Below, one piece after another: positions 1 to 48,221 of a stretch of 48,221 bases of DNA; the stretch's first letter is position 1; every line of letters begins with the position of its first letter. Both the position numbers and the translations under genes were made by a program. This DNA is from Anaerolineae bacterium. Lineage in GTDB: Bacteria > Chloroflexota > Anaerolineae > DRVO01. The notes beneath the pieces were generated by a model. It was not told the DNA's origin, searched no databases, and worked only from the letters and a program-made list of their open reading frames with translations. The DNA lies in the NCBI GenBank assembly GCA_013178015.1, contig JABLXR010000046.1, forward strand, positions 1 to 48,221, read 5' to 3'.

Positions 1-84
1 ACTGCGTTCCTGAGGCAGCAGCCGGAGGAAGCCACTCCTTACAACGAGACGCTGTCCCGCCTCCGCTCCATCTTCGAGGACTGA
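1..84 (+). CDS. fliI: Flagellum-specific ATPase FliI, C-terminal end only (5' partial)
   Basis: An open frame enters from the left edge and stops at TGA 82-84, giving 27 residues that begin TAFLRQQPEEATPYNE. FliI proteins end in a helical segment with an AFLxQ-type motif, and the next gene, starting 2 bases after this stop, is fliJ, FliI's usual neighbour. FliI is the hexameric ATPase that feeds substrates to the flagellar type III export gate. Only the tail is present, so the Walker motifs are outside the window and the call rests on the motif and on gene order. It could in principle be another protein preceding fliJ, but FliI is by far the likeliest. Confidence 0.7.
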   Translation, partial: TAFLRQQPEEATPYNETLSRLRSIFED

Positions 85-85
85 G

Positions 86-529
86 ATGCCACCCTTTCGC
101 TTCCGCCTGCAGCGGGTATTGGACTATAGGAGCAGACTGGTCGAGGCTCAAAGGATAGAGGTTTCGCGATGCGCTGCCCTGGTGGCCAGGGCCCGCCAAA
201 GGCTGCGGGTGGTACGGCAACGTCGGCACCACGCTTTGGCATCCATCGAGCCCGGTTGCGGCTTGCGAGTGGACGTGGCGGGGCAGGAGGCCCTGTGGAC
301 CTACCTCGGCCAGCTGCGAGAGGAAGAACGACAGTGTCAGGAGGAGCTGACACAGGCATCCTCAGCCCTCTCGGGCGCTCGGGCCAGGCTGGCCCAGCTC
401 AAGGTCGAGGAGCAGGTGATACAGAAGCTCAAGAAGCGCCAGCGGGAGCGCGCCGACGCCGAAGCCCGCCGCCATGAGGTGAAGCAGATGGACGATGTGA
501 CTACCAGCCGGCTTCCGCTGGACCGCTAG
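86..529 (+). CDS. fliJ: Flagellar export chaperone / stalk protein FliJ
   Basis: The product is 147 residues, the normal FliJ length. It opens with FRFRLQRVLDYR, the conserved FliJ N-terminal pattern, and continues as a charged, Ala/Arg/Gln/Glu-rich helical protein with almost no prolines, as expected of the two-helix coiled coil that sits in the FliI hexamer like the gamma subunit of F1-ATPase. It starts two bases after the fliI stop, so translation is probably coupled. The last 25 residues are polar and probably disordered. FliJ escorts export chaperones and activates the export gate in the cytoplasm at the flagellar base. Confidence 0.88.
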   Translation: MPPFRFRLQRVLDYRSRLVEAQRIEVSRCAALVARARQRLRVVRQRRHHALASIEPGCGLRVDVAGQEALWTYLGQLREEERQCQEELTQASSALSGARARLAQLKVEEQVIQKLKKRQRERADAEARRHEVKQMDDVTTSRLPLDR

Positions 530-542
530 AGGGGAGGTGCAG

Positions 543-1055
543 GTGATCGTCCCCACTGCCATGACCGTGCTGCTCCGGGTGCAGCTACAGTTGCTCCGCG
601 GGGCCCTGGCAGAGCTGATCCCCGGCTCGCAGGCGCTCGCCTTGCGCTCTACGCCGACCGACTTCGAGACCGTGATCGAACAAGCCTGCCAACGCTATGG
701 AGTAGACCCTAGCCTGGTGAAGGGCCTGATCAAAGCCGAATCGGATTTCGACCCCCAAGCCGTAAGCCCCAAGGGGGCCAAGGGGCTGATGCAGCTTATG
801 GATGCCACTGCTGCCGCCCTGGGTGTCGCCGACCCATTCGACCCGGTGCAGAACGTGGAGGCCGGCGTCCGGCTCCTCTCATCTCTGCTCGACCGCTACC
901 ACGACGAACGTCTGGCGCTGGCAGCCTACAACGCCGGGCCGAGAGCTGTAGACCAGTTCGGCGGCGTGCCGCCCTACCAGGAGACGCTCGAGTACGTCCC
1001 CCGGGTCCTTGCCTACCGCGACGCTTTCGCCAGCTCTAGCACCTGGGAGGCCTGA
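543..1055 (+). CDS. Small lytic transglycosylase (SLT domain) in the flagellar operon
   Basis: This is a 170-residue protein with a goose-lysozyme-like SLT domain from about residue 45 to the end. The catalytic Glu lies in LIKAESDFDP (about residue 66), followed by the SPKGAKGLMQLM motif and the ALAAYNAGP motif, all hallmarks of family 1 lytic transglycosylases that cleave peptidoglycan with formation of 1,6-anhydromuramic acid. No convincing signal peptide is visible, so it may leave by the flagellar export gate, like the muramidase domain of FlgJ. The GTG at 543 is preferred over the GTG at 537 because the Shine-Dalgarno GGGGAGG (531-537) then has 5-nt spacing; ATG 561 is a further alternative. 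Lying between fliJ and flgB, it probably opens the wall for the rod. No FlgJ-type rod cap fusion is visible. Confidence 0.85.
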   Translation: MIVPTAMTVLLRVQLQLLRGALAELIPGSQALALRSTPTDFETVIEQACQRYGVDPSLVKGLIKAESDFDPQAVSPKGAKGLMQLMDATAAALGVADPFDPVQNVEAGVRLLSSLLDRYHDERLALAAYNAGPRAVDQFGGVPPYQETLEYVPRVLAYRDAFASSSTWEA

Positions 1056-1059
1056 GCCA

Positions 1060-1461
1060 ATGCCTGAGATAACCAACGACCCAGCCATCCGGGCGCTGCG
1101 CTACGCCCTGGACGGACTGTCCCTGCGGCAGCAAGCCGTGGCTCAGAACATTGCCAACCTCAATACCCCGGGCTACAAGGCCGCGCGCGTCTCTTTCGAG
1201 GAGGAGCTGCAGAGACGGCTCCGTGGCAGCGGGGATGCTGTAGACGTGAGCCTCACGCATCCCGCCCACGTGTTGCCCTCGGAGCGTCCGGGCGTCTCCA
1301 TCACCCGAGACGCTAGCACCTCCATACGGCTCGACGGCAACAATGTGGACATAGACTGGGAGATGGCCCGCTTGGCCGAGACAGTGATCAACTACAACAC
1401 CGTCACCGAGCTGATCTCCATGAAGCTGGCCATCCTCAAGACGGCTATCAAGGGTGGGTAG
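1060..1461 (+). CDS. flgB: Flagellar basal-body rod protein FlgB
   Basis: This 133-residue proximal rod protein shows the rod/hook-family N-terminal signature LSLRQQAVAQNIANLNTPGYK (a little past residue 20), where the ANxxTPGYK core marks axial flagellar proteins, and the C-terminal heptad helix ending VINYNTVTELISMKLAILKTAIKGG. The ATG at 1060 has GGGAGG at 1045-1050 (9-nt spacing); an upstream in-frame start at 1009 would extend into the transglycosylase gene without a better ribosome site. FlgB is exported by the type III gate and forms the base of the rod with FlgC, FlgF and FlgG. Unusually, flgC and fliE do not follow it: the next gene is fliK after a 213-bp gap. Confidence 0.9.
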   Translation: MPEITNDPAIRALRYALDGLSLRQQAVAQNIANLNTPGYKAARVSFEEELQRRLRGSGDAVDVSLTHPAHVLPSERPGVSITRDASTSIRLDGNNVDIDWEMARLAETVINYNTVTELISMKLAILKTAIKGG

Positions 1462-1674
1462 GGACCAGTGGCAATCGCTTGCCTGTGGCGAGCCCTGCGC
1501 TCGTACCCACAGCTGCTCCCGGCCTGCCGCCTATTCACGCGTGGCTTATGGCAAACTCACGGCTCCTTTACGGTCGGGCGCCAGCTCACGTGCTAGGTTC
1601 GCGCCAGAGCACACGGGCTCGGCGGCCTGTGACGTTCGCGATACGATCTGCTCGCTTCAGAGAGAGGAGGTGAT

Positions 1675-3048
1675 GTGTCTGTGATCCTTTGTCCGCCCTC
1701 ACCCGGGGCAGACCCGATACCAGACGGGTTCTGTTCCCTCGCGCGGATGGCCCGGGAGGGGCAAGACGACGCCTTCGACGCCCTACTGGTACTGCTCCTG
1801 GGAACGACCATCGGGCGAGGCGTGCCCGGAGGATCGGCGCCCGACATGGGCTCTGCGCCGGTCGACACTGGCCCCGCGCGGCGAGAGCCGGCGAGAAGCT
1901 ACGCGGTCACGGAGGTTGCTCCCTGGCTGCCGTGCCAGCCGGCCGCGCAGGCGCCCGATCCCGGCGTGTGGCCGCAGCCACCGATCGAGTCCCACGATCC
2001 AGCCACCGCCGCGGCCACGACGGCACCGACAGCGGCGCTGGTGGCCGAAGCCGGCCGCGCCGCCGAATGCCTGTCGGTGTCACTCGGCCCCGGGAGAGCT
2101 TCGCCTAGCCCGCCATCCCTGCCGCCGGAACTCCAGAATCGCCTAGAGCCCAACGGCACTAGGGGAGCCGCCGTCGCCGTGCCCGAGCTCACAGCCTCGG
2201 ATGCCCGGGCTCCTCTGGTAACCGAGCTGGTCGCACCCGCATCGAGCGTGTCCGCTGATGCCGCCCGGGGGGATGGCCCCGCCGATGTGGACTGGGCGGC
2301 ACCCAGCCTGATGACTGATGGGCGATCCGGACCGGCTCCGAGCGCGCCGAACGGAGCCAGAGCAATCCTCGCGCCCCCGAATCCGCCCTCTCCGCCGGCA
2401 GACGGGGCTCTGCCCGTGCCGCGCCCAGTGGCTGTCGGCCAACCGGACGTAGTCGAGGAGGGCCGACAACCCGCCGCCGGACGACCCGCAGGGGCACTTC
2501 CGGACGCTGGCGCCAGCATAGACGTGGCGCCGGAGCCACCCGACCTAAGCGTCCCAATTCGTGTGGACCTGGCCACGGTATCGGCGAGCGCACCTGCCGG
2601 CGCGTCGGAAGCGGCGAGCGTGCCCCCGGACGCCCGCGTAGCCATACCGGTCGAGCGGATTCCTCGCCAGATCGTGGCCCACGTCCGACTGGCGCTCGAG
2701 GACGGGACCAGGCAGGTGGAGATGCAGCTCCATCCCCCACATCTAGGGCGGGTCGGCGTTACCGTCTCCGTGCAGGGGCACGACGTCAGCCTCAACTTGA
2801 CTGCCGACAACCTGGCCGCCCAGCAACTGCTGACCGGGAGGCTGCCGGAGCTGGCCCTGGCGTTGTCGGAGGCCGGGATGTCGCTCCTACAGGCCAAAGT
2901 CTCGGTCAACGATCAGGGCAGGGGTCGACAGGGTGCGCCGCACGGCAGCAGCCGCATACCGATCGAGCGGGCAGAGGCGGCCCCCGTGGAGAGCTCTATG
3001 GCCCGCTGGCAGAGCTCGTCCCTGCACGCTCTGGACGTCTCAGCATAG
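1675..3048 (+). CDS. fliK: Flagellar hook-length control protein FliK
   Basis: The product has 457 residues. Residues 1 to about 325 are Pro/Ala/Gly-rich and low complexity, as in the ruler region of FliK. Residues about 328-415 form the conserved globular hook-length domain, with LEDGTRQVEMQLHPPHLGRV and a following VSVQGHDVSLNLTADN; the LxPxxLGxVxV pattern is the hallmark. FliK is secreted during hook assembly, measures hook length and triggers the FlhB substrate switch. The ribosome site is a very long match to the 16S tail, AGGAGGTGAT at 1665-1674. GTG 1675 follows it directly, and the in-frame GTG at 1681 (10 nt after AGGAGG) is an equally plausible start. flgD follows 9 bp after the stop. 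Confidence 0.88.
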   Translation: MSVILCPPSPGADPIPDGFCSLARMAREGQDDAFDALLVLLLGTTIGRGVPGGSAPDMGSAPVDTGPARREPARSYAVTEVAPWLPCQPAAQAPDPGVWPQPPIESHDPATAAATTAPTAALVAEAGRAAECLSVSLGPGRASPSPPSLPPELQNRLEPNGTRGAAVAVPELTASDARAPLVTELVAPASSVSADAARGDGPADVDWAAPSLMTDGRSGPAPSAPNGARAILAPPNPPSPPADGALPVPRPVAVGQPDVVEEGRQPAAGRPAGALPDAGASIDVAPEPPDLSVPIRVDLATVSASAPAGASEAASVPPDARVAIPVERIPRQIVAHVRLALEDGTRQVEMQLHPPHLGRVGVTVSVQGHDVSLNLTADNLAAQQLLTGRLPELALALSEAGMSLLQAKVSVNDQGRGRQGAPHGSSRIPIERAEAAPVESSMARWQSSSLHALDVSA

Positions 3049-3057
3049 GGGGCAAGT

Positions 3058-3474
3058 ATGTACGTAGCAGCACTGGGCCCGACCACGCATCAGCAATTAG
3101 CTGAGACGGCGGCCGAGCGGCGCTTGGACCTGGGGCAGGATGCCTTCCTCAAGCTCCTGCTCACACAGCTCAAGTACCAGGACCCCATGGAAGCCATGGA
3201 TGATCGTGAGTTCATGGCTCAACTGGCGCAGTTCACTTCGCTCTCGGAACTGCAGAAGCTGAACCAGGCCGTCAGCGAGCTGGCCTCGGTGCAGTCGCTG
3301 AACGGTGCCAGCGCCCTGATCGGCAAGCGCGTGTCGGCGCTCGACTCCTCGGGGCAGCCACTCTCCGGCACCGTGGAGGCCGCGCTCCTCCGAGAGGGCG
3401 AGGTCTACCTCCGCGTAGCCGGAACCGAAGTGGCCCTTAAGACTGTCAGAGAGGTGAACCTCGGTGGATCCTAA
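3058..3474 (+). CDS. flgD: Flagellar hook assembly/capping protein FlgD (short form)
   Basis: The product is 138 residues. The N-terminal FlgD signature is clear: LGQDAFLKLLLTQLKYQDPM followed by DDREFMAQLAQFTSLSELQKL. A short C-terminal beta domain (about residues 80-138, ALIGKRVSALDSSGQPLSG) matches the minimal FlgD core. At 138 residues it lacks the Ig-like FnIII insert of the roughly 220-residue enterobacterial protein, as is common in Gram-positive-type flagella. FlgD forms the scaffold cap on which FlgE subunits polymerise. It overlaps the next gene by 11 bp. Confidence 0.92.
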   Translation: MYVAALGPTTHQQLAETAAERRLDLGQDAFLKLLLTQLKYQDPMEAMDDREFMAQLAQFTSLSELQKLNQAVSELASVQSLNGASALIGKRVSALDSSGQPLSGTVEAALLREGEVYLRVAGTEVALKTVREVNLGGS

Positions 3475-3871
3475 GACTCTGCCGATTGACCCTCTAACGG
3501 CCCGTCCGATCGCCGCGCCGAGCGGAGGTGCCCCGGCGCCGCATCCGGCCCGCCCGGAAGCGACGGGAGCCACGAGCTTCGAGCGCGTCCTACAGCGGGC
3601 GTCCGCCGAGACGGCGCCGCTACGCTTCTCGAAGCATGCCCAGGCTCGACTGGAACAGCGCGGTCTGACCCTGGACGCCCACGGCCTGGAGCGGCTCCAA
3701 GGAGCCGTCGAGCAGGCCGCAGCGAAAGGAGCGCGCGACTCCCTGGTTCTCATGGATGACCTGGCGCTTATCGTCAGCATCAAGAATCGCACCGTGGTGA
3801 CGGCGGTGGACGCTGCCAGCCGCAGAGGCAACGTCTTCACCAACATAGACAGCGTCGTCCTAGCAGAATGA
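3464..3871 (+). CDS. Flagellar operon protein (TIGR02530-like), between flgD and flgE
   Basis: This 135-residue protein has a Pro-rich first 40 residues, then a conserved stretch starting RFSKHAQARLEQRGL and running through a central LVLMDDLALIVSIKNRTVVTA to NVFTNIDSVVL at the end. That is the pattern of the small flagellar operon protein found between flgD and flgE in many Firmicutes and other Gram-positive-like flagellar clusters. Its molecular role is not established; a hook-related function is inferred from position. The GTG start at 3464 lies inside flgD and has GAGGTG at 3451-3456, so translation is coupled to flgD. Confidence 0.82.
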   Translation: MDPKTLPIDPLTARPIAAPSGGAPAPHPARPEATGATSFERVLQRASAETAPLRFSKHAQARLEQRGLTLDAHGLERLQGAVEQAAAKGARDSLVLMDDLALIVSIKNRTVVTAVDAASRRGNVFTNIDSVVLAE

Positions 3872-3961
3872 ACATGGCAGGCTGGACCCCCTGGGGGAAG
3901 CCTGCGCCCATGGGCGCGGCCCGCATGCCGCTGCCCTGTGACTCTCAGGAGGTGTGTACCG

Positions 3962-5245
3962 ATGATGCGTTCGCTTTCTTCCGCCATCGCAGCTCTGAAG
4001 AACCACCAGCTCTATCTGGACGTGATCGCAGCCAACATCTCTAACGTCAACACCACCGCCTACAAGAGCAGCAAGATATCCTTCCAGGAGCTCCTCAGTC
4101 AGACCATTCGCCCTGCTAGCGCGCCTCAGGGCGGCCTCGGCGGGCGCAACTCGGTGCAGGTCGGGCTGGGCATGGCGCTCGGGAGCGTAAGTACCGACTT
4201 CACCCAGGGCAGCCCCCAGGCCACCGGCAAGATGACCGACCTCGCCATTCAAGGGGACGGCTTCTTCGTAGTGCAGGGGCCCCTCGGGAACATGTACACC
4301 CGCGATGGCACGGTGGACATCGGGCTCGACGGCAGCCTGGTGAGCCTGGCGACTGGTATGCACTTGCTCGGCTGGCCTGCCGATGCGACCGGTGCGGTGA
4401 ACACTACTGACGGGCTGGGGCCCATCGCCATCCCGTTTGGCCAGAGCATGGCCCGAGCCACCAGCGAGGTCCGCTTCAAGGGGAACCTGGCTGCCGAGGC
4501 CGAGGCGGGCGACACCGTCACTACCCAGTTCGGCGTCTACGACTCCCTCGGGGTCATCCACACCCTGGAGGTTGTGTTCACCCGCAACGCCGGAACTCCG
4601 GCTACGTGGACCCTGACGGCCAGCGAGCTCACCGTCGCGGCGGACGGAAGCGTTGTCCGTACCCCGGTGTCCTCCATATCCGACAACACAATCGAGTTCG
4701 ACGAGTTCGGCCAGATCGTGGACGAGAACGCGGGCTCAGAGGGCACCGAGTCACCCACCCTCCAACTGGAGCTGGCCTACGACACCGGTGCCGTGACGCC
4801 CGCCCTCCTCACCGTCAATCTGGCCACAGTTACCGGTCTGTCGGGGAAGTCCGAGGTCAACCCCGTCAGCCAGGACGGGTTGGAGAGCGGATCGCTCGTG
4901 TCCTTCAGCGTGGACGTCTACGGACAGGTGGTGGGAGTCTTCAGCAACGGCCTCAACCGCACCCTGGGGCAGCTGGCCCTGGCCAAGTTCATCAACCCGG
5001 GCGGCCTCCTTCGCCAGGGCGAGAACCTCTACTCCGTGTCCACCAACTCAGGCACCCCCCAGCATGGCGAGCCCGGTCAGGACGGCCGCGGCCTGATCAG
5101 CGCCGGGTACCTGGAGGCATCGAACGTGGATCTGGCCCAGCAGTTCACCAACATGATCGTGGCTCAGAGAGGTTTCCAGGCCAATTCGCGCATCATCAGC
5201 ACGTCCGATGAAATGCTGAACGAGTTGGTCAACCTCAAACGCTAG
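3962..5245 (+). CDS. flgE: Flagellar hook protein FlgE
   Basis: This 427-residue hook protein has the N-terminal axial motif NHQLYLDVIAANISNVNTTAYK (about residues 15-36), central hook domains containing FKGNLAAEAE and TQFGVYDSLGVIHTLEVVF, and the C-terminal motif VDLAQQFTNMIVAQRGFQAN with SRIISTSDEMLNELVNLKR. Start choice: ATG 3962 has AGGAGG at 3947-3952 with 9-nt spacing; ATG 3965 is next in frame, and the start at 3938 has no ribosome site. The ends form the D0 coiled coil and the middle forms the universal-joint surface. A perfect 11-bp inverted repeat follows the stop. The 90-bp gap before flgE suggests separate translation but probably a shared transcript. Confidence 0.95.
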   Translation: MMRSLSSAIAALKNHQLYLDVIAANISNVNTTAYKSSKISFQELLSQTIRPASAPQGGLGGRNSVQVGLGMALGSVSTDFTQGSPQATGKMTDLAIQGDGFFVVQGPLGNMYTRDGTVDIGLDGSLVSLATGMHLLGWPADATGAVNTTDGLGPIAIPFGQSMARATSEVRFKGNLAAEAEAGDTVTTQFGVYDSLGVIHTLEVVFTRNAGTPATWTLTASELTVAADGSVVRTPVSSISDNTIEFDEFGQIVDENAGSEGTESPTLQLELAYDTGAVTPALLTVNLATVTGLSGKSEVNPVSQDGLESGSLVSFSVDVYGQVVGVFSNGLNRTLGQLALAKFINPGGLLRQGENLYSVSTNSGTPQHGEPGQDGRGLISAGYLEASNVDLAQQFTNMIVAQRGFQANSRIISTSDEMLNELVNLKR

Positions 5246-5270
5246 GTCCGGAATTCCGTCAGCTGCTCGC

Positions 5271-5301
5271 GGGCGGGCGTCTTCCGATGGGACGCCCGCC
5301 C
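5271..5301 (+). terminator. Perfect GC hairpin after flgE (attenuator or weak terminator)
   Basis: GGGCGGGCGTC at 5271-5281 pairs perfectly with GACGCCCGCCC at 5291-5301 around a 9-nt loop. No T tract follows, so it is not a classical intrinsic terminator. It may instead lower expression of the downstream export-switch genes relative to the abundant hook protein, or protect the flgE mRNA 3' end. Confidence 0.5.
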
Positions 5302-5321
5302 GGTTGAGACGAGGCCACAGG

Positions 5322-6842
5322 ATGTACTCCGAAGGTCTGCCGGTCGTAACTGAACTGGGACACCGGTGGGGAGCCACCCCTTCCCTGGTGCTGTTGCCTG
5401 GCCGGCTGTACTACGTGGCCGTCCTGGGACGGGAGGGAGATCGGGCCCTGGTCTCGCTGGGAGGTCATCGCTTCACCGCCCAGGTGGTAGGGGAGATCCC
5501 CGAGCAGGGGCGCATAGCCGTGACCGTGCTGGAAGCCAGCAGGGAGCGCGTGGTATTGGAGCGCGCCCCAGAGCCGCCGTCGCTGCCGGCCCGGGCCGGC
5601 AGCGACGACCCGGTAGTGGGCCTCCTGTCGCGCATGGGACTACCGCCCCGGCCGGAGTACCAGGAGATCCTGCCCCATCTGATCCGCCTGGGTCAGCCCT
5701 TGACGCCGGAGAACCTCCTGAGCTTGCACGAGGCATGGGGCCGCCTGGCCTCGCGCAACCCCGAGGCCCTGCCCCTCCTGGCCCGGATTCAGGCCGAGGG
5801 ATTACCCCTGGTACCCGAGGCCCTGGAAGCCGCAAGCAAGCTGGCACCGACCCAGTCCCTCCTAACCGCCAGCACCCTCCTGCGGCTGACGCAGTCGCTA
5901 GTAGCGCTCGCCCGTGCACTGGAGAGCCAGCCGGCTCCACGCGGGCTCGACTCCCTTCCCGCCTTCGCCCGCGCCCTTGCCCGCTCCCTGGCGTCCCTCC
6001 CCCTCGCCAGCGCCGGGCACCCGGCGGTGGCGAGGCAGGTGTCATCCCTTCTGAACCGCCTGGCCACGCCCATCGAGGCCATGCTGGCCCGACTCGGCCC
6101 AGCCCCGTCGCCCTCACCCGGCCTACAGGCGGCACAGGACCCCATCTCCACTTCAGATCAATGGGAGGGCCTCCCGCAGCTGTCACCCGGCAACTCGGAC
6201 CTCTCCCCCGAAGTCCTGATCCGAAACCCGGGCTCGGATCGCCCCCGCTTGCCGGCACTGGAGGACAGCATTCAGGTCCAGATTCGCAGACTGGACGCCG
6301 CCCTCGACCGTTTGATGGAGCAGCCGGACCGCTTCTCGGCCGAGAGCCGTCAGGCCCTCTTGCATTGTAAGGAGGCTGTGCAGAGCGTAATCGCTGACTT
6401 GGAGGCAGAGCAGATAGGCAACCTAAGACTCTCGCCCGACCATGGTGTCTCCCACTGCCTCTCCTTCAGCCTGCCCATCGCCTGGTCCGGCACCCAGGAC
6501 CGGGCCTCCCTTCGGGTGTACTACCGTCCCAAGGGCGCCCGGGCTCTGGACCCGACCAACGCTCATCTGGCCTTCCTTCTCAGCGTCGAGCCTCTGGGAA
6601 CGGTCGAGGTGGACCTGCGGCTGCTCAGAAGAAACGTCTCCTGCGACGTGCGTACCGAGGACCAAGAGACGAAGCGGCTGGCCGAGGAAGCCGCTCCCTA
6701 CCTGCGCCAGGGCCTCCAGGGCCTGGGTTACCTGGTGAGCAGCATCCGCTGCTCCGCTGCCCCGAAGTGCAGCCCGGAAGCCCGGGAGCCGATGGAGCCC
6801 CTCTCGCTGGCGAGAGTCAACCTAGTGGACCTAGTAGGCTGA
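5322..6842 (+). CDS. FliK-like protein of the YlqG type
   Basis: The product has 506 residues. The first 110 or so form a beta-rich region with VSLGGHRFTAQVVGEIPEQGRIAVTV, which resembles an OB-like translation of the type seen at the front of YlqG proteins. The middle is Leu/Ala/Pro-rich and helical. The last 110 residues carry a FliK-like C domain with LAFLLSVEPLGTVEVDLRLL, parallel to the hook-length motif. In Bacillus, ylqG lies directly before ylqH (an FlhB C-domain paralogue); here the following gene is exactly that, which supports the call. A role in export switching is inference. ATG 5322 is preferred (GAGG at 5311-5314) over the TTG at 5304, which lies too close to the hairpin. Confidence 0.72.
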   Translation: MYSEGLPVVTELGHRWGATPSLVLLPGRLYYVAVLGREGDRALVSLGGHRFTAQVVGEIPEQGRIAVTVLEASRERVVLERAPEPPSLPARAGSDDPVVGLLSRMGLPPRPEYQEILPHLIRLGQPLTPENLLSLHEAWGRLASRNPEALPLLARIQAEGLPLVPEALEAASKLAPTQSLLTASTLLRLTQSLVALARALESQPAPRGLDSLPAFARALARSLASLPLASAGHPAVARQVSSLLNRLATPIEAMLARLGPAPSPSPGLQAAQDPISTSDQWEGLPQLSPGNSDLSPEVLIRNPGSDRPRLPALEDSIQVQIRRLDAALDRLMEQPDRFSAESRQALLHCKEAVQSVIADLEAEQIGNLRLSPDHGVSHCLSFSLPIAWSGTQDRASLRVYYRPKGARALDPTNAHLAFLLSVEPLGTVEVDLRLLRRNVSCDVRTEDQETKRLAEEAAPYLRQGLQGLGYLVSSIRCSAAPKCSPEAREPMEPLSLARVNLVDLVG

Positions 6843-6847
6843 AGGCC

Positions 6848-7144
6848 GTGAGAAGCCCCGCAAAGCGGCGCGCTGTCGCCCTGCGCTACCAGCCCCGGGC
6901 CCACCATGCCCCCCAGATCGTGGCCGGGGGAGCCGGCCACCTCGCCGACCGCATCCTCCAGCTGGCCGACCTGTATGGGGTTCCGGTGCACCGTGATGGC
7001 GAGCTGGTGGCCCTGCTGGCACAGCTCGACGTGGGTAGCATCATCCCGCCCGAGCTCTACGCTGCCGTGGCGGAGGTGCTGGCTTTCGTCTATCGCATGA
7101 AGCTACTGGCAGAAGGCAAAGACGATCTTACCCATGGAACGTAG
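6848..7144 (+). CDS. FlhB cytoplasmic-domain paralogue (FhlB/YlqH-like)
   Basis: This 98-residue protein is entirely an FlhB C-terminal-like fold. RAVALRYQPRAHHAPQIVAGG corresponds to the FlhB region that normally follows the NPTH cleavage site. It is followed by ADLYGVPVHRDGELVALLAQLDVGSIIPPELYAAVAEVLAFVYR, matching the conserved DxGxxIPxELYxAVAEVLAFVY end of FlhB. The membrane part and the NPTH motif are absent, as in YlqH. GTG 6848 is chosen; the stop of the previous gene is 6 bp upstream. Its last codons overlap the start of the next gene by 11 bp, which ties the secreted glycan protein to the flagellar operon. It probably modulates export substrate specificity. Confidence 0.85.
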   Translation: MRSPAKRRAVALRYQPRAHHAPQIVAGGAGHLADRILQLADLYGVPVHRDGELVALLAQLDVGSIIPPELYAAVAEVLAFVYRMKLLAEGKDDLTHGT

Positions 7145-9620
7145 GCTCGCCCTGCTCATCCTGGCCGTCATCGTGCCCCTCGTGGTCGGGCCCCGGGTAG
7201 TCGGCGCCGACGGCGCTATGCCCCTGTCCGCCTACCCGCGCCCTCGGGGCGACAATGGGTGGGGCATTCACTGGTCCCCCACCCTCTTCGCTCAGCCAAC
7301 CGACATGGTGGACCGGTTCGTAGCTGAGACCGAACGGATGGGCTGCACCTGGGTCAAATTGCTACAGGGAGACGCGCCCAAGCTCGAACACGAGCATCTC
7401 ATCAAGCGCCTCACGGAGCGCGGGATCATGCCAGTGCTGCGCGTGTACCGGCCCTGGAACACACCCTACCTTCACCTGGGAGAACTGGTGCGCCTGGGCG
7501 TGCCGTTAGGCGTGCACTACTACGAGCTGTACAACGAGCCCAACCTGGCCGGGGAGGCTGGCGGCTGGCGTCCAGGCGAGTCCATCTCGGTGGAACACCT
7601 GGCGGACGTGTGGATCGAAGCGGCGGAGGAAGTCCTTGCCGCCGGTGGCTTGCCCAGCCTGCCGCCCCTTGCCCCCGGTGGAGACTACGACGACGTCCGA
7701 TTCCTGCGCGATTTCCTCTCCGAGCTTCGGCAGCGCGGACGACTTGACTTGCTCCACCGGGCCTGGCTTCCTCTGCACAACTACTTCCTCAACCACCCCC
7801 TGGATTACCCCTACGACGCAGTGAACCGGGAGAGCACGCCGCTGTCCCAGGACGAAGCGGCGAGGCGGGGCCTGTCCCCGGAGGAAGCCTCGCGTATCAA
7901 CCACTTCCGTGCCATCTCCCACCTGCCCCGGGACCAGGGCGGCTACTACGTCGGCGACACCGTCTACCAGGACTCCAACGGGTTCCTGAAGTTCCAGGCC
8001 TACGCCCGCATCATGCAGGAAGAGGCCGGCTTCGTGGTTCCCATCATCACCACCGAAGGAGGAGCTATCATCGGATCGGCCGAGGATCCGCGCTACCCTC
8101 CCGTCACTGAGGCCGATCTGGTAGAGCTCACCCTGGCTGCCCGCGATTACATGGCGCAGCAGGCCCCAGAGTACTACTTCGCCTTCATGCCCTGGCTGCT
8201 GGCAAACCGGGCGGGCAACAGCCTGTCGGCCAACTGGGAAAGCGCAGCCTGGCTCAAGGACGATGGCTCGTCACTGGCGGTGGTGGCGGCGCTGCAGGAC
8301 CGCAGCTTCGGTGCCAGCCCCACCTCCGGCCCGGCAGCGGGCGTGGAGGCAGCGGGGCGACCTGAAGGGGGGCCTCGGACGGAAGGTCCCTCGCGCAGGG
8401 TGGAGCTCCTTCAGCGCCGGTTCCAGGTGCCAGACGTGAACGCAGTGGCCGAGGCCTCCTCGCCTGCCCACCCCAGGTACCCTCTCCCAGTGGTACCTGA
8501 AGGCGTGCAACCGCCCGAAGTGGAGAGGACCCTAGATGTGGTGGTGTTAAGGAACGCAGGGGCCGAGGCCTGGCTGCTCCCGGAGCTGGGCGCCCGGCTG
8601 GTGCGGCTGGCGCCAGCATCCGGGCCCGAGCTATTGCCCCTGGTGGAGCGATTCTCTTTCCACCGGCACGACAGCGTCGCCCATCATCTGGAAGGCGGCG
8701 TGCGCTGGCTCTACCCCTCTCCCCCCCTCTCCATAGCCGAAGGAATGCCCTGGAGCGTGGAGGCCACCGGCTCCGACCCTGAGCCCCACGTGACCCTCTC
8801 CTGCACCGAGCCCCGCTCCCGCACCGAGCTCACCCTCAGGCTGACCCTGGCGTCGGATGGCTCCCTTGCTGCCGACCTCGCCGCCCACAACGTCAGCGCC
8901 CAGACTAGAGTTGTCTCGCTGGGTGCATCTTCCTCAGCCCCTTCGCTAGCGGTAACAGTGACCGGCCCGGCGGAGGTTAGCCTATCGCCCGGATCCGTCC
9001 ACCGGTGGCGCATCCTGATCGCGGCCGCCTCCGATGCTTTGCAGGGGGTCGCCGCTCCCGAGTCCTCGCCGACAGCCTCGGCGGCGCAGCCAGCCTCGCC
9101 CGCGGCAGCCCGCCGTCCGGTGGCTCTGGTTACGCCTGTGCCGGCCGTCGTTCCCCCTCTGCCTTCCCTCTCTCACGAGGCGCCGCGGGCCCCTGCCACG
9201 CCTTCAGTTCCCGACCCTGCTACTCCGGCGCCGCCGTCGGCGGCTCGTGCTCGCTCGTGGGACCCTCGCCTGGACGCGCTGGGCGTCAGTCTAGAGCGAG
9301 CGGCCACAGGGCGCTGGGAGTTGGTGGAGGCCAGCTTCGAGGACGAGCGCGAGTCGGGGGGAAACCATCACATCTACATTCGCCTGCTGGGGGCCGACTC
9401 CCTTGCAGCCAACGACGCACCCTGGGTGGCCTGGCCTGACGGGCGCGAGACCCTCGAACCTCGACGCGAAGGGTCGGAATGGGTCGCCGACTTCCCCATG
9501 TACGGCCCCCTGGGGGCCTACTCCGTCGGCGTAGGGCCTTCAGGCGATAGAGTCACCGGCCTTGGCCTGCCGGCCAGGCACCACGTAAACTTCAGGCTGA
9601 CATTCCGGCGCCGAGACTGA
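7134..9620 (+). CDS. Secreted clan-A glycosidase-like protein with mutarotase-like and C-terminal beta domains
   Basis: This 828-residue protein has a signal peptide (residues 1-26). Residues about 40-385 look like a TIM barrel of glycosidase clan A: YYELYNEPN supplies the expected acid/base Glu (E135, after Asn) and VVPIITTEGG the expected nucleophile Glu (E308). Residues about 425-680 resemble a galactose-mutarotase-like beta-sandwich domain (LPELGARLVRL). Residues about 685-740 are a Pro/Ala linker, and the last 85 residues form another beta domain. It overlaps the FlhB-like gene by 11 bp, so it is translated from the flagellar operon. No named GH family is recognised and the substrate is unknown. 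A role at the envelope during flagellar assembly is inference. Confidence 0.65.
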   Translation: MERRLALLILAVIVPLVVGPRVVGADGAMPLSAYPRPRGDNGWGIHWSPTLFAQPTDMVDRFVAETERMGCTWVKLLQGDAPKLEHEHLIKRLTERGIMPVLRVYRPWNTPYLHLGELVRLGVPLGVHYYELYNEPNLAGEAGGWRPGESISVEHLADVWIEAAEEVLAAGGLPSLPPLAPGGDYDDVRFLRDFLSELRQRGRLDLLHRAWLPLHNYFLNHPLDYPYDAVNRESTPLSQDEAARRGLSPEEASRINHFRAISHLPRDQGGYYVGDTVYQDSNGFLKFQAYARIMQEEAGFVVPIITTEGGAIIGSAEDPRYPPVTEADLVELTLAARDYMAQQAPEYYFAFMPWLLANRAGNSLSANWESAAWLKDDGSSLAVVAALQDRSFGASPTSGPAAGVEAAGRPEGGPRTEGPSRRVELLQRRFQVPDVNAVAEASSPAHPRYPLPVVPEGVQPPEVERTLDVVVLRNAGAEAWLLPELGARLVRLAPASGPELLPLVERFSFHRHDSVAHHLEGGVRWLYPSPPLSIAEGMPWSVEATGSDPEPHVTLSCTEPRSRTELTLRLTLASDGSLAADLAAHNVSAQTRVVSLGASSSAPSLAVTVTGPAEVSLSPGSVHRWRILIAAASDALQGVAAPESSPTASAAQPASPAAARRPVALVTPVPAVVPPLPSLSHEAPRAPATPSVPDPATPAPPSAARARSWDPRLDALGVSLERAATGRWELVEASFEDERESGGNHHIYIRLLGADSLAANDAPWVAWPDGRETLEPRREGSEWVADFPMYGPLGAYSVGVGPSGDRVTGLGLPARHHVNFRLTFRRRD

Positions 9621-9636
9621 GAGGAACAGATCAGGC

Positions 9637-11430
9637 ATGCAACGGTTGGCCCTGGTCACGATCTTCGCCTTGCTTCTCTTTCCTCTGTTGGCCTGCTCGG
9701 TGGTCTTCAGCAGCCAGCCACCCACTAGCGACACCGACGTTCACGATGCTTCTGTAGCCCCCGAGCCAACGGATTACGCTACTTCGCTACCCACCTACAC
9801 CGCTACCATCTCCCCGCCGCCGCCGAAGACTCCCGCGCCTAGGCCATCGGCGACGCCTTCGCCCACTGCCACAGCGGAACCGCCCCCGCCAGTTCCCACG
9901 CCCACCGAGGAGTCTTGGCCCAGATACGTCGTGGTCAGAGGGGATACCCTATCCGAGATCGCGGCCCGCTTCGGCACCTCAGTGGATGCCATCGCCCGTG
10001 CCAACGGACTGGCGGATCCGGACCGGCTCTCGATAGGCCAAGAGCTCATCATACCCGATAGCGCCCTGGCAGCGGTGCCGACACACCCTACGATCGCGGA
10101 GCCCAGCCCGCTTCCGGCATCTACTGATGCCGTGGAGCAGGCGTCAACGCCTGCCCCTGAGCCCACCGCTGTGCCGACCGCGCAGCCCGCCTCCATCCGT
10201 GAGAGTACGGTTACCCTCAACCTCGCCGACTACCAGGGCGCTCTGGTCCCCCTCCAGCCGGAGCAGGTAGGCTACCCCTACGACGGCCTCGATCACAGCC
10301 GCACTGGCCCACCCGCCGCGAGGCAATTCCGCGCCTTGGTCCTCGAGAACGCCTTCCTGGAAGTAACTATCGTGCCGGATCTCGGAGGCCGCATCTATCA
10401 GATCACGGACAAGGTGCATGGGCTCCCTCTCCTCTACAACAACCCCGCTACCATCGCCTCCACCTGGGGCATGCGCGGCTGGTGGCTGGCTGTTGGAGGC
10501 ATCGAGTGGGCCTTGCCCACCGAGGAACACGGCCTGGCCGAGTACCTCCCCTGGCAGGCCACGGTGGAACAGGCGGGAAGCACCGCCAGCGTTGTCCTCT
10601 CTTTCGAGGAACGGCTGACCGGCGTGACCTGCCGCGTCCGAGTCAGTCTGGACGAGCACGCTTATGTCAAGATCGAGCCCACACTGGCTAATGACACCGG
10701 CGCCGAGCAGCGGCTCCAGTTCTGGATCAACGCCGCTTATTCGCCCGGTGGCCGCCAGGTCCCGGCGGACACTCGGGTATTGCTTCCAGCGCGGCAGGTG
10801 CGCGTCCACGATACCAGCGACCCCGGCCTTCCCGGTCCGGGGCAGGTCATGCCCTGGCCCTACTACGGGCCCAGAGACATGTCGCTCCTGAGTCAGTGGC
10901 AGGGCTACCTGGGCGCCTTCGCCCATCCGGGAGCTGTCGCCGGCTGGATGGGCGCTCAGAGCCCCGGGCTAGGCGGGCTCATACGAGTGTTCCCGCCCGA
11001 ATCTGTTCCAGGCGCCAAGTTCTTCGGCTTGGGCGACATCCCCTATTCCCGCTACAGCCTGGAGCCAAGCGCCTACCTGGAGCTCTGGGGAGGTTGGAGC
11101 CCCACCTTCTGGGACTACCGTGCTCTGGGTTCTGGCGAGAGCGTGACCTGGGAAGAGTACTGGTATCCCCTGCCGGAAATGGGGCCGGTGGCGGCAGCCA
11201 CCCGCGACCTGGCACTGTCGGTGGGCGACACAGTGGTGGAGTTGGCCGCGACCGCTCCTGCTCAGCTCGAGGTGGAGGCTTACGACTCGGCGGGCGTTGC
11301 CCTGGGGAGGTGGCGCGCCGAGATCCAGCCAGGCCTAACCTGGCGCTCCCCCAGCCTAACGGCTCGGCCTGGTGCGGTTCAGGTGCGGGATCCAGCAGCG
11401 GCAGAGGTGATACTGGCCTGGCGGGGATAG
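9637..11430 (+). CDS. LysM-containing lipoprotein with DUF5107/mutarotase-like domain
   Basis: This 597-residue lipoprotein has hydrophobic core ALLLFPLLAC with the lipobox Cys at residue 20. A Thr/Pro-rich tether spans about 25-93, followed by one LysM domain (about 97-140, YVVVRGDTLSEIAARFGTS then LSIGQELIIP) that should bind GlcNAc-containing glycan such as peptidoglycan. A second Pro/Thr linker follows. Residues about 225-520 form a mutarotase-like carbohydrate domain (ENAFLEVTIVPDLGGRIYQI, GGIEWALPTEEHG), of the type annotated as DUF5107. A short beta tail ends the protein. It starts 16 bp after the glycosidase-like gene, so the two probably form a functional pair. The enzymatic state of the mutarotase-like domain is unknown. 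Confidence 0.75.
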   Translation: MQRLALVTIFALLLFPLLACSVVFSSQPPTSDTDVHDASVAPEPTDYATSLPTYTATISPPPPKTPAPRPSATPSPTATAEPPPPVPTPTEESWPRYVVVRGDTLSEIAARFGTSVDAIARANGLADPDRLSIGQELIIPDSALAAVPTHPTIAEPSPLPASTDAVEQASTPAPEPTAVPTAQPASIRESTVTLNLADYQGALVPLQPEQVGYPYDGLDHSRTGPPAARQFRALVLENAFLEVTIVPDLGGRIYQITDKVHGLPLLYNNPATIASTWGMRGWWLAVGGIEWALPTEEHGLAEYLPWQATVEQAGSTASVVLSFEERLTGVTCRVRVSLDEHAYVKIEPTLANDTGAEQRLQFWINAAYSPGGRQVPADTRVLLPARQVRVHDTSDPGLPGPGQVMPWPYYGPRDMSLLSQWQGYLGAFAHPGAVAGWMGAQSPGLGGLIRVFPPESVPGAKFFGLGDIPYSRYSLEPSAYLELWGGWSPTFWDYRALGSGESVTWEEYWYPLPEMGPVAAATRDLALSVGDTVVELAATAPAQLEVEAYDSAGVALGRWRAEIQPGLTWRSPSLTARPGAVQVRDPAAAEVILAWRG

Positions 11431-11489
11431 CATGGGTGGCCCCGCCCCGCTGCGTGTCGCCGAGGATTGGCGACCGGTGGAAGTACAAA

Positions 11490-11512
11490 GGGGTCGACCT
11501 CTGGCCGACCCC
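11490..11512. terminator. Inverted repeat between convergent lipoprotein gene and acpP
   Basis: GGGGTCG (11490-11496) pairs with CGACCCC (11506-11512) around a 9-nt loop, in the 134-bp gap between two convergent genes. A second small hairpin, GTGGCC/GGCCAC, lies at 11530-11546. Neither has a T tract, so a shared bidirectional termination role is only likely. Confidence 0.4.
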
Positions 11513-11564
11513 TGTCGGTGCCAGTCGCAGTGGCCGAGAGGGCCACGGCCAACCGAGGGGGATC

Positions 11565-11801
11565 TCAGCTCGCTGAATGGCTCTCTAGATACGTCACAGC
11601 CTCGCCCACCGTGCGGATCTTCTCCGCCTCTTCGTCCGAGATCTCCCCTCCGAATTCCTCCTCGAACGCCATGATGAGCTCGACCAGGTCCAGCGAATCG
11701 GCCTCAAGATCGTCCCGGAAGCTGGCCTCCATGGTCACCCGCTCGGGCTCCACTCCCAGCTGATCCACGATTATCTTGCGGACCCTTTCGAACGTGTCCA
11801 T
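11565..11801 (-). CDS. acpP: Acyl carrier protein
   Basis: This 78-residue acidic protein is the standard ACP size. The phosphopantetheine site is [18 protein letters not shown], with the modified Ser at residue 36 inside the DSL motif. Helix I ([15 protein letters not shown]) and helix III ([18 protein letters not shown]) are also recognisable. ACP carries the growing chain in fatty-acid synthesis. The ribosome site is AGGAGG followed by GTTCTTC and ATG. It stands alone here, with its own promoter divergent from fni, rather than next to fabF/fabD as in many genomes. Confidence 0.96.
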
Positions 11802-11849
11802 GAAGAACCCTCCTGCCGTGTCTCGGTCCCTGCAGCGATGCGAGCCCGC

Positions 11850-11878
11850 ATTCTAGTAGTTCCTGCCGTCCAAGTCAA
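11850..11878 (-). promoter_or_regulatory. Promoter for acpP
   Basis: Read on the minus strand: -35 TTGACT (11873-11878), a 17-bp spacer, and -10 TAGAAT (11850-11855), each 5 of 6 to consensus. It lies about 50 bp upstream of the acpP start and nearly abuts the fni promoter on the other strand. Confidence 0.7.
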
Positions 11879-11881
11879 CGC

Positions 11882-11910
11882 TTGCCAACGGCCGCCTTCG
11901 GGCCTATGAT
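11882..11910 (+). promoter_or_regulatory. Promoter for fni
   Basis: -35 TTGCCA (11882-11887), a 17-bp spacer and -10 TATGAT (11905-11910), both 5 of 6 to consensus. The predicted start point near 11917 leaves a short leader before the TTG start of fni at 11953. Confidence 0.7.
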
Positions 11911-11952
11911 CGCTCCGTTCTACCGGTCAGAAACACTCCCACGAGGTCCGGG

Positions 11953-12990
11953 TTGCGGCATACAGGGATATCCGAACGGAAGACCGACCACATCCGAATC
12001 TGTCGCCAGGAACCGGTGCAGAGCCGCATCACCACCGGGCTGGAGGCCTGGCGCCTGGTTCACCAGGCCCTTCCCGAGCTCGACTCCGACGACCTGACCA
12101 CCGAGGTCACCGTCCTGGGCAAGACCTTACGCGCCCCCTTCTTCATCTCGGCCATGACCGGCGGAACCACCGAGGCCGCCGACATCAACCGCAACCTGGC
12201 CCTGGCGGCGCAGAAGCTGGGCCTGGCCATGGTCTTGGGCTCCCAGAGGCCGGCCATCGAGGATCCAGCCCTGGCCCACACCTATTGCGTTCGAGAATGG
12301 GCCCCCGACGTACTCCTATTCGCCAACCTGGGGGCGGTTCAACTCAACCAGGGGTACGGCCTTCAGGAGTGCCTGCAGGCAGTGGAGATGGTCGGTGCCG
12401 ACGGCCTCGCCTTGCACCTGAACCCCCTTCAGGAGATGCTTCAGCCTGAAGGCGACAGGAGCTTCCGGGGCTTGGCCGCCAAGATCGCCTATGTCGTCAA
12501 GAACCTAGGGTTGCCGGTGCTGGTGAAGGAAGTGGGCTGGGGCCTATCGGAGCGGGTGGCGCGCGCCCTGTGGGAGGCAGGCGTCCGCCTTCTGGATGTA
12601 GCCGGCGCCGGTGGCACCTCCTGGAGCGAGGTCGAGAGCCTCAGGGCCAACGATGAGAGCACGCGCCGCGTGGCTTCAGCCTTCGCCGACTGGGGCATTC
12701 CCACGGCCGACTCCATCCAGCAGACGCGCGCGGCCGCTCCCGATGCCTTCGTCATTGCCTCCGGAGGCATTCGCACTGGTGTGGAAGCGGCCAAGGCCAT
12801 CGCCCTGGGAGCCGACGCCGTCGGCTTCGCCTTACCACTCCTCGAGCCCGCCTGCCGGTCGGCCGAGGAAGTGATCCGTTACCTCCAGGACGTCACCGAG
12901 CAGCTCCGACTGGCCATGCTGTGCAGTGGAAGCCAATCGCTGGCCGACCTGCGCCATGCCCTCCGGCCGGCCTCCTCAAGCATTACCTGA
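11953..12990 (+). CDS. fni: Type 2 isopentenyl-diphosphate delta-isomerase (FMN-dependent)
   Basis: This 345-residue enzyme interconverts IPP and DMAPP using reduced FMN and Mg2+. Family motifs are ISERKTDHIRIC at the N terminus, FFISAMTGGTTEAADINRNLA, the HLNPLQEMLQPEGDRSF active-site segment, the VAGAGGTSW flavin/phosphate loop and ASGGIRTGVEAAKAIALGADAVGFA near the end. Length and order of motifs are complete. The start is TTG 11953, supported by GAGG at 11943-11946 and because the conserved ERKxDHI begins 8 residues in; no ATG lies nearby in frame. Its 3' end overlaps that of the convergent CBS-ACT gene by 15 bp. It supplies both isoprenoid building blocks and could serve the ComQ-like isoprenyl synthase elsewhere in the window. 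Confidence 0.95.
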   Translation: MRHTGISERKTDHIRICRQEPVQSRITTGLEAWRLVHQALPELDSDDLTTEVTVLGKTLRAPFFISAMTGGTTEAADINRNLALAAQKLGLAMVLGSQRPAIEDPALAHTYCVREWAPDVLLFANLGAVQLNQGYGLQECLQAVEMVGADGLALHLNPLQEMLQPEGDRSFRGLAAKIAYVVKNLGLPVLVKEVGWGLSERVARALWEAGVRLLDVAGAGGTSWSEVESLRANDESTRRVASAFADWGIPTADSIQQTRAAAPDAFVIASGGIRTGVEAAKAIALGADAVGFALPLLEPACRSAEEVIRYLQDVTEQLRLAMLCSGSQSLADLRHALRPASSSIT

Positions 12991-13662
12991 CGTCCGCTCT
13001 TCGCGTTTCTCCACCTCGTCGAACTCCCTGACGTCCACCACTACGGCGCGTCCGTCGCTCAGCCGGTCCACCAGGTCTTGGGCGCCGACCCCTTGCACCC
13101 GGGCAACCAAGTACCCGTGCCTAGGGTCAGCACCCCTGAAGAGCGACAGAGCGGCGATATTGCCGCCCATTTCTTTGACCCGGTTCGACACTTCGGCCAC
13201 CGCTCCCGGCTCATCGGGGAGTTCCACCGTGATCCGCACTCCCGGCTCGAAGGCGCCCAGCACTTCACTGAATCCGAGCAGCAGGTCGGTCTCAGTGATC
13301 ATGCCGATCAGCTTACCCTCGCGCATGACCGGCAGACCCCCAAGGTGCCTCTGAGCCATGATGCGGGCTGCCTCCTCCAGCGGCGTGTCCTCGCGCACGG
13401 TTACCACCTCGCGGGTCATGATGTCGCCCACGGTGAGCCGGTGGAGGAGGTACGAGACCTCGAAGATGCTGAGCGTGGTGGCAGGCGACGGCGAAGCCCG
13501 CAGCACGTCCTTCTCCGACACTATGCCGACCAACCTGCCCCGCCCATCCACCACGGGCAGCCGCCGCACGTCCTTCTCTTCCATCAAGTGCAAGGCGTCC
13601 ATGACGGGCAGGCTTGGGTCCACCGTTATGGCGGGAGAGCTCATACGATGGTGAACGAACAT
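12976..13662 (-). CDS. CBS-CBS-ACT domain regulatory protein (AcuB-like)
   Basis: This 228-residue cytosolic protein has two CBS motifs, about residues 1-58 (MSSPAITVDPSLPVMDALHLM then RRLPVVDGRGRLVGIVSEKDVL) and 76-135 (IMTREVVTVREDTPLEEAA then LPVMREGKLIGMITETDLL). They form a Bateman module that binds adenine nucleotides. An ACT domain follows (about 142-215, VRITVELPDEPGAVAEVSNRVKEMGG), usually a small-molecule sensor. The layout matches AcuB-type proteins, whose role in acetoin/acetyl-CoA metabolism is poorly defined outside Bacillus. It has its own promoter (13752-13781) and a tail-to-tail overlap with fni. Confidence 0.85.
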   Translation of the reverse strand: MFVHHRMSSPAITVDPSLPVMDALHLMEEKDVRRLPVVDGRGRLVGIVSEKDVLRASPSPATTLSIFEVSYLLHRLTVGDIMTREVVTVREDTPLEEAARIMAQRHLGGLPVMREGKLIGMITETDLLLGFSEVLGAFEPGVRITVELPDEPGAVAEVSNRVKEMGGNIAALSLFRGADPRHGYLVARVQGVGAQDLVDRLSDGRAVVVDVREFDEVEKREERTSGNA

Positions 13663-13751
13663 CTGGCCACCCCCATCATCTCGCGGCTTCAGACAGGCCT
13701 CGCGAACGCCTGGCCGCGGAGCTCGCAGCGTTGCGTGCGCCTGATGCCAGC

Positions 13752-13781
13752 AGTATATGCCTACCGTGCCGGGGTTCTCAA
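13752..13781 (-). promoter_or_regulatory. Promoter for the CBS-ACT gene
   Basis: Minus strand: -35 TTGAGA (13776-13781), an 18-bp spacer, and -10 TATACT (13752-13757), in the gap between the upstream AI-2E-family gene and the CBS-ACT gene. Confidence 0.6.
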
Positions 13782-13797
13782 CCGCCCCGGTTTCTGG

Positions 13798-14982
13798 TCA
13801 CCGCGCGTTCCGCCCCTTTCTCGCCTCCGATAGATAGCGTACTCGCTGCCGCAGTTCCCCCAGCCAGTCATGGCTCGGCCTCTCCTCCGCCTCCGCTCGC
13901 TCGAACCCGGTGGCGATGGGGAAGGGGTCGAGATCGAGCAGCTTGGCATAGACGTAGCCGATCAGAACCCTGGCCGAAGCCAGGACGGGCGCAGCCAGGA
14001 AGATGCCCAGGATGCCCGCCATCCGCGCCCCGGCGATCGCCCCCACCAGCACCACCAGCGGGTGTAGCCTGACGCTCCCTCCTATGATGCGGGGCACCAG
14101 GTAATTGTTCTCCACCTGCTGAATGAGCACGTAGATGCCCGCCACCAGCAGCGCAAACCAGAGTGGTGGCAGAGGAAGCCACGAGGAGCCCTGAAGCAGA
14201 GCCAGCAGCACTGCCGGTGTGGCCGCTATGACGGGCCCCACATTGGGCACCACCTCCAGCAGCCCTGCCAGCAGCCCCAGCACCAGCGCGTTCGGTACCC
14301 CCACCAGGGCCATGCACGCGGCCACGACGGTTCCCACTACCACGCTTAGGATCACTTGCCCCCGGAAGAACGCGTGCCAGATACGCCCGATCTCGGCCGT
14401 GAGGCTAGCATAATCCGCGGCGTACCCGGGCGGCACCACACTCCGCAAGTAGGCCGTGACGCGATGCCAATCGCGCATAAGGTAGAAGGACACCACGAAC
14501 ACGAATATGGCCCATAGCAGGCCGGTGGCCACATCCAGGAGGAAGAAGACACTCTCCGAGATGAGCGGTTGGAGCAACCCTTCGAGCGAAGCCTGACTGC
14601 GTGCCAGCACCTCATCTACGTCAAGCCGGCCCCCGAGTATGGCGTTCAGCCCGCTGGCCAGGTCCTCCACCAGGTTCTCCATCACGGCATCGAAGTCCAC
14701 ATCTAGCTGGCTGGCCTGCGATATCAGCGTAGGAGCAGCTAGCGCCGGGATGATGGCCAGCACCGCCAACGCCAGCAGGTCCACGAGGAGCACATTGAGC
14801 CCACGGTGCACGCGCGTCCGCCGCTCCAAGGCATCCACGATTGGAGTCAGGATATACGCGATCACTATGGCAATGGTGAGGGGTGGGATGATGGCGCGAA
14901 TCTGGTACAACGCCAGGGCCAGCAGCAACGCCATCCCAGTTGCCACTGTCCGCTTGGTGCTGTCGCTCCAGGGTCTGGACAC
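13798..14982 (-). CDS. AI-2E family transporter / PerM-type membrane protein
   Basis: The product is 394 residues with about eight hydrophobic segments. An N-terminal pair (ALYQIRAIIPPLTIAIVIAYILTPIVDALERR, whose PLTIAIVIAYILTPIVD part is diagnostic) and LLALAVLAIIPAL lead into a cytoplasmic helical region (about 85-150). A C-terminal block holds GVPNALVLGLLAGLLEVVPNVGPVIAATPAVLLAL and LVGAIAGARMAGILGIFLAAPVLASARVL. The EVVPNVGP and GIxGIFLAxP motifs define the UPF0118/AI-2E transporter family. Members include TqsA and Na+/H+ antiporters, so the substrate cannot be told from sequence. The start is GTG 14982. The gene follows the pnp terminator, so it is probably transcribed separately. Confidence 0.88.
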   Translation of the reverse strand: MSRPWSDSTKRTVATGMALLLALALYQIRAIIPPLTIAIVIAYILTPIVDALERRTRVHRGLNVLLVDLLALAVLAIIPALAAPTLISQASQLDVDFDAVMENLVEDLASGLNAILGGRLDVDEVLARSQASLEGLLQPLISESVFFLLDVATGLLWAIFVFVVSFYLMRDWHRVTAYLRSVVPPGYAADYASLTAEIGRIWHAFFRGQVILSVVVGTVVAACMALVGVPNALVLGLLAGLLEVVPNVGPVIAATPAVLLALLQGSSWLPLPPLWFALLVAGIYVLIQQVENNYLVPRIIGGSVRLHPLVVLVGAIAGARMAGILGIFLAAPVLASARVLIGYVYAKLLDLDPFPIATGFERAEAEERPSHDWLGELRQRVRYLSEARKGRNAR

Positions 14983-15000
14983 CGCGCGCCTCAGAATGCC

Positions 15001-15033
15001 GAAGAAGAACGGGGGTAGCCGGCGGCTACCCCC
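15001..15033 (-). terminator. Intrinsic terminator of pnp
   Basis: GGGGGTAGCC (15011-15020) and GGCTACCCCC (15024-15033) form a perfect 10-bp stem. Read on the minus strand, the U-rich GTTCTTCTTC follows directly (down to about 15001). It lies 10 bp past the pnp stop. Confidence 0.8.
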
Positions 15034-15042
15034 TGAGGTGAT

Positions 15043-17238
15043 CTAGCGCCGGTCTCGGCGCCCCTGCGGCCGGCCACCTCCACCGTCGCCACCCCGGCGG
15101 GGGCGTCCGCCCTGCGGCCGGGAGATGGCGCGGTCTCGCTCCCGCGCTTCCTCGGTGGTCCAGCCTTCGAGAACCGCTTGCCGAGATAGGCGAATGCGGC
15201 CGGTGCCTGGCTCTATGTCGGTCACCATGACCATGATCTCGTCTCCCACGTGCACCACGTCCTCGACCTTCTCGGCCCGGTAGTCGGCCAGCTGAGAGAT
15301 GTGGACCAGCCCGTCGGTGCCGGGCAGGATCTCGACGAAAGCTCCGAAGTCGGTGGTACGGACCACCTTGCCGGTGTAGATGCGCCCGATCTGGGCCTCC
15401 TCCACCAGCGCCTCGACACGACGTCGGGCCAGCTCGGCCGCGGCCGCATCGTCGGAGGCGATCAGCACAGTGCCATCGTCCTCGATGTCTATCTTCACCC
15501 CCGTCTCCTCGATGATACCCCGAACCGTCTTGCCTCCGGGGCCGATCACCGTTCCGATCTTGGAGACGTCTATCTTGAGCATGGTGATCCTGGGAGCATG
15601 CGGCGACAACTGAGGACGCGGCTCGGCGATAGCCTCCGCCATCTTGTCCAGGATGAATAGCCGCCCTACGCGTGCTTGCTCCAGGGCCCGGGCCAGGATC
15701 TCGTCCGATAGCCCTTTGACCTTGATGTCCATCTGGAGCGCCGTCACGCCGTCCCGGGTGCCAGCCACCTTGAAGTCCATGTCGCCCAGGTGATCCTCCA
15801 TGCCCTGAATGTCGCTGAGCACGGCGTACCGGTCGCCCTCCTTAACCAGCCCCATGGCTATCCCCGCCACCGGCCGCGATATTGGCACCCCAGCGTCCAT
15901 CAAGGCCAGGGAGCTGCCACAGACGCTGGCCATCGAGGTCGAGCCGTTGGAGGAGAGCACTTCGCTCACCACACGCATGGTGTAGGGGAACTGCTCCTCA
16001 GAGGGCACGACGGGCAGGAGAGCCCGCTCAGCCAGCGCCCCGTGCCCTATCTCGCGGCGGCCGGGTCCGCGAAGCGGACGGGCCTCACCGACGCTGAAGG
16101 GCGGGAAGTTGTAGTGGTGCATGTAGCGCTTGCTTTCCTCGGCGCTGAGCGTGTCGAGCATCTGCTCGTCGCTCGCAGTCCCTAGCGTCACCACGCTCAG
16201 GACCTGGGTCTCTCCCCGAGTGAACAACCCCGAGCCGTGAGCTCGGGGCAGAAGCCCCACCTCGGCGCTGATCGGACGTATCTCTTCCCAGTCCCTTCCG
16301 TCCGGCCGCCGGTGCTCCAGGATCTCGCTGCGCACCACCTTCTGGAAGACGCTCTCGAAGGCGTCGGCCAAGCTACGAGCACGTTCCTGATCGTCCTCGG
16401 TGCCCGCCAGAAGCTCGTCGCGAAGCGCATCCAGGGCCTGCGAGCGCTCTTCCTTAGACGCGGTCGTTCGCACGGCCTCGGCGATGCGGTCCTGAAAGCG
16501 CGCGGTCACGTCGCTCAAGAGCTCCGGGTCGGGTGAGCGCGTTATCATCTCCCGCTTCGGTTTGCCAATCTCCTCGGCCATGCGTCTCTGCACCACGATG
16601 CTATCCTGGATGGCAGCGTGGCCCTCGCGCAGGGCGCGAACCAGTAGTTCCTCAGGGACTTCCTGTGCTCCCGCTTCCACCATCAGGATGGCGTCCTCGG
16701 TGCCGGCCAGCCGCAGATCTAGGGTGCTCGCCTCCATCTGCGACACAGTGGGGTTGAACACGAACTGACCATCCACATACCCCACTCGCACCGCTCCTAC
16801 CGGACCGCCGAAGGGGATGTCGGAGATCATTAGGGCGGCCGAGGCGCCCAGAATGGCGAGCACGTCCATGAGCACTTCCGGATCCGCCGACAAGGCGGTA
16901 ATGATCACCTGTATGTCGTTGCGGATGCTCTTGTCGAACAGGGGGCGCAGCGGGCGATCTACCAGGCGACCCGTGAGGATGGCTTCCTCGCTGGGACGGC
17001 CCTCGCGCTTGATGTATCCTCCTGGAATGCGGCCGGCAGCGTAGAGGCGCTCCTCGAAGTCCACCATGAGGGGCAGGAAGTCTATACCCTCACGGGGCTC
17101 ATCGGAGGCTGTGACCGTCACCAGGAGTACCATATCTCCACAGTGAACCGTCACTGCCCCGTCGGCGAGACCGGCCAGCCGCCCGGTCTCTAGCGTTACC
17201 TCTTGTTGGCCAACACGAGTGGTGTAGTTGCGTAACAT
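15043..17238 (-). CDS. pnp: Polyribonucleotide nucleotidyltransferase (PNPase)
   Basis: This 731-residue phosphorolytic 3'-5' exoribonuclease is full length. The first RNase PH domain (about 10-140) includes [23 protein letters not shown]. An all-helical linker follows, then the second, catalytic RNase PH domain ([35 protein letters not shown], and the active-site [19 protein letters not shown]). A KH domain ([16 protein letters not shown]) and an S1 domain ([30 protein letters not shown]) follow, then an Arg/Gly-rich tail. ATG 17238 is chosen over the longer frame at 17319 because GGAGG lies 7 nt upstream and [10 protein letters not shown] matches the family start. rpsO lies upstream, the classical rpsO-pnp pairing. 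Confidence 0.97.
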
Positions 17239-17280
17239 CGCCTTTCCTCCATCGGGCGAGGGGGCCGGGAGGATAGGCAC

Positions 17281-17318
17281 TGGCGTCTGCCCACCACGTC
17301 CGTGAGTGGCAGACGCCA
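17281..17318 (-). promoter_or_regulatory. Leader hairpin upstream of pnp
   Basis: TGGCGTCTGCC (17281-17291) pairs perfectly with GGCAGACGCCA (17308-17318), about 40 bp upstream of the pnp start. In enterobacteria a leader stem cut by RNase III lets PNPase repress its own synthesis. Whether this hairpin does the same is inference. Confidence 0.5.
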
Positions 17319-17374
17319 ATCCCTATACCTCCTGGCGCGCTCGCTCCTAGTAGCTAACCTGTCGCCGCTTCAAA

Positions 17375-17418
17375 CGAGAAGCGAGTAGCCGTCCCTGGGG
17401 CCGCCTACTCGCTTCTCG
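17375..17418 (-). terminator. Perfect 14-bp hairpin between rpsO and pnp
   Basis: CGAGAAGCGAGTAG (17375-17388) pairs perfectly with CTACTCGCTTCTCG (17405-17418), starting 20 bp past the rpsO stop. On the minus strand only TTTG follows, so it is probably a partial terminator or processing site that lets some transcripts continue into pnp. Confidence 0.6.
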
Positions 17419-17438
17419 AAATGCTGAATCCGCTCGGC

Positions 17439-17708
17439 TTACCTGCGTAGGCCGAGCCGCTCGATGATAGTACGGTACCGCTCGGGATCGGTGCGCCTGA
17501 GATAGGCTAGATGCCGACGCCTCTGACCCACCAGTTTCAGCAGACCCCGTCGTGAGTGCTCGTCGTGCTTGTGCTCCTGCAAGTGAGACACCAGGCTGTT
17601 GATTCGAGTGGTCAGCAGGGCTATCTGCACCTCGGGCGAACCGGTGTCGGATTCGTGGGTGTGGTATACCTGTATTATCTCAGACTTCTGATCCCTAGTC
17701 AGTGCCAC
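17439..17708 (-). CDS. rpsO: 30S ribosomal protein S15
   Basis: This 89-residue protein is the exact family length. Recognisable parts are [61 protein letters not shown], covering the GSPEVQIA and HxxDHHSRRGLLxLVxxRRxLLxYL signatures, and an [14 protein letters not shown] end. S15 binds helices 20-22 of 16S rRNA and nucleates platform assembly. The start is GTG 17708 with an AAGGAG site; an overlapping ATG 4 nt upstream is out of frame. It has its own upstream promoter and is followed by pnp on the same strand. Confidence 0.97.
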
Positions 17709-17774
17709 GCATAGCTCCTTTCACTACCTGTCCGCGACTCAGCCCGCCAAGCATGGTTTCCCTGGTTGGCAACC

Positions 17775-17803
17775 ATTATAGGCTCCAGACCACTTCTCCG
17801 CAA
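17775..17803 (-). promoter_or_regulatory. Promoter for rpsO-pnp
   Basis: Minus strand: -35 TTGCGG (17798-17803), a 17-bp spacer, and a perfect -10 TATAAT (17775-17780), about 67 bp before the rpsO start. The rest of the 352-bp gap (17709-18060) shows no gene. Confidence 0.6.
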
Positions 17804-17980
17804 AAGGCTGGCCGGCCGCTGCCGCGCTGCCCAAGCCGAGCTGTGCACTGTCCTCGACGCCGACAGATCGGAGCGCCTCCGATCTCGCCCGACACCGGGG
17901 GGCTCAGCCCAAGGTGTCCTCAGCCTCAGCTTGACAGTGGCACCCTACGCACCATGCCGCTAGCCCCGCCTGAAACGGCA

Positions 17981-18012
17981 ACCGGACCCGCCAGCGAGCG
18001 AACGGGCCCGGT
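17981..18012 (-). terminator. Imperfect inverted repeat downstream of the ferredoxin gene
   Basis: ACCGGACCCG (17981-17990) pairs with CGGGCCCGGT (18003-18012) with one mismatch around a 12-nt loop. No T tract follows; a termination role is weakly supported. Confidence 0.3.
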
Positions 18013-18060
18013 CGACAGGCGCTTCGGACGATAGCCCGAACGCACCGAGTCGCGATCGGC

Positions 18061-18270
18061 TCAGGGATAGATCTGATTCCCCTCGTCGTCGGACAGAATG
18101 ATGCAGTCCACCGGACAGCTCTCGGCTGCTTCCCGGATGGTATCCTCGTCGGCGCCGGCGGGGTTCACGACAGTCGAGATCCCCTCGTCGTCCAGCTCGA
18201 ACACGTCCGGTGCGATGTCAGTGCAGTTGCCGCAGCCGATGCACTCGTCACGCTCGATGGCTATCTTCAT
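18061..18270 (-). CDS. Single-cluster [4Fe-4S] ferredoxin
   Basis: This 69-residue acidic protein has Cys ligands at C10, C13 and C16 (ECIGCGNC) and C52 (ESCPVDCI); C56 is an extra Cys where two-cluster ferredoxins start their second motif. The second CxxCxxC is absent, so a single [4Fe-4S] cluster is expected, as in Thermotoga-type ferredoxins. It carries low-potential electrons in the cytoplasm. ATG 18270 is chosen because GGAGG precedes it by 5 nt; GTG 18282 is an alternative. The nearby tungsten-type oxidoreductase uses ferredoxin as acceptor, but the two genes are on opposite strands with an insertion sequence between them, so a partnership is speculative. Confidence 0.93.
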   Translation of the reverse strand: MKIAIERDECIGCGNCTDIAPDVFELDDEGISTVVNPAGADEDTIREAAESCPVDCIILSDDEGNQIYP

Positions 18271-18328
18271 TGCAGCCTCCACGGAGTATGGCGGCAGTCC
18301 TGCGACTGCCCTGGGTATGACCGCCGCA

Positions 18329-18358
18329 ATACTAGGCCAGGTACCGCCTCCGCATCAA
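18329..18358 (-). promoter_or_regulatory. Promoter for the ferredoxin gene
   Basis: Minus strand: -35 TTGATG (18353-18358), an 18-bp spacer, -10 TAGTAT (18329-18334), about 55 bp upstream of the ferredoxin ATG. Confidence 0.45.
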
Positions 18359-18536
18359 GTTTCGGCTTCTCAAGCAGCGCACCAGGCCGGCCCGATACCC
18401 CGGTGCGCCCCGTTGCCAGACAGGGCGGCCGTCCGCACAGCATGCACGTAGGTGTGTTCGTAGGCATCCCCTGGAGTCGCCGCAAACCCGGCGTGGCGCC
18501 CGGGAATCCTGGCGCACCCTTGAGACCTCAGCGGCC

Positions 18537-18594
18537 AAGTGCCACAATTGGTCGGTCATTACAGTAACGCGGAAGTGCCACAATTCGTCGGTCA
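18537..18594 (+). repeat. Left-end tandem 22-bp IS repeats (two copies)
   Basis: The copies at 18537-18558 and 18573-18594 differ at one position (ATTGGTCGG against ATTCGTCGG) and are 36 bp apart start to start. The inner copy overlaps the last 3 bases of the transposase gene, including its stop. Confidence 0.85.
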
Positions 18595-19743
18595 CTCACG
18601 GAAGTGTCTCCGGGGCAGTTGGTAGGGCAACTCCCTCAGGAGAGGCTGCGTCTGCGGGGCTCGGCGGCGCAGGGCATAGAAGCGGATCACACCTTCGTCG
18701 AGGTGTACCTGGCAGCGCACTAGCCGCTGAGTCCAGTGGGCATCAACGGGGAAGGTGTGACCGAGCAAGGAGACCTGGCCGTAGTCATTGCTGCGACGGA
18801 GGTAGATCATCTGGCCAGTGGGATGAGCCTGCAGGTCGAGCTGGAAGTCATGGGGGAAGGGACGCCTTTGGGGAGCGCCTTCCCGGCGATGGGCGGTGCG
18901 AGCCTGATGCCTGGTGAGGTAGAGGTCGGACTGGCCCACCAGCCCGGTCAAGGACTCGTGCTGGAAGCGGTGCCAGACGTGGGTCTGCCAGTCGCCATTG
19001 AAGTGCTCGATGGGACCTTGAAAGCCCAGCTCGCCCGGGGGCACAAACACGGGCACGACGCCCAGGCACAGGCAAAGGCGGCTGACGGAGCCGATGGTGT
19101 CGGCATGCTGGTGCGGTCCCTGAAAGAGGGTGTCATTGTCAAACTGAGCGTAGCCAGGAAGGCCCCACCTATGCCAGTGCTCAAGCAGGCCTTGGCGCAC
19201 CAAGACAGCGGTGAGGTTCTCCTTGGGAAAGGAGCCGGCCAGACGGCCATGAAGAGAGATGACGTTGAGCACCTCAACCTCAGGCCCGCCCTTTATCACC
19301 AGGCCCTCGATCCTATCCCAAAGGTCCAGCTCCAAGCGCCCCTCTGCCACCTCAGGCAGGTACCAGCCGCGAGGAGGGGCGAGGAAACGCTGGCGGCGGG
19401 TGCCATCGAAGGCGCCGCGGCGTTCGAGGATGCGGTTGATGGTGCGCTCACTGGGCGGCTTCAGGCCAAGCTCAAGCAGGTAGCCCCTGATGGCCAGAGC
19501 GCCGTGGTAGCCAAGGGCATCCTCCTCTTTGAGGTAGCGGCGTGCCTCAAGCACCATGTCCTCAAGCTCCTGGCTGCAGCGGCTAGGTGGGTGCTTTGGC
19601 CCGGGACTGTGGCTTGTCCAGTCCACCAGCTCCACTGGCTTACCCTCCGCCCGCTTCACCCAATACTGCAGCGTGCTCAGTGCCACCCCAAAGCCTCTCG
19701 CCACCGAGCGCAGCGACTGGCCCTGGCGCACGGCCTCCACCAC
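18592..19743 (-). CDS. DDE (rve) transposase, IS481-like
   Basis: From GTG 19743 the product is 383 residues. An N-terminal helix-turn-helix (SLRSVARGFGVALSTLQYWVKRA, about 10-32) is followed by a second helical DNA-binding part (PPSERTINRILERRG) and an integrase core with acidic residues in ELDLWD (D140 or D143), QFDNDTLFQG (D202/D204) and GPIEHFNGDW (E246). The C-terminal beta region (YGQVSLLGHTFPV) is typical of rve transposases. A good ribosome site (AGGAGG at 19788-19793, 7 nt before ATG 19780) serves an ATG that is out of frame by one base. The run AAAAGGGG (complement of 19767-19774) lies just after it. So the element is either slightly broken or uses a +1 shift or polymerase slippage; GTG 19743 has no good ribosome site. 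Confidence 0.8.
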   Translation of the reverse strand: MVEAVRQGQSLRSVARGFGVALSTLQYWVKRAEGKPVELVDWTSHSPGPKHPPSRCSQELEDMVLEARRYLKEEDALGYHGALAIRGYLLELGLKPPSERTINRILERRGAFDGTRRQRFLAPPRGWYLPEVAEGRLELDLWDRIEGLVIKGGPEVEVLNVISLHGRLAGSFPKENLTAVLVRQGLLEHWHRWGLPGYAQFDNDTLFQGPHQHADTIGSVSRLCLCLGVVPVFVPPGELGFQGPIEHFNGDWQTHVWHRFQHESLTGLVGQSDLYLTRHQARTAHRREGAPQRRPFPHDFQLDLQAHPTGQMIYLRRSNDYGQVSLLGHTFPVDAHWTQRLVRCQVHLDEGVIRFYALRRRAPQTQPLLRELPYQLPRRHFRE

Positions 19744-19816
19744 TGCTGCCGCCTGCGCTCGTGGGTCCCCTTTTGGCCATGCTATTGCCTCCTGCCCTGG
19801 ATGTCACTAGCATAAC

Positions 19817-19863
19817 TGACCGGGCAAATGTGGCACTTCGGTGACCGAGAGATTCTGGCACTC
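19817..19863 (-). repeat. Right-end 22-bp IS repeats (two inverted copies)
   Basis: The copies at 19817-19838 and 19842-19863 are inverse to the left-end repeats and 25 bp apart start to start. The outer right copy is the most diverged. The inner copy lies upstream of the transposase start region, so the transposase could block its own promoter. Confidence 0.8.
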
Positions 19864-19946
19864 GGCCCCTCAGCCGACACCCTTCCTGCAGACGCCTTCG
19901 GCGCCAGATCGTCCGCGCCGCGGCCCGAACACAGGCGCACTAGCTC

Positions 19947-19974
19947 TTGAACCATTCCGGCATTGTGCTATAGT
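19947..19974 (+). promoter_or_regulatory. Promoter for the SRPBCC gene
   Basis: -35 TTGAAC (19947-19952), a 16-bp spacer and -10 TATAGT (19969-19974), about 60 bp before the start. It lies outside the IS repeats, so the gene kept its own promoter. Confidence 0.65.
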
Positions 19975-20033
19975 ATTTGCAGCGTTTCGCTGGCTCGCCC
20001 GACTGGAGAGGTCACGGAGCAGGAGGTGGGACG

Positions 20034-20447
20034 ATGGCCGCAGCCCAGCGCGAGGTCGTTATCGACGCAACGCCGAGTAAAGTGTGGTCTCTATTGGGAG
20101 ACGTAACGACCTGGCCTTCCTGGAACCCCAGGATCACCCAGGGCAGGATGCTGGATGGCGAGGAGTTCTTCCCCGGCGCTACGTTCCAGTACGTGTGCGA
20201 CGGCAAGCCGGCAGTGGGCACCATCACCCAGGTTGAGAGGCTGAAGACCCTTGCCTGGCGGACGGGGAACAGCCGCCAGTCGTTCCGTCTGCAGGCAGAC
20301 GGCGACAAGACGCGGGTGACGGGAGCCGCCGAGATCACCGGCTTCATGGCCTCGCTGCGCAAGTCCAAGAGCGAACAGGAGGCAGCGAACATCTGCGAGA
20401 CTTGGCTAGGGGGGCTCAAGCAGGGCGCCGAAGGCAAAGGCGCCTGA
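20034..20447 (+). CDS. SRPBCC (START/Bet v1-like) family protein
   Basis: This 137-residue protein opens with REVVIDATPSKVWSLLGDVTTWPSWNPRI, the standard entry to the polyketide-cyclase/dehydrase subgroup of SRPBCC proteins. Beta strands including GATFQYVCDGKPAVGTITQVE and KTLAWRTG follow, and then a C-terminal helix (about 105-130) that closes the ligand cavity. These proteins bind small hydrophobic ligands; no catalytic residues can be assigned. ATG 20034 has AGGAGG at 20021-20026 with 7-nt spacing. The oxidoreductase gene follows after 141 bp on the same strand and may be co-transcribed. Confidence 0.85.
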   Translation: MAAAQREVVIDATPSKVWSLLGDVTTWPSWNPRITQGRMLDGEEFFPGATFQYVCDGKPAVGTITQVERLKTLAWRTGNSRQSFRLQADGDKTRVTGAAEITGFMASLRKSKSEQEAANICETWLGGLKQGAEGKGA

Positions 20448-20494
20448 TCCACAGTCCGTGCGCATAACCAGGAGGGATGGTCTACCCTGGGCGG

Positions 20495-20544
20495 CCCCCG
20501 CGCCTCGACTGGCCGGGGGTGCGCCTGCAGGCCGTGTCTTTTTG
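20495..20544 (+). terminator. Possible terminator between the SRPBCC and oxidoreductase genes
   Basis: CCCCCG (20495-20500) pairs with CGGGGG (20514-20519). A short GCCTGCAGGC palindrome then precedes a TCTTTTT run ending near 20544. The T run is too far from the first stem for a clean terminator, so the assignment is tentative. Confidence 0.3.
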
Positions 20545-20588
20545 CCTCTAATCAGAGCACTTCCACTACATGCCGAGGAGGAGAACCG

Positions 20589-22481
20589 GTGCCTTACGGA
20601 TACGCGGGCCGCATACTGCACGTCAACTTGAGCGAAGGCAGCCTGACCATCGAAGAGCCCGATGAGCGCTTCTATCGCACATACATGGGTGGCAGCGCCC
20701 TGGCTATGCACTACATACTGAGGGATGTGCCGGCTGGAGCCGACCCCCTGGGGCCCGAGAATGTGCTCGTGGTTTCCGTGGGCGTCCTGACCGGAGCGCC
20801 CATCAGCGGTCAGAGCCGGGTCATGGTCAACGCTAAGAGCCCGCTCACCGGGGCCATCGGCGACGCTCAGGGCGGAGGCTTCTGGCCTGCCGAACTCAAG
20901 CGAGCAGGCTTTGACGCCATCGTCGTGCGCGGCCAGTCGCCCAAGCCGGTCTACCTCTGGCTGCACGACGGGCAGGCCGAGCTCCGCGACGCCTCGCACT
21001 TGTGGGGCAAGATCACCGGCGAGGCCGAGCAGGCCATCCGCGAGGAGCTGGGCGATCCCAAGGTGGAAGTGCTGCAGATCGGACCTGCCGGGGAGAAACT
21101 GGTCCGCTATGCCGCGGTGATGAACATGAGCAACCGCGCTGCCGGCCGCACCGGCATGGGCGCCGTCATGGGTTCCAAGAAGCTCAAGGCCATCGCCGTG
21201 CGCGGCACAGGCCGGCCCGAGATCCACGACCGCCAGGCCCTTAGCCAGTTGGCCCGCTGGGGTGCCGAGAACGTGGACATCATCGGCAATACCGCCCTGC
21301 ACGGCACCGCCTTCGGCGTGCCGGACCAGCAGGAGGCGGGCGGCCTTCCCACGCGGAACTGGTCCAGTGGAGTCTTCGAGCATTACGAGGCTCTCAGCGG
21401 CGAGACCATGTCCAGGACCATCCTCAAGGAGCGGGACACCTGCTACGGCTGCGCCGTGCGCTGCAAACGAGTGGTGGAAGTGCACGAAGACCGCTGGGAC
21501 GTGGATCCTCACTATGGCGGTCCCGAGTACGAGACCATCGCCACCCTTGGCAGCTACTGCGGCATCGGCGACCTGTCTGCCGTGGCGAAGGGCAATGAGC
21601 TCTGCAATAAGTACGGGCTGGACACCATCTCCGCCGGGGCCACCATCGCTTTTGCCATGGACTGCTTCGAGAACGGCATCCTGACGACGGCGGACACGGG
21701 TGGCATCGAGCTGCGCTTCGGCAACGCGGAGGCCATGGTCCAGTTGCTGGAGATGATCGGCAAGCGCGAGGGCATTGGTGACCTCTTGGCAGAGGGAAGC
21801 GCCCGCGCCGCGGAGAAGCTGGGGCGAGGAGCTGAGCGATACGTCGTCGCGGTGAAGAAGCAGGAGCTGCCCGCCCACATGCCCGAGGTGAAGCGCTCCC
21901 TGGCTACCATCTACTCCGTCAACCCCTTCGGCGCTGATCATATGTCTCACGAGCACGACCCCTCGTACGAGCCTTCGGCCGCGCCCATGAAGCTCGAGCG
22001 GCTTGCCAGTCTCGACCTTCTCACGCCCGAGGACGCCCTTGTCCTGGACCAGGGAAAGGTGCGCTTCGCCTATTACACCGAGTGCTTCTACAGCCTCCTG
22101 GATACGGTGGGCACCTGCCAGTTCGTGTGGGGGCCCGGGTGGCAGATCTATGGGCCATCGCAATTGGTGGAGGCCATGCGCGCTGTCACCGGCTGGGACG
22201 TGACCCTCTTCGAGCTGATGAAAGTGGGCGAGAGAAGGCTGCACATGATGAGAGCCTTCAATACCCGCGAGGGGCTGACGCGCAAGGACGATTGGCTACC
22301 CCGACGCTGCTTTGAGCCCAAGAAGGGTGGGGCATCGGATGGCTACGCCATCACCCAAGAGGAGCTGAGTCGTTCGCTGGACTGGTACTACCAGATGGCT
22401 GGCCTGGACGAGGAGGGCCGCAGCACCCGAGCCAAGTTGATGGAACTGGACCTGGAGTGGGTGGCCGACATCCTTCCATAG
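20589..22481 (+). CDS. Tungsten-type aldehyde:ferredoxin oxidoreductase family protein
   Basis: This 630-residue protein matches the AOR family over its length. It starts GYAGRILHVNLSEG, has TGAPISGQSRVMVNAKSPLTG and FGDAQGG-like pterin contacts (GAIGDAQGGGFWPAELK), and IGPAGEKLVRYAAVMN. The [4Fe-4S] ligands are C285, C288 and C292 (TCYGCAVRC) plus C510 in LLDTVGTC, with the expected 3+1 spacing. AORs oxidise aldehydes to acids, passing electrons to ferredoxin, with a bis-pyranopterin W (or Mo) cofactor in the cytoplasm; the exact aldehyde is not predictable. GTG 20589 has an AGGAGG site. No MoaD-like gene is adjacent. A terminator hairpin follows the stop. Confidence 0.92.
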   Translation: MPYGYAGRILHVNLSEGSLTIEEPDERFYRTYMGGSALAMHYILRDVPAGADPLGPENVLVVSVGVLTGAPISGQSRVMVNAKSPLTGAIGDAQGGGFWPAELKRAGFDAIVVRGQSPKPVYLWLHDGQAELRDASHLWGKITGEAEQAIREELGDPKVEVLQIGPAGEKLVRYAAVMNMSNRAAGRTGMGAVMGSKKLKAIAVRGTGRPEIHDRQALSQLARWGAENVDIIGNTALHGTAFGVPDQQEAGGLPTRNWSSGVFEHYEALSGETMSRTILKERDTCYGCAVRCKRVVEVHEDRWDVDPHYGGPEYETIATLGSYCGIGDLSAVAKGNELCNKYGLDTISAGATIAFAMDCFENGILTTADTGGIELRFGNAEAMVQLLEMIGKREGIGDLLAEGSARAAEKLGRGAERYVVAVKKQELPAHMPEVKRSLATIYSVNPFGADHMSHEHDPSYEPSAAPMKLERLASLDLLTPEDALVLDQGKVRFAYYTECFYSLLDTVGTCQFVWGPGWQIYGPSQLVEAMRAVTGWDVTLFELMKVGERRLHMMRAFNTREGLTRKDDWLPRRCFEPKKGGASDGYAITQEELSRSLDWYYQMAGLDEEGRSTRAKLMELDLEWVADILP

Positions 22482-22503
22482 GAGCGGCCGACCCCTTGCC
22501 CCG

Positions 22504-22533
22504 GAGGCGGGACGCTCGTCCCGCCTCTCTCTC
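22504..22533 (+). terminator. Terminator after the oxidoreductase gene
   Basis: GAGGCGGGAC (22504-22513), loop GCTC, and GTCCCGCCTC (22518-22527) form a perfect 10-bp stem followed by the pyrimidine-rich TCTCTC. It lies between convergent genes and may act in both directions. Confidence 0.7.
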
Positions 22534-22539
22534 GTCCCC

Positions 22540-23448
22540 TCAGCCCCTCGCCGGGCGAAGGTGATAGGGACCAGCGGGGTCGAGTCGTACCTGAACCGCG
22601 TCGGCCAAGAGGTTGGCGGCCAGGACGGTTGCGGCGATGGCGGCCCCTGGGGCCACTCCCAGCCATGGCGCCTGCCGCAGATACGACCGGGACTCCGCTA
22701 GCATGAGCCCCCACTCCGGCTGAGGCGGGCGGGCGCCCACGCCCAAGAACGATATGGCGGAGACGTGGAGGATGGCCCATCCCAGGTCCAGCACTGCCAC
22801 GGATATGAGCTGAGAGGCGGCGTTGGGCAGAATGTGACGTAGTAGTATTCGACCCTCCCGGGCCCCGACCGCCTGAGCCGCTCGCACGTACGCCGCCCTC
22901 CGCAGTTGGCGCACACGAGCCCGGGCCAGCCTGATGTAGACGGGAACGCCGGCGACCGCTACCCCTAGCGCCGCGTTCTCGATCCCTCGCCCCAGAAGCC
23001 ACGTGAGCACCAGCGCCAACAGCAGCCCGGGGAAGGCCAGCAGCACATTGGCTCCGGCGGAGATTAGCTCATCCAGTAACCCGCCCCGGTAGCCGGCCAC
23101 GATGCCCAGAAACGAGCCCGCCACGAGGGCCACCAGGACGGCGGCCACGCCCGCACCCAGGGATAGCCTGCCGCCGTGGAGCAGCCTGCTCAGCACGTCC
23201 CTGCCGAACATGTCAGTCCCCAGAGGGTAGGCCGACTGAGGCGGACGGAGGGCCGCCTCCACCTGGACTGCCTCGGGGCTCCGCCCCACCACCGCCGGCC
23301 CCACCACCACCGCCGCAGCGATGAGAATCAGAAGTGCCATTCCGGCCCGGGCTACAGGCAGGTCCAGAAGCGATGGGCGCCGGATGGGTGGATGGCGCCG
23401 CGGGTAATGGCGGGTGGGTATGGGGAACCGGCGCGCCGGCACGCTCAC
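22540..23448 (-). CDS. ABC importer permease, DppC/OppC type
   Basis: This 302-residue protein has a Pro/Arg-rich cytosolic N terminus, a first TM (about 37-57), the YPLGTDMFGRDVLSRLLHGGRLSL segment diagnostic of DppC/NikC permeases, and four to five further TMs. The ATPase-contact EAA loop is YVRAAQAVGAREGRILLRHILPN. It pairs with the DppB-type permease whose gene ends 4 bp into this one (overlap 23445-23448). It would form half of the membrane channel for oligopeptides, nickel chelates or oligosaccharides. The ATPase genes usually following in such operons are absent; downstream is a convergent gene. Confidence 0.92.
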   Translation of the reverse strand: MSVPARRFPIPTRHYPRRHPPIRRPSLLDLPVARAGMALLILIAAAVVVGPAVVGRSPEAVQVEAALRPPQSAYPLGTDMFGRDVLSRLLHGGRLSLGAGVAAVLVALVAGSFLGIVAGYRGGLLDELISAGANVLLAFPGLLLALVLTWLLGRGIENAALGVAVAGVPVYIRLARARVRQLRRAAYVRAAQAVGAREGRILLRHILPNAASQLISVAVLDLGWAILHVSAISFLGVGARPPQPEWGLMLAESRSYLRQAPWLGVAPGAAIAATVLAANLLADAVQVRLDPAGPYHLRPARG

Positions 23449-24371
23449 GGTTCGCGGACCCTCGGATCCAACCAGGCCGCGGCGACGTCACTGATCGCGT
23501 TCGCCAGCGTGTACGTGAGGGCGGCGAACATGATGCACCCCTGAGCCAGGGGGTAGTCCTTGGTCACGACGGCCTGCACCAGCAGCCGGCCGACCCCCCG
23601 GCGGGAGAAGACTGTCTCGGTGATGGCAGTGCCAGCGAGAAGGAAACCGGCTTGTAGGCCCAGGAGTGTGACCACTGTGGGGGCAGCGTTGCGCAGCACG
23701 TGTCGCACCAACAGAAGCCCATCGGGAAGCCCCTTGGACCGCGCCACCTGAACGTGAGGTGACGATGCTGCCTCCAGCACCGCTACTCGCGTCACCCGAG
23801 CCACTACCCCTGCCGAGGCGAGCCCGAGGGTCAACGCAGGCAGCACTAAGTGCCGCCACGAGCCCTCGCCGCTGGCGGGAAACCATCGCAGGCCAGCGCT
23901 GAAGGCCATGACCGCCAGTATGCCCGTCCAGTAGGTGGGCAGCGACACACTACCCACCGCCAGCAGGCGCGACAGCCAGTCCAGTGGCGTGCCACGACCC
24001 AAAGCTCCGGCCATACCCAGGCTCCCCCCCAGCACCAGAGCCACCGCGAAGGCAGCCAGTGACAGAGCCGCAGTACTGGGGAACTGCTCCCCGATGAGCG
24101 TCGTCACTGGGCGCCGATACAGTATGGACTCGCCCAGGTCGCCCCGCGCTAGCGATCCGAGGTAGAGCACGTACTGGATAGCGAGGGAACGGTCCAGACC
24201 ATACCGGCGTCGCCATAGCTGGACCTGCTCTGGGGGTGCCCCTGCCTCCGCCAACATGGCCTCCACCGGATCGCCCGGTAGGGCCCGCATCATGAGGAAG
24301 ACGGCCGTCACCACCGCCAGCAAGGACAGCGACAGGCCAGCCAGGCGCCTGGGAATCTGAGCCGGGCGCAC
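23445..24371 (-). CDS. ABC importer permease, DppB/OppB type
   Basis: This 308-residue protein has six predicted TMs. Diagnostic segments are VFLMMRALPGDPVEAML near the N terminus, RRRYGLDRSLAIQYVLYLGSLARGDLGES, and the EAA loop VQVARSKGLPDGLLLVRHVLRNAAP. The periplasmic-side loop and order of helices match DppB-type subunits. It is translated between the solute-binding lipoprotein gene (24 bp upstream) and the DppC-type gene (4-bp overlap). Confidence 0.92.
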   Translation of the reverse strand: MRPAQIPRRLAGLSLSLLAVVTAVFLMMRALPGDPVEAMLAEAGAPPEQVQLWRRRYGLDRSLAIQYVLYLGSLARGDLGESILYRRPVTTLIGEQFPSTAALSLAAFAVALVLGGSLGMAGALGRGTPLDWLSRLLAVGSVSLPTYWTGILAVMAFSAGLRWFPASGEGSWRHLVLPALTLGLASAGVVARVTRVAVLEAASSPHVQVARSKGLPDGLLLVRHVLRNAAPTVVTLLGLQAGFLLAGTAITETVFSRRGVGRLLVQAVVTKDYPLAQGCIMFAALTYTLANAISDVAAAWLDPRVREP

Positions 24372-24395
24372 CGCTATGGGGCGTCCCGGCAGGTA

Positions 24396-26000
24396 CTAGC
24401 GGCAGGACCCGGAAAGCCGGAGATCATGGAGGACGGGGAACCATCCCCTGCTGTCGAAGCGCAGATCGCTCACGCACCGACGAACTCCGTTGAGGTTGAC
24501 GTAGTCACGGATGGGTAGGATGAGAGCTTCCTCCATGATGAGGGTCTGAGCACGGCCGTACAGCTCGGCTCGCCTCTGAGGGTCTCCCTCCGCCCGGGCT
24601 TGATCGAGCAAAGCATCCAACTCGGGCGACGAGACGCGGCTCCAGTTCCGGACGCCGATGCTTTCGGTGTGGAAGAAAGATCGCAGCAGATCGCCGTCAG
24701 TTCCCGGCTCAGACCAGAAGATAAGGTTGTGGCGGTTCTCCGCCACCGCCGCTAAGGCGGCAGTGAACGTGACTTCGTTGAGCACCAAGTCCACCCCCAG
24801 GGCACGCCACTGCGCCTGCAGCAGCTCCGCCACCTCCGGGACTAGGCCCCAGGTCATCACATACGCCTGCAACTGCAGCGGTTGTCCATCCCGGTACCTT
24901 AGGCCGTCATCAGCCATCGTCCACCCGGCTTCCTCCAGAAGCGCTGCCGCCTGCTGCACATCCGCCTCAGGGTACAGAGCCTCGACCGCAGAACTGTAGT
25001 GAGTGTGGTTGTGGGACAAGGGACCCACCGCTACCGGGGAGTAGTCTCCGAAGACCGTCCGCACCAGCTGAGTCCGGTCGGCCCCAAGGACAAGAGCCCG
25101 CCTGACGTCGAGGTCGTCGGTAGGGAACGCGGTTGTATTCAAGAATCCGACGAGCGGTAGCCCGGGGATTCGGGTGGGCACGAGGTACAGGTCCTCGCTG
25201 GTCTCGATCCTGGCAGCATCCTGAGGCGGTATCTCCCCTACTACATCCGCGTCGCCGGCCTCCAGAGCCAGCAATCGGATGGCCGGTTCCACCAGGAACC
25301 TGAACTCGACTTCCCCGGCCTCAGGCAGCCCCTCGTGCCGGAAGATCCCGGGCGGCGGAACATAGGCGGGGTTGCGCACGAGCGTCAGATGATCATTGGG
25401 GGCGTAGTCCCTCATCATATACGGACCGGTGCCGACCTGGTGGAACTGGTACTCATCCCCCCACCGATCCAGCGCCGCTGGCGAGGCCGGCGCCAGATAA
25501 ACCTGGCTGAACGAATCGAGCAAAGGAGCGAAGGGTTCGCGAAGGTACACAGCCAAAGTGTACTGGTCCAGAACCCGGCATCCCTCGTATGGCCCCAGCA
25601 GCACCACCGCTTTGCGGGATCCGGTGTTCGGGTCGGCGACGCGATCCAGGGTGCGCTTTACCGCGGCAGCGTCGAAGTCAGTTCCGTCGTGGAATCGGAT
25701 GCCGCGCCGCAGACGGAAGGTGTAGACGGTGCCGTCCTCAGACACGTCCCAGGACTCGGCCAGCATGGGGAGAAACTCCCCCTCCTCCGATCGGTAGACG
25801 AGCGTATCGTAGACACTGCTCAGCGGGATGCCGAGCTCAGAGGAGACATCAATATGCGGGTCTATACCGGAAGGAGCGAGAGTCAGGCCGTACACGAGCC
25901 TTGACCCGGCTGGAGACGGGCTGGTGCCAGGAGCGGCGCACCCAACCGCCGCCAAGGCTAGAACCACCAGCAAGAGCGGAGTACGCCAACCTCTTTCCAC
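24396..26000 (-). CDS. ABC importer solute-binding lipoprotein, family 5
   Basis: The product is 534 residues. The signal LLLVVLALAAVGC has the lipobox Cys at residue 21. The body shows the SBP family 5 signature: FLPMLAESWDVSEDGTVYTFRLRRGIRFHDGTDFDAAAVKRTLDRV (about 75-120). Later come DVRRALVLGADRTQLVRTVFGDY and the closing YVNLNGVRRCVSDLRFDSRGWFPVLHDL. The family binds peptides, nickel chelates, cellobiose-type sugars or glutathione; the ligand cannot be assigned. The start is GTG 26000 with GGGAGG upstream. It is first in the operon, followed by the DppB and DppC types. Confidence 0.92.
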   Translation of the reverse strand: MERGWRTPLLLVVLALAAVGCAAPGTSPSPAGSRLVYGLTLAPSGIDPHIDVSSELGIPLSSVYDTLVYRSEEGEFLPMLAESWDVSEDGTVYTFRLRRGIRFHDGTDFDAAAVKRTLDRVADPNTGSRKAVVLLGPYEGCRVLDQYTLAVYLREPFAPLLDSFSQVYLAPASPAALDRWGDEYQFHQVGTGPYMMRDYAPNDHLTLVRNPAYVPPPGIFRHEGLPEAGEVEFRFLVEPAIRLLALEAGDADVVGEIPPQDAARIETSEDLYLVPTRIPGLPLVGFLNTTAFPTDDLDVRRALVLGADRTQLVRTVFGDYSPVAVGPLSHNHTHYSSAVEALYPEADVQQAAALLEEAGWTMADDGLRYRDGQPLQLQAYVMTWGLVPEVAELLQAQWRALGVDLVLNEVTFTAALAAVAENRHNLIFWSEPGTDGDLLRSFFHTESIGVRNWSRVSSPELDALLDQARAEGDPQRRAELYGRAQTLIMEEALILPIRDYVNLNGVRRCVSDLRFDSRGWFPVLHDLRLSGSCR

Positions 26001-26116
26001 CGATGCCGCCTCCCGAACGCCGCGCCATACTAGAATGCGCCCCCGTCACGATGGGCGGGGCCGCAATTTACCGTATGCACGAACCTGACCGACCTCACGC
26101 TGCGAAGCCGGTGCGC

Positions 26117-26122
26117 ATTATA
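26117..26122 (-). promoter_or_regulatory. -10 element upstream of the peptide-type ABC operon
   Basis: A perfect TATAAT on the minus strand about 117 bp before the lipoprotein start. A TTGACT lies 24 bp further upstream, too far for a standard spacer, so the -35 is uncertain. Confidence 0.4.
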
Positions 26123-26238
26123 CATGCGACGCCCCGGCGAAGCACGAGTCAAGCCCCTCTGTGGCCTGCCGAACCCCCAACAAACTGAAAGGCCCAGCCG
26201 CAGGTCATGCGTCCAGGCCTCCAGGATCTATCCGCTGA

Positions 26239-26312
<74 letters not shown>

Positions 26313-26334
26313 CGAAGCACCAGTGTCTACAAGG

Positions 26335-26363
26335 AGTATAGCCATCCCGACCACTAGCGGCAA
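26335..26363 (-). promoter_or_regulatory. Promoter for tRNA-Val
   Basis: Minus strand: -35 TTGCCG (26358-26363), a 17-bp spacer, -10 TATACT (26335-26340), which places the start point about 16 nt before the mature 5' end. Confidence 0.65.
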
Positions 26364-26411
26364 GTCCCCAGGCGGCAGCTCTCATCGGCCAACAGCATCC
26401 CGTCGCCCGCC

Positions 26412-26443
26412 GCACTCAGGGCCCTAGAGCAAGCCCTGAGTGC
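26412..26443. terminator. Perfect 11-bp inverted repeat between rsmD and tRNA-Val
   Basis: GCACTCAGGGC (26412-26422) pairs with GCCCTGAGTGC (26433-26443) around a 10-nt loop. A second GC stem (GGGCGCG/CGCGCCC) lies near 26468-26488. Both are downstream of rsmD. No T tracts. Nothing else is recognised in the 335-bp gap 26313-26647 apart from the tRNA promoter. Confidence 0.4.
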
Positions 26444-26647
26444 ACTGCAGGAGCTCCGTGCTACGAGGGGCGCGAGCAGCCGCGCGCCCGCTGCGCCTGA
26501 TGCACCTTGGGCTGAGCACCGCGCCCCCACGCACGCCCCTCCTCCCACCACCCCCGGTACGCGGACTCCTCAAGGGTAACGTGAGAACCATCGCGTCGCC
26601 CTTCTATGGGCCGGAGAACCTGGCCTGCCGGCCTGCCAAGCAGCCAC

Positions 26648-27241
26648 CTAGCCGGGTCTGCAACCGGCGACTGCGGGCGGGGCACACCCCTCCCCTCGAT
26701 CCCGAGCTCTTGCGTAGAAGAGCACACGGGTACTTCCGTACCTGCGATCATCCTCGAGCGTCAAGTAGGCAAGATCGAGCGAGCGATACTCCTTGGGGTG
26801 AATCTGTACCACCACCAAGTCCCTCGCGGCAGACACCTCCCGGTCCAGTGCCCTTAGAGCCTTCTCCCACAGCCCCTGATATTGGGGTGGCGCCACATAG
26901 ACGATGTCGAAGCAGTCGGGGCTGCGTTCGAGGTACCGGAACGAGTCCTCGCGTACCACCCGGGCTCGCTGAGCTAGCCCGGTTAGGCGCAAGTTCTCTT
27001 GCACCGTCGCCACCGCCCGAGCGCTCCGGTCCACGAAGGTGGCCTGGGCGGCCCCTCTGCTCAGAGCCTCGATGCCCACGGCCCCCGTGCCGGCAAAGAG
27101 GTCCAGGAAGGTGGCCCCCGTGATCTCGGGCTGAAGTATGTCGAAGACCGCTTCCTTGACCCGGTCCGTCACCGGCCTAGTGGTATCGCCCGGTACCGAC
27201 TTCAGGCGCCGGCCCTTGGCCTCACCCGCAATCACCCGCAC
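26648..27241 (-). CDS. rsmD: 16S rRNA (guanine-966 N2)-methyltransferase RsmD
   Basis: This 197-residue protein starts MRVIAGEAKGRRLKSVPG, the family signature, followed by TRPVTDRVKEAVFDIL. It has the SAM-binding FLDLFAGTGAVGIEALSRGA, then FVDRSARAVATVQENL. The expected catalytic DPPY tetrad reads VAPPQY here (in FDIVYVAPPQY), so the Asp of the N-methylase motif IV is replaced by Ala. I recall similar APPQY forms in some RsmD homologues, so it may still be active. The 15-20 C-terminal residues are Ala/Gly/Pro-rich. RsmD methylates 16S rRNA in the assembled 30S particle. Confidence 0.9.
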   Translation of the reverse strand: MRVIAGEAKGRRLKSVPGDTTRPVTDRVKEAVFDILQPEITGATFLDLFAGTGAVGIEALSRGAAQATFVDRSARAVATVQENLRLTGLAQRARVVREDSFRYLERSPDCFDIVYVAPPQYQGLWEKALRALDREVSAARDLVVVQIHPKEYRSLDLAYLTLEDDRRYGSTRVLFYARARDRGEGCAPPAVAGCRPG

Positions 27242-27356
27242 CGCCTTCCTTACCTCCGGCCCACAGTGATCTGTCCCTTCTTCGTGACCGCGCTAGTAGT
27301 TCTTGTAGCGCACCGTCTCCCCAGTCGCAAGGCTCCGATGAGCACTGCACGCGGCC

Positions 27357-27378
27357 TGACGTCCTGCGACAGACGTCA
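27357..27378. promoter_or_regulatory. TGACGTC palindrome in the rsmD-sugar operon gap (possible operator)
   Basis: TGACGTC (27357-27363) and GACGTCA (27372-27378) form an inverted repeat with 8-bp spacing, flanked by weaker CTGCAC/GTGCAG arms. It lies in the 509-bp gap 27242-27750 upstream of the sugar ABC operon. A LacI-type or other repressor site is conceivable; no regulator gene is adjacent. Confidence 0.25.
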
Positions 27379-27567
27379 TGTGCAGTCAGACCCGGCAACC
27401 GGACACGATGGATGGCCTTTCGGGGCCTTCATCGCGTCGCCCTAGGCACGACGTCTGTCTTGGCGAGCGCCCGGTGCCTCGGCCCTACTCGCCAGGAGTC
27501 AGCATCTGACCGGCCTAACCAGAAGCAACTGCCCTAGTCTCGAGGCGTCTACCCTGCCGCAGAGGCC

Positions 27568-27596
27568 TTGACAGAAGGAACTGCCTTCAGTAGCCT
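27568..27596 (+). promoter_or_regulatory. Possible promoter of the sugar ABC operon
   Basis: A perfect -35 TTGACA (27568-27573), followed after 17 bp by TAGCCT (27591-27596), only 3 of 6 to the -10 consensus. This is the best candidate upstream of the binding-protein gene, and it looks activator-dependent. Confidence 0.35.
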
Positions 27597-27750
27597 TGCT
27601 GCAGTCCTATCGTGAAGACTCTGGCCACCCAACGACTGCCGCACGGAATGGGCTCCACTGCCCACACCGTGCTTGAAGGCCGCACATGCCCTAGGCGCAA
27701 CCAGAGCCTGCCTAGAGCCATGTCACCCCACAAGGGCAAGGAGGATGCCG

Positions 27751-29112
27751 ATGTCACGCCAGAAACCGACCAGACGGGCTGTGCTCCGTGGAGCCATGGC
27801 CACAGGGGTTGTCGCCGCTCTCTCGGCCTGTGGCGCAACGCCGGCTCCCAGCGCTGAGCGTGCCGCCACGGAGGCTACCGCTAGCGCCCCCGCTGAGGGA
27901 GCACCGGCCGCGGCCGAGGAGCAGTTTTCCATCGAGATCCTGGTAGACTTTTCCGACGAGTACATGCAGTACGCCAACGATGTTGTCCATGTCGCCGCCA
28001 AGGAGAAGTACCCCGGAATCACGATCAACATTGTGCCCATGGACTGGGGCACGCTCGAGGAGAAGCTTCTTACCTCCAAGGCTGCTGGGGCCATGCCGGA
28101 CATCTTCCGCGAGAGCTCGGACACCGTTCCCGTGCTCGTGGTAAACGATCTGGCCCGCCCTCTGGACGACTACCTAGACGACTGGGGCACTCGGGATGAC
28201 TTCTTCCCCAGCGCCCTGTCAGATACCTCGTGGCTGGGCAAAGTCTGGGCCTTGCCGCAGCTCACCAGCCCCCGTCATTACTGCTACCGCAAGGACATCG
28301 CCGACGAGGCCGGTGTGGAGATATCCGACGACTGGACTTTCGACGACTTCCTCGACGCCGCCTCCGCACTGACTCTCCTCGAGGGAGGCAAGGTCATTCG
28401 GATGGGTGCCTCCTCCCAGAACAGCACCGAGGAGTTCTTCCTGGTGGTGGAGGCCGCCGGGCAGGCCATGATCCAGAACTGCATGCCCGCCTTCATAAAC
28501 GAGAAGGGCTTCTGGGCTCTGGACTGGATCGGCAAGCGGAACAACGCGGCCGCTCCCCAAGCGGCCTCACCTCTGCCCGACTCCCCCATCCCCTACATCG
28601 CCACGGGCCAAGTGGTGATTCAGTATGGCCACCCGGGTTACTGGTACACCGTCATGCAGCAGAATGCCCCTGATAAGGCGGAGTACCTTGTCGTTCCCAA
28701 CCCGCCCCTCAAGGAGAAGCGCGTAGCCACCACCAACACCGACTTCCTGGCCGTCTCTACCACTACGAAGTACCCTGATGCTGTCTGGGAGGTGCTCAAG
28801 AGCCACATGGAGCCGGAGGCCCTGGCCACCTTCAACCAGCAGTGGGGCTACGTGCCGCCGCGCATCAGCGCCGCGGAGCAGGCCGAGTACATGCAGAGCC
28901 CGGTGATGCAAGCTGTGAGCGAGCACCTGGCTGAGTACGGGACGGCCTGGCCTCGGTTGCCGGGCTGGGCCCCCTTCAACGGCCTGGTCCAGCCGGCCAT
29001 AGAGGCCGTCACTCTGGGCATGCAGACGGCTGAGCAGGCCCTCACCGATATCGAGGCGGAACTCAACGAGCTGTTTACTACTTTCGACTGGCCTGAAGGG
29101 GCTTGCTCCTGA
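27751..29112 (+). CDS. Sugar ABC importer solute-binding protein (Tat lipoprotein, family 1)
   Basis: The product is 453 residues. The N terminus MSRQKPTRRAVLRGAMATG, then VVAALSAC, combines a twin-arginine motif with a lipobox, so the folded protein is probably exported by Tat and lipid-anchored. The mature part is a family 1 binding protein: YPGITINIVPMDWGTLEEKLLTSKAAGAMPDIFRES, then QLTSPRHYCYRKDIADEAGV and ALATFNQQWGYVPPRISAAEQ near the end. ATG 27751 is preferred because AGGAGG (27739-27744) is 6 nt upstream; ATG 27745 abuts the site. It belongs with the two permeases that follow. The sugar is not predictable. Confidence 0.9.
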   Translation: MSRQKPTRRAVLRGAMATGVVAALSACGATPAPSAERAATEATASAPAEGAPAAAEEQFSIEILVDFSDEYMQYANDVVHVAAKEKYPGITINIVPMDWGTLEEKLLTSKAAGAMPDIFRESSDTVPVLVVNDLARPLDDYLDDWGTRDDFFPSALSDTSWLGKVWALPQLTSPRHYCYRKDIADEAGVEISDDWTFDDFLDAASALTLLEGGKVIRMGASSQNSTEEFFLVVEAAGQAMIQNCMPAFINEKGFWALDWIGKRNNAAAPQAASPLPDSPIPYIATGQVVIQYGHPGYWYTVMQQNAPDKAEYLVVPNPPLKEKRVATTNTDFLAVSTTTKYPDAVWEVLKSHMEPEALATFNQQWGYVPPRISAAEQAEYMQSPVMQAVSEHLAEYGTAWPRLPGWAPFNGLVQPAIEAVTLGMQTAEQALTDIEAELNELFTTFDWPEGACS

Positions 29113-29122
29113 CATAATAGAG

Positions 29123-29159
29123 GGCCGGGCACACACAGGTTCTCTGGGTGTGCCCGGCC
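29123..29159 (+). promoter_or_regulatory. Intercistronic stem-loop between binding protein and permease genes
   Basis: GGCCGGGCACAC (29123-29134) pairs perfectly with GTGTGCCCGGCC (29148-29159), with short extra pairing in the loop. There is no T run. Such structures in sugar ABC operons stabilise the upstream binding-protein message and reduce read-through, which gives binding protein in excess over permeases. Confidence 0.65.
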
Positions 29160-29208
29160 GCTTGACGCGGCAGCTCGGATTGCCTTTCGCCGGTGTGGAG
29201 GACGCGCG

Positions 29209-30141
29209 GTGACCGTCTCCAGCAGAAGCCCTGGCCTGAGTCGCCCTCGGTGGTGGGGCCGTGTGGCCTGGGGGTATGGCATGGCCAGCCCCTGGATCAT
29301 AGGTTTCCTCGTTTTCACCCTGGGGCCCATGATTGCCTCAGTCTACTTCAGCCTGAGCGAATACTCGGTGCTCAAGCCCGCCCGGTTCATTGGAGTCGAG
29401 AACTTTGCCAGGATGTTCTCCAACGACCCGCGGTACTGGATCAGCATCTACAACACAGCCTACTACACCGTCCTGCAGGTTCCCCTCGGCATCGTCGTCG
29501 CGTTGGCCATAGCCATCCTGCTCAATCAGGGCCTTAAGGGCGAGAACCTCTTCCGCACCGCCTACTACATGCCCTCTGTCGTCTCCGGCGTGGCCGTGTC
29601 CATGCTCTGGCTCTGGCTGTTCGATCCAACCCTTGGCCTCGTCAACGATGTCCTGGCTCGCCTGGGAATCAGCGGTCCGCGGTGGCTTCAGGATCCGGCG
29701 TGGTCCAAGCCAGCATTAGTGCTTATGAGCGTGTTCGGAATTGGCGGCACCATGGTGATCTTCCTGGCCGGCTTGCAGGGCATTCCTGAGTCGCTCTACG
29801 AGGCTGCCATGGTGGATGGGGCCAACTGGTGGCAGAAGACCCGTAACATCACCATCCCCATGATCACCCCCACCATCTTCTTCAACCTGGTGATGGGGTT
29901 CATTGGGTCGTTCCAGGTCTTTACCCAGGCCTACGTCATGACCAACGGGGGCCCGGTGAACTCGACCCTCTTCTACGTCCTCTATCTCTACCAGAACGCC
30001 TTCCGCTTCTTCAAGATGGGCTACGCTTCCGCCATGGCCTGGGTCCTCTTCTTCATCGTGCTGGCTCTGACACTGGTGCAGTTCCGCTTGGCGGGCCGGT
30101 GGGTGTACTACGAGGCAGCAGCGCCCACGGCCGGTCGCTAG
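29209..30141 (+). CDS. Sugar ABC importer permease, MalF/UgpA type
   Basis: The product is 310 residues with six TMs. Features are ASPWIIGFLVFTLGPMIASVYFSLSEY at the first helix, FRTAYYMPSVVSGVAVSMLWLWLFDPTLGLVN, and the EAA loop LYEAAMVDGANWWQKTRNITIPMITPT that contacts the ATPase. The start is GTG 29209, with GGAGG about 9 nt upstream. No malK-like ATPase gene is in the operon, so a shared ATPase elsewhere probably energises it. Confidence 0.93.
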   Translation: MTVSSRSPGLSRPRWWGRVAWGYGMASPWIIGFLVFTLGPMIASVYFSLSEYSVLKPARFIGVENFARMFSNDPRYWISIYNTAYYTVLQVPLGIVVALAIAILLNQGLKGENLFRTAYYMPSVVSGVAVSMLWLWLFDPTLGLVNDVLARLGISGPRWLQDPAWSKPALVLMSVFGIGGTMVIFLAGLQGIPESLYEAAMVDGANWWQKTRNITIPMITPTIFFNLVMGFIGSFQVFTQAYVMTNGGPVNSTLFYVLYLYQNAFRFFKMGYASAMAWVLFFIVLALTLVQFRLAGRWVYYEAAAPTAGR

Positions 30142-30176
30142 CCCATGACGAGGCCGGTGCCTCACGGAGCGACCTC

Positions 30177-31088
30177 ATGGTAACTAAGGCGAGTGACCCG
30201 GCCGCTGCGCACTCGCTCGACTTCTCTGTGATAGCCGCGCGAGCCAGCCGCCGGAGAAGGCAGCAGCTGCGCCTTGTGCGCGACGCCAGCCTATACATGG
30301 TGATGTCGGCGGGTAGCATAGCCTTCGTCATGCCCTTTGTGTGGATGCTGTCCACCTCTCTCAAAGCGGCAGAGCAAGTGTGGCAACAGCCTCCTGTCTG
30401 GATACCCTCCCCTGTAGTGTTTCAGAACTACGTCGACGCCGTGACGTCTGTTCCCACTCTCACGTACCTCAAGAACTCAGTGCTGATTGCGGCGCTCAGC
30501 ATAGTCGGACTGGTCTTCTCTTCCTCGCTCGTGGCCTTCGCCTTCTCCAGGATCGAGTGGCCCGGCCGAGATGCCTGGTTCGGCATTCTGCTCTCGACCA
30601 TGATGCTGCCCAGCCAGGTCACCATGATCCCCGTCTTCGTGCTCTTCTTCAGGCTAGGATGGGTCAACACACTCAAGCCCCTGATCGTCCCCTCGTTCTT
30701 CGGGAGCGCCTTCTACATCTTCCTGCTTCGCCAGTTCTTCATGGGCATTCCTCGAGAACTTGACGAGTCAGCCATCATTGACGGAGCCAATCCCCTAGTG
30801 ATCTGGGGACGCATCATACTTCCCCTTTCGGGGCCGGCTCTGGCGGCCGTAGCCATCTTTTCGTTTGTGGGCAACTGGAACGATTTCATGGGCCCACTCA
30901 TCTATCTGAACCGTACTGACAAGTGGACTCTACCTCTCGGATTGTTGGCTTTCCGTAACAAGTATGGAACTGAGTGGGCACAACTCATGGCTTACTCCAC
31001 TCTGGTCATGCTACCTTGTCTACTGGTCTTCTTCTTCTTCCAGCGGTACTTCATCCAGGGCATCACTCTTACCGGCATAAAGGGATAG
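30177..31088 (+). CDS. Sugar ABC importer permease, MalG/UgpE type
   Basis: This 303-residue protein has a charged cytosolic N terminus (about 1-40, RASRRRRQQLRLVRD) followed by six TMs. Features are FVMPFVWMLSTSLKAAEQVW, LVAFAFSRIEWPGRD, MMLPSQVTMIPVFVLFFRLGWVNT and the EAA loop LDESAIIDGANPLVIWGRIILPLSGP. ATG 30177 is chosen (GGAG 8 nt upstream) over the frame-open start at 30099, which would overlap the MalF-type gene. It ends the operon; no ATPase or hydrolase follows. Confidence 0.93.
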   Translation: MVTKASDPAAAHSLDFSVIAARASRRRRQQLRLVRDASLYMVMSAGSIAFVMPFVWMLSTSLKAAEQVWQQPPVWIPSPVVFQNYVDAVTSVPTLTYLKNSVLIAALSIVGLVFSSSLVAFAFSRIEWPGRDAWFGILLSTMMLPSQVTMIPVFVLFFRLGWVNTLKPLIVPSFFGSAFYIFLLRQFFMGIPRELDESAIIDGANPLVIWGRIILPLSGPALAAVAIFSFVGNWNDFMGPLIYLNRTDKWTLPLGLLAFRNKYGTEWAQLMAYSTLVMLPCLLVFFFFQRYFIQGITLTGIKG

Positions 31089-32018
31089 GAGCCCAGTCAT
31101 TCACCACCTCCCTCAGGGCACCGAGCCCCCTCCCCGTGAGCCTGGGCGCTGCTCGGCCGGGCCTGCGCACTACATTGCGGTGGCAAGTGCACCCCTGGGT
31201 GCAGACACCGAGTCAGGGCCTCTTGCCACCAACCTCCACCCGCTCGCCGCGCCGGAGCCTGCTGGCGCGCCGGCCGCCCACGGCGGGGCTGCCGGTGGAG
31301 CGGTCGGCGACACGAGCGAAAACCTTGCCTCACCCCTGGGTGGGTCCTCCCCCAGCGCTACAGGCAACGCGCGTCAGTCGATGTATCACTGACTGCTCCT
31401 GCGCTCCCCAGGGTGCCCCGAGCGGCTACTGCCCGGATTCCTTCTGGCGACCCCCGAGGGCCCAGGTAGATCACACACTGCGGGCTCGTGATGCGGTGGG
31501 CGGGCGTGAGCCAAGTCCCCCTTCCGAGTTGGCGAAGCCTCTCAGTTGGCCCAGAGCATGCGCCCAGCGAAGCGAACGGGTGGGCCGCGCCTCCTCCCAT
31601 CCCCCGGCGTGTGATGGCTCCCGAGGGGTTGTCTCGCCCACGCGCCAGACGCCACTGACACCAAGCTCCTGCGCATCAGGACGGCCGCTGCCGCACAGGA
31701 CTCCTCGAGCCAGTGCCAGTCCCTGAGCGGGCCCTGTAGTCCCGTTCGGGGGCGGTCCTGCAGGCTACGGCACGGGCTTTGGCCTGGTGCACCATAGTGT
31801 AGGAGGATTCTCCCTCTAGACTCTGGGGCTACGGGTGCATGTCGCTGCCGCGATACATGTACTGCGGGGATGGCAACGCACGGGCGCCCAAGAAGCGACG
31901 GACTGGGGCCAGGGACCTGCGGTGATACCGGCAAGGGGCGATGCACAGCGGTAAGCCGTTGCCCCCGCCGGCCTCGGACTTGCCCAAGATTGGGGTACGC
32001 CGCGGACATCGGCAGCGG
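31089..32018. other. Long intergenic region without recognisable gene
   Basis: About 930 bp (1.36 kb counting the leader that follows) where no frame gives a protein-like sequence: the open frames are Arg/Pro/Ser-rich and match no family I know. No tRNA, rRNA, CRISPR or known riboswitch core is seen. It may be a decayed gene, or it may hold an unrecognised RNA. Confidence 0.5.
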
Positions 32019-32047
32019 TTGTCAGATATGCGTACCGGTGGTATACT
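32019..32047 (+). promoter_or_regulatory. Strong promoter far upstream of the GT4 gene
   Basis: -35 TTGTCA (32019-32024), a 17-bp spacer and -10 TATACT (32042-32047), each 5 of 6 to consensus. The next gene starts at 32447, so the transcript would have a leader of about 390 nt, or the promoter serves a separate small RNA. A lone TTGACA at 32361-32366 lacks a good -10. Confidence 0.6.
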
Positions 32048-32446
32048 GGGTATGATATGGGACCTTTCCGCCCAGTCGGGCAGGTGAACGGCAGGCTGTA
32101 GCCGTTTACACCGTCCGGCCGAACTTGACCGGTATCACTAAGTTATGGAACACCGGGCGGGGGGTTATCGCCTATCTGACCACCAGGCTGCGGTTCGGGT
32201 CGTGAGCCCGCCCATCCTCACCACCCGGCAGCCCGTCCACGACGAAGTGGCTTCCACCGCAGAACCCCATCGCCCGGACACGAGCAGAGGCAGTTAGGCC
32301 AACGACAGGCCACCACGGCAGCGGAGCCGGCCGCCAACGAGGCTGTGTTCTGTCTCACCTTTGACACAAGCTTTGCTGGTCCGCGGTCTGGCAAGATCTG
32401 ACCAGACCTGACAATCAGTTAGGTAATCGTTTGGGAGGATCGCTAC

Positions 32447-33682
32447 ATGGAACCGAAAACCATATCAGAGCTCACCATGAGCTCAGCGCTGCACAGCCCC
32501 TATGTAGTGACAGTCGGTACCTACCCGCCGCGGGAGTGCGGCATCGCCACTTTCACCCAAGACACGGTCATGAGCCTGCGCCAGTGGCCAGACCTCGTCG
32601 GCAAGTGCACCGTGTGTGCGGTGAACGACTGGCCCGCCTCGTATCGCTACGGTCCAGAGGTCCAGTTCACCATCGAGGACGCCCAGCGTCCCAGCTACCG
32701 AAACACAGCACGGCGCATCAACGCCTCCGGGGCCGATCTCGTATCCATCCAGCACGAGTATGGCATCTTCCGGGGCGACGATGGTGAGTACCTGCTGGAC
32801 TTCGTGGACGCGCTCCGGGCACCGCTAGTAACCACCCTTCACACGGTACTCTCCCGCCCTGAAGGGCACTTCAAAGAGGTCACCAAGGCCATCATCAACT
32901 CCAGCGACGCCATCGTAGTCCTGGCTCAGAACGCGCGGCAGCTACTCGTGCGCACCTGCGGCGCTCCACCGAGCAAGATTCACTACATTCCCCACGGCAT
33001 CCCCGATGTGGCGTGGTCGCCCCAGATTCTCCAGTTGCGCCAGGCAGAGATGGGGCTCTCAGGCCGGCTGGTAGTCTCCACGTTCGGGCTCATTGGTCCA
33101 GGCAAGGGAATCGAATATGCCCTGGACGCAGTCGCGTCGGTGGTCAGTGACCACCCCCAGCTTCTGTACTTGATCATCGGGCGCACCCATCCCACCATCG
33201 TGCGCAAGGAAGGAGAGGCCTACAGGCAGAAGCTTCTACAGCGATGCCACGAGCTCGGCATCGAGCACAACGTCGTCTTCGTCAATCGATATCTGACGCT
33301 CAGAGAACTCATCCTGTACCTGCAGGCTACCGATATCTATCTGATGCCCTACTTGGACCCGGAGCAGATCGTGAGTGGCACAATGGCGTACGCTGTGGGC
33401 GCCGGCAAGCCCACCATCGCTACTCCGTTTGCCTACGCTAGGGAGGTCTTGGCGGATGGGCGTGGCGTTGTGGTGCCTTTCCGCGACTCAGAGGCCATCG
33501 CCGAGGCTCTGACGGCGTTGGCTCAGGATGAGGATCACCGCCTGGACATGGCCGCTCGCGCCTATGCCTACACTCGCTCTTGGGTGTGGCGCGAAGTGGG
33601 CCGGCAATACGGCATGCTTTTCTCCAGCGTGCTGGAACGGACGGAGCTGGCTCCTCTGGCAGTCTCTAGAGCCACAGCCTAA
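32447..33682 (+). CDS. GT4-family glycosyltransferase
   Basis: This 411-residue cytosolic GT-B enzyme opens its first Rossmann domain with VVTVGTYPPRECGIATFTQDTV, a motif characteristic of a GT4 subgroup often clustered with mannan or mannoside genes. It has SIQHEYGIFRGDDGEYLLDF and PHGIPDVAW in the middle, and the nucleotide-sugar domain with STFGLIGPGKGIEYALDAV and LMPYLDPEQIVSGTMAYAVGAGKPTIATPFAYAREVL. The donor and acceptor are unknown. The next gene, an alpha/alpha-barrel glycosidase-like protein, begins 41 bp later and is probably its functional partner. ATG 32447 has GGGAGG (32433-32438) with 8-nt spacing. Confidence 0.88.
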   Translation: MEPKTISELTMSSALHSPYVVTVGTYPPRECGIATFTQDTVMSLRQWPDLVGKCTVCAVNDWPASYRYGPEVQFTIEDAQRPSYRNTARRINASGADLVSIQHEYGIFRGDDGEYLLDFVDALRAPLVTTLHTVLSRPEGHFKEVTKAIINSSDAIVVLAQNARQLLVRTCGAPPSKIHYIPHGIPDVAWSPQILQLRQAEMGLSGRLVVSTFGLIGPGKGIEYALDAVASVVSDHPQLLYLIIGRTHPTIVRKEGEAYRQKLLQRCHELGIEHNVVFVNRYLTLRELILYLQATDIYLMPYLDPEQIVSGTMAYAVGAGKPTIATPFAYAREVLADGRGVVVPFRDSEAIAEALTALAQDEDHRLDMAARAYAYTRSWVWREVGRQYGMLFSSVLERTELAPLAVSRATA

Positions 33683-33704
33683 GCCGGGGCCACCTGGCCC
33701 CGGC
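33683..33704 (+). promoter_or_regulatory. Intercistronic hairpin between GT4 and barrel-protein genes
   Basis: GCCGGGGCCA (33683-33692) and TGGCCCCGGC (33695-33704) form a near-perfect palindromic stem with a minimal loop just after the GT4 stop. It is probably an mRNA-stability element rather than a terminator. Confidence 0.45.
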
Positions 33705-33723
33705 GGAAGGGGTACGCCGATCA

Positions 33724-34848
33724 ATGTCCCAGCACGAACTGGCACGTAGCGGGCTCCCGGCCCTGCGACTTGACCATCTCCAGCGCATGACCGACACCAC
33801 CGGCATGCTCCAGCACGCCTTCTATACTTCACCCGATCCGCTGCACGGCTACACCACCGACGACAACGCCCGCGCACTCATCGTAGCCCTGCAGTATTCC
33901 CTGGCGACCGGCTCAGAGGAAAGCCACGACCTGGTGTGGCGCTATCTTTCCTTCCTGCGCTACGCTCAGCGGCCCGACGGGCTGTTCCACAACTTCATGG
34001 CCTACGACCGGACCTGGATGGACGAGGTCGGCTCAGATGACTGCCAAGGCCGGGCGGTCTGGGCTCTGGGTTACGCTTTGGCAACCTCTCCCCAGAGCGG
34101 CATGAGCCGTTCGGCCGAGCTCCTCCTTGAGTGTGCCCTCCCTGGGCTAGATCGCGTGAGATCACCGAGGGGCCAGGCGCTGTGCCTCTTGGGCCTAAGC
34201 TGGGCCTGCCAAGTAGGCTACCAAGAGGGCCGCGTGCGAGATCTCATGGCCCGCTTTGCCGACAACCTGGTTCGCCTCTGGGAGGTCACCGCCGAGCCCG
34301 ATTGGCTCTGGTTCGAGAACATCCTGGCCTACGACAACCCCAAACTCTGCGAAGGCCTACTCAACGCCTATGTCAGCCTGGGTGAGAACCGCTATTTCGA
34401 GATTGCACTGGAGAGTCTGGCATTCCTTCTCGGTGTGTACTTCGAGGGCGATATGCTGGATGTCATCGGGCAGGATGGTTGGTACCCCCGGGGCGGCCCC
34501 CGTGCCGTCTTCGACCAGCAACCGATAGAGGCACAAGCGATGGTGCAGGCCTGCGTCTCGGCCCATCAGGTCACCGGCGACGACATCTACCTGGAACATG
34601 GCTTCAACGCCTTCAGTTGGTTCCTCGGCGCCAACCGTCTCGGTCGCCCTCTCTACGACCCCACCAGCGGAGGCTGTTTCGACGGCCTCCATCCTGACCG
34701 AGTCAACGGCAATCAGGGAGCCGAGTCCACTCTGGCTTACCTTCTGTCGCGACTGGCCTTTGAGGTCCCGCTCGTCCCGCGCGCGTGTCGGTGGCAGCCG
34801 ACCACCGAGGGCGTTCCCGTGCCACGGGGTAGCTCCGTTTTCTTGTGA
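33724..34848 (+). CDS. (Alpha/alpha)6-barrel glycosidase-like protein paired with GT4
   Basis: The product is 374 residues with no signal peptide, so it is cytosolic. The sequence is a run of paired helices with aromatic/acidic loops such as PDPLHGYTTDDNARALIVAL, SDDCQGRAVWALGYALAT, WLWFENILAYDNPKLCEGLLNAY and PIEAQAMVQACVSAHQVTGD. These are features of six-hairpin glycosidase and epimerase folds. Acidic pairs (TTDDNA, SDDCQGR) could be catalytic. Homologues occur next to this type of GT4 and to GH130 mannoside phosphorylases, as I recall, but no GH130 gene is present here. Function: probably processing of the glycan made by the GT4 enzyme (inference). Confidence 0.65.
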   Translation: MSQHELARSGLPALRLDHLQRMTDTTGMLQHAFYTSPDPLHGYTTDDNARALIVALQYSLATGSEESHDLVWRYLSFLRYAQRPDGLFHNFMAYDRTWMDEVGSDDCQGRAVWALGYALATSPQSGMSRSAELLLECALPGLDRVRSPRGQALCLLGLSWACQVGYQEGRVRDLMARFADNLVRLWEVTAEPDWLWFENILAYDNPKLCEGLLNAYVSLGENRYFEIALESLAFLLGVYFEGDMLDVIGQDGWYPRGGPRAVFDQQPIEAQAMVQACVSAHQVTGDDIYLEHGFNAFSWFLGANRLGRPLYDPTSGGCFDGLHPDRVNGNQGAESTLAYLLSRLAFEVPLVPRACRWQPTTEGVPVPRGSSVFL

Positions 34849-34871
34849 ACCTGGGCTAATACGTTTACAAT
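34843..34871 (+). promoter_or_regulatory. Promoter upstream of the PHP gene
   Basis: -35 TTGTGA (34843-34848, overlapping the stop of the preceding gene), a 17-bp spacer, -10 TACAAT (34866-34871). The transcript would start near 34878, directly before the terminator-like hairpin. Confidence 0.5.
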
Positions 34872-34887
34872 GAACATACACGGGGGA

Positions 34888-34917
34888 AGGGGCCTCGCGG
34901 AGAGGCCCCTCTTCTTT
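34888..34917 (+). terminator. Terminator-like hairpin in front of the PHP gene
   Basis: AGGGGCCTC (34888-34896), loop GCGGA, GAGGCCCCT (34902-34910), then CTTCTTT. It ends the GT4 transcript and, given the promoter just upstream, may also act as an attenuator in the PHP gene leader. Confidence 0.7.
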
Positions 34918-34932
34918 GCAGTGTCACCGACC

Positions 34933-35706
34933 ATGAGGAGGATAGCGACGGGCAAAGCGGACCTGCACGTCCACACCAACGCCAGTGATGGTGTGTCGAC
35001 CGTGCGAGACGTGTTGGAAGCGGCCAGCATCGCTGGGCTGGACGTGGTCGCCGTTACCGACCATAACCGCGTGGATAGCGCACTACGTGCCGTTGAACTC
35101 GCCCCGCAGTTCGGTCTGGGCGTCATAGTGGGCGAGGAGGTGTCTACTCATCACGGACATCTTCTGGCCCTGTTTCTGAAGGAGCGCATCGCCCCGGGGA
35201 GGGGCCTGGCTGAGACCATCGCAGCGGTCCACGATCAGGGCGGCATCGCCGTCCTGGCGCATCCCTACGACCCCATATCGTTCGGAGCTTTGAATCCGTG
35301 GCGGAAGAGACTGACTGAAGAGCAGGTGATCGCGCTCGACTACGACGCAATGGAGGTATTCAACGCCTGCCTGCCGCGTCCCAGCGCCAACCTTCGCGCC
35401 CAGCAGCTTGTCACCCGCACCAGCGCCGCCAAGGTGGCCGGCAGCGATTCACACAGTGCCAACACCATTGGCTTGGGCGTCACTCTGTTCCCTGGCCATA
35501 CCCCAGAAGACCTGCGCCAGGCCATCCTGGAACGCACCACGGTGCCGGTTGGCCAGCCCTGGTCTCTGCGTCAGTATGCTGAGCTCTTCGGAAGGCGGGA
35601 GCTAAGGTACGCCGGGGTGGCAGCTACGTACGCCCTTGGGCTCTGCGGCGCTGCGGTAGGCGTTGTGGCCCTCGCGGCCAGAAGCGGCGTCTCCCGGTTC
35701 CTCTAG
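34933..35706 (+). CDS. PHP-domain metal-dependent phosphoesterase with C-terminal membrane segment
   Basis: This 257-residue protein has the PHP metal-ligand motifs KADLHVHTNASDG (H12, H14), VAVTDHNR, VGEEVSTHHGHLLALF, VLAHPYD and AGSDSHSANTIG, in the standard order of the PHP (polymerase and histidinol phosphatase) family. Residues about 232-253 (ATYALGLCGAAVGVVALAA) form a hydrophobic segment followed by a basic end, so the protein may be tail-anchored. ATG 34933 is preferred over ATG 34870, because the latter lies within the promoter and would read through the terminator hairpin; its ribosome site is weak, so the start is uncertain. Substrates of such proteins range from nucleotides to phosphosugars. 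Confidence 0.8.
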   Translation: MRRIATGKADLHVHTNASDGVSTVRDVLEAASIAGLDVVAVTDHNRVDSALRAVELAPQFGLGVIVGEEVSTHHGHLLALFLKERIAPGRGLAETIAAVHDQGGIAVLAHPYDPISFGALNPWRKRLTEEQVIALDYDAMEVFNACLPRPSANLRAQQLVTRTSAAKVAGSDSHSANTIGLGVTLFPGHTPEDLRQAILERTTVPVGQPWSLRQYAELFGRRELRYAGVAATYALGLCGAAVGVVALAARSGVSRFL

Positions 35707-35730
35707 CCGGGGGCCAGACCGCGATATCGC

Positions 35731-35754
35731 TGGGGCGCTCTCACGAGCGCCCCA
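35731..35754. terminator. Hairpin between convergent PHP and ABC ATPase genes
   Basis: TGGGGCGCTC (35731-35740), loop TCAC, GAGCGCCCCA (35745-35754): a perfect 10-bp stem that includes the stop codon of the ATPase gene. There is no T tract on either side. Confidence 0.45.
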
Positions 35755-36541
35755 CCTGCACCTTGGCCTGCAGCCCCGCTTCCTCGCCGTAGGCTCCCGC
35801 ATCCACCGCCCGGCGGATGCGGGCCGCCAGAGCGGTGAACTCCGGCGAGTATCGCGCTTGGCTCAGCCGAGGCCGCTCGAACGGCACTGGGAATACCCCC
35901 TTCACTCGCCCAGGACGATGGGAGAGAACGACCACCCGATCGGAGAGGAACACCGCCTCCTCAATGCTGTGAGTCACCATGATGACGGTAGTGGCGCTGG
36001 CTAGCCAGATCCTCTGCAGCTCGTCATTCATGCGCTCCCGAGAGAAGGCATCCAGGGCGACAAAGGGTTCATCCAGCAAAAGCAGGGCCGGCTGACTTAC
36101 CAAGGCGCGGGCCAGCGCCACCCTCTGCTGCATCCCACCCGACAGCTCTCTCGGGTACGCTGACTCAAAGCCGCCGAGGCCGACAAGCTCGATCATCCGG
36201 TCTACCTGTCTGTGGCTCTCCTCGCTCCCCAGCCCTGCCAGCTCCAAGGGCAGACGGATGTTCCCTCTCACGGTGCGCCAGGGCATCAGAGCACCGCTCT
36301 GAAACACGAAGCCGATCCCCGCATGCCCGTCCGCCGGTATTTCAATGATGCCACCTGTCGGACGTGCTAGGCCTGCCACCAACCGCAACAGGGTGGTCTT
36401 TCCACAGCCCGACGGACCGACCAAGGTCACAAACTCACCAGACGCCACATCGAGGTCCACCCCGATCAGCGCTTCCAGCGGCCGCTCGCCCGGGCTGTAG
36501 GTGTAGGTAACGTTTCTCAGCCTGAGTGCCAGCTGGGGCAA
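35741..36541 (-). CDS. ABC importer ATPase of the riboflavin-type transporter (SsuB/TauB-like)
   Basis: This 266-residue ATP-binding subunit has Walker A GPSGCGKTTLL, Q-loop FVFQSGALMPWRTV, signature LSGGMQQRVALARALV, Walker B LLLLDEPFVALD and switch His TVIMVTHSIEEAV. The APWxTV-like Q-loop tryptophan and overall length fit the nitrate/sulfonate/taurine subfamily. The start is TTG 36541 immediately after the stop of the binding-protein gene, with GGAGG 7 nt upstream, so it is translationally coupled. As third gene behind the FMN riboswitch it would power flavin uptake. Described RibXY systems are named for permease and binding protein; here the ATPase is encoded with them. Confidence 0.9.
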   Translation of the reverse strand: MPQLALRLRNVTYTYSPGERPLEALIGVDLDVASGEFVTLVGPSGCGKTTLLRLVAGLARPTGGIIEIPADGHAGIGFVFQSGALMPWRTVRGNIRLPLELAGLGSEESHRQVDRMIELVGLGGFESAYPRELSGGMQQRVALARALVSQPALLLLDEPFVALDAFSRERMNDELQRIWLASATTVIMVTHSIEEAVFLSDRVVVLSHRPGRVKGVFPVPFERPRLSQARYSPEFTALAARIRRAVDAGAYGEEAGLQAKVQVGRS

Positions 36542-37558
36542 CTACTGCCCTCCTGGCACGAACCGGTTAGTGCACGCCTGCGCTGACTCCACCGGGGAGT
36601 CAATGAGCCCGGCGCGCAGCATAATGGCACTTGCCTCGTCCCAAGACTGCTGGTCCGATATGCCCGGCTCGTCGGTCCGCCACAGCTCCAGAGCGGCATC
36701 CAATACCGCTCGCTGGATCTCGCGGTTACCGCTGATCTCCGGAACCGCCCTCTCGGCGATGGCGAAGGCTTCGTCCGGATGGTCCAACGTGTAGCGCAGT
36801 CCCCTATCGAAGGCTCGCAGCAGCCGTTCCACCAGATCGGGTCGCTCGGCGATGGTAGCCTCGTTGGTGAGTATCCCGTTGGATGGCAAAGACGCGGCGT
36901 AGTCGGCTACCAGTATCTGATTCACCTCGACGCCGCTCTGCTCCAACTGCACCGGCTCATTCATGTAGTAGCAGACGGCGGCATCCACCTGGCCCGAGGT
37001 CAGCGCCGCCACCTGCGTGTAGCCGATGGCGACCAGGGTAACGTCCGTCTCGGCCAACCCAGCTGCCTCGGCCAGGGCCCGCCAGCCCACGTAGGACGCC
37101 CCGTGGAGGTGCGAGATGCCGATCGTCTTGCCCCGAAGATCCTCGGGCTTCTCAATTCCCTTCTCCTTGAGGGACACCACGGATACCGGGAAGCGGTTGT
37201 ACCAGTCGTAGACGTACACCACAGGCACTCCGCGCGATCGGGCCAGTATCACCTGGTCGCCGCTCCCGATGGCAAACTGCAGCTCCCCTGCGCCCAACAG
37301 GCCGATGATGTCGGCTTCCATTCCGTAGTCCAGCTCCACCACCAGCTTTTCCTCCGAGAAGTATCCCTTCTCCAGAGCGACGTACATGGGTGTGAACTGG
37401 ACGTTCGGGATGAACCCCATGGCGATCTTGACCCTCTCTTCCTGGACCTCCGCCTCCTCACTCACCGGCACGGGGGCCGACTGAGTGGAGGGAACGCACC
37501 CCCCCATCAGGACCAGCGCCGCTAGACCCAGCAGCAGTGCCACAGCCAACCTTCTCAT
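36542..37558 (-). CDS. ribY: Riboflavin-type ABC importer binding lipoprotein (RibY-like, NMT1/THI5 fold)
   Basis: This 338-residue lipoprotein has ALVLMGGC with Cys21 as the lipobox. The NMT1/THI5-like body has VKIAMGFIPNVQFTPMYVALEKGYFSEEKLVVEL, QFAIGSGDQVILARSRGVPVV, the LRGKTIGISHLHGASYVGW hinge and NGILTNEATIAERPDLVERLLRAFDRGL. By family alone it would be called thiamine-pyrimidine- or nitrate-binding. The complete FMN riboswitch upstream of the operon indicates a flavin ligand, as in the RibXY transporters of Chloroflexi. The substrate is an inference from regulation. ATG 37558 has GGAGG 10 nt upstream. Confidence 0.82.
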   Translation of the reverse strand: MRRLAVALLLGLAALVLMGGCVPSTQSAPVPVSEEAEVQEERVKIAMGFIPNVQFTPMYVALEKGYFSEEKLVVELDYGMEADIIGLLGAGELQFAIGSGDQVILARSRGVPVVYVYDWYNRFPVSVVSLKEKGIEKPEDLRGKTIGISHLHGASYVGWRALAEAAGLAETDVTLVAIGYTQVAALTSGQVDAAVCYYMNEPVQLEQSGVEVNQILVADYAASLPSNGILTNEATIAERPDLVERLLRAFDRGLRYTLDHPDEAFAIAERAVPEISGNREIQRAVLDAALELWRTDEPGISDQQSWDEASAIMLRAGLIDSPVESAQACTNRFVPGGQ

Positions 37559-37562
37559 GCCC

Positions 37563-38333
37563 TTAGTACCTCCATCTAAGCAGCTTACGCTCTAGCGCCA
37601 ACACGGCCACGTACAGCGTCATCGCCATGGCCATGAGCACCATCAGAGCCACGAACATGAGCGGCGTGTCGAACAAGCCCTTTCCCGCGTTGACCAGGAA
37701 GCCCAGGCCGCGATCGGCACCAACGAACTCCCCCACCACGGCGCCCACCACCGCCAGAGTGACCGCCATCCGCAGCCCTCCCAGGAGGACCGGCAACGCC
37801 GCCGGCACTTCTAGCTTCAGGAAGACCTGCCAGCGATTGGCCCTCAGCACCGCCATCAGATCGCGCAGATCCTCCGGCACCGAGCGCAGCCCGACCATTG
37901 TGGACACCATCATGGGGAAGAACACCACCATGGCGCACACGGCGATCTTGCTGGTCACTCCGAATCCGAACCAAATCACCAGCAGAGGGGCCAAGGCCAC
38001 CGTAGGGACCGATTGGGCTGCCACAATGTAGGGGCTAAGCACGCGCTCACACCACTCCCATGTGCCCAAGAGGTAACCCACCACCAGCGCGGCCGACACT
38101 CCCAGAGCCAACCCTGCTAGAACTTCCTGTGTTGTGACCCAGACGTGCAGCCAGAGACTGCCGTTGGCCACCACCAGTATGGCCTTCCGGAGCACCTCGG
38201 CCGGCCGTGGGACGATGTAAGAAGGATAGTCACCTAGGACCACCACGCCCTGCCAGGCAGCCAGAAGCCCGATGGCCACTGCTATCGTGGCCGCGCTCTG
38301 GGCCACCGCCACCCTCCTGCCGTTCCCGTTCAC
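37563..38333 (-). CDS. ribX: Riboflavin-type ABC importer permease (RibX-like)
   Basis: The product is 256 residues with six TMs. Features are VGYLLGTWEWCERVLSPYIVAAQSVPTVALAPLLVIWFGFG, the SsuC/TauC-family core, then FFPMMVSTMVGLRSVPEDLRDLM. The EAA-type loop is NRWQVFLKLEVPAALPVLLGGLRMAVTLAVVGAVVGEF. The long frame opening at 38588 cannot be used because it would run through the riboswitch and terminator. GTG 38333 has GGGAG 6 nt upstream and gives the normal N terminus; the GTG after AGGAGG (about 38312) is an alternative. It is the first gene of the operon and is separated from the binding-protein gene by 4 bp. Confidence 0.85.
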   Translation of the reverse strand: MNGNGRRVAVAQSAATIAVAIGLLAAWQGVVVLGDYPSYIVPRPAEVLRKAILVVANGSLWLHVWVTTQEVLAGLALGVSAALVVGYLLGTWEWCERVLSPYIVAAQSVPTVALAPLLVIWFGFGVTSKIAVCAMVVFFPMMVSTMVGLRSVPEDLRDLMAVLRANRWQVFLKLEVPAALPVLLGGLRMAVTLAVVGAVVGEFVGADRGLGFLVNAGKGLFDTPLMFVALMVLMAMAMTLYVAVLALERKLLRWRY

Positions 38334-38353
38334 ATCTGACTCCCACAAGCGCC

Positions 38354-38386
38354 AAAGAATACAGCCCCGCCTAACCAGCGGGGCTG
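38354..38386 (-). terminator. Riboswitch-controlled intrinsic terminator
   Basis: CAGCCCCGC (38362-38370) and GCGGGGCTG (38378-38386) form a 9-bp stem with a 7-nt loop. On the minus strand TATTCTTT follows directly. It lies between the FMN aptamer and the permease start, the position of a transcription-attenuating expression platform. A second hairpin (GTGCGAC/GTCGCAC, about 38398-38420) sits between aptamer and terminator. Confidence 0.85.
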
Positions 38387-38427
38387 CGCGTGAGCCGGGT
38401 GCGACGTTGCCTGTCGCACATCGCCCG

Positions 38428-38602
38428 ACCTTCTCCCATCCGGACTGTACCGTCGGCTCTGGACTAGGCTCTCTATGAGCACGGCCGGGCCGCGCCCCTG
38501 TGGAACCGCACCAGATCAGCAATCGCTCGCGGGCTTGGCGCCTTAGCGCCTCACCGCCGGTCGGGAATCGGCGGACACTCCGCCTCACCCTGCCCCGAAG
38601 GT
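38428..38602 (-). promoter_or_regulatory. FMN riboswitch (RFN element)
   Basis: Minus strand, 5' to 3': P1 ACCTTC (from 38602), GGGGCAGGGTGA, ATTCCCGACCGGCGGTGA, AGCCCGCGAGCG, GATCTGGTG, GGTTCCA, GAGCCGACGGTACAGTCCG, GATGGGAGAAGGT closing P1 at 38428. These are the conserved RFN blocks in the right order over 175 nt. FMN binding is expected to favour the downstream terminator and switch off the transporter. The aptamer's core (GGGCAGGGTGA, CCGACCGGCGGT, CCGACGGT, AGTCCGGATGGGAGAAGG) is intact. Confidence 0.96.
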
Positions 38603-38611
38603 CATGCCCCC

Positions 38612-38640
38612 AGTATAGGAAGCCGCTGCAGCGCTGTCAA
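38612..38640 (-). promoter_or_regulatory. Promoter for the FMN riboswitch-transporter operon
   Basis: Minus strand: perfect -35 TTGACA (38635-38640), a 17-bp spacer, -10 TATACT (38612-38617). The start point would lie a few bases before the aptamer's P1 stem, as expected. This is the best promoter match in the window. Confidence 0.85.
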
Positions 38641-39266
38641 CGTCGCGTCATCTGACATAAGGATTTCCCAGAGTTCTGTGGCAGGCCACCAGAGATGACT
38701 ACCGGAGCCAGGCTGGGCGCTATCGGACACGGCGTCGCCTGTGTTGCATGCCTGCTGGCTGGCCGGTGGTGGTTCCTGGCCCGCGCCAGGTGGCAGCTCG
38801 CCCAACGCTGGCTCGGCTCTGACGTAGACCTACATCTGACAGGCTGTCAGAAGGCAACAGCTCAACACCGGGGACACCGATTTCGACCGGCAAGGCGCTC
38901 GGGGCCGCCGCTGTTCTCACACCAGAAAGGCCAGCGCCCACCCAATCCCCTTGCGGCTCTGGTCGGGTGCTGCCCGCGCCCACGTGTCCGCCACGCCTGG
39001 GAGCGCTGGCTCCCCAAGTGGGACTTGAGTGTCATCCCTTTCCCCCGCACCTGTTCGGAGAGCCGGCGAAGAAGCCACCTGCGTCCCTCCACCCAGTGCG
39101 ACTGCCCCCTGAGCACACTCAGCGTCCCGATGGTGAACTCCTGCGTCAGTGAAGGAAGGCTTGTGCCGCGGCTCGCGGATGTCCCAGCGGCGATGACTTG
39201 CCGCCGTGCGCTCCTACGGTTCGACCCAAGCGCGGCCAGGGAACTGCCTTTTCTCCCCTGCTCGAC
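38641..39266. other. Intergenic region without recognisable gene
   Basis: About 625 bp between two divergent transcription units. The longest open frames (for example + strand from 38695) are Arg/Pro/Cys-rich and unlike any family I know. No RNA gene or strong hairpin was found by eye. Confidence 0.45.
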
Positions 39267-39295
39267 TTGCCCGAGCTATCCCTTGCTGGTAAACT
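39267..39295 (+). promoter_or_regulatory. Promoter for the S1-domain gene
   Basis: -35 TTGCCC (39267-39272), a 17-bp spacer, -10 TAAACT (39290-39295) preceded by TGG, an extended -10. It lies about 60 bp upstream of the GTG start. Confidence 0.5.
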
Positions 39296-39356
39296 AGTGC
39301 AGATGAACGCAACCAATCGCGCGCTAAGTACGCATTCGGCGGGGGTTTCTCTCTAA

Positions 39357-40088
39357 GTGGAAGCACAAACGTCCAGAAGCCACGACGTAGCGCCCATTGA
39401 TCTTGAGACATTACAGCCAGGTGATGAAGTAGCTGGCAGGATTGTCAAGATCAGCAAGATCGGGGCCATCCTCAACGTCGGTGGGTATCCTGCTCTCCTG
39501 CACATCTCCGAGATCACCGGCCCCAAGGCAGCGCGGGGGCCCAGGCTCCAGGAAGGTGACGAGGTCACCGTGTGGCTGAGTGAAGTTGATCGCGAGCGGA
39601 AGCGCTTGCTCGTCACCCGCACCAAGCCGCCCACCAACCCCATTGCCTCCCTTGAGCCCGGCAGCATGATCACGGGCAAGATCGTTCGCCTCACTAAGTT
39701 CGGTGCCTTCGTGGACATCGGTGCCGAAAAGGATGGCCTCATCCACATCAGTGAGCTCGCTCACACTCGCGTCGAGGACCCTGCGGACGTAGTTCAGGTC
39801 GGCGAGGAGGTGGAGGTCAAGATCCTAGCGGTAGACCGGGAGAAGGGCCAGGTGAGCCTGAGCCTCAAGGCCGCCACTCCCGAACCGGTGACTCGGTTCC
39901 AGAGCGCCCGCGATGACCGGCCCCTTCTCACCCCGATGGAGGCTGCCTGGAAGGAGGCCTTCTCGGAGGACGACGGAGGGCGGCGGAGCCGACCCCCCAA
40001 GCGCAAGCGCCGTCAGCGCGAGCGAGGCATGCCCAAGGGTGAGGAGCGGGACGACCTCTTCCTCCGTACCCTGCGCTACCGCAGATAG
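39357..40088 (+). CDS. Protein with two S1 RNA-binding domains
   Basis: This 243-residue protein has S1 domain 1 at about residues 19-90 (LQPGDEVAGRIVKISKIGAILNVGGYPALLHISEI) and S1 domain 2 at about 99-170 (LEPGSMITGKIVRLTKFGAFVDIGAEKDGLIHISEL, then VGEEVEVKILAVDREKGQVSLSLK). A basic, Arg/Lys-rich tail follows (RRSRPPKRKRRQRERG). It resembles the short S1-like proteins of Gram-positive bacteria and Chloroflexi rather than the six-domain ribosomal protein S1, and would bind RNA or the 30S subunit. GTG 39357 has only a weak ribosome site, so the start could shift slightly. A terminator hairpin follows. Confidence 0.85.
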   Translation: MEAQTSRSHDVAPIDLETLQPGDEVAGRIVKISKIGAILNVGGYPALLHISEITGPKAARGPRLQEGDEVTVWLSEVDRERKRLLVTRTKPPTNPIASLEPGSMITGKIVRLTKFGAFVDIGAEKDGLIHISELAHTRVEDPADVVQVGEEVEVKILAVDREKGQVSLSLKAATPEPVTRFQSARDDRPLLTPMEAAWKEAFSEDDGGRRSRPPKRKRRQRERGMPKGEERDDLFLRTLRYRR

Positions 40089-40120
40089 GCAGCCCCAGCA
40101 GCGGTTCGACAGACAGTGTG

Positions 40121-40152
40121 GCGGCGCTCTATGCCGAGCGCCGCTCTGGCTT
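40121..40152 (+). terminator. Terminator after the S1-domain gene
   Basis: GCGGCGCTC (40121-40129), loop TATGCC, GAGCGCCGC (40136-40144), then TCTGGCTTT: a perfect 9-bp stem with a T-rich tail. It lies between convergent genes and may also end the kinase transcript from the other side. Confidence 0.7.
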
Positions 40153-40173
40153 TACTTCACCCCCGCCGGCGGC

Positions 40174-43071
40174 TCAACCCCTCTTGACCTGTATGTCTGC
40201 CATGGCCCGCGCCAGTTCGTCGGCGCCGAATGGCTTCGGCAACACCGGTTGACCGGCGCTGCGAAGAAACTCGCTGGTGTCAACGCTGGCCATGTCTCCG
40301 GTGACAAAGATCACCTTCGAAGCCTGCTCAGGCCGCTCGGTGCGCAGCTGTTCCCACAGAGCGATGCCGCTCATGCCGGGCATCCTGATGTCTGAGATGA
40401 TCACGTCGTAGCGGCCCGACTCCAGCCGCTGCAGAGCCTCCACCGCGCTCCCCACTGATTCCACCTGACATCCCTTCTTGGTGAGCAATCGGTGGAGAAC
40501 GGCGGCCACCGCCACCTCGTCCTCCACCACCAGCACCCGCGTGCCGGCGTAGATCTCGGGCGGGGGCTCCGCCGGCTTATCCACCGAGGCGACAACCTTC
40601 TGCACCGGAAGCTCGATTATGAAGGTGGCTCCGCCACCCGGGGGGCTGTCCACCCAGATGCGTCCCCCGTGCCCACTGACGATGCCGTAGCAGATGGACA
40701 GCCCCAGACCCGTGCCGACGCCGACCTCTTTCGTGGTGAAGAAGGGATCGAATATCCGCCCGGCGATCTCTGGTGCCACGCCCGGACCATCGTCCTCTAT
40801 GGATATCCGGATCACATCGGGCCGAGCTAGCCGACTGGTGACCGTGATCTTGCCTCGATCCCTGATGCTCCTGATGGCTTGGTGCGCGTTCATGATCACG
40901 TTCAAGAACACTTGCTGGAGCTGAGAGCTATCCGCTGCCGTGAAGGGCAGATCGGGCTCGAGCTGCGTCTCTACCGTGATGTTGTCCACCCGAAGCTGGT
41001 AAGCCTGTATCTCGATGGTCTGGCGGATGATCTCGTTCACATCCACCATGCGCCTCTCAGTGCGCTGCCTTCTAGCGAACGTGAGCAGGTTGCGCACGAT
41101 GCGGCGGGAGCGCTCGGCCGAGCGCAGTATGTTCTCCACGTCCTTGCGCGTCTGCTCATCGGCGAGCTCGGAGCGCAGAAGCTCAGCGTAGCCGATGACC
41201 GCAGTCAGAGGGTTGTTCAGTTCATGCGCCACACCACTCACCAACTCGCCCACCGCCGACAGCTTCTCGGCTTGGACTAGCTGGTCCTGCATCTCCTGAA
41301 GCTTGCGCATCTCTGCCCGCAGATGGTCGTAGAGGTCGGCATTCTCCATGCTGACCCCTATCTGCCCCGCCAGCGTGGCAGCGATCTCCAGATCCTCTCG
41401 GCTGAAGAGGGCATCCTTGAGCTTCTGGCCCAGCACGACAACGCCTCGCAGGGCCCCCTTGACCACCACCGGAGCCCAGAGGGCTAGACGCTCGTCGTCA
41501 AGTAGCTGCCGCTCCACCGGATCAAGAGCCACGCCTTGCAGTCTTTGCTGCAGCCCTTCTCTCCTCTGAGGCGAGCCATGGTCCACCAGGCTCCGAGCCA
41601 GGGCTCCATCCATGTCCAGCCCGGCGCCAGCATCCAGCACTGGGTTGGCCCAGCCTGCGCTCGCCTCCAGTGCCAGGTGCCCGCCATCCTTGCGAGTGCT
41701 CAGAAGCATGGCTCCTGCCAGGTTCATCCGCCGACACAGAGTCTGGACCACCACCGCGCCCAACTCGTCCCGGCCCACCGCCTGGGTCAGGTCGCGCGAC
41801 ATCTCCGACACCACGGACTGGAAGTCATATGCCTGGCCATAGAAGGCGTGATGCACCAGACGCCGGGACCCACTGATGACGGGTACGTTCATCACCGCCA
41901 GCAGCACTGCTCCCAGCACCATACCCCCCATGATGGCGCTCTCCCCACCGCCCGGCCAGGCCAGCCGGGTCACCCACACGCAGCATAGCATAGTGGAGAC
42001 GAACACCAGACCGCTGATGACGGCGGCCGACACCGGTGGGAGGACCGTCTCTAACCCGTAGAAGCGACGCCGAGTGATGGCGAAGCCGTGGTACAACGGC
42101 AACACGGTGAGAAACAGGAGAGAGATCTCGGCCGACACAACCGCCCGGCCCATGAGGAACCGGGGGATCAAGTAGAGACCAAAGAGAGGCAGAACTGATA
42201 CGACCAACCCGAGTAGTGAGATTCGAGTGGCGGATCTTGCGCTTGCGTCAACGGTGCGCCGGAAGGACTGCCAGACGATGCACACGCCCAAGGCCGCCGA
42301 CCCCAGAAGCACCAGGAGACTGACCTGATAGGCGAGGTACCCATATCCCGAGCCGAGCAGATCCGGAGTCGGCAGGAGCAGCACCGGCACTAGCAGGATC
42401 GCCGCCACGCCGACGGAGGCCCACCGCACTGCTCTGACCCAGAACTCATCCCGGAATAGGGGGAAGCTGGAGGAGATGAACAAGACGCTCGGCACCAGAA
42501 GGACCAGACAAGCCTCGAAGCCTCGAATGGCCCATCCCAGCTGGGCCCCGGACAGGGACCCACAAGCAATGGCCCCCGCCAAGAGTTGGTAGAAGAGCGT
42601 GAACGAGAGCCCGGCCCGGGAACGCCGCTCGCCCACTGAGAAGGCCAGGCTCAAGACTGAGAAGAGCAGGGCTGTGCCTAGGTTGCTGAGCTTGAGGACG
42701 AGATCGCCCGCCGGGCGGGCGCCCAGCAGCATGGTCATCGTGGTGACCTCGCCCTGCCGTCGAACCGTTACCTCAACTGGATCCCCCACTTCCTCTGGGT
42801 AGAGGGGGAAGCGTTGCTCGGGCGGCACACCATTGAGCTCGAGGACCTCGTCTCCTATACGGATGCCGGCGCTGTGGGCAGGGCCGCCTTCGACGACTCG
42901 TACCACGGCAAACTGCGGCCCCATCCACTGCATGCCATCCCAAGGGGACTCGATCTGGTGCTGCAGACCAAGCGCCACCACTGCCAGCACCGGCAGCGCA
43001 CCCAGGATACCCAGCCAGTCCAGTGTTCTGGGTACCACACCCCGAGTGAGCCTGAGGACGTATCCCCACAT
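40174..43071 (-). CDS. Hybrid sensor histidine kinase: PDZ, multi-TM, GAF, HisKA, HATPase, receiver
   Basis: This 965-residue kinase has TM1 at about 18-36, then an external PDZ-like domain (about 50-115, VVEGGPAHSAGIRIGDEVLELNGV). About eight TMs follow (125-400), then a GAF-like region (about 425-575) and a coiled segment. HisKA has the phosphoacceptor His616 in GVAHELNNPL. HATPase shows N728 (NVIMNAHQA), DDGPGVAPE and GTGLGLS. A receiver domain ends it, with D894 (ISDIRMPGMSG) and K946 (VLPKPF). The PDZ plus multi-TM sensor resembles ComP-type kinases, but the HisKA subtype and attached receiver differ from ComP. It lies 11 bp after the ComQ-like isoprenyl synthase gene. No separate response regulator is adjacent; output may be via phosphotransfer to a distant protein. 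Confidence 0.88.
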   Translation of the reverse strand: MWGYVLRLTRGVVPRTLDWLGILGALPVLAVVALGLQHQIESPWDGMQWMGPQFAVVRVVEGGPAHSAGIRIGDEVLELNGVPPEQRFPLYPEEVGDPVEVTVRRQGEVTTMTMLLGARPAGDLVLKLSNLGTALLFSVLSLAFSVGERRSRAGLSFTLFYQLLAGAIACGSLSGAQLGWAIRGFEACLVLLVPSVLFISSSFPLFRDEFWVRAVRWASVGVAAILLVPVLLLPTPDLLGSGYGYLAYQVSLLVLLGSAALGVCIVWQSFRRTVDASARSATRISLLGLVVSVLPLFGLYLIPRFLMGRAVVSAEISLLFLTVLPLYHGFAITRRRFYGLETVLPPVSAAVISGLVFVSTMLCCVWVTRLAWPGGGESAIMGGMVLGAVLLAVMNVPVISGSRRLVHHAFYGQAYDFQSVVSEMSRDLTQAVGRDELGAVVVQTLCRRMNLAGAMLLSTRKDGGHLALEASAGWANPVLDAGAGLDMDGALARSLVDHGSPQRREGLQQRLQGVALDPVERQLLDDERLALWAPVVVKGALRGVVVLGQKLKDALFSREDLEIAATLAGQIGVSMENADLYDHLRAEMRKLQEMQDQLVQAEKLSAVGELVSGVAHELNNPLTAVIGYAELLRSELADEQTRKDVENILRSAERSRRIVRNLLTFARRQRTERRMVDVNEIIRQTIEIQAYQLRVDNITVETQLEPDLPFTAADSSQLQQVFLNVIMNAHQAIRSIRDRGKITVTSRLARPDVIRISIEDDGPGVAPEIAGRIFDPFFTTKEVGVGTGLGLSICYGIVSGHGGRIWVDSPPGGGATFIIELPVQKVVASVDKPAEPPPEIYAGTRVLVVEDEVAVAAVLHRLLTKKGCQVESVGSAVEALQRLESGRYDVIISDIRMPGMSGIALWEQLRTERPEQASKVIFVTGDMASVDTSEFLRSAGQPVLPKPFGADELARAMADIQVKRG

Positions 43072-43082
43072 GGCGAGCCGGG

Positions 43083-44045
43083 TCAGGCGCAGAGGGTGTC
43101 GCCCCCGGCCGGGTCGAGCCGGTCAAGCACTCCGGCCAGCGCCCGCACTCCGGGCGACGATGACAGCAGCACAGAAGAGGAAAGCAGACTGCGAGCGCGC
43201 AGTGCCCCGGCCGAGGCCCGAATGGACAGATACCTCATGGCGCCCATGCCTTCCAGAAGCAGACACAGGGACTCAGCGGCTTCGGAGTCACCATTGCCGG
43301 CCGCAGCGGCCAGAGAGGTAAGAGACTGCACCTCTTCCTCGTTGCCCACGGAGAGACCGTAGGCCAGCGGGAGCGCCACCGAGCGAATGTCGCCCACGTC
43401 CCGTGCTCGTAGCCCCAGTGCATCATCCATCAATTGCACCGTCTCGCCGATGCACTGACCCAGCTCCGTCAGGACCTCCACTGCCTCCGCGCTCGCGCCC
43501 CCAGAGATCGCGCCAGCGCGACAGGCAAGAGCGAAGGGACGGGCGCCTTTCTTCTGCAGCACTTCCCACGCCCAGGGCAGCACCTTCTCGCCCTCTGGCG
43601 GGGGCTGCATCCCCAACTCCTGCCCTGCGGCTACCTCGAGGCTGTATCGGTAGAACTCGGCCGCCAGAGAGACCCTAGTGGAGGACTGGCCATCAGCGCC
43701 AGAGCCAGCCAGGCACCCCTGGGCGGCGAACACCAGGCTGGTCGCCGTGTTCAGGATGCTGGGGGTAGAGACAGCGGAACCCAGGATGCTGGGATCGCCG
43801 TCCTGGAGGTCATCCAACAGCTTGGCTGCTAGGTAGAGGCCACACCAAGCAGCAGCGACATCAAGGGTAAGGCGACTTGCGCCGCCGACAGCCTCGGCCG
43901 CCCAGACGGGCAGCAACACCGGGAAGTCACGGGTAATGGCTCGCCCCCACGCCCGCCTGACCAACTGACCGAGGCGGCCCCGGGGAAGTGGAGAGACGGG
44001 CTCGATCGCCTCTTGGAGGCGGTCGCACACCTCCTGCCTCGTCAA
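43083..44045 (-). CDS. Polyprenyl synthetase-like class 1 isoprenoid enzyme (ComQ-like)
   Basis: This 320-residue, all-helical protein has a first Asp-rich motif KLLDDLQDGD (D78, D79, D82), intact for Mg-diphosphate binding. The second motif reads QLMDDALGLRARD (D207, D208), so the usual third Asp of DDxxD is missing. A KKGARPFALACRAGA segment matches the K-T/A region between the motifs. Degenerate second motifs fit ComQ-like enzymes or divergent prenyl synthases rather than housekeeping geranylgeranyl diphosphate synthase. TTG 44045 is preferred because AAGGAGGAGG lies 5 nt upstream; GTG 44078 has no ribosome site. The histidine kinase gene follows by 11 bp, so the two are probably co-translated. 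Confidence 0.72.
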   Translation of the reverse strand: MTRQEVCDRLQEAIEPVSPLPRGRLGQLVRRAWGRAITRDFPVLLPVWAAEAVGGASRLTLDVAAAWCGLYLAAKLLDDLQDGDPSILGSAVSTPSILNTATSLVFAAQGCLAGSGADGQSSTRVSLAAEFYRYSLEVAAGQELGMQPPPEGEKVLPWAWEVLQKKGARPFALACRAGAISGGASAEAVEVLTELGQCIGETVQLMDDALGLRARDVGDIRSVALPLAYGLSVGNEEEVQSLTSLAAAAGNGDSEAAESLCLLLEGMGAMRYLSIRASAGALRARSLLSSSVLLSSSPGVRALAGVLDRLDPAGGDTLCA

Positions 44046-44209
44046 TGCGGCCTCCTCCTTGATCACTCGGCCGGTCACACAGGAGCATCCGTCGGCCAGA
44101 ACCGGCGTCCCGCTGCTCGCCCCCTGCTCACCGAATACAGAGTGATACAGGCCGGCAGATCAGCCCGTCTTCTCACCGGCCGCCACCGGCCCTGGTGTTG
44201 CCTTCTGGG

Positions 44210-45931
44210 CTACTCCACTGGGGCAGTCTCTTCCGCGGGAGAGGCGCCGTTACTGCCCACCAGCCCTTTCCACTCTCCGTGTAAGCCTTCCTCGGTGACG
44301 CCGTAATAGTAGTGAGTCGCCCCCGATTCGTCCAGCTGAGTCAGGTTGTACTTGGTCCGGTTACCGCGCTTGTACGACTTCCACAGCCCCAGATCGCCCT
44401 CCCACTTTACGGGCGGCTGCTGCCGGGACGCCTTCTCATGCTCCTTGATGGCATAGCGCCACAGGCGTCGAGCGGACTCCTTGGTCACGTCGCGCACCAC
44501 GCTACGATTGCGCAAGTCTCGCAGAGCGTGATACCGGATCCCCTTGCGCTCCTCCGTGCTCACCACCTCCACGCCAGTACGCGGAGGGGCCACTCGGAAC
44601 GACGCCGCCTCGCGCGCGCCCGAACCATTGCCGCTGTCATCGCCGCCCTGGGCCTCACCTGACTGACGGGAGATGATCTGCACGATCTCGTCCCGTACAG
44701 CCAGGCTGGTCTCCGTCTCCTGCCGCACGTAGATCTTGCTCCCCTCCAGCGTGTACGGCTTGGACGGCCCGTTGGGCACCGACACTCGAAGCACGGTCTT
44801 GCCCTTCGTCTTCATGGGCGTGATGGCCACCTCCAGCGACGGCGTTATCCGGCGCTGGATGTCGGCCTTCAGCGTGGCCATCGCCTCCTCGACCCGGTCC
44901 ACCCCTTTCACTGGAGCAGAAGGACGGCCCGAGACGCCCACGTAGGTGGTGCCGCCGTTCGTGTTGGCGAAGGCCACCACGTCGCGGAGGATGGCATGCA
45001 GCCTCCCCCCGCGTCGGCTCATGCTCTCGTGGAACGATTGCACGATGCTGGGGCCGGCCTCACGAGCAGCCTGCACGTAGTCGAAGGGCTCGCGCGCGGC
45101 CCGGTAGGGCCGCATGCGGGCGAAGTCCTCGCTCTCGAACACCTGCTTCAGTGCCTCGAAACTCACTTCAGGCAGGAGCACCTCCATGGCCCGCCCACCG
45201 ACTCCAAACTGCGACCGGTCGGTAGGGTCGTCGTCCAACCGATGCGCGTCGGACCCCTGCACTATGTGCATGCGCCTGGGATACTCAGGACGCGAGCCAT
45301 CGAAGAACTCGGCAGTGCGGTGACGACGGCCGCTCTCGAGATCCGTAACCTCAAGCGCATGCAAGTTCCGATCCTGGGTGAAGGCAATCTTCGTCTGGCC
45401 GCCGAAGTTCAGCCCCTGCAGCGCCACCCCATGCGTGGAGTTCGCATGCGCGGCAATGACGATGCCGCCAGCCTCCCTCAGCATCCGGTAGGCGGTGAGC
45501 ACGTCTACCGTCGCGCCCACCTCTCCGGTGCCCTCATCCAACCGGGCGGAGGGCACGCCCATGTTCAGCAACAGGTGCTCCAGGTCCCGGACCGTGGTCT
45601 CTCTAGAGAAGATCCCCAGAATGTGGAACCCAAAGGTAGCCGTGAACTCCACCCCCGGAAGCACCAGAATCTTGCGCATTAGGCGTCGGTACTCCTGGAG
45701 GTGGTCCCTCTCCGGGCCCTGGAGCCGGTCCAGGCTTTCCAGCAGCTCCAGGTCCCGGATCTCGCTTAGCAATTCCGCGTAGCCACGCACGGTGTTGTGA
45801 TCCGCGATGGCCAGTATGTCGAGCCTCTTCTCCTCTGCTTTCCTCAGGATATCGAGGTAGCTCACCTCGGCCTGTCGGTAGCATTCCGAGGCCGGGGTGT
45901 GCACGTGCAAATCAAACCTATACCAATCCAT
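44210..45931 (-). CDS. PHP phosphoesterase fused to an AlbA/Schlafen-type ATP-binding domain
   Basis: The product is 573 residues. The PHP domain (1-285) has [10 protein letters not shown] (H9, H11), AIADHNTV (D44, H45), [16 protein letters not shown] (E95), [10 protein letters not shown] (H162) and VQGSDAHRL (D228, H230). The second domain (about 290-430) has [19 protein letters not shown] and [19 protein letters not shown], the AlbA_2 (divergent AAA/Schlafen-like) signature. A Gly/Ser/Ala linker and a C-terminal region of unknown type (about 455-573) with [25 protein letters not shown] follow. ATG 45931 lies 14 bp inside the end of lon, so translation is coupled. It could act on nucleic acid or nucleotides; the target is unknown. 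Confidence 0.82.
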
Positions 45932-48221
45932 TCTCTCCTTCTTCAAACCTCACCGAAGACCCTTCCGCCACGGTGGTGCCGGCTGGCTCTTCCTCGGTCT
46001 CAACCTCAAGTGAGAGCGCCGTTCGTAGTGCGTCTTCCACCCGGTCTACCAGGACGAAGCGCATGTCGTCACGTACGCTCTCGGGAATGTCATCTAAGTC
46101 TCTCTCATTGCGCGCCGGCAGCACCACCGTGCTCAGCCCGGCTCTGTGTGCCGCCAGCACCTTCTGCTTGATGCCGCCCACCGGCAGCACCTGCCCCCGT
46201 AGGGTCACCTCTCCGGTCATCGCCACGTCGCTGCTGACTGGCTTGCCCGTAAACAAGGAGACCAGGGCGGCCGTCATGGTGATCCCCGCAGACGGACCGT
46301 CTTTCGGTACGGCGCCAGCCGGCACATGTATGTGAATGTCGCTCTGGCGCAGGGAGTCCTGGTCTATCCCCAGGTCGCGAGCTCGCGACCGGACGTAAGT
46401 CAGCGCCGCTTGCGCCGACTCGCGCATCACTTCCCCCAACTGACCCGTGAGCGTCAATCGCCCCTCGCCAGGCATGCGCGCCGCCTCGATAAAGGTTATG
46501 TCACCTCCGGCCGCGGTGATCACCAGCCCCGTGGCCACGCCGGGGATCTGCGTGCGCTCTGCTACCTCCTGGTAGTACACTGGCTTGCCGAGATACTCGG
46601 GGACGTCCTCTGCCTCGATCAGCACCTGCCCGGTTAGCTCTCCGGCGCCTGCGCGCACTGCTACCCGCCGGGCGATGGCGCCGATCCTTCGCTCCAGCTC
46701 ACGCACCCCTGCCTCACGCGTATACTGCCGCACGATGCGCCGCAGAGCAGCCTCAGTGAAGTCCAGCTCTTCGGGCCGAAGCCCATTCTCAGCGATCTGC
46801 CGCCTTACCAGATACTGGCGCGCGATCTGGATCTTCTCCTCCTCCGTGTACCCATCGAGCTCCAGGATCTCCATCCGGTCTCGCAGCGGCTCCGGGATCG
46901 GCTCCAACAGGTTGGCGGTGGTGATGAACAGGACCTGCGACAGATCGAAAGGCACGTCCAAGTAGTTGTCCCGGAACTCTACGTTCTGCTCCGGGTCCAG
47001 CACTTCCAGCAGCGCCGAGGCCGGGTCGCCCCGGAAATCGCGCCCTAGCTTGTCCACCTCATCCAACATCATGACCGGGTTCCGGGTGCCCACCCGCCGT
47101 ATGGCTTGGATGATGCGCCCCGGCATCGCCCCAATGTACGTGCGCCGATGACCGCGAATCTCCGCTTCGTCGTGCAGCCCACCCAGAGAGGTACGGGTGA
47201 ACTGGCGCCCCATGGCTCGAGCGATGGAACGCCCCAGCGATGTCTTGCCCACCCCAGGGGGTCCCACGAAGCACAGTATGGCGCCCTCACGTTCCCGCCT
47301 GATGTAGTCTCGTCTCTCCTCTTCTGCCTCTCCCTCCCGCCGACGCTCCGCCCGTAGCTTGCGGACCGCTAGGTACTCGATGATCCGCTCCTTGATCTTG
47401 TCCAGATCGTAGTGATCCTCGTCCAGCACAGTCCGGGCATGCTCCAGGTCCAGCCGGTCTTCGGTAACCACCGACCAGGGCAAACTAGCCAGCCATTCCA
47501 GGTAGGTGCGGATGACACCGTACTCGGCTGCTGCCGGTGGCAGAGTCGCTAGACGCCCGAGCTCTCTCTCCGCTTCCCGCCTTGCCTCCTCTGGCAGGCC
47601 TGCCCTCTCAATCTGCTCCCGCAGACGAGCAACCTCCGCCGTCTGCTCGTCCGTCTCCCCCAGTTCGCGCTGAATGGCCTTCAGCTGCTGCCGCAGGAAG
47701 TACTCCCGCTGGGTCTTCTCCATCTCCGACATGGCCTCGGACTGGATCTTGCGGCCTAGCTCAAGGACCTCCAGCTCGCTACTAAGCACCTCGGTCAGGC
47801 GGCGAAGTTTCTCCTTGACACTGTCCATCTCCAGGATAGCCTGGGCCTCGGCTGGCTGCATCTGGGTGCTTGTGGCCACCAGGTAGGCCAGCTGCCGATT
47901 ATCATCCAGGTTCATGGCCGCGACCGACAGCTCGTCGGGCAAGTACGGCACCATAGACACCAAGCGCTGGAACTGAGAGACGATGTTGCGGGCCAGAGCC
48001 CTCGTCTCCACATCGTCCTCTACCTGTTCGGGCAATGCCTCGACCCGGGCCCTCGGGTACGGTTCCAGGCTCAAGAACTCGACGATCCGGAATCGCTCCA
48101 ACGCCTGAACCATCAGCCGCAGGCTGCCATCTGGCTGACGCACCATCCGATGCACCACGATGGTCGTTCCCACGCGATACAGGTCGTTCTCGGCCAGCCC
48201 CCTCTCTTCATCCCCCTCCCC
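45918..48221 (-). CDS. lon: ATP-dependent protease Lon (5' partial)
   Basis: The gene is open to the right edge of the window, and the frame encodes the end of the N-domain strand ([18 protein letters not shown]), so the true start lies outside; the GTG at 48173 is internal. Recognised parts are the N-terminal substrate-binding domain and coiled coil ([21 protein letters not shown]), the AAA+ module (Walker [10 protein letters not shown], Walker [12 protein letters not shown], arginine region PLRDRMEIL), and the Ser-Lys peptidase domain ([11 protein letters not shown] with the catalytic Ser, [14 protein letters not shown] with the catalytic Lys). Lon degrades misfolded and regulatory proteins in the cytosol. 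An acidic tail of about 30 residues precedes the stop, which overlaps the downstream PHP-AlbA gene by 14 bp. Confidence 0.97.

Follow-up and report, generated by a model that had tools for sequence, protein, structure and literature searches.

Does the pairing of an isoprenoid synthase-like protein with a PDZ-bearing membrane kinase, in a genome of the Anaerolineae (Chloroflexota), represent prenylated-peptide signalling of the ComQXPA type outside Firmicutes? A 2014 census of 9,590 genomes placed ComQXPA-like loci in Firmicutes only (PMC4008528), and a conserved, multi-copy version in Chloroflexota would, to our knowledge and on the basis of the open-access literature searched, have no reported precedent there as ComQ/ComP-type peptide signalling. 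We analyzed a window of 48,221 nucleotides, by which we mean the whole stretch of DNA under study. The synthase and kinase do form a real, conserved pair, and the case for it is firmer than the initial annotation, which had read it as a possible ComQ/ComP-like pair, supposed. The pair likely corresponds to the enzyme and the receptor of a system of the ComQXPA or PalPXQ type. The sequence evidence itself establishes the gene pair, the homologies, the residue pattern, and the precursor family with its position; prenylation, processing, secretion, sensing and output are all inferred, without biochemistry. The features of the locus are as follows.

43083..44045, minus strand: ComQ-like trans-IDS-type prenyltransferase gene, TTG start (alternative GTG at 44078, ORF 43083-44078)
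43800..43814, minus strand: first Asp-rich motif DDLQD, allylic diphosphate/Mg site, intact; D1 and D5 in 52/52 synthases of the kinase-linked subfamily
43413..43427, minus strand: second Asp-rich region DDALG, preceded by a conserved Gln (QLMDD); Gln in 52/52, second Asp in 52/52
40174..43071, minus strand: ComP-like hybrid sensor histidine kinase of 965 aa (Pfam PDZ, GAF, HisKA, HATPase_c, Response_reg)
42733..42915, minus strand: predicted external PDZ between TM1 and TM2, residues ~53-113 (PF17820, E 2e-7)
41839..42714, minus strand: multi-TM sensor part, from hydropathy, AlphaFold helices and homology to the ComP TM region; the model has about 9 helices following the PDZ
41341..41769, minus strand: GAF domain (PF13492, E 4.5e-6; PF01590, E 3e-5)
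40600..41253, minus strand: HisKA and HATPase_c kinase core (PF00512, E 6e-19; PF02518, E 8e-26)
40204..40536, minus strand: C-terminal receiver domain (PF00072, E 2e-23)

The TTG at 44045 is preceded by the ribosome-binding site AAGGAGG and is the plausible start for the synthase, which belongs to Pfam PF00348 (polyprenyl_synt, E 7e-8) and whose AlphaFold model (pLDDT 84) adopts the isoprenoid synthase fold. At the profile level its family matches ComQ with E 2e-28; the window synthase alone scores weakly against the ComQ profile (28.7 bits). Two strong full-profile synthases are encoded elsewhere in the same genome. We compared 52 members of the subfamily with 24 housekeeping synthases and with four ComQ proteins, the latter compared as database copies (L119-L122). 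The K, R and R of the IPP site, that is, the IPP-binding K/R of GKRxRP and the second Arg of RRG, are absent from all 52 subfamily members and present in all 24 housekeeping enzymes, while the allylic-site residues D1, D5, Q, K and Q are retained in 52/52. These losses recur in the four ComQs. In the tree, the housekeeping synthases group in a single clade with support 100, and the window synthase lies outside it. An incomplete second Asp motif was dropped as a diagnostic feature, because G occupies the same position in 15/24 housekeeping synthases of the same class. This motif begins with D in the window synthase and in 50/52 of the subfamily, so that none of these proteins has the N or G that the ComQ pseudo-SARM requires before its Asp. 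Given that an N-to-D change strongly lowers ComQ activity (PMC5331326), the chemistry may differ from that of ComQ.

The kinase matches the ComP topology used for comparison, an external PDZ and about 10 TM helices (PMC9620489), with 9 helices by hydropathy and about 10 in the AlphaFold model. Its PDZ and multi-TM sensor are homologous to ComP at the profile level (hhalign E 6e-18 over 320 columns), and the PDZ model resembles the peptide-binding PDZ domains of DegS and AlgW. An HisKA_3 kinase with a separate LuxR-type ComA is not found in the window, where the kinase has HisKA and its own receiver; this ComP/ComA arrangement, HisKA_3 with a separate LuxR-type regulator, is seen in a second copy in the same genome and in many relatives. 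Related PDZ/TM sensors without an adjoining synthase also exist.

The two genes are separated by exactly 11 bp in the window. A same-strand kinase lies directly downstream of the synthase in 40/52 subfamily loci, at a gap of 20 bp or less in 33 of these 40, the genes mostly overlapping or touching, and the pair is conserved across families. In the remaining 12 loci, the kinase is nearby in another layout (6), the locus is cut by a contig end (3), or there is no kinase (3). Only 1/24 housekeeping synthase loci has any kinase ORF nearby, which, set against the same pair in about 40 loci, indicates that the pairing is not due to chance. The anatomy given by the initial annotation (the 11 bp gap, the PDZ, about nine TMs, the kinase's own receiver, one intact and one incomplete Asp motif) held in full. 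Its two refuting outcomes, set beforehand, were that the synthase would group with housekeeping enzymes and that the pair would not be conserved; both were examined and neither occurred. Its reading of a ComQ/ComP-like pair is supported, ComP and ComQ being homologues of the sensor and the enzyme, respectively, with function remaining an inference.

If the enzyme modifies a peptide, a precursor should be encoded somewhere. Small upstream ORFs of any kind with a Trp near their end were present in 39/49 loci, where dinucleotide shuffles predicted 27.6 and the opposite strand gave 26. This count was too weak and was therefore replaced by leave-one-out profiles. With the locus in question held out, these singled out in 37/49 testable loci (E<1e-3) one small ORF that immediately precedes the synthase on its strand. 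The precursor carries a leader at its N terminus, in many cases of the NHLP type, and contains a core Trp; in some members the core is repeated in tandem (L082, L085, L087, L091 and L043). The Trp is invariant in 19 aligned precursors. A NHLP-clan RiPP model is matched by 13/19 precursors of the first family; those of the window genome and of its own family fall below the NHLP models yet align with the first family. A second precursor family has no match in the window genome.

The initial annotation had seen no ComX gene, and the window indeed has none: the PHP/AlbA gene and the synthase are only about 165 bp apart, and no linked precursor was found. A Trp-bearing precursor is present elsewhere in the genome, as an unlinked 62-aa ORF on contig C69 with the C-terminal end ...QWTNFVPMAEGGWI (...AEGGWI). 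It is 58% identical to the precursor adjoining the synthase in family member G002, has the same ribosome-binding site, and differs from a same-genus copy at 6/9/26 sites by codon position. That it is the substrate partner of the window synthase rests on orthology, the gene being unlinked in this genus. Two ligands had been considered, an isoprenoid itself or a peptide from another locus; the Trp precursors upstream of the synthase in relatives strongly support the latter, which is unlinked in the window genome. At the ComX position, between synthase and kinase, most loci have overlapping or touching genes, and where a gap exists it holds no evident common ORF. PF05952 (ComX) had no hit in the window genome, in a search with a weak control, and a ComX profile that recovered its positive controls at 1e-26 matched nothing in 23 Chloroflexota genomes. 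By hhalign, neither precursor family was established as a ComX homologue (first family, E 0.003, probability 10%; second family, none, 0.2%).

Based on these data, we propose a model in which one protein of the module, the enzyme, is predicted to prenylate a small peptide on its Trp and the other, the membrane kinase, to act as the sensor of this peptide. The cell would make a small precursor, here encoded by the C69 ORF, in which a leader at the N terminus precedes a C-terminal core containing Trp. The synthase-fold enzyme would use its first Asp-rich motif to bind GPP, FPP or a longer allylic diphosphate and, lacking IPP-binding residues, would move the prenyl group onto the core Trp. The leader would then be cut off and the lipopeptide would leave the cell via unknown proteins. 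The PDZ/multi-TM sensor would bind it, probably with the free C terminus in the PDZ groove, altering kinase phosphorylation. In most relatives whose kinase is of the HisKA_3 type, a separate LuxR-type protein would carry the output; in the window, phosphate would pass from the kinase to its own receiver and on to an unidentified partner. Dozens of relatives of this uncultured bacterium have what looks like such a module.

Among other readings, it remains possible that the module chiefly yields a lipopeptide RiPP, antimicrobial or otherwise, and that the kinase serves as a sensor for autoinduction or immunity, as in systems of the nisin type, rather than as a sensor of cell density. The NHLP-clan leaders of the first precursor family, the ABC transporter genes and radical SAM enzymes near several loci, and the core repeats, which suggest high product output, speak for it; in most loci, including the window, nevertheless no gene dedicated to export or immunity adjoins the module, and the receptor is of the ComP type. 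It is unlikely that the synthase yields a free isoprenoid (alcohol or terpene) sensed by the kinase, with the upstream peptides unrelated. The intact allylic-diphosphate site and the absence of a linked precursor in the window would fit, but a conserved Trp precursor lies directly upstream in 37 loci, the residues kept and lost follow the ComQ pattern, and characterised trans-IDS-like prenyltransferases act on Trp residues (PMC13290415).

Two further readings leave the peptide aside. An ordinary short-chain prenyl diphosphate synthase, beside the kinase by accident, is consistent with the Pfam membership and the fold; this is all but excluded, its main prediction having been refuted by the loss of the IPP site in 52/52, and the two full-profile synthases elsewhere, the separate clade and the pair kept across families also count against it. 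Lastly, we regard as very unlikely a catalytically idle protein that senses prenyl diphosphate levels and directly regulates the kinase: overlapping or touching genes suggest coupled expression, but the first motif retains its metal-binding residues and precursors co-occur.

We retain the prenylated-peptide signalling reading. A bolder version, toward which we lean by a narrow margin, is a broad undescribed family of prenylated-Trp pheromones in Chloroflexota, with RiPP-type leaders, tandem multi-core precursors and ComP-type receptors, joining RiPP maturation to ComQXPA signalling. If true, it would offer testable signals for the abundant, mostly uncultured Anaerolineae as well as numerous candidate Trp prenyltransferases with varied core sequences, and would bear on whether ComX signalling originated from RiPP precursors.

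Compared with known systems, the subfamily shares its fold, FARM, and catalytic Lys and Gln with housekeeping trans-isoprenyl diphosphate synthases (IspA/GGPPS/OctPPS), from which it differs in lacking the GKR, RRG and GK residues that bind IPP/diphosphate and in being kinase-linked. PalP-PalX-PalQ of Paenibacillus alvei likewise combines a histidine kinase, an NHLP-type precursor with a conserved C-terminal Trp, and a trans-IDS-like Trp prenyltransferase, the activity of PalQ having been shown biochemically (PMC10853753). It has so far been described from Firmicutes only, and PalQ requires Trp as the final residue, whereas in Chloroflexota the Trp is usually followed by at least one residue (often WG, WI or WR; GWI in the window genome) or lies in repeats. 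Relative to ComQXPA of Bacillus (L119-L122), the Chloroflexota precursor is upstream of the synthase (X-Q-P-A) or unlinked, while ComX lies between Q and P; its leaders, NHLP-type or of the second, new family, have not been shown to resemble ComX, some precursors are tandem multi-core, the second motif begins with D instead of N/G, and the kinase has a GAF domain, that of the window being an HisKA hybrid with its own receiver. Shared with ComQXPA are a ComQ-type enzyme with FARM and without the IPP site, a precursor Trp near the C terminus (in relatives; unlinked in the window genome), a PDZ/multi-TM ComP-type kinase, compact same-strand genes and, in most HisKA_3 relatives, a LuxR-type regulator.

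The initial annotation's description of a divergent isoprenyl synthase beside a PDZ/multi-TM kinase held, and its coordinates and spacing were confirmed:

43083-44045, minus strand: synthase gene, with a TTG start and AAGGAGG in front
40174-43071, minus strand: kinase gene, 11 bp from the synthase gene

The kinase consists, in order, of TM1, a PDZ domain, about nine more helices, and GAF, HisKA, HATPase_c and receiver domains. An hhalign comparison of two ComP sensors with eleven kinase sensors aligned 320 columns, covering both the PDZ and the TM parts, at probability 99 and E 5.6e-18. The predicted topology of ComP from B. amyloliquefaciens has 10 TM helices, with an external PDZ between TM1 and TM2 (PMC9620489). 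In a sensor model of moderate overall confidence (pLDDT 69.5, about 77-92 in the PDZ part), the PDZ resembles those of DegS and AlgW, which bind peptide C-termini. The sensor is ComP-like by sequence homology. Among the many isoprenoid synthases matched by the synthase model (pLDDT 84) is Ord1, a tryptophan prenyltransferase.

We then aligned 52 kinase-linked synthases with 24 housekeeping synthases. The GKRxRP Lys/Arg pattern, both RRG Arg and the TGK Lys, residues that bind IPP and diphosphates in FPP synthase structures, are absent in 52/52, while 52/52 retain D1 and D5 of the first Asp-rich motif (FARM), the Gln of GQ, the catalytic Lys and, at the second motif, its second Asp and the Gln preceding it. 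The same losses and retentions occur in four annotated Bacillaceae ComQs, and a profile comparison of ComQ with the kinase-linked family gave E 2.4e-28. In a quick tree, all housekeeping synthases form one clade (support 100) apart from the kinase-linked synthases and ComQ; how the latter branch among themselves is not resolved, and ComQ sits on long branches. These data suggest, by inference from sequence, a ComQ-like enzyme rather than a chain elongator. The second motif begins with Asp in 50/52 kinase-linked synthases, whereas ComQ has N or G there, and ComQ loses much of its activity on an N-to-D change at this position (PMC5331326). The conserved Gln that precedes this motif, implicated in Trp recognition by Ord1 and PalQ (PMC13290415), is also present in housekeeping enzymes. 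The same IPP-site residues are lost in a cyanobacterial polyprenyl-synthetase-like protein without an adjacent kinase (L123 5833-6780, Acaryochloris marina pREC3).

A class-wide profile search (396 genomes) placed the divergent synthases in a group scoring above housekeeping ones. In their locus neighborhoods, the kinase lies directly downstream on the same strand in 40/52, with a gap of ≤20 bp in 33 of these 40 pairs; six others have a kinase nearby in other positions (among them locus L036, where reading by hand nevertheless places it directly downstream), three are cut by contig ends and three lack a kinase. Among housekeeping loci, 1/24 has any kinase ORF, with ~1.5 kb examined per side. 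Of 24 sensor matches with E<1e-50 (22 genomes), 22 adjoin a synthase, one does not and one is uninspected; weaker matches include large proteins without a synthase. A receiver/LuxR protein lies within 4.2 kb in 29 loci. Neither outcome that the initial annotation named as refuting occurred: the synthase does not group with housekeeping enzymes, and the pair is conserved. Relatives include Thermoflexales, Anaerolineales and other Chloroflexota MAGs, and the window's own genome (4.57-Mb assembly) has a second full copy on contig C31 (L043), with synthase, LuxR regulator and a HisKA_3 kinase whose PDZ is lost. This kinase is multi-TM, and a radical SAM/SPASM protein and a formyltransferase are encoded upstream of the module (C31 38000-51000). 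A common ABC-transporter-like family near modules at L088, L093, L096, L099, L110, L114, L115 and L116 (Pfam confirmation for L115 only) may be an exporter or a regulated target.

No ComX lies between the synthase and kinase genes of the module loci, and ComX profiles found no match in 23 Chloroflexota genomes (positive controls, 1e-26). In relatives, a small same-strand ORF with a Trp near its end lies directly upstream of the synthase. A simple count of upstream Trp ORFs was unconvincing against shuffles. Two precursor families emerged, and leave-one-out profile searches of all ORFs of each locus selected the upstream ORF at 37 loci (E<1e-3), with no other ORF that strong. Family A (alignment A9) has an invariant Met1 and one invariant Trp; of its 19 members, 13 hit an NHLP-clan RiPP model and 8 hit Frankia_peptide. 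Family B (alignment A10), usually ending in W-x-G-W-x, matched no NCBIfam model. Tandem cores occur in precursors of L085 (PAGGPNGPWGWQFMSE), L091 (HASGPNGPWDWQFGSRDV) and L082 (AEGPFPGWQGMEL). Profile comparisons did not establish precursor homology to ComX. At L041, the end opposite the synthase carries a second, weakly matching precursor-like ORF on the opposite strand (...SWEWATPLPFIQAEDGG). Precursors in the window's genome lie at:

L043 5729-6019: three-core Trp precursor of the second module, with three GPQEAWAVSPMA-like units
C69 2485-2673, minus strand: precursor found by family-A genome search, MTDLSKLVYKASKGELRIDELTEDAAALARFELSNEERVALQRHVRGGQWTNFVPMAEGGWI

The earlier remark that no ComX gene is visible held inside the window, where the ~165 bp between the PHP/AlbA gene and the synthase contain no precursor, the family-A precursor being elsewhere, on contig C69. 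Its orthologue in a same-genus genome (G001) is also away from the module, while that of a family member (G002; 36/62 residues identical) sits 15 bp in front of the synthase ORF, in the order X-Q-P. All three genes share an upstream CAGGAGTGGAAG. The two same-genus genes differ at 6, 9 and 26 sites in codon positions 1, 2 and 3, the pattern of a protein-coding gene. Given the linked orthologue in G002, linkage was probably lost in the window's genus, with the PHP/AlbA gene now between Lon and the synthase. That gene (44210-45946), a PHP-domain and Schlafen/AlbA_2 fusion, is kept at this spot within the genus and missing there in G002. The gene immediately upstream of the C69 precursor (both within L160 2485-6060) encodes a 1055-aa hybrid kinase (GAF, PAS_4, HisKA, receiver; no PDZ found), possibly a second partner.

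The module is best read, with good likelihood, as a prenylated-Trp peptide signaling system, in which prenylation, processing, secretion and sensing are all inferred. A small precursor peptide would be produced, the ComQ-like enzyme would transfer a prenyl group onto its Trp, unidentified proteins would cut off the leader and export the product, and the PDZ/multi-TM kinase would sense it. The product could be either a density signal or an autoinduced antimicrobial, ABC transporter and radical SAM genes lying near some loci.

A contig labeled Deltaproteobacteria (L132, 3.3-kb) carries a LuxR regulator, a ComQ-like synthase and the beginning of a PDZ kinase, possibly through horizontal transfer or as misbinned Anaerolineae DNA. 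In cultured Herpetosiphon aurantiacus DSM 785, plasmid pHAU01 encodes a related synthase-kinase-LuxR module (Haur_5070-5072), unrecognized in the annotation and a possible experimental model; no Trp precursor was identified there. At this locus (L173 4839-8922), a LuxR regulator and an unannotated ComQ-like protein are accompanied by a ComP-like kinase and by a gene that carries the annotation abortive infection protein.

A 2014 census found no ComQXPA-like locus outside Firmicutes (PMC4008528), and the open-access literature searched, which excludes subscription papers, contains no report of such a system in Chloroflexota. HisKA_3 kinases and LuxR-type regulators, the classes of ComP and ComA, occur in many relatives. 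The closest described system, alongside ComQXPA, is PalP-PalX-PalQ of Paenibacillus, which combines a kinase, an NHLP precursor with a C-terminal Trp and a Trp prenyltransferase shown in vitro (PMC10853753).
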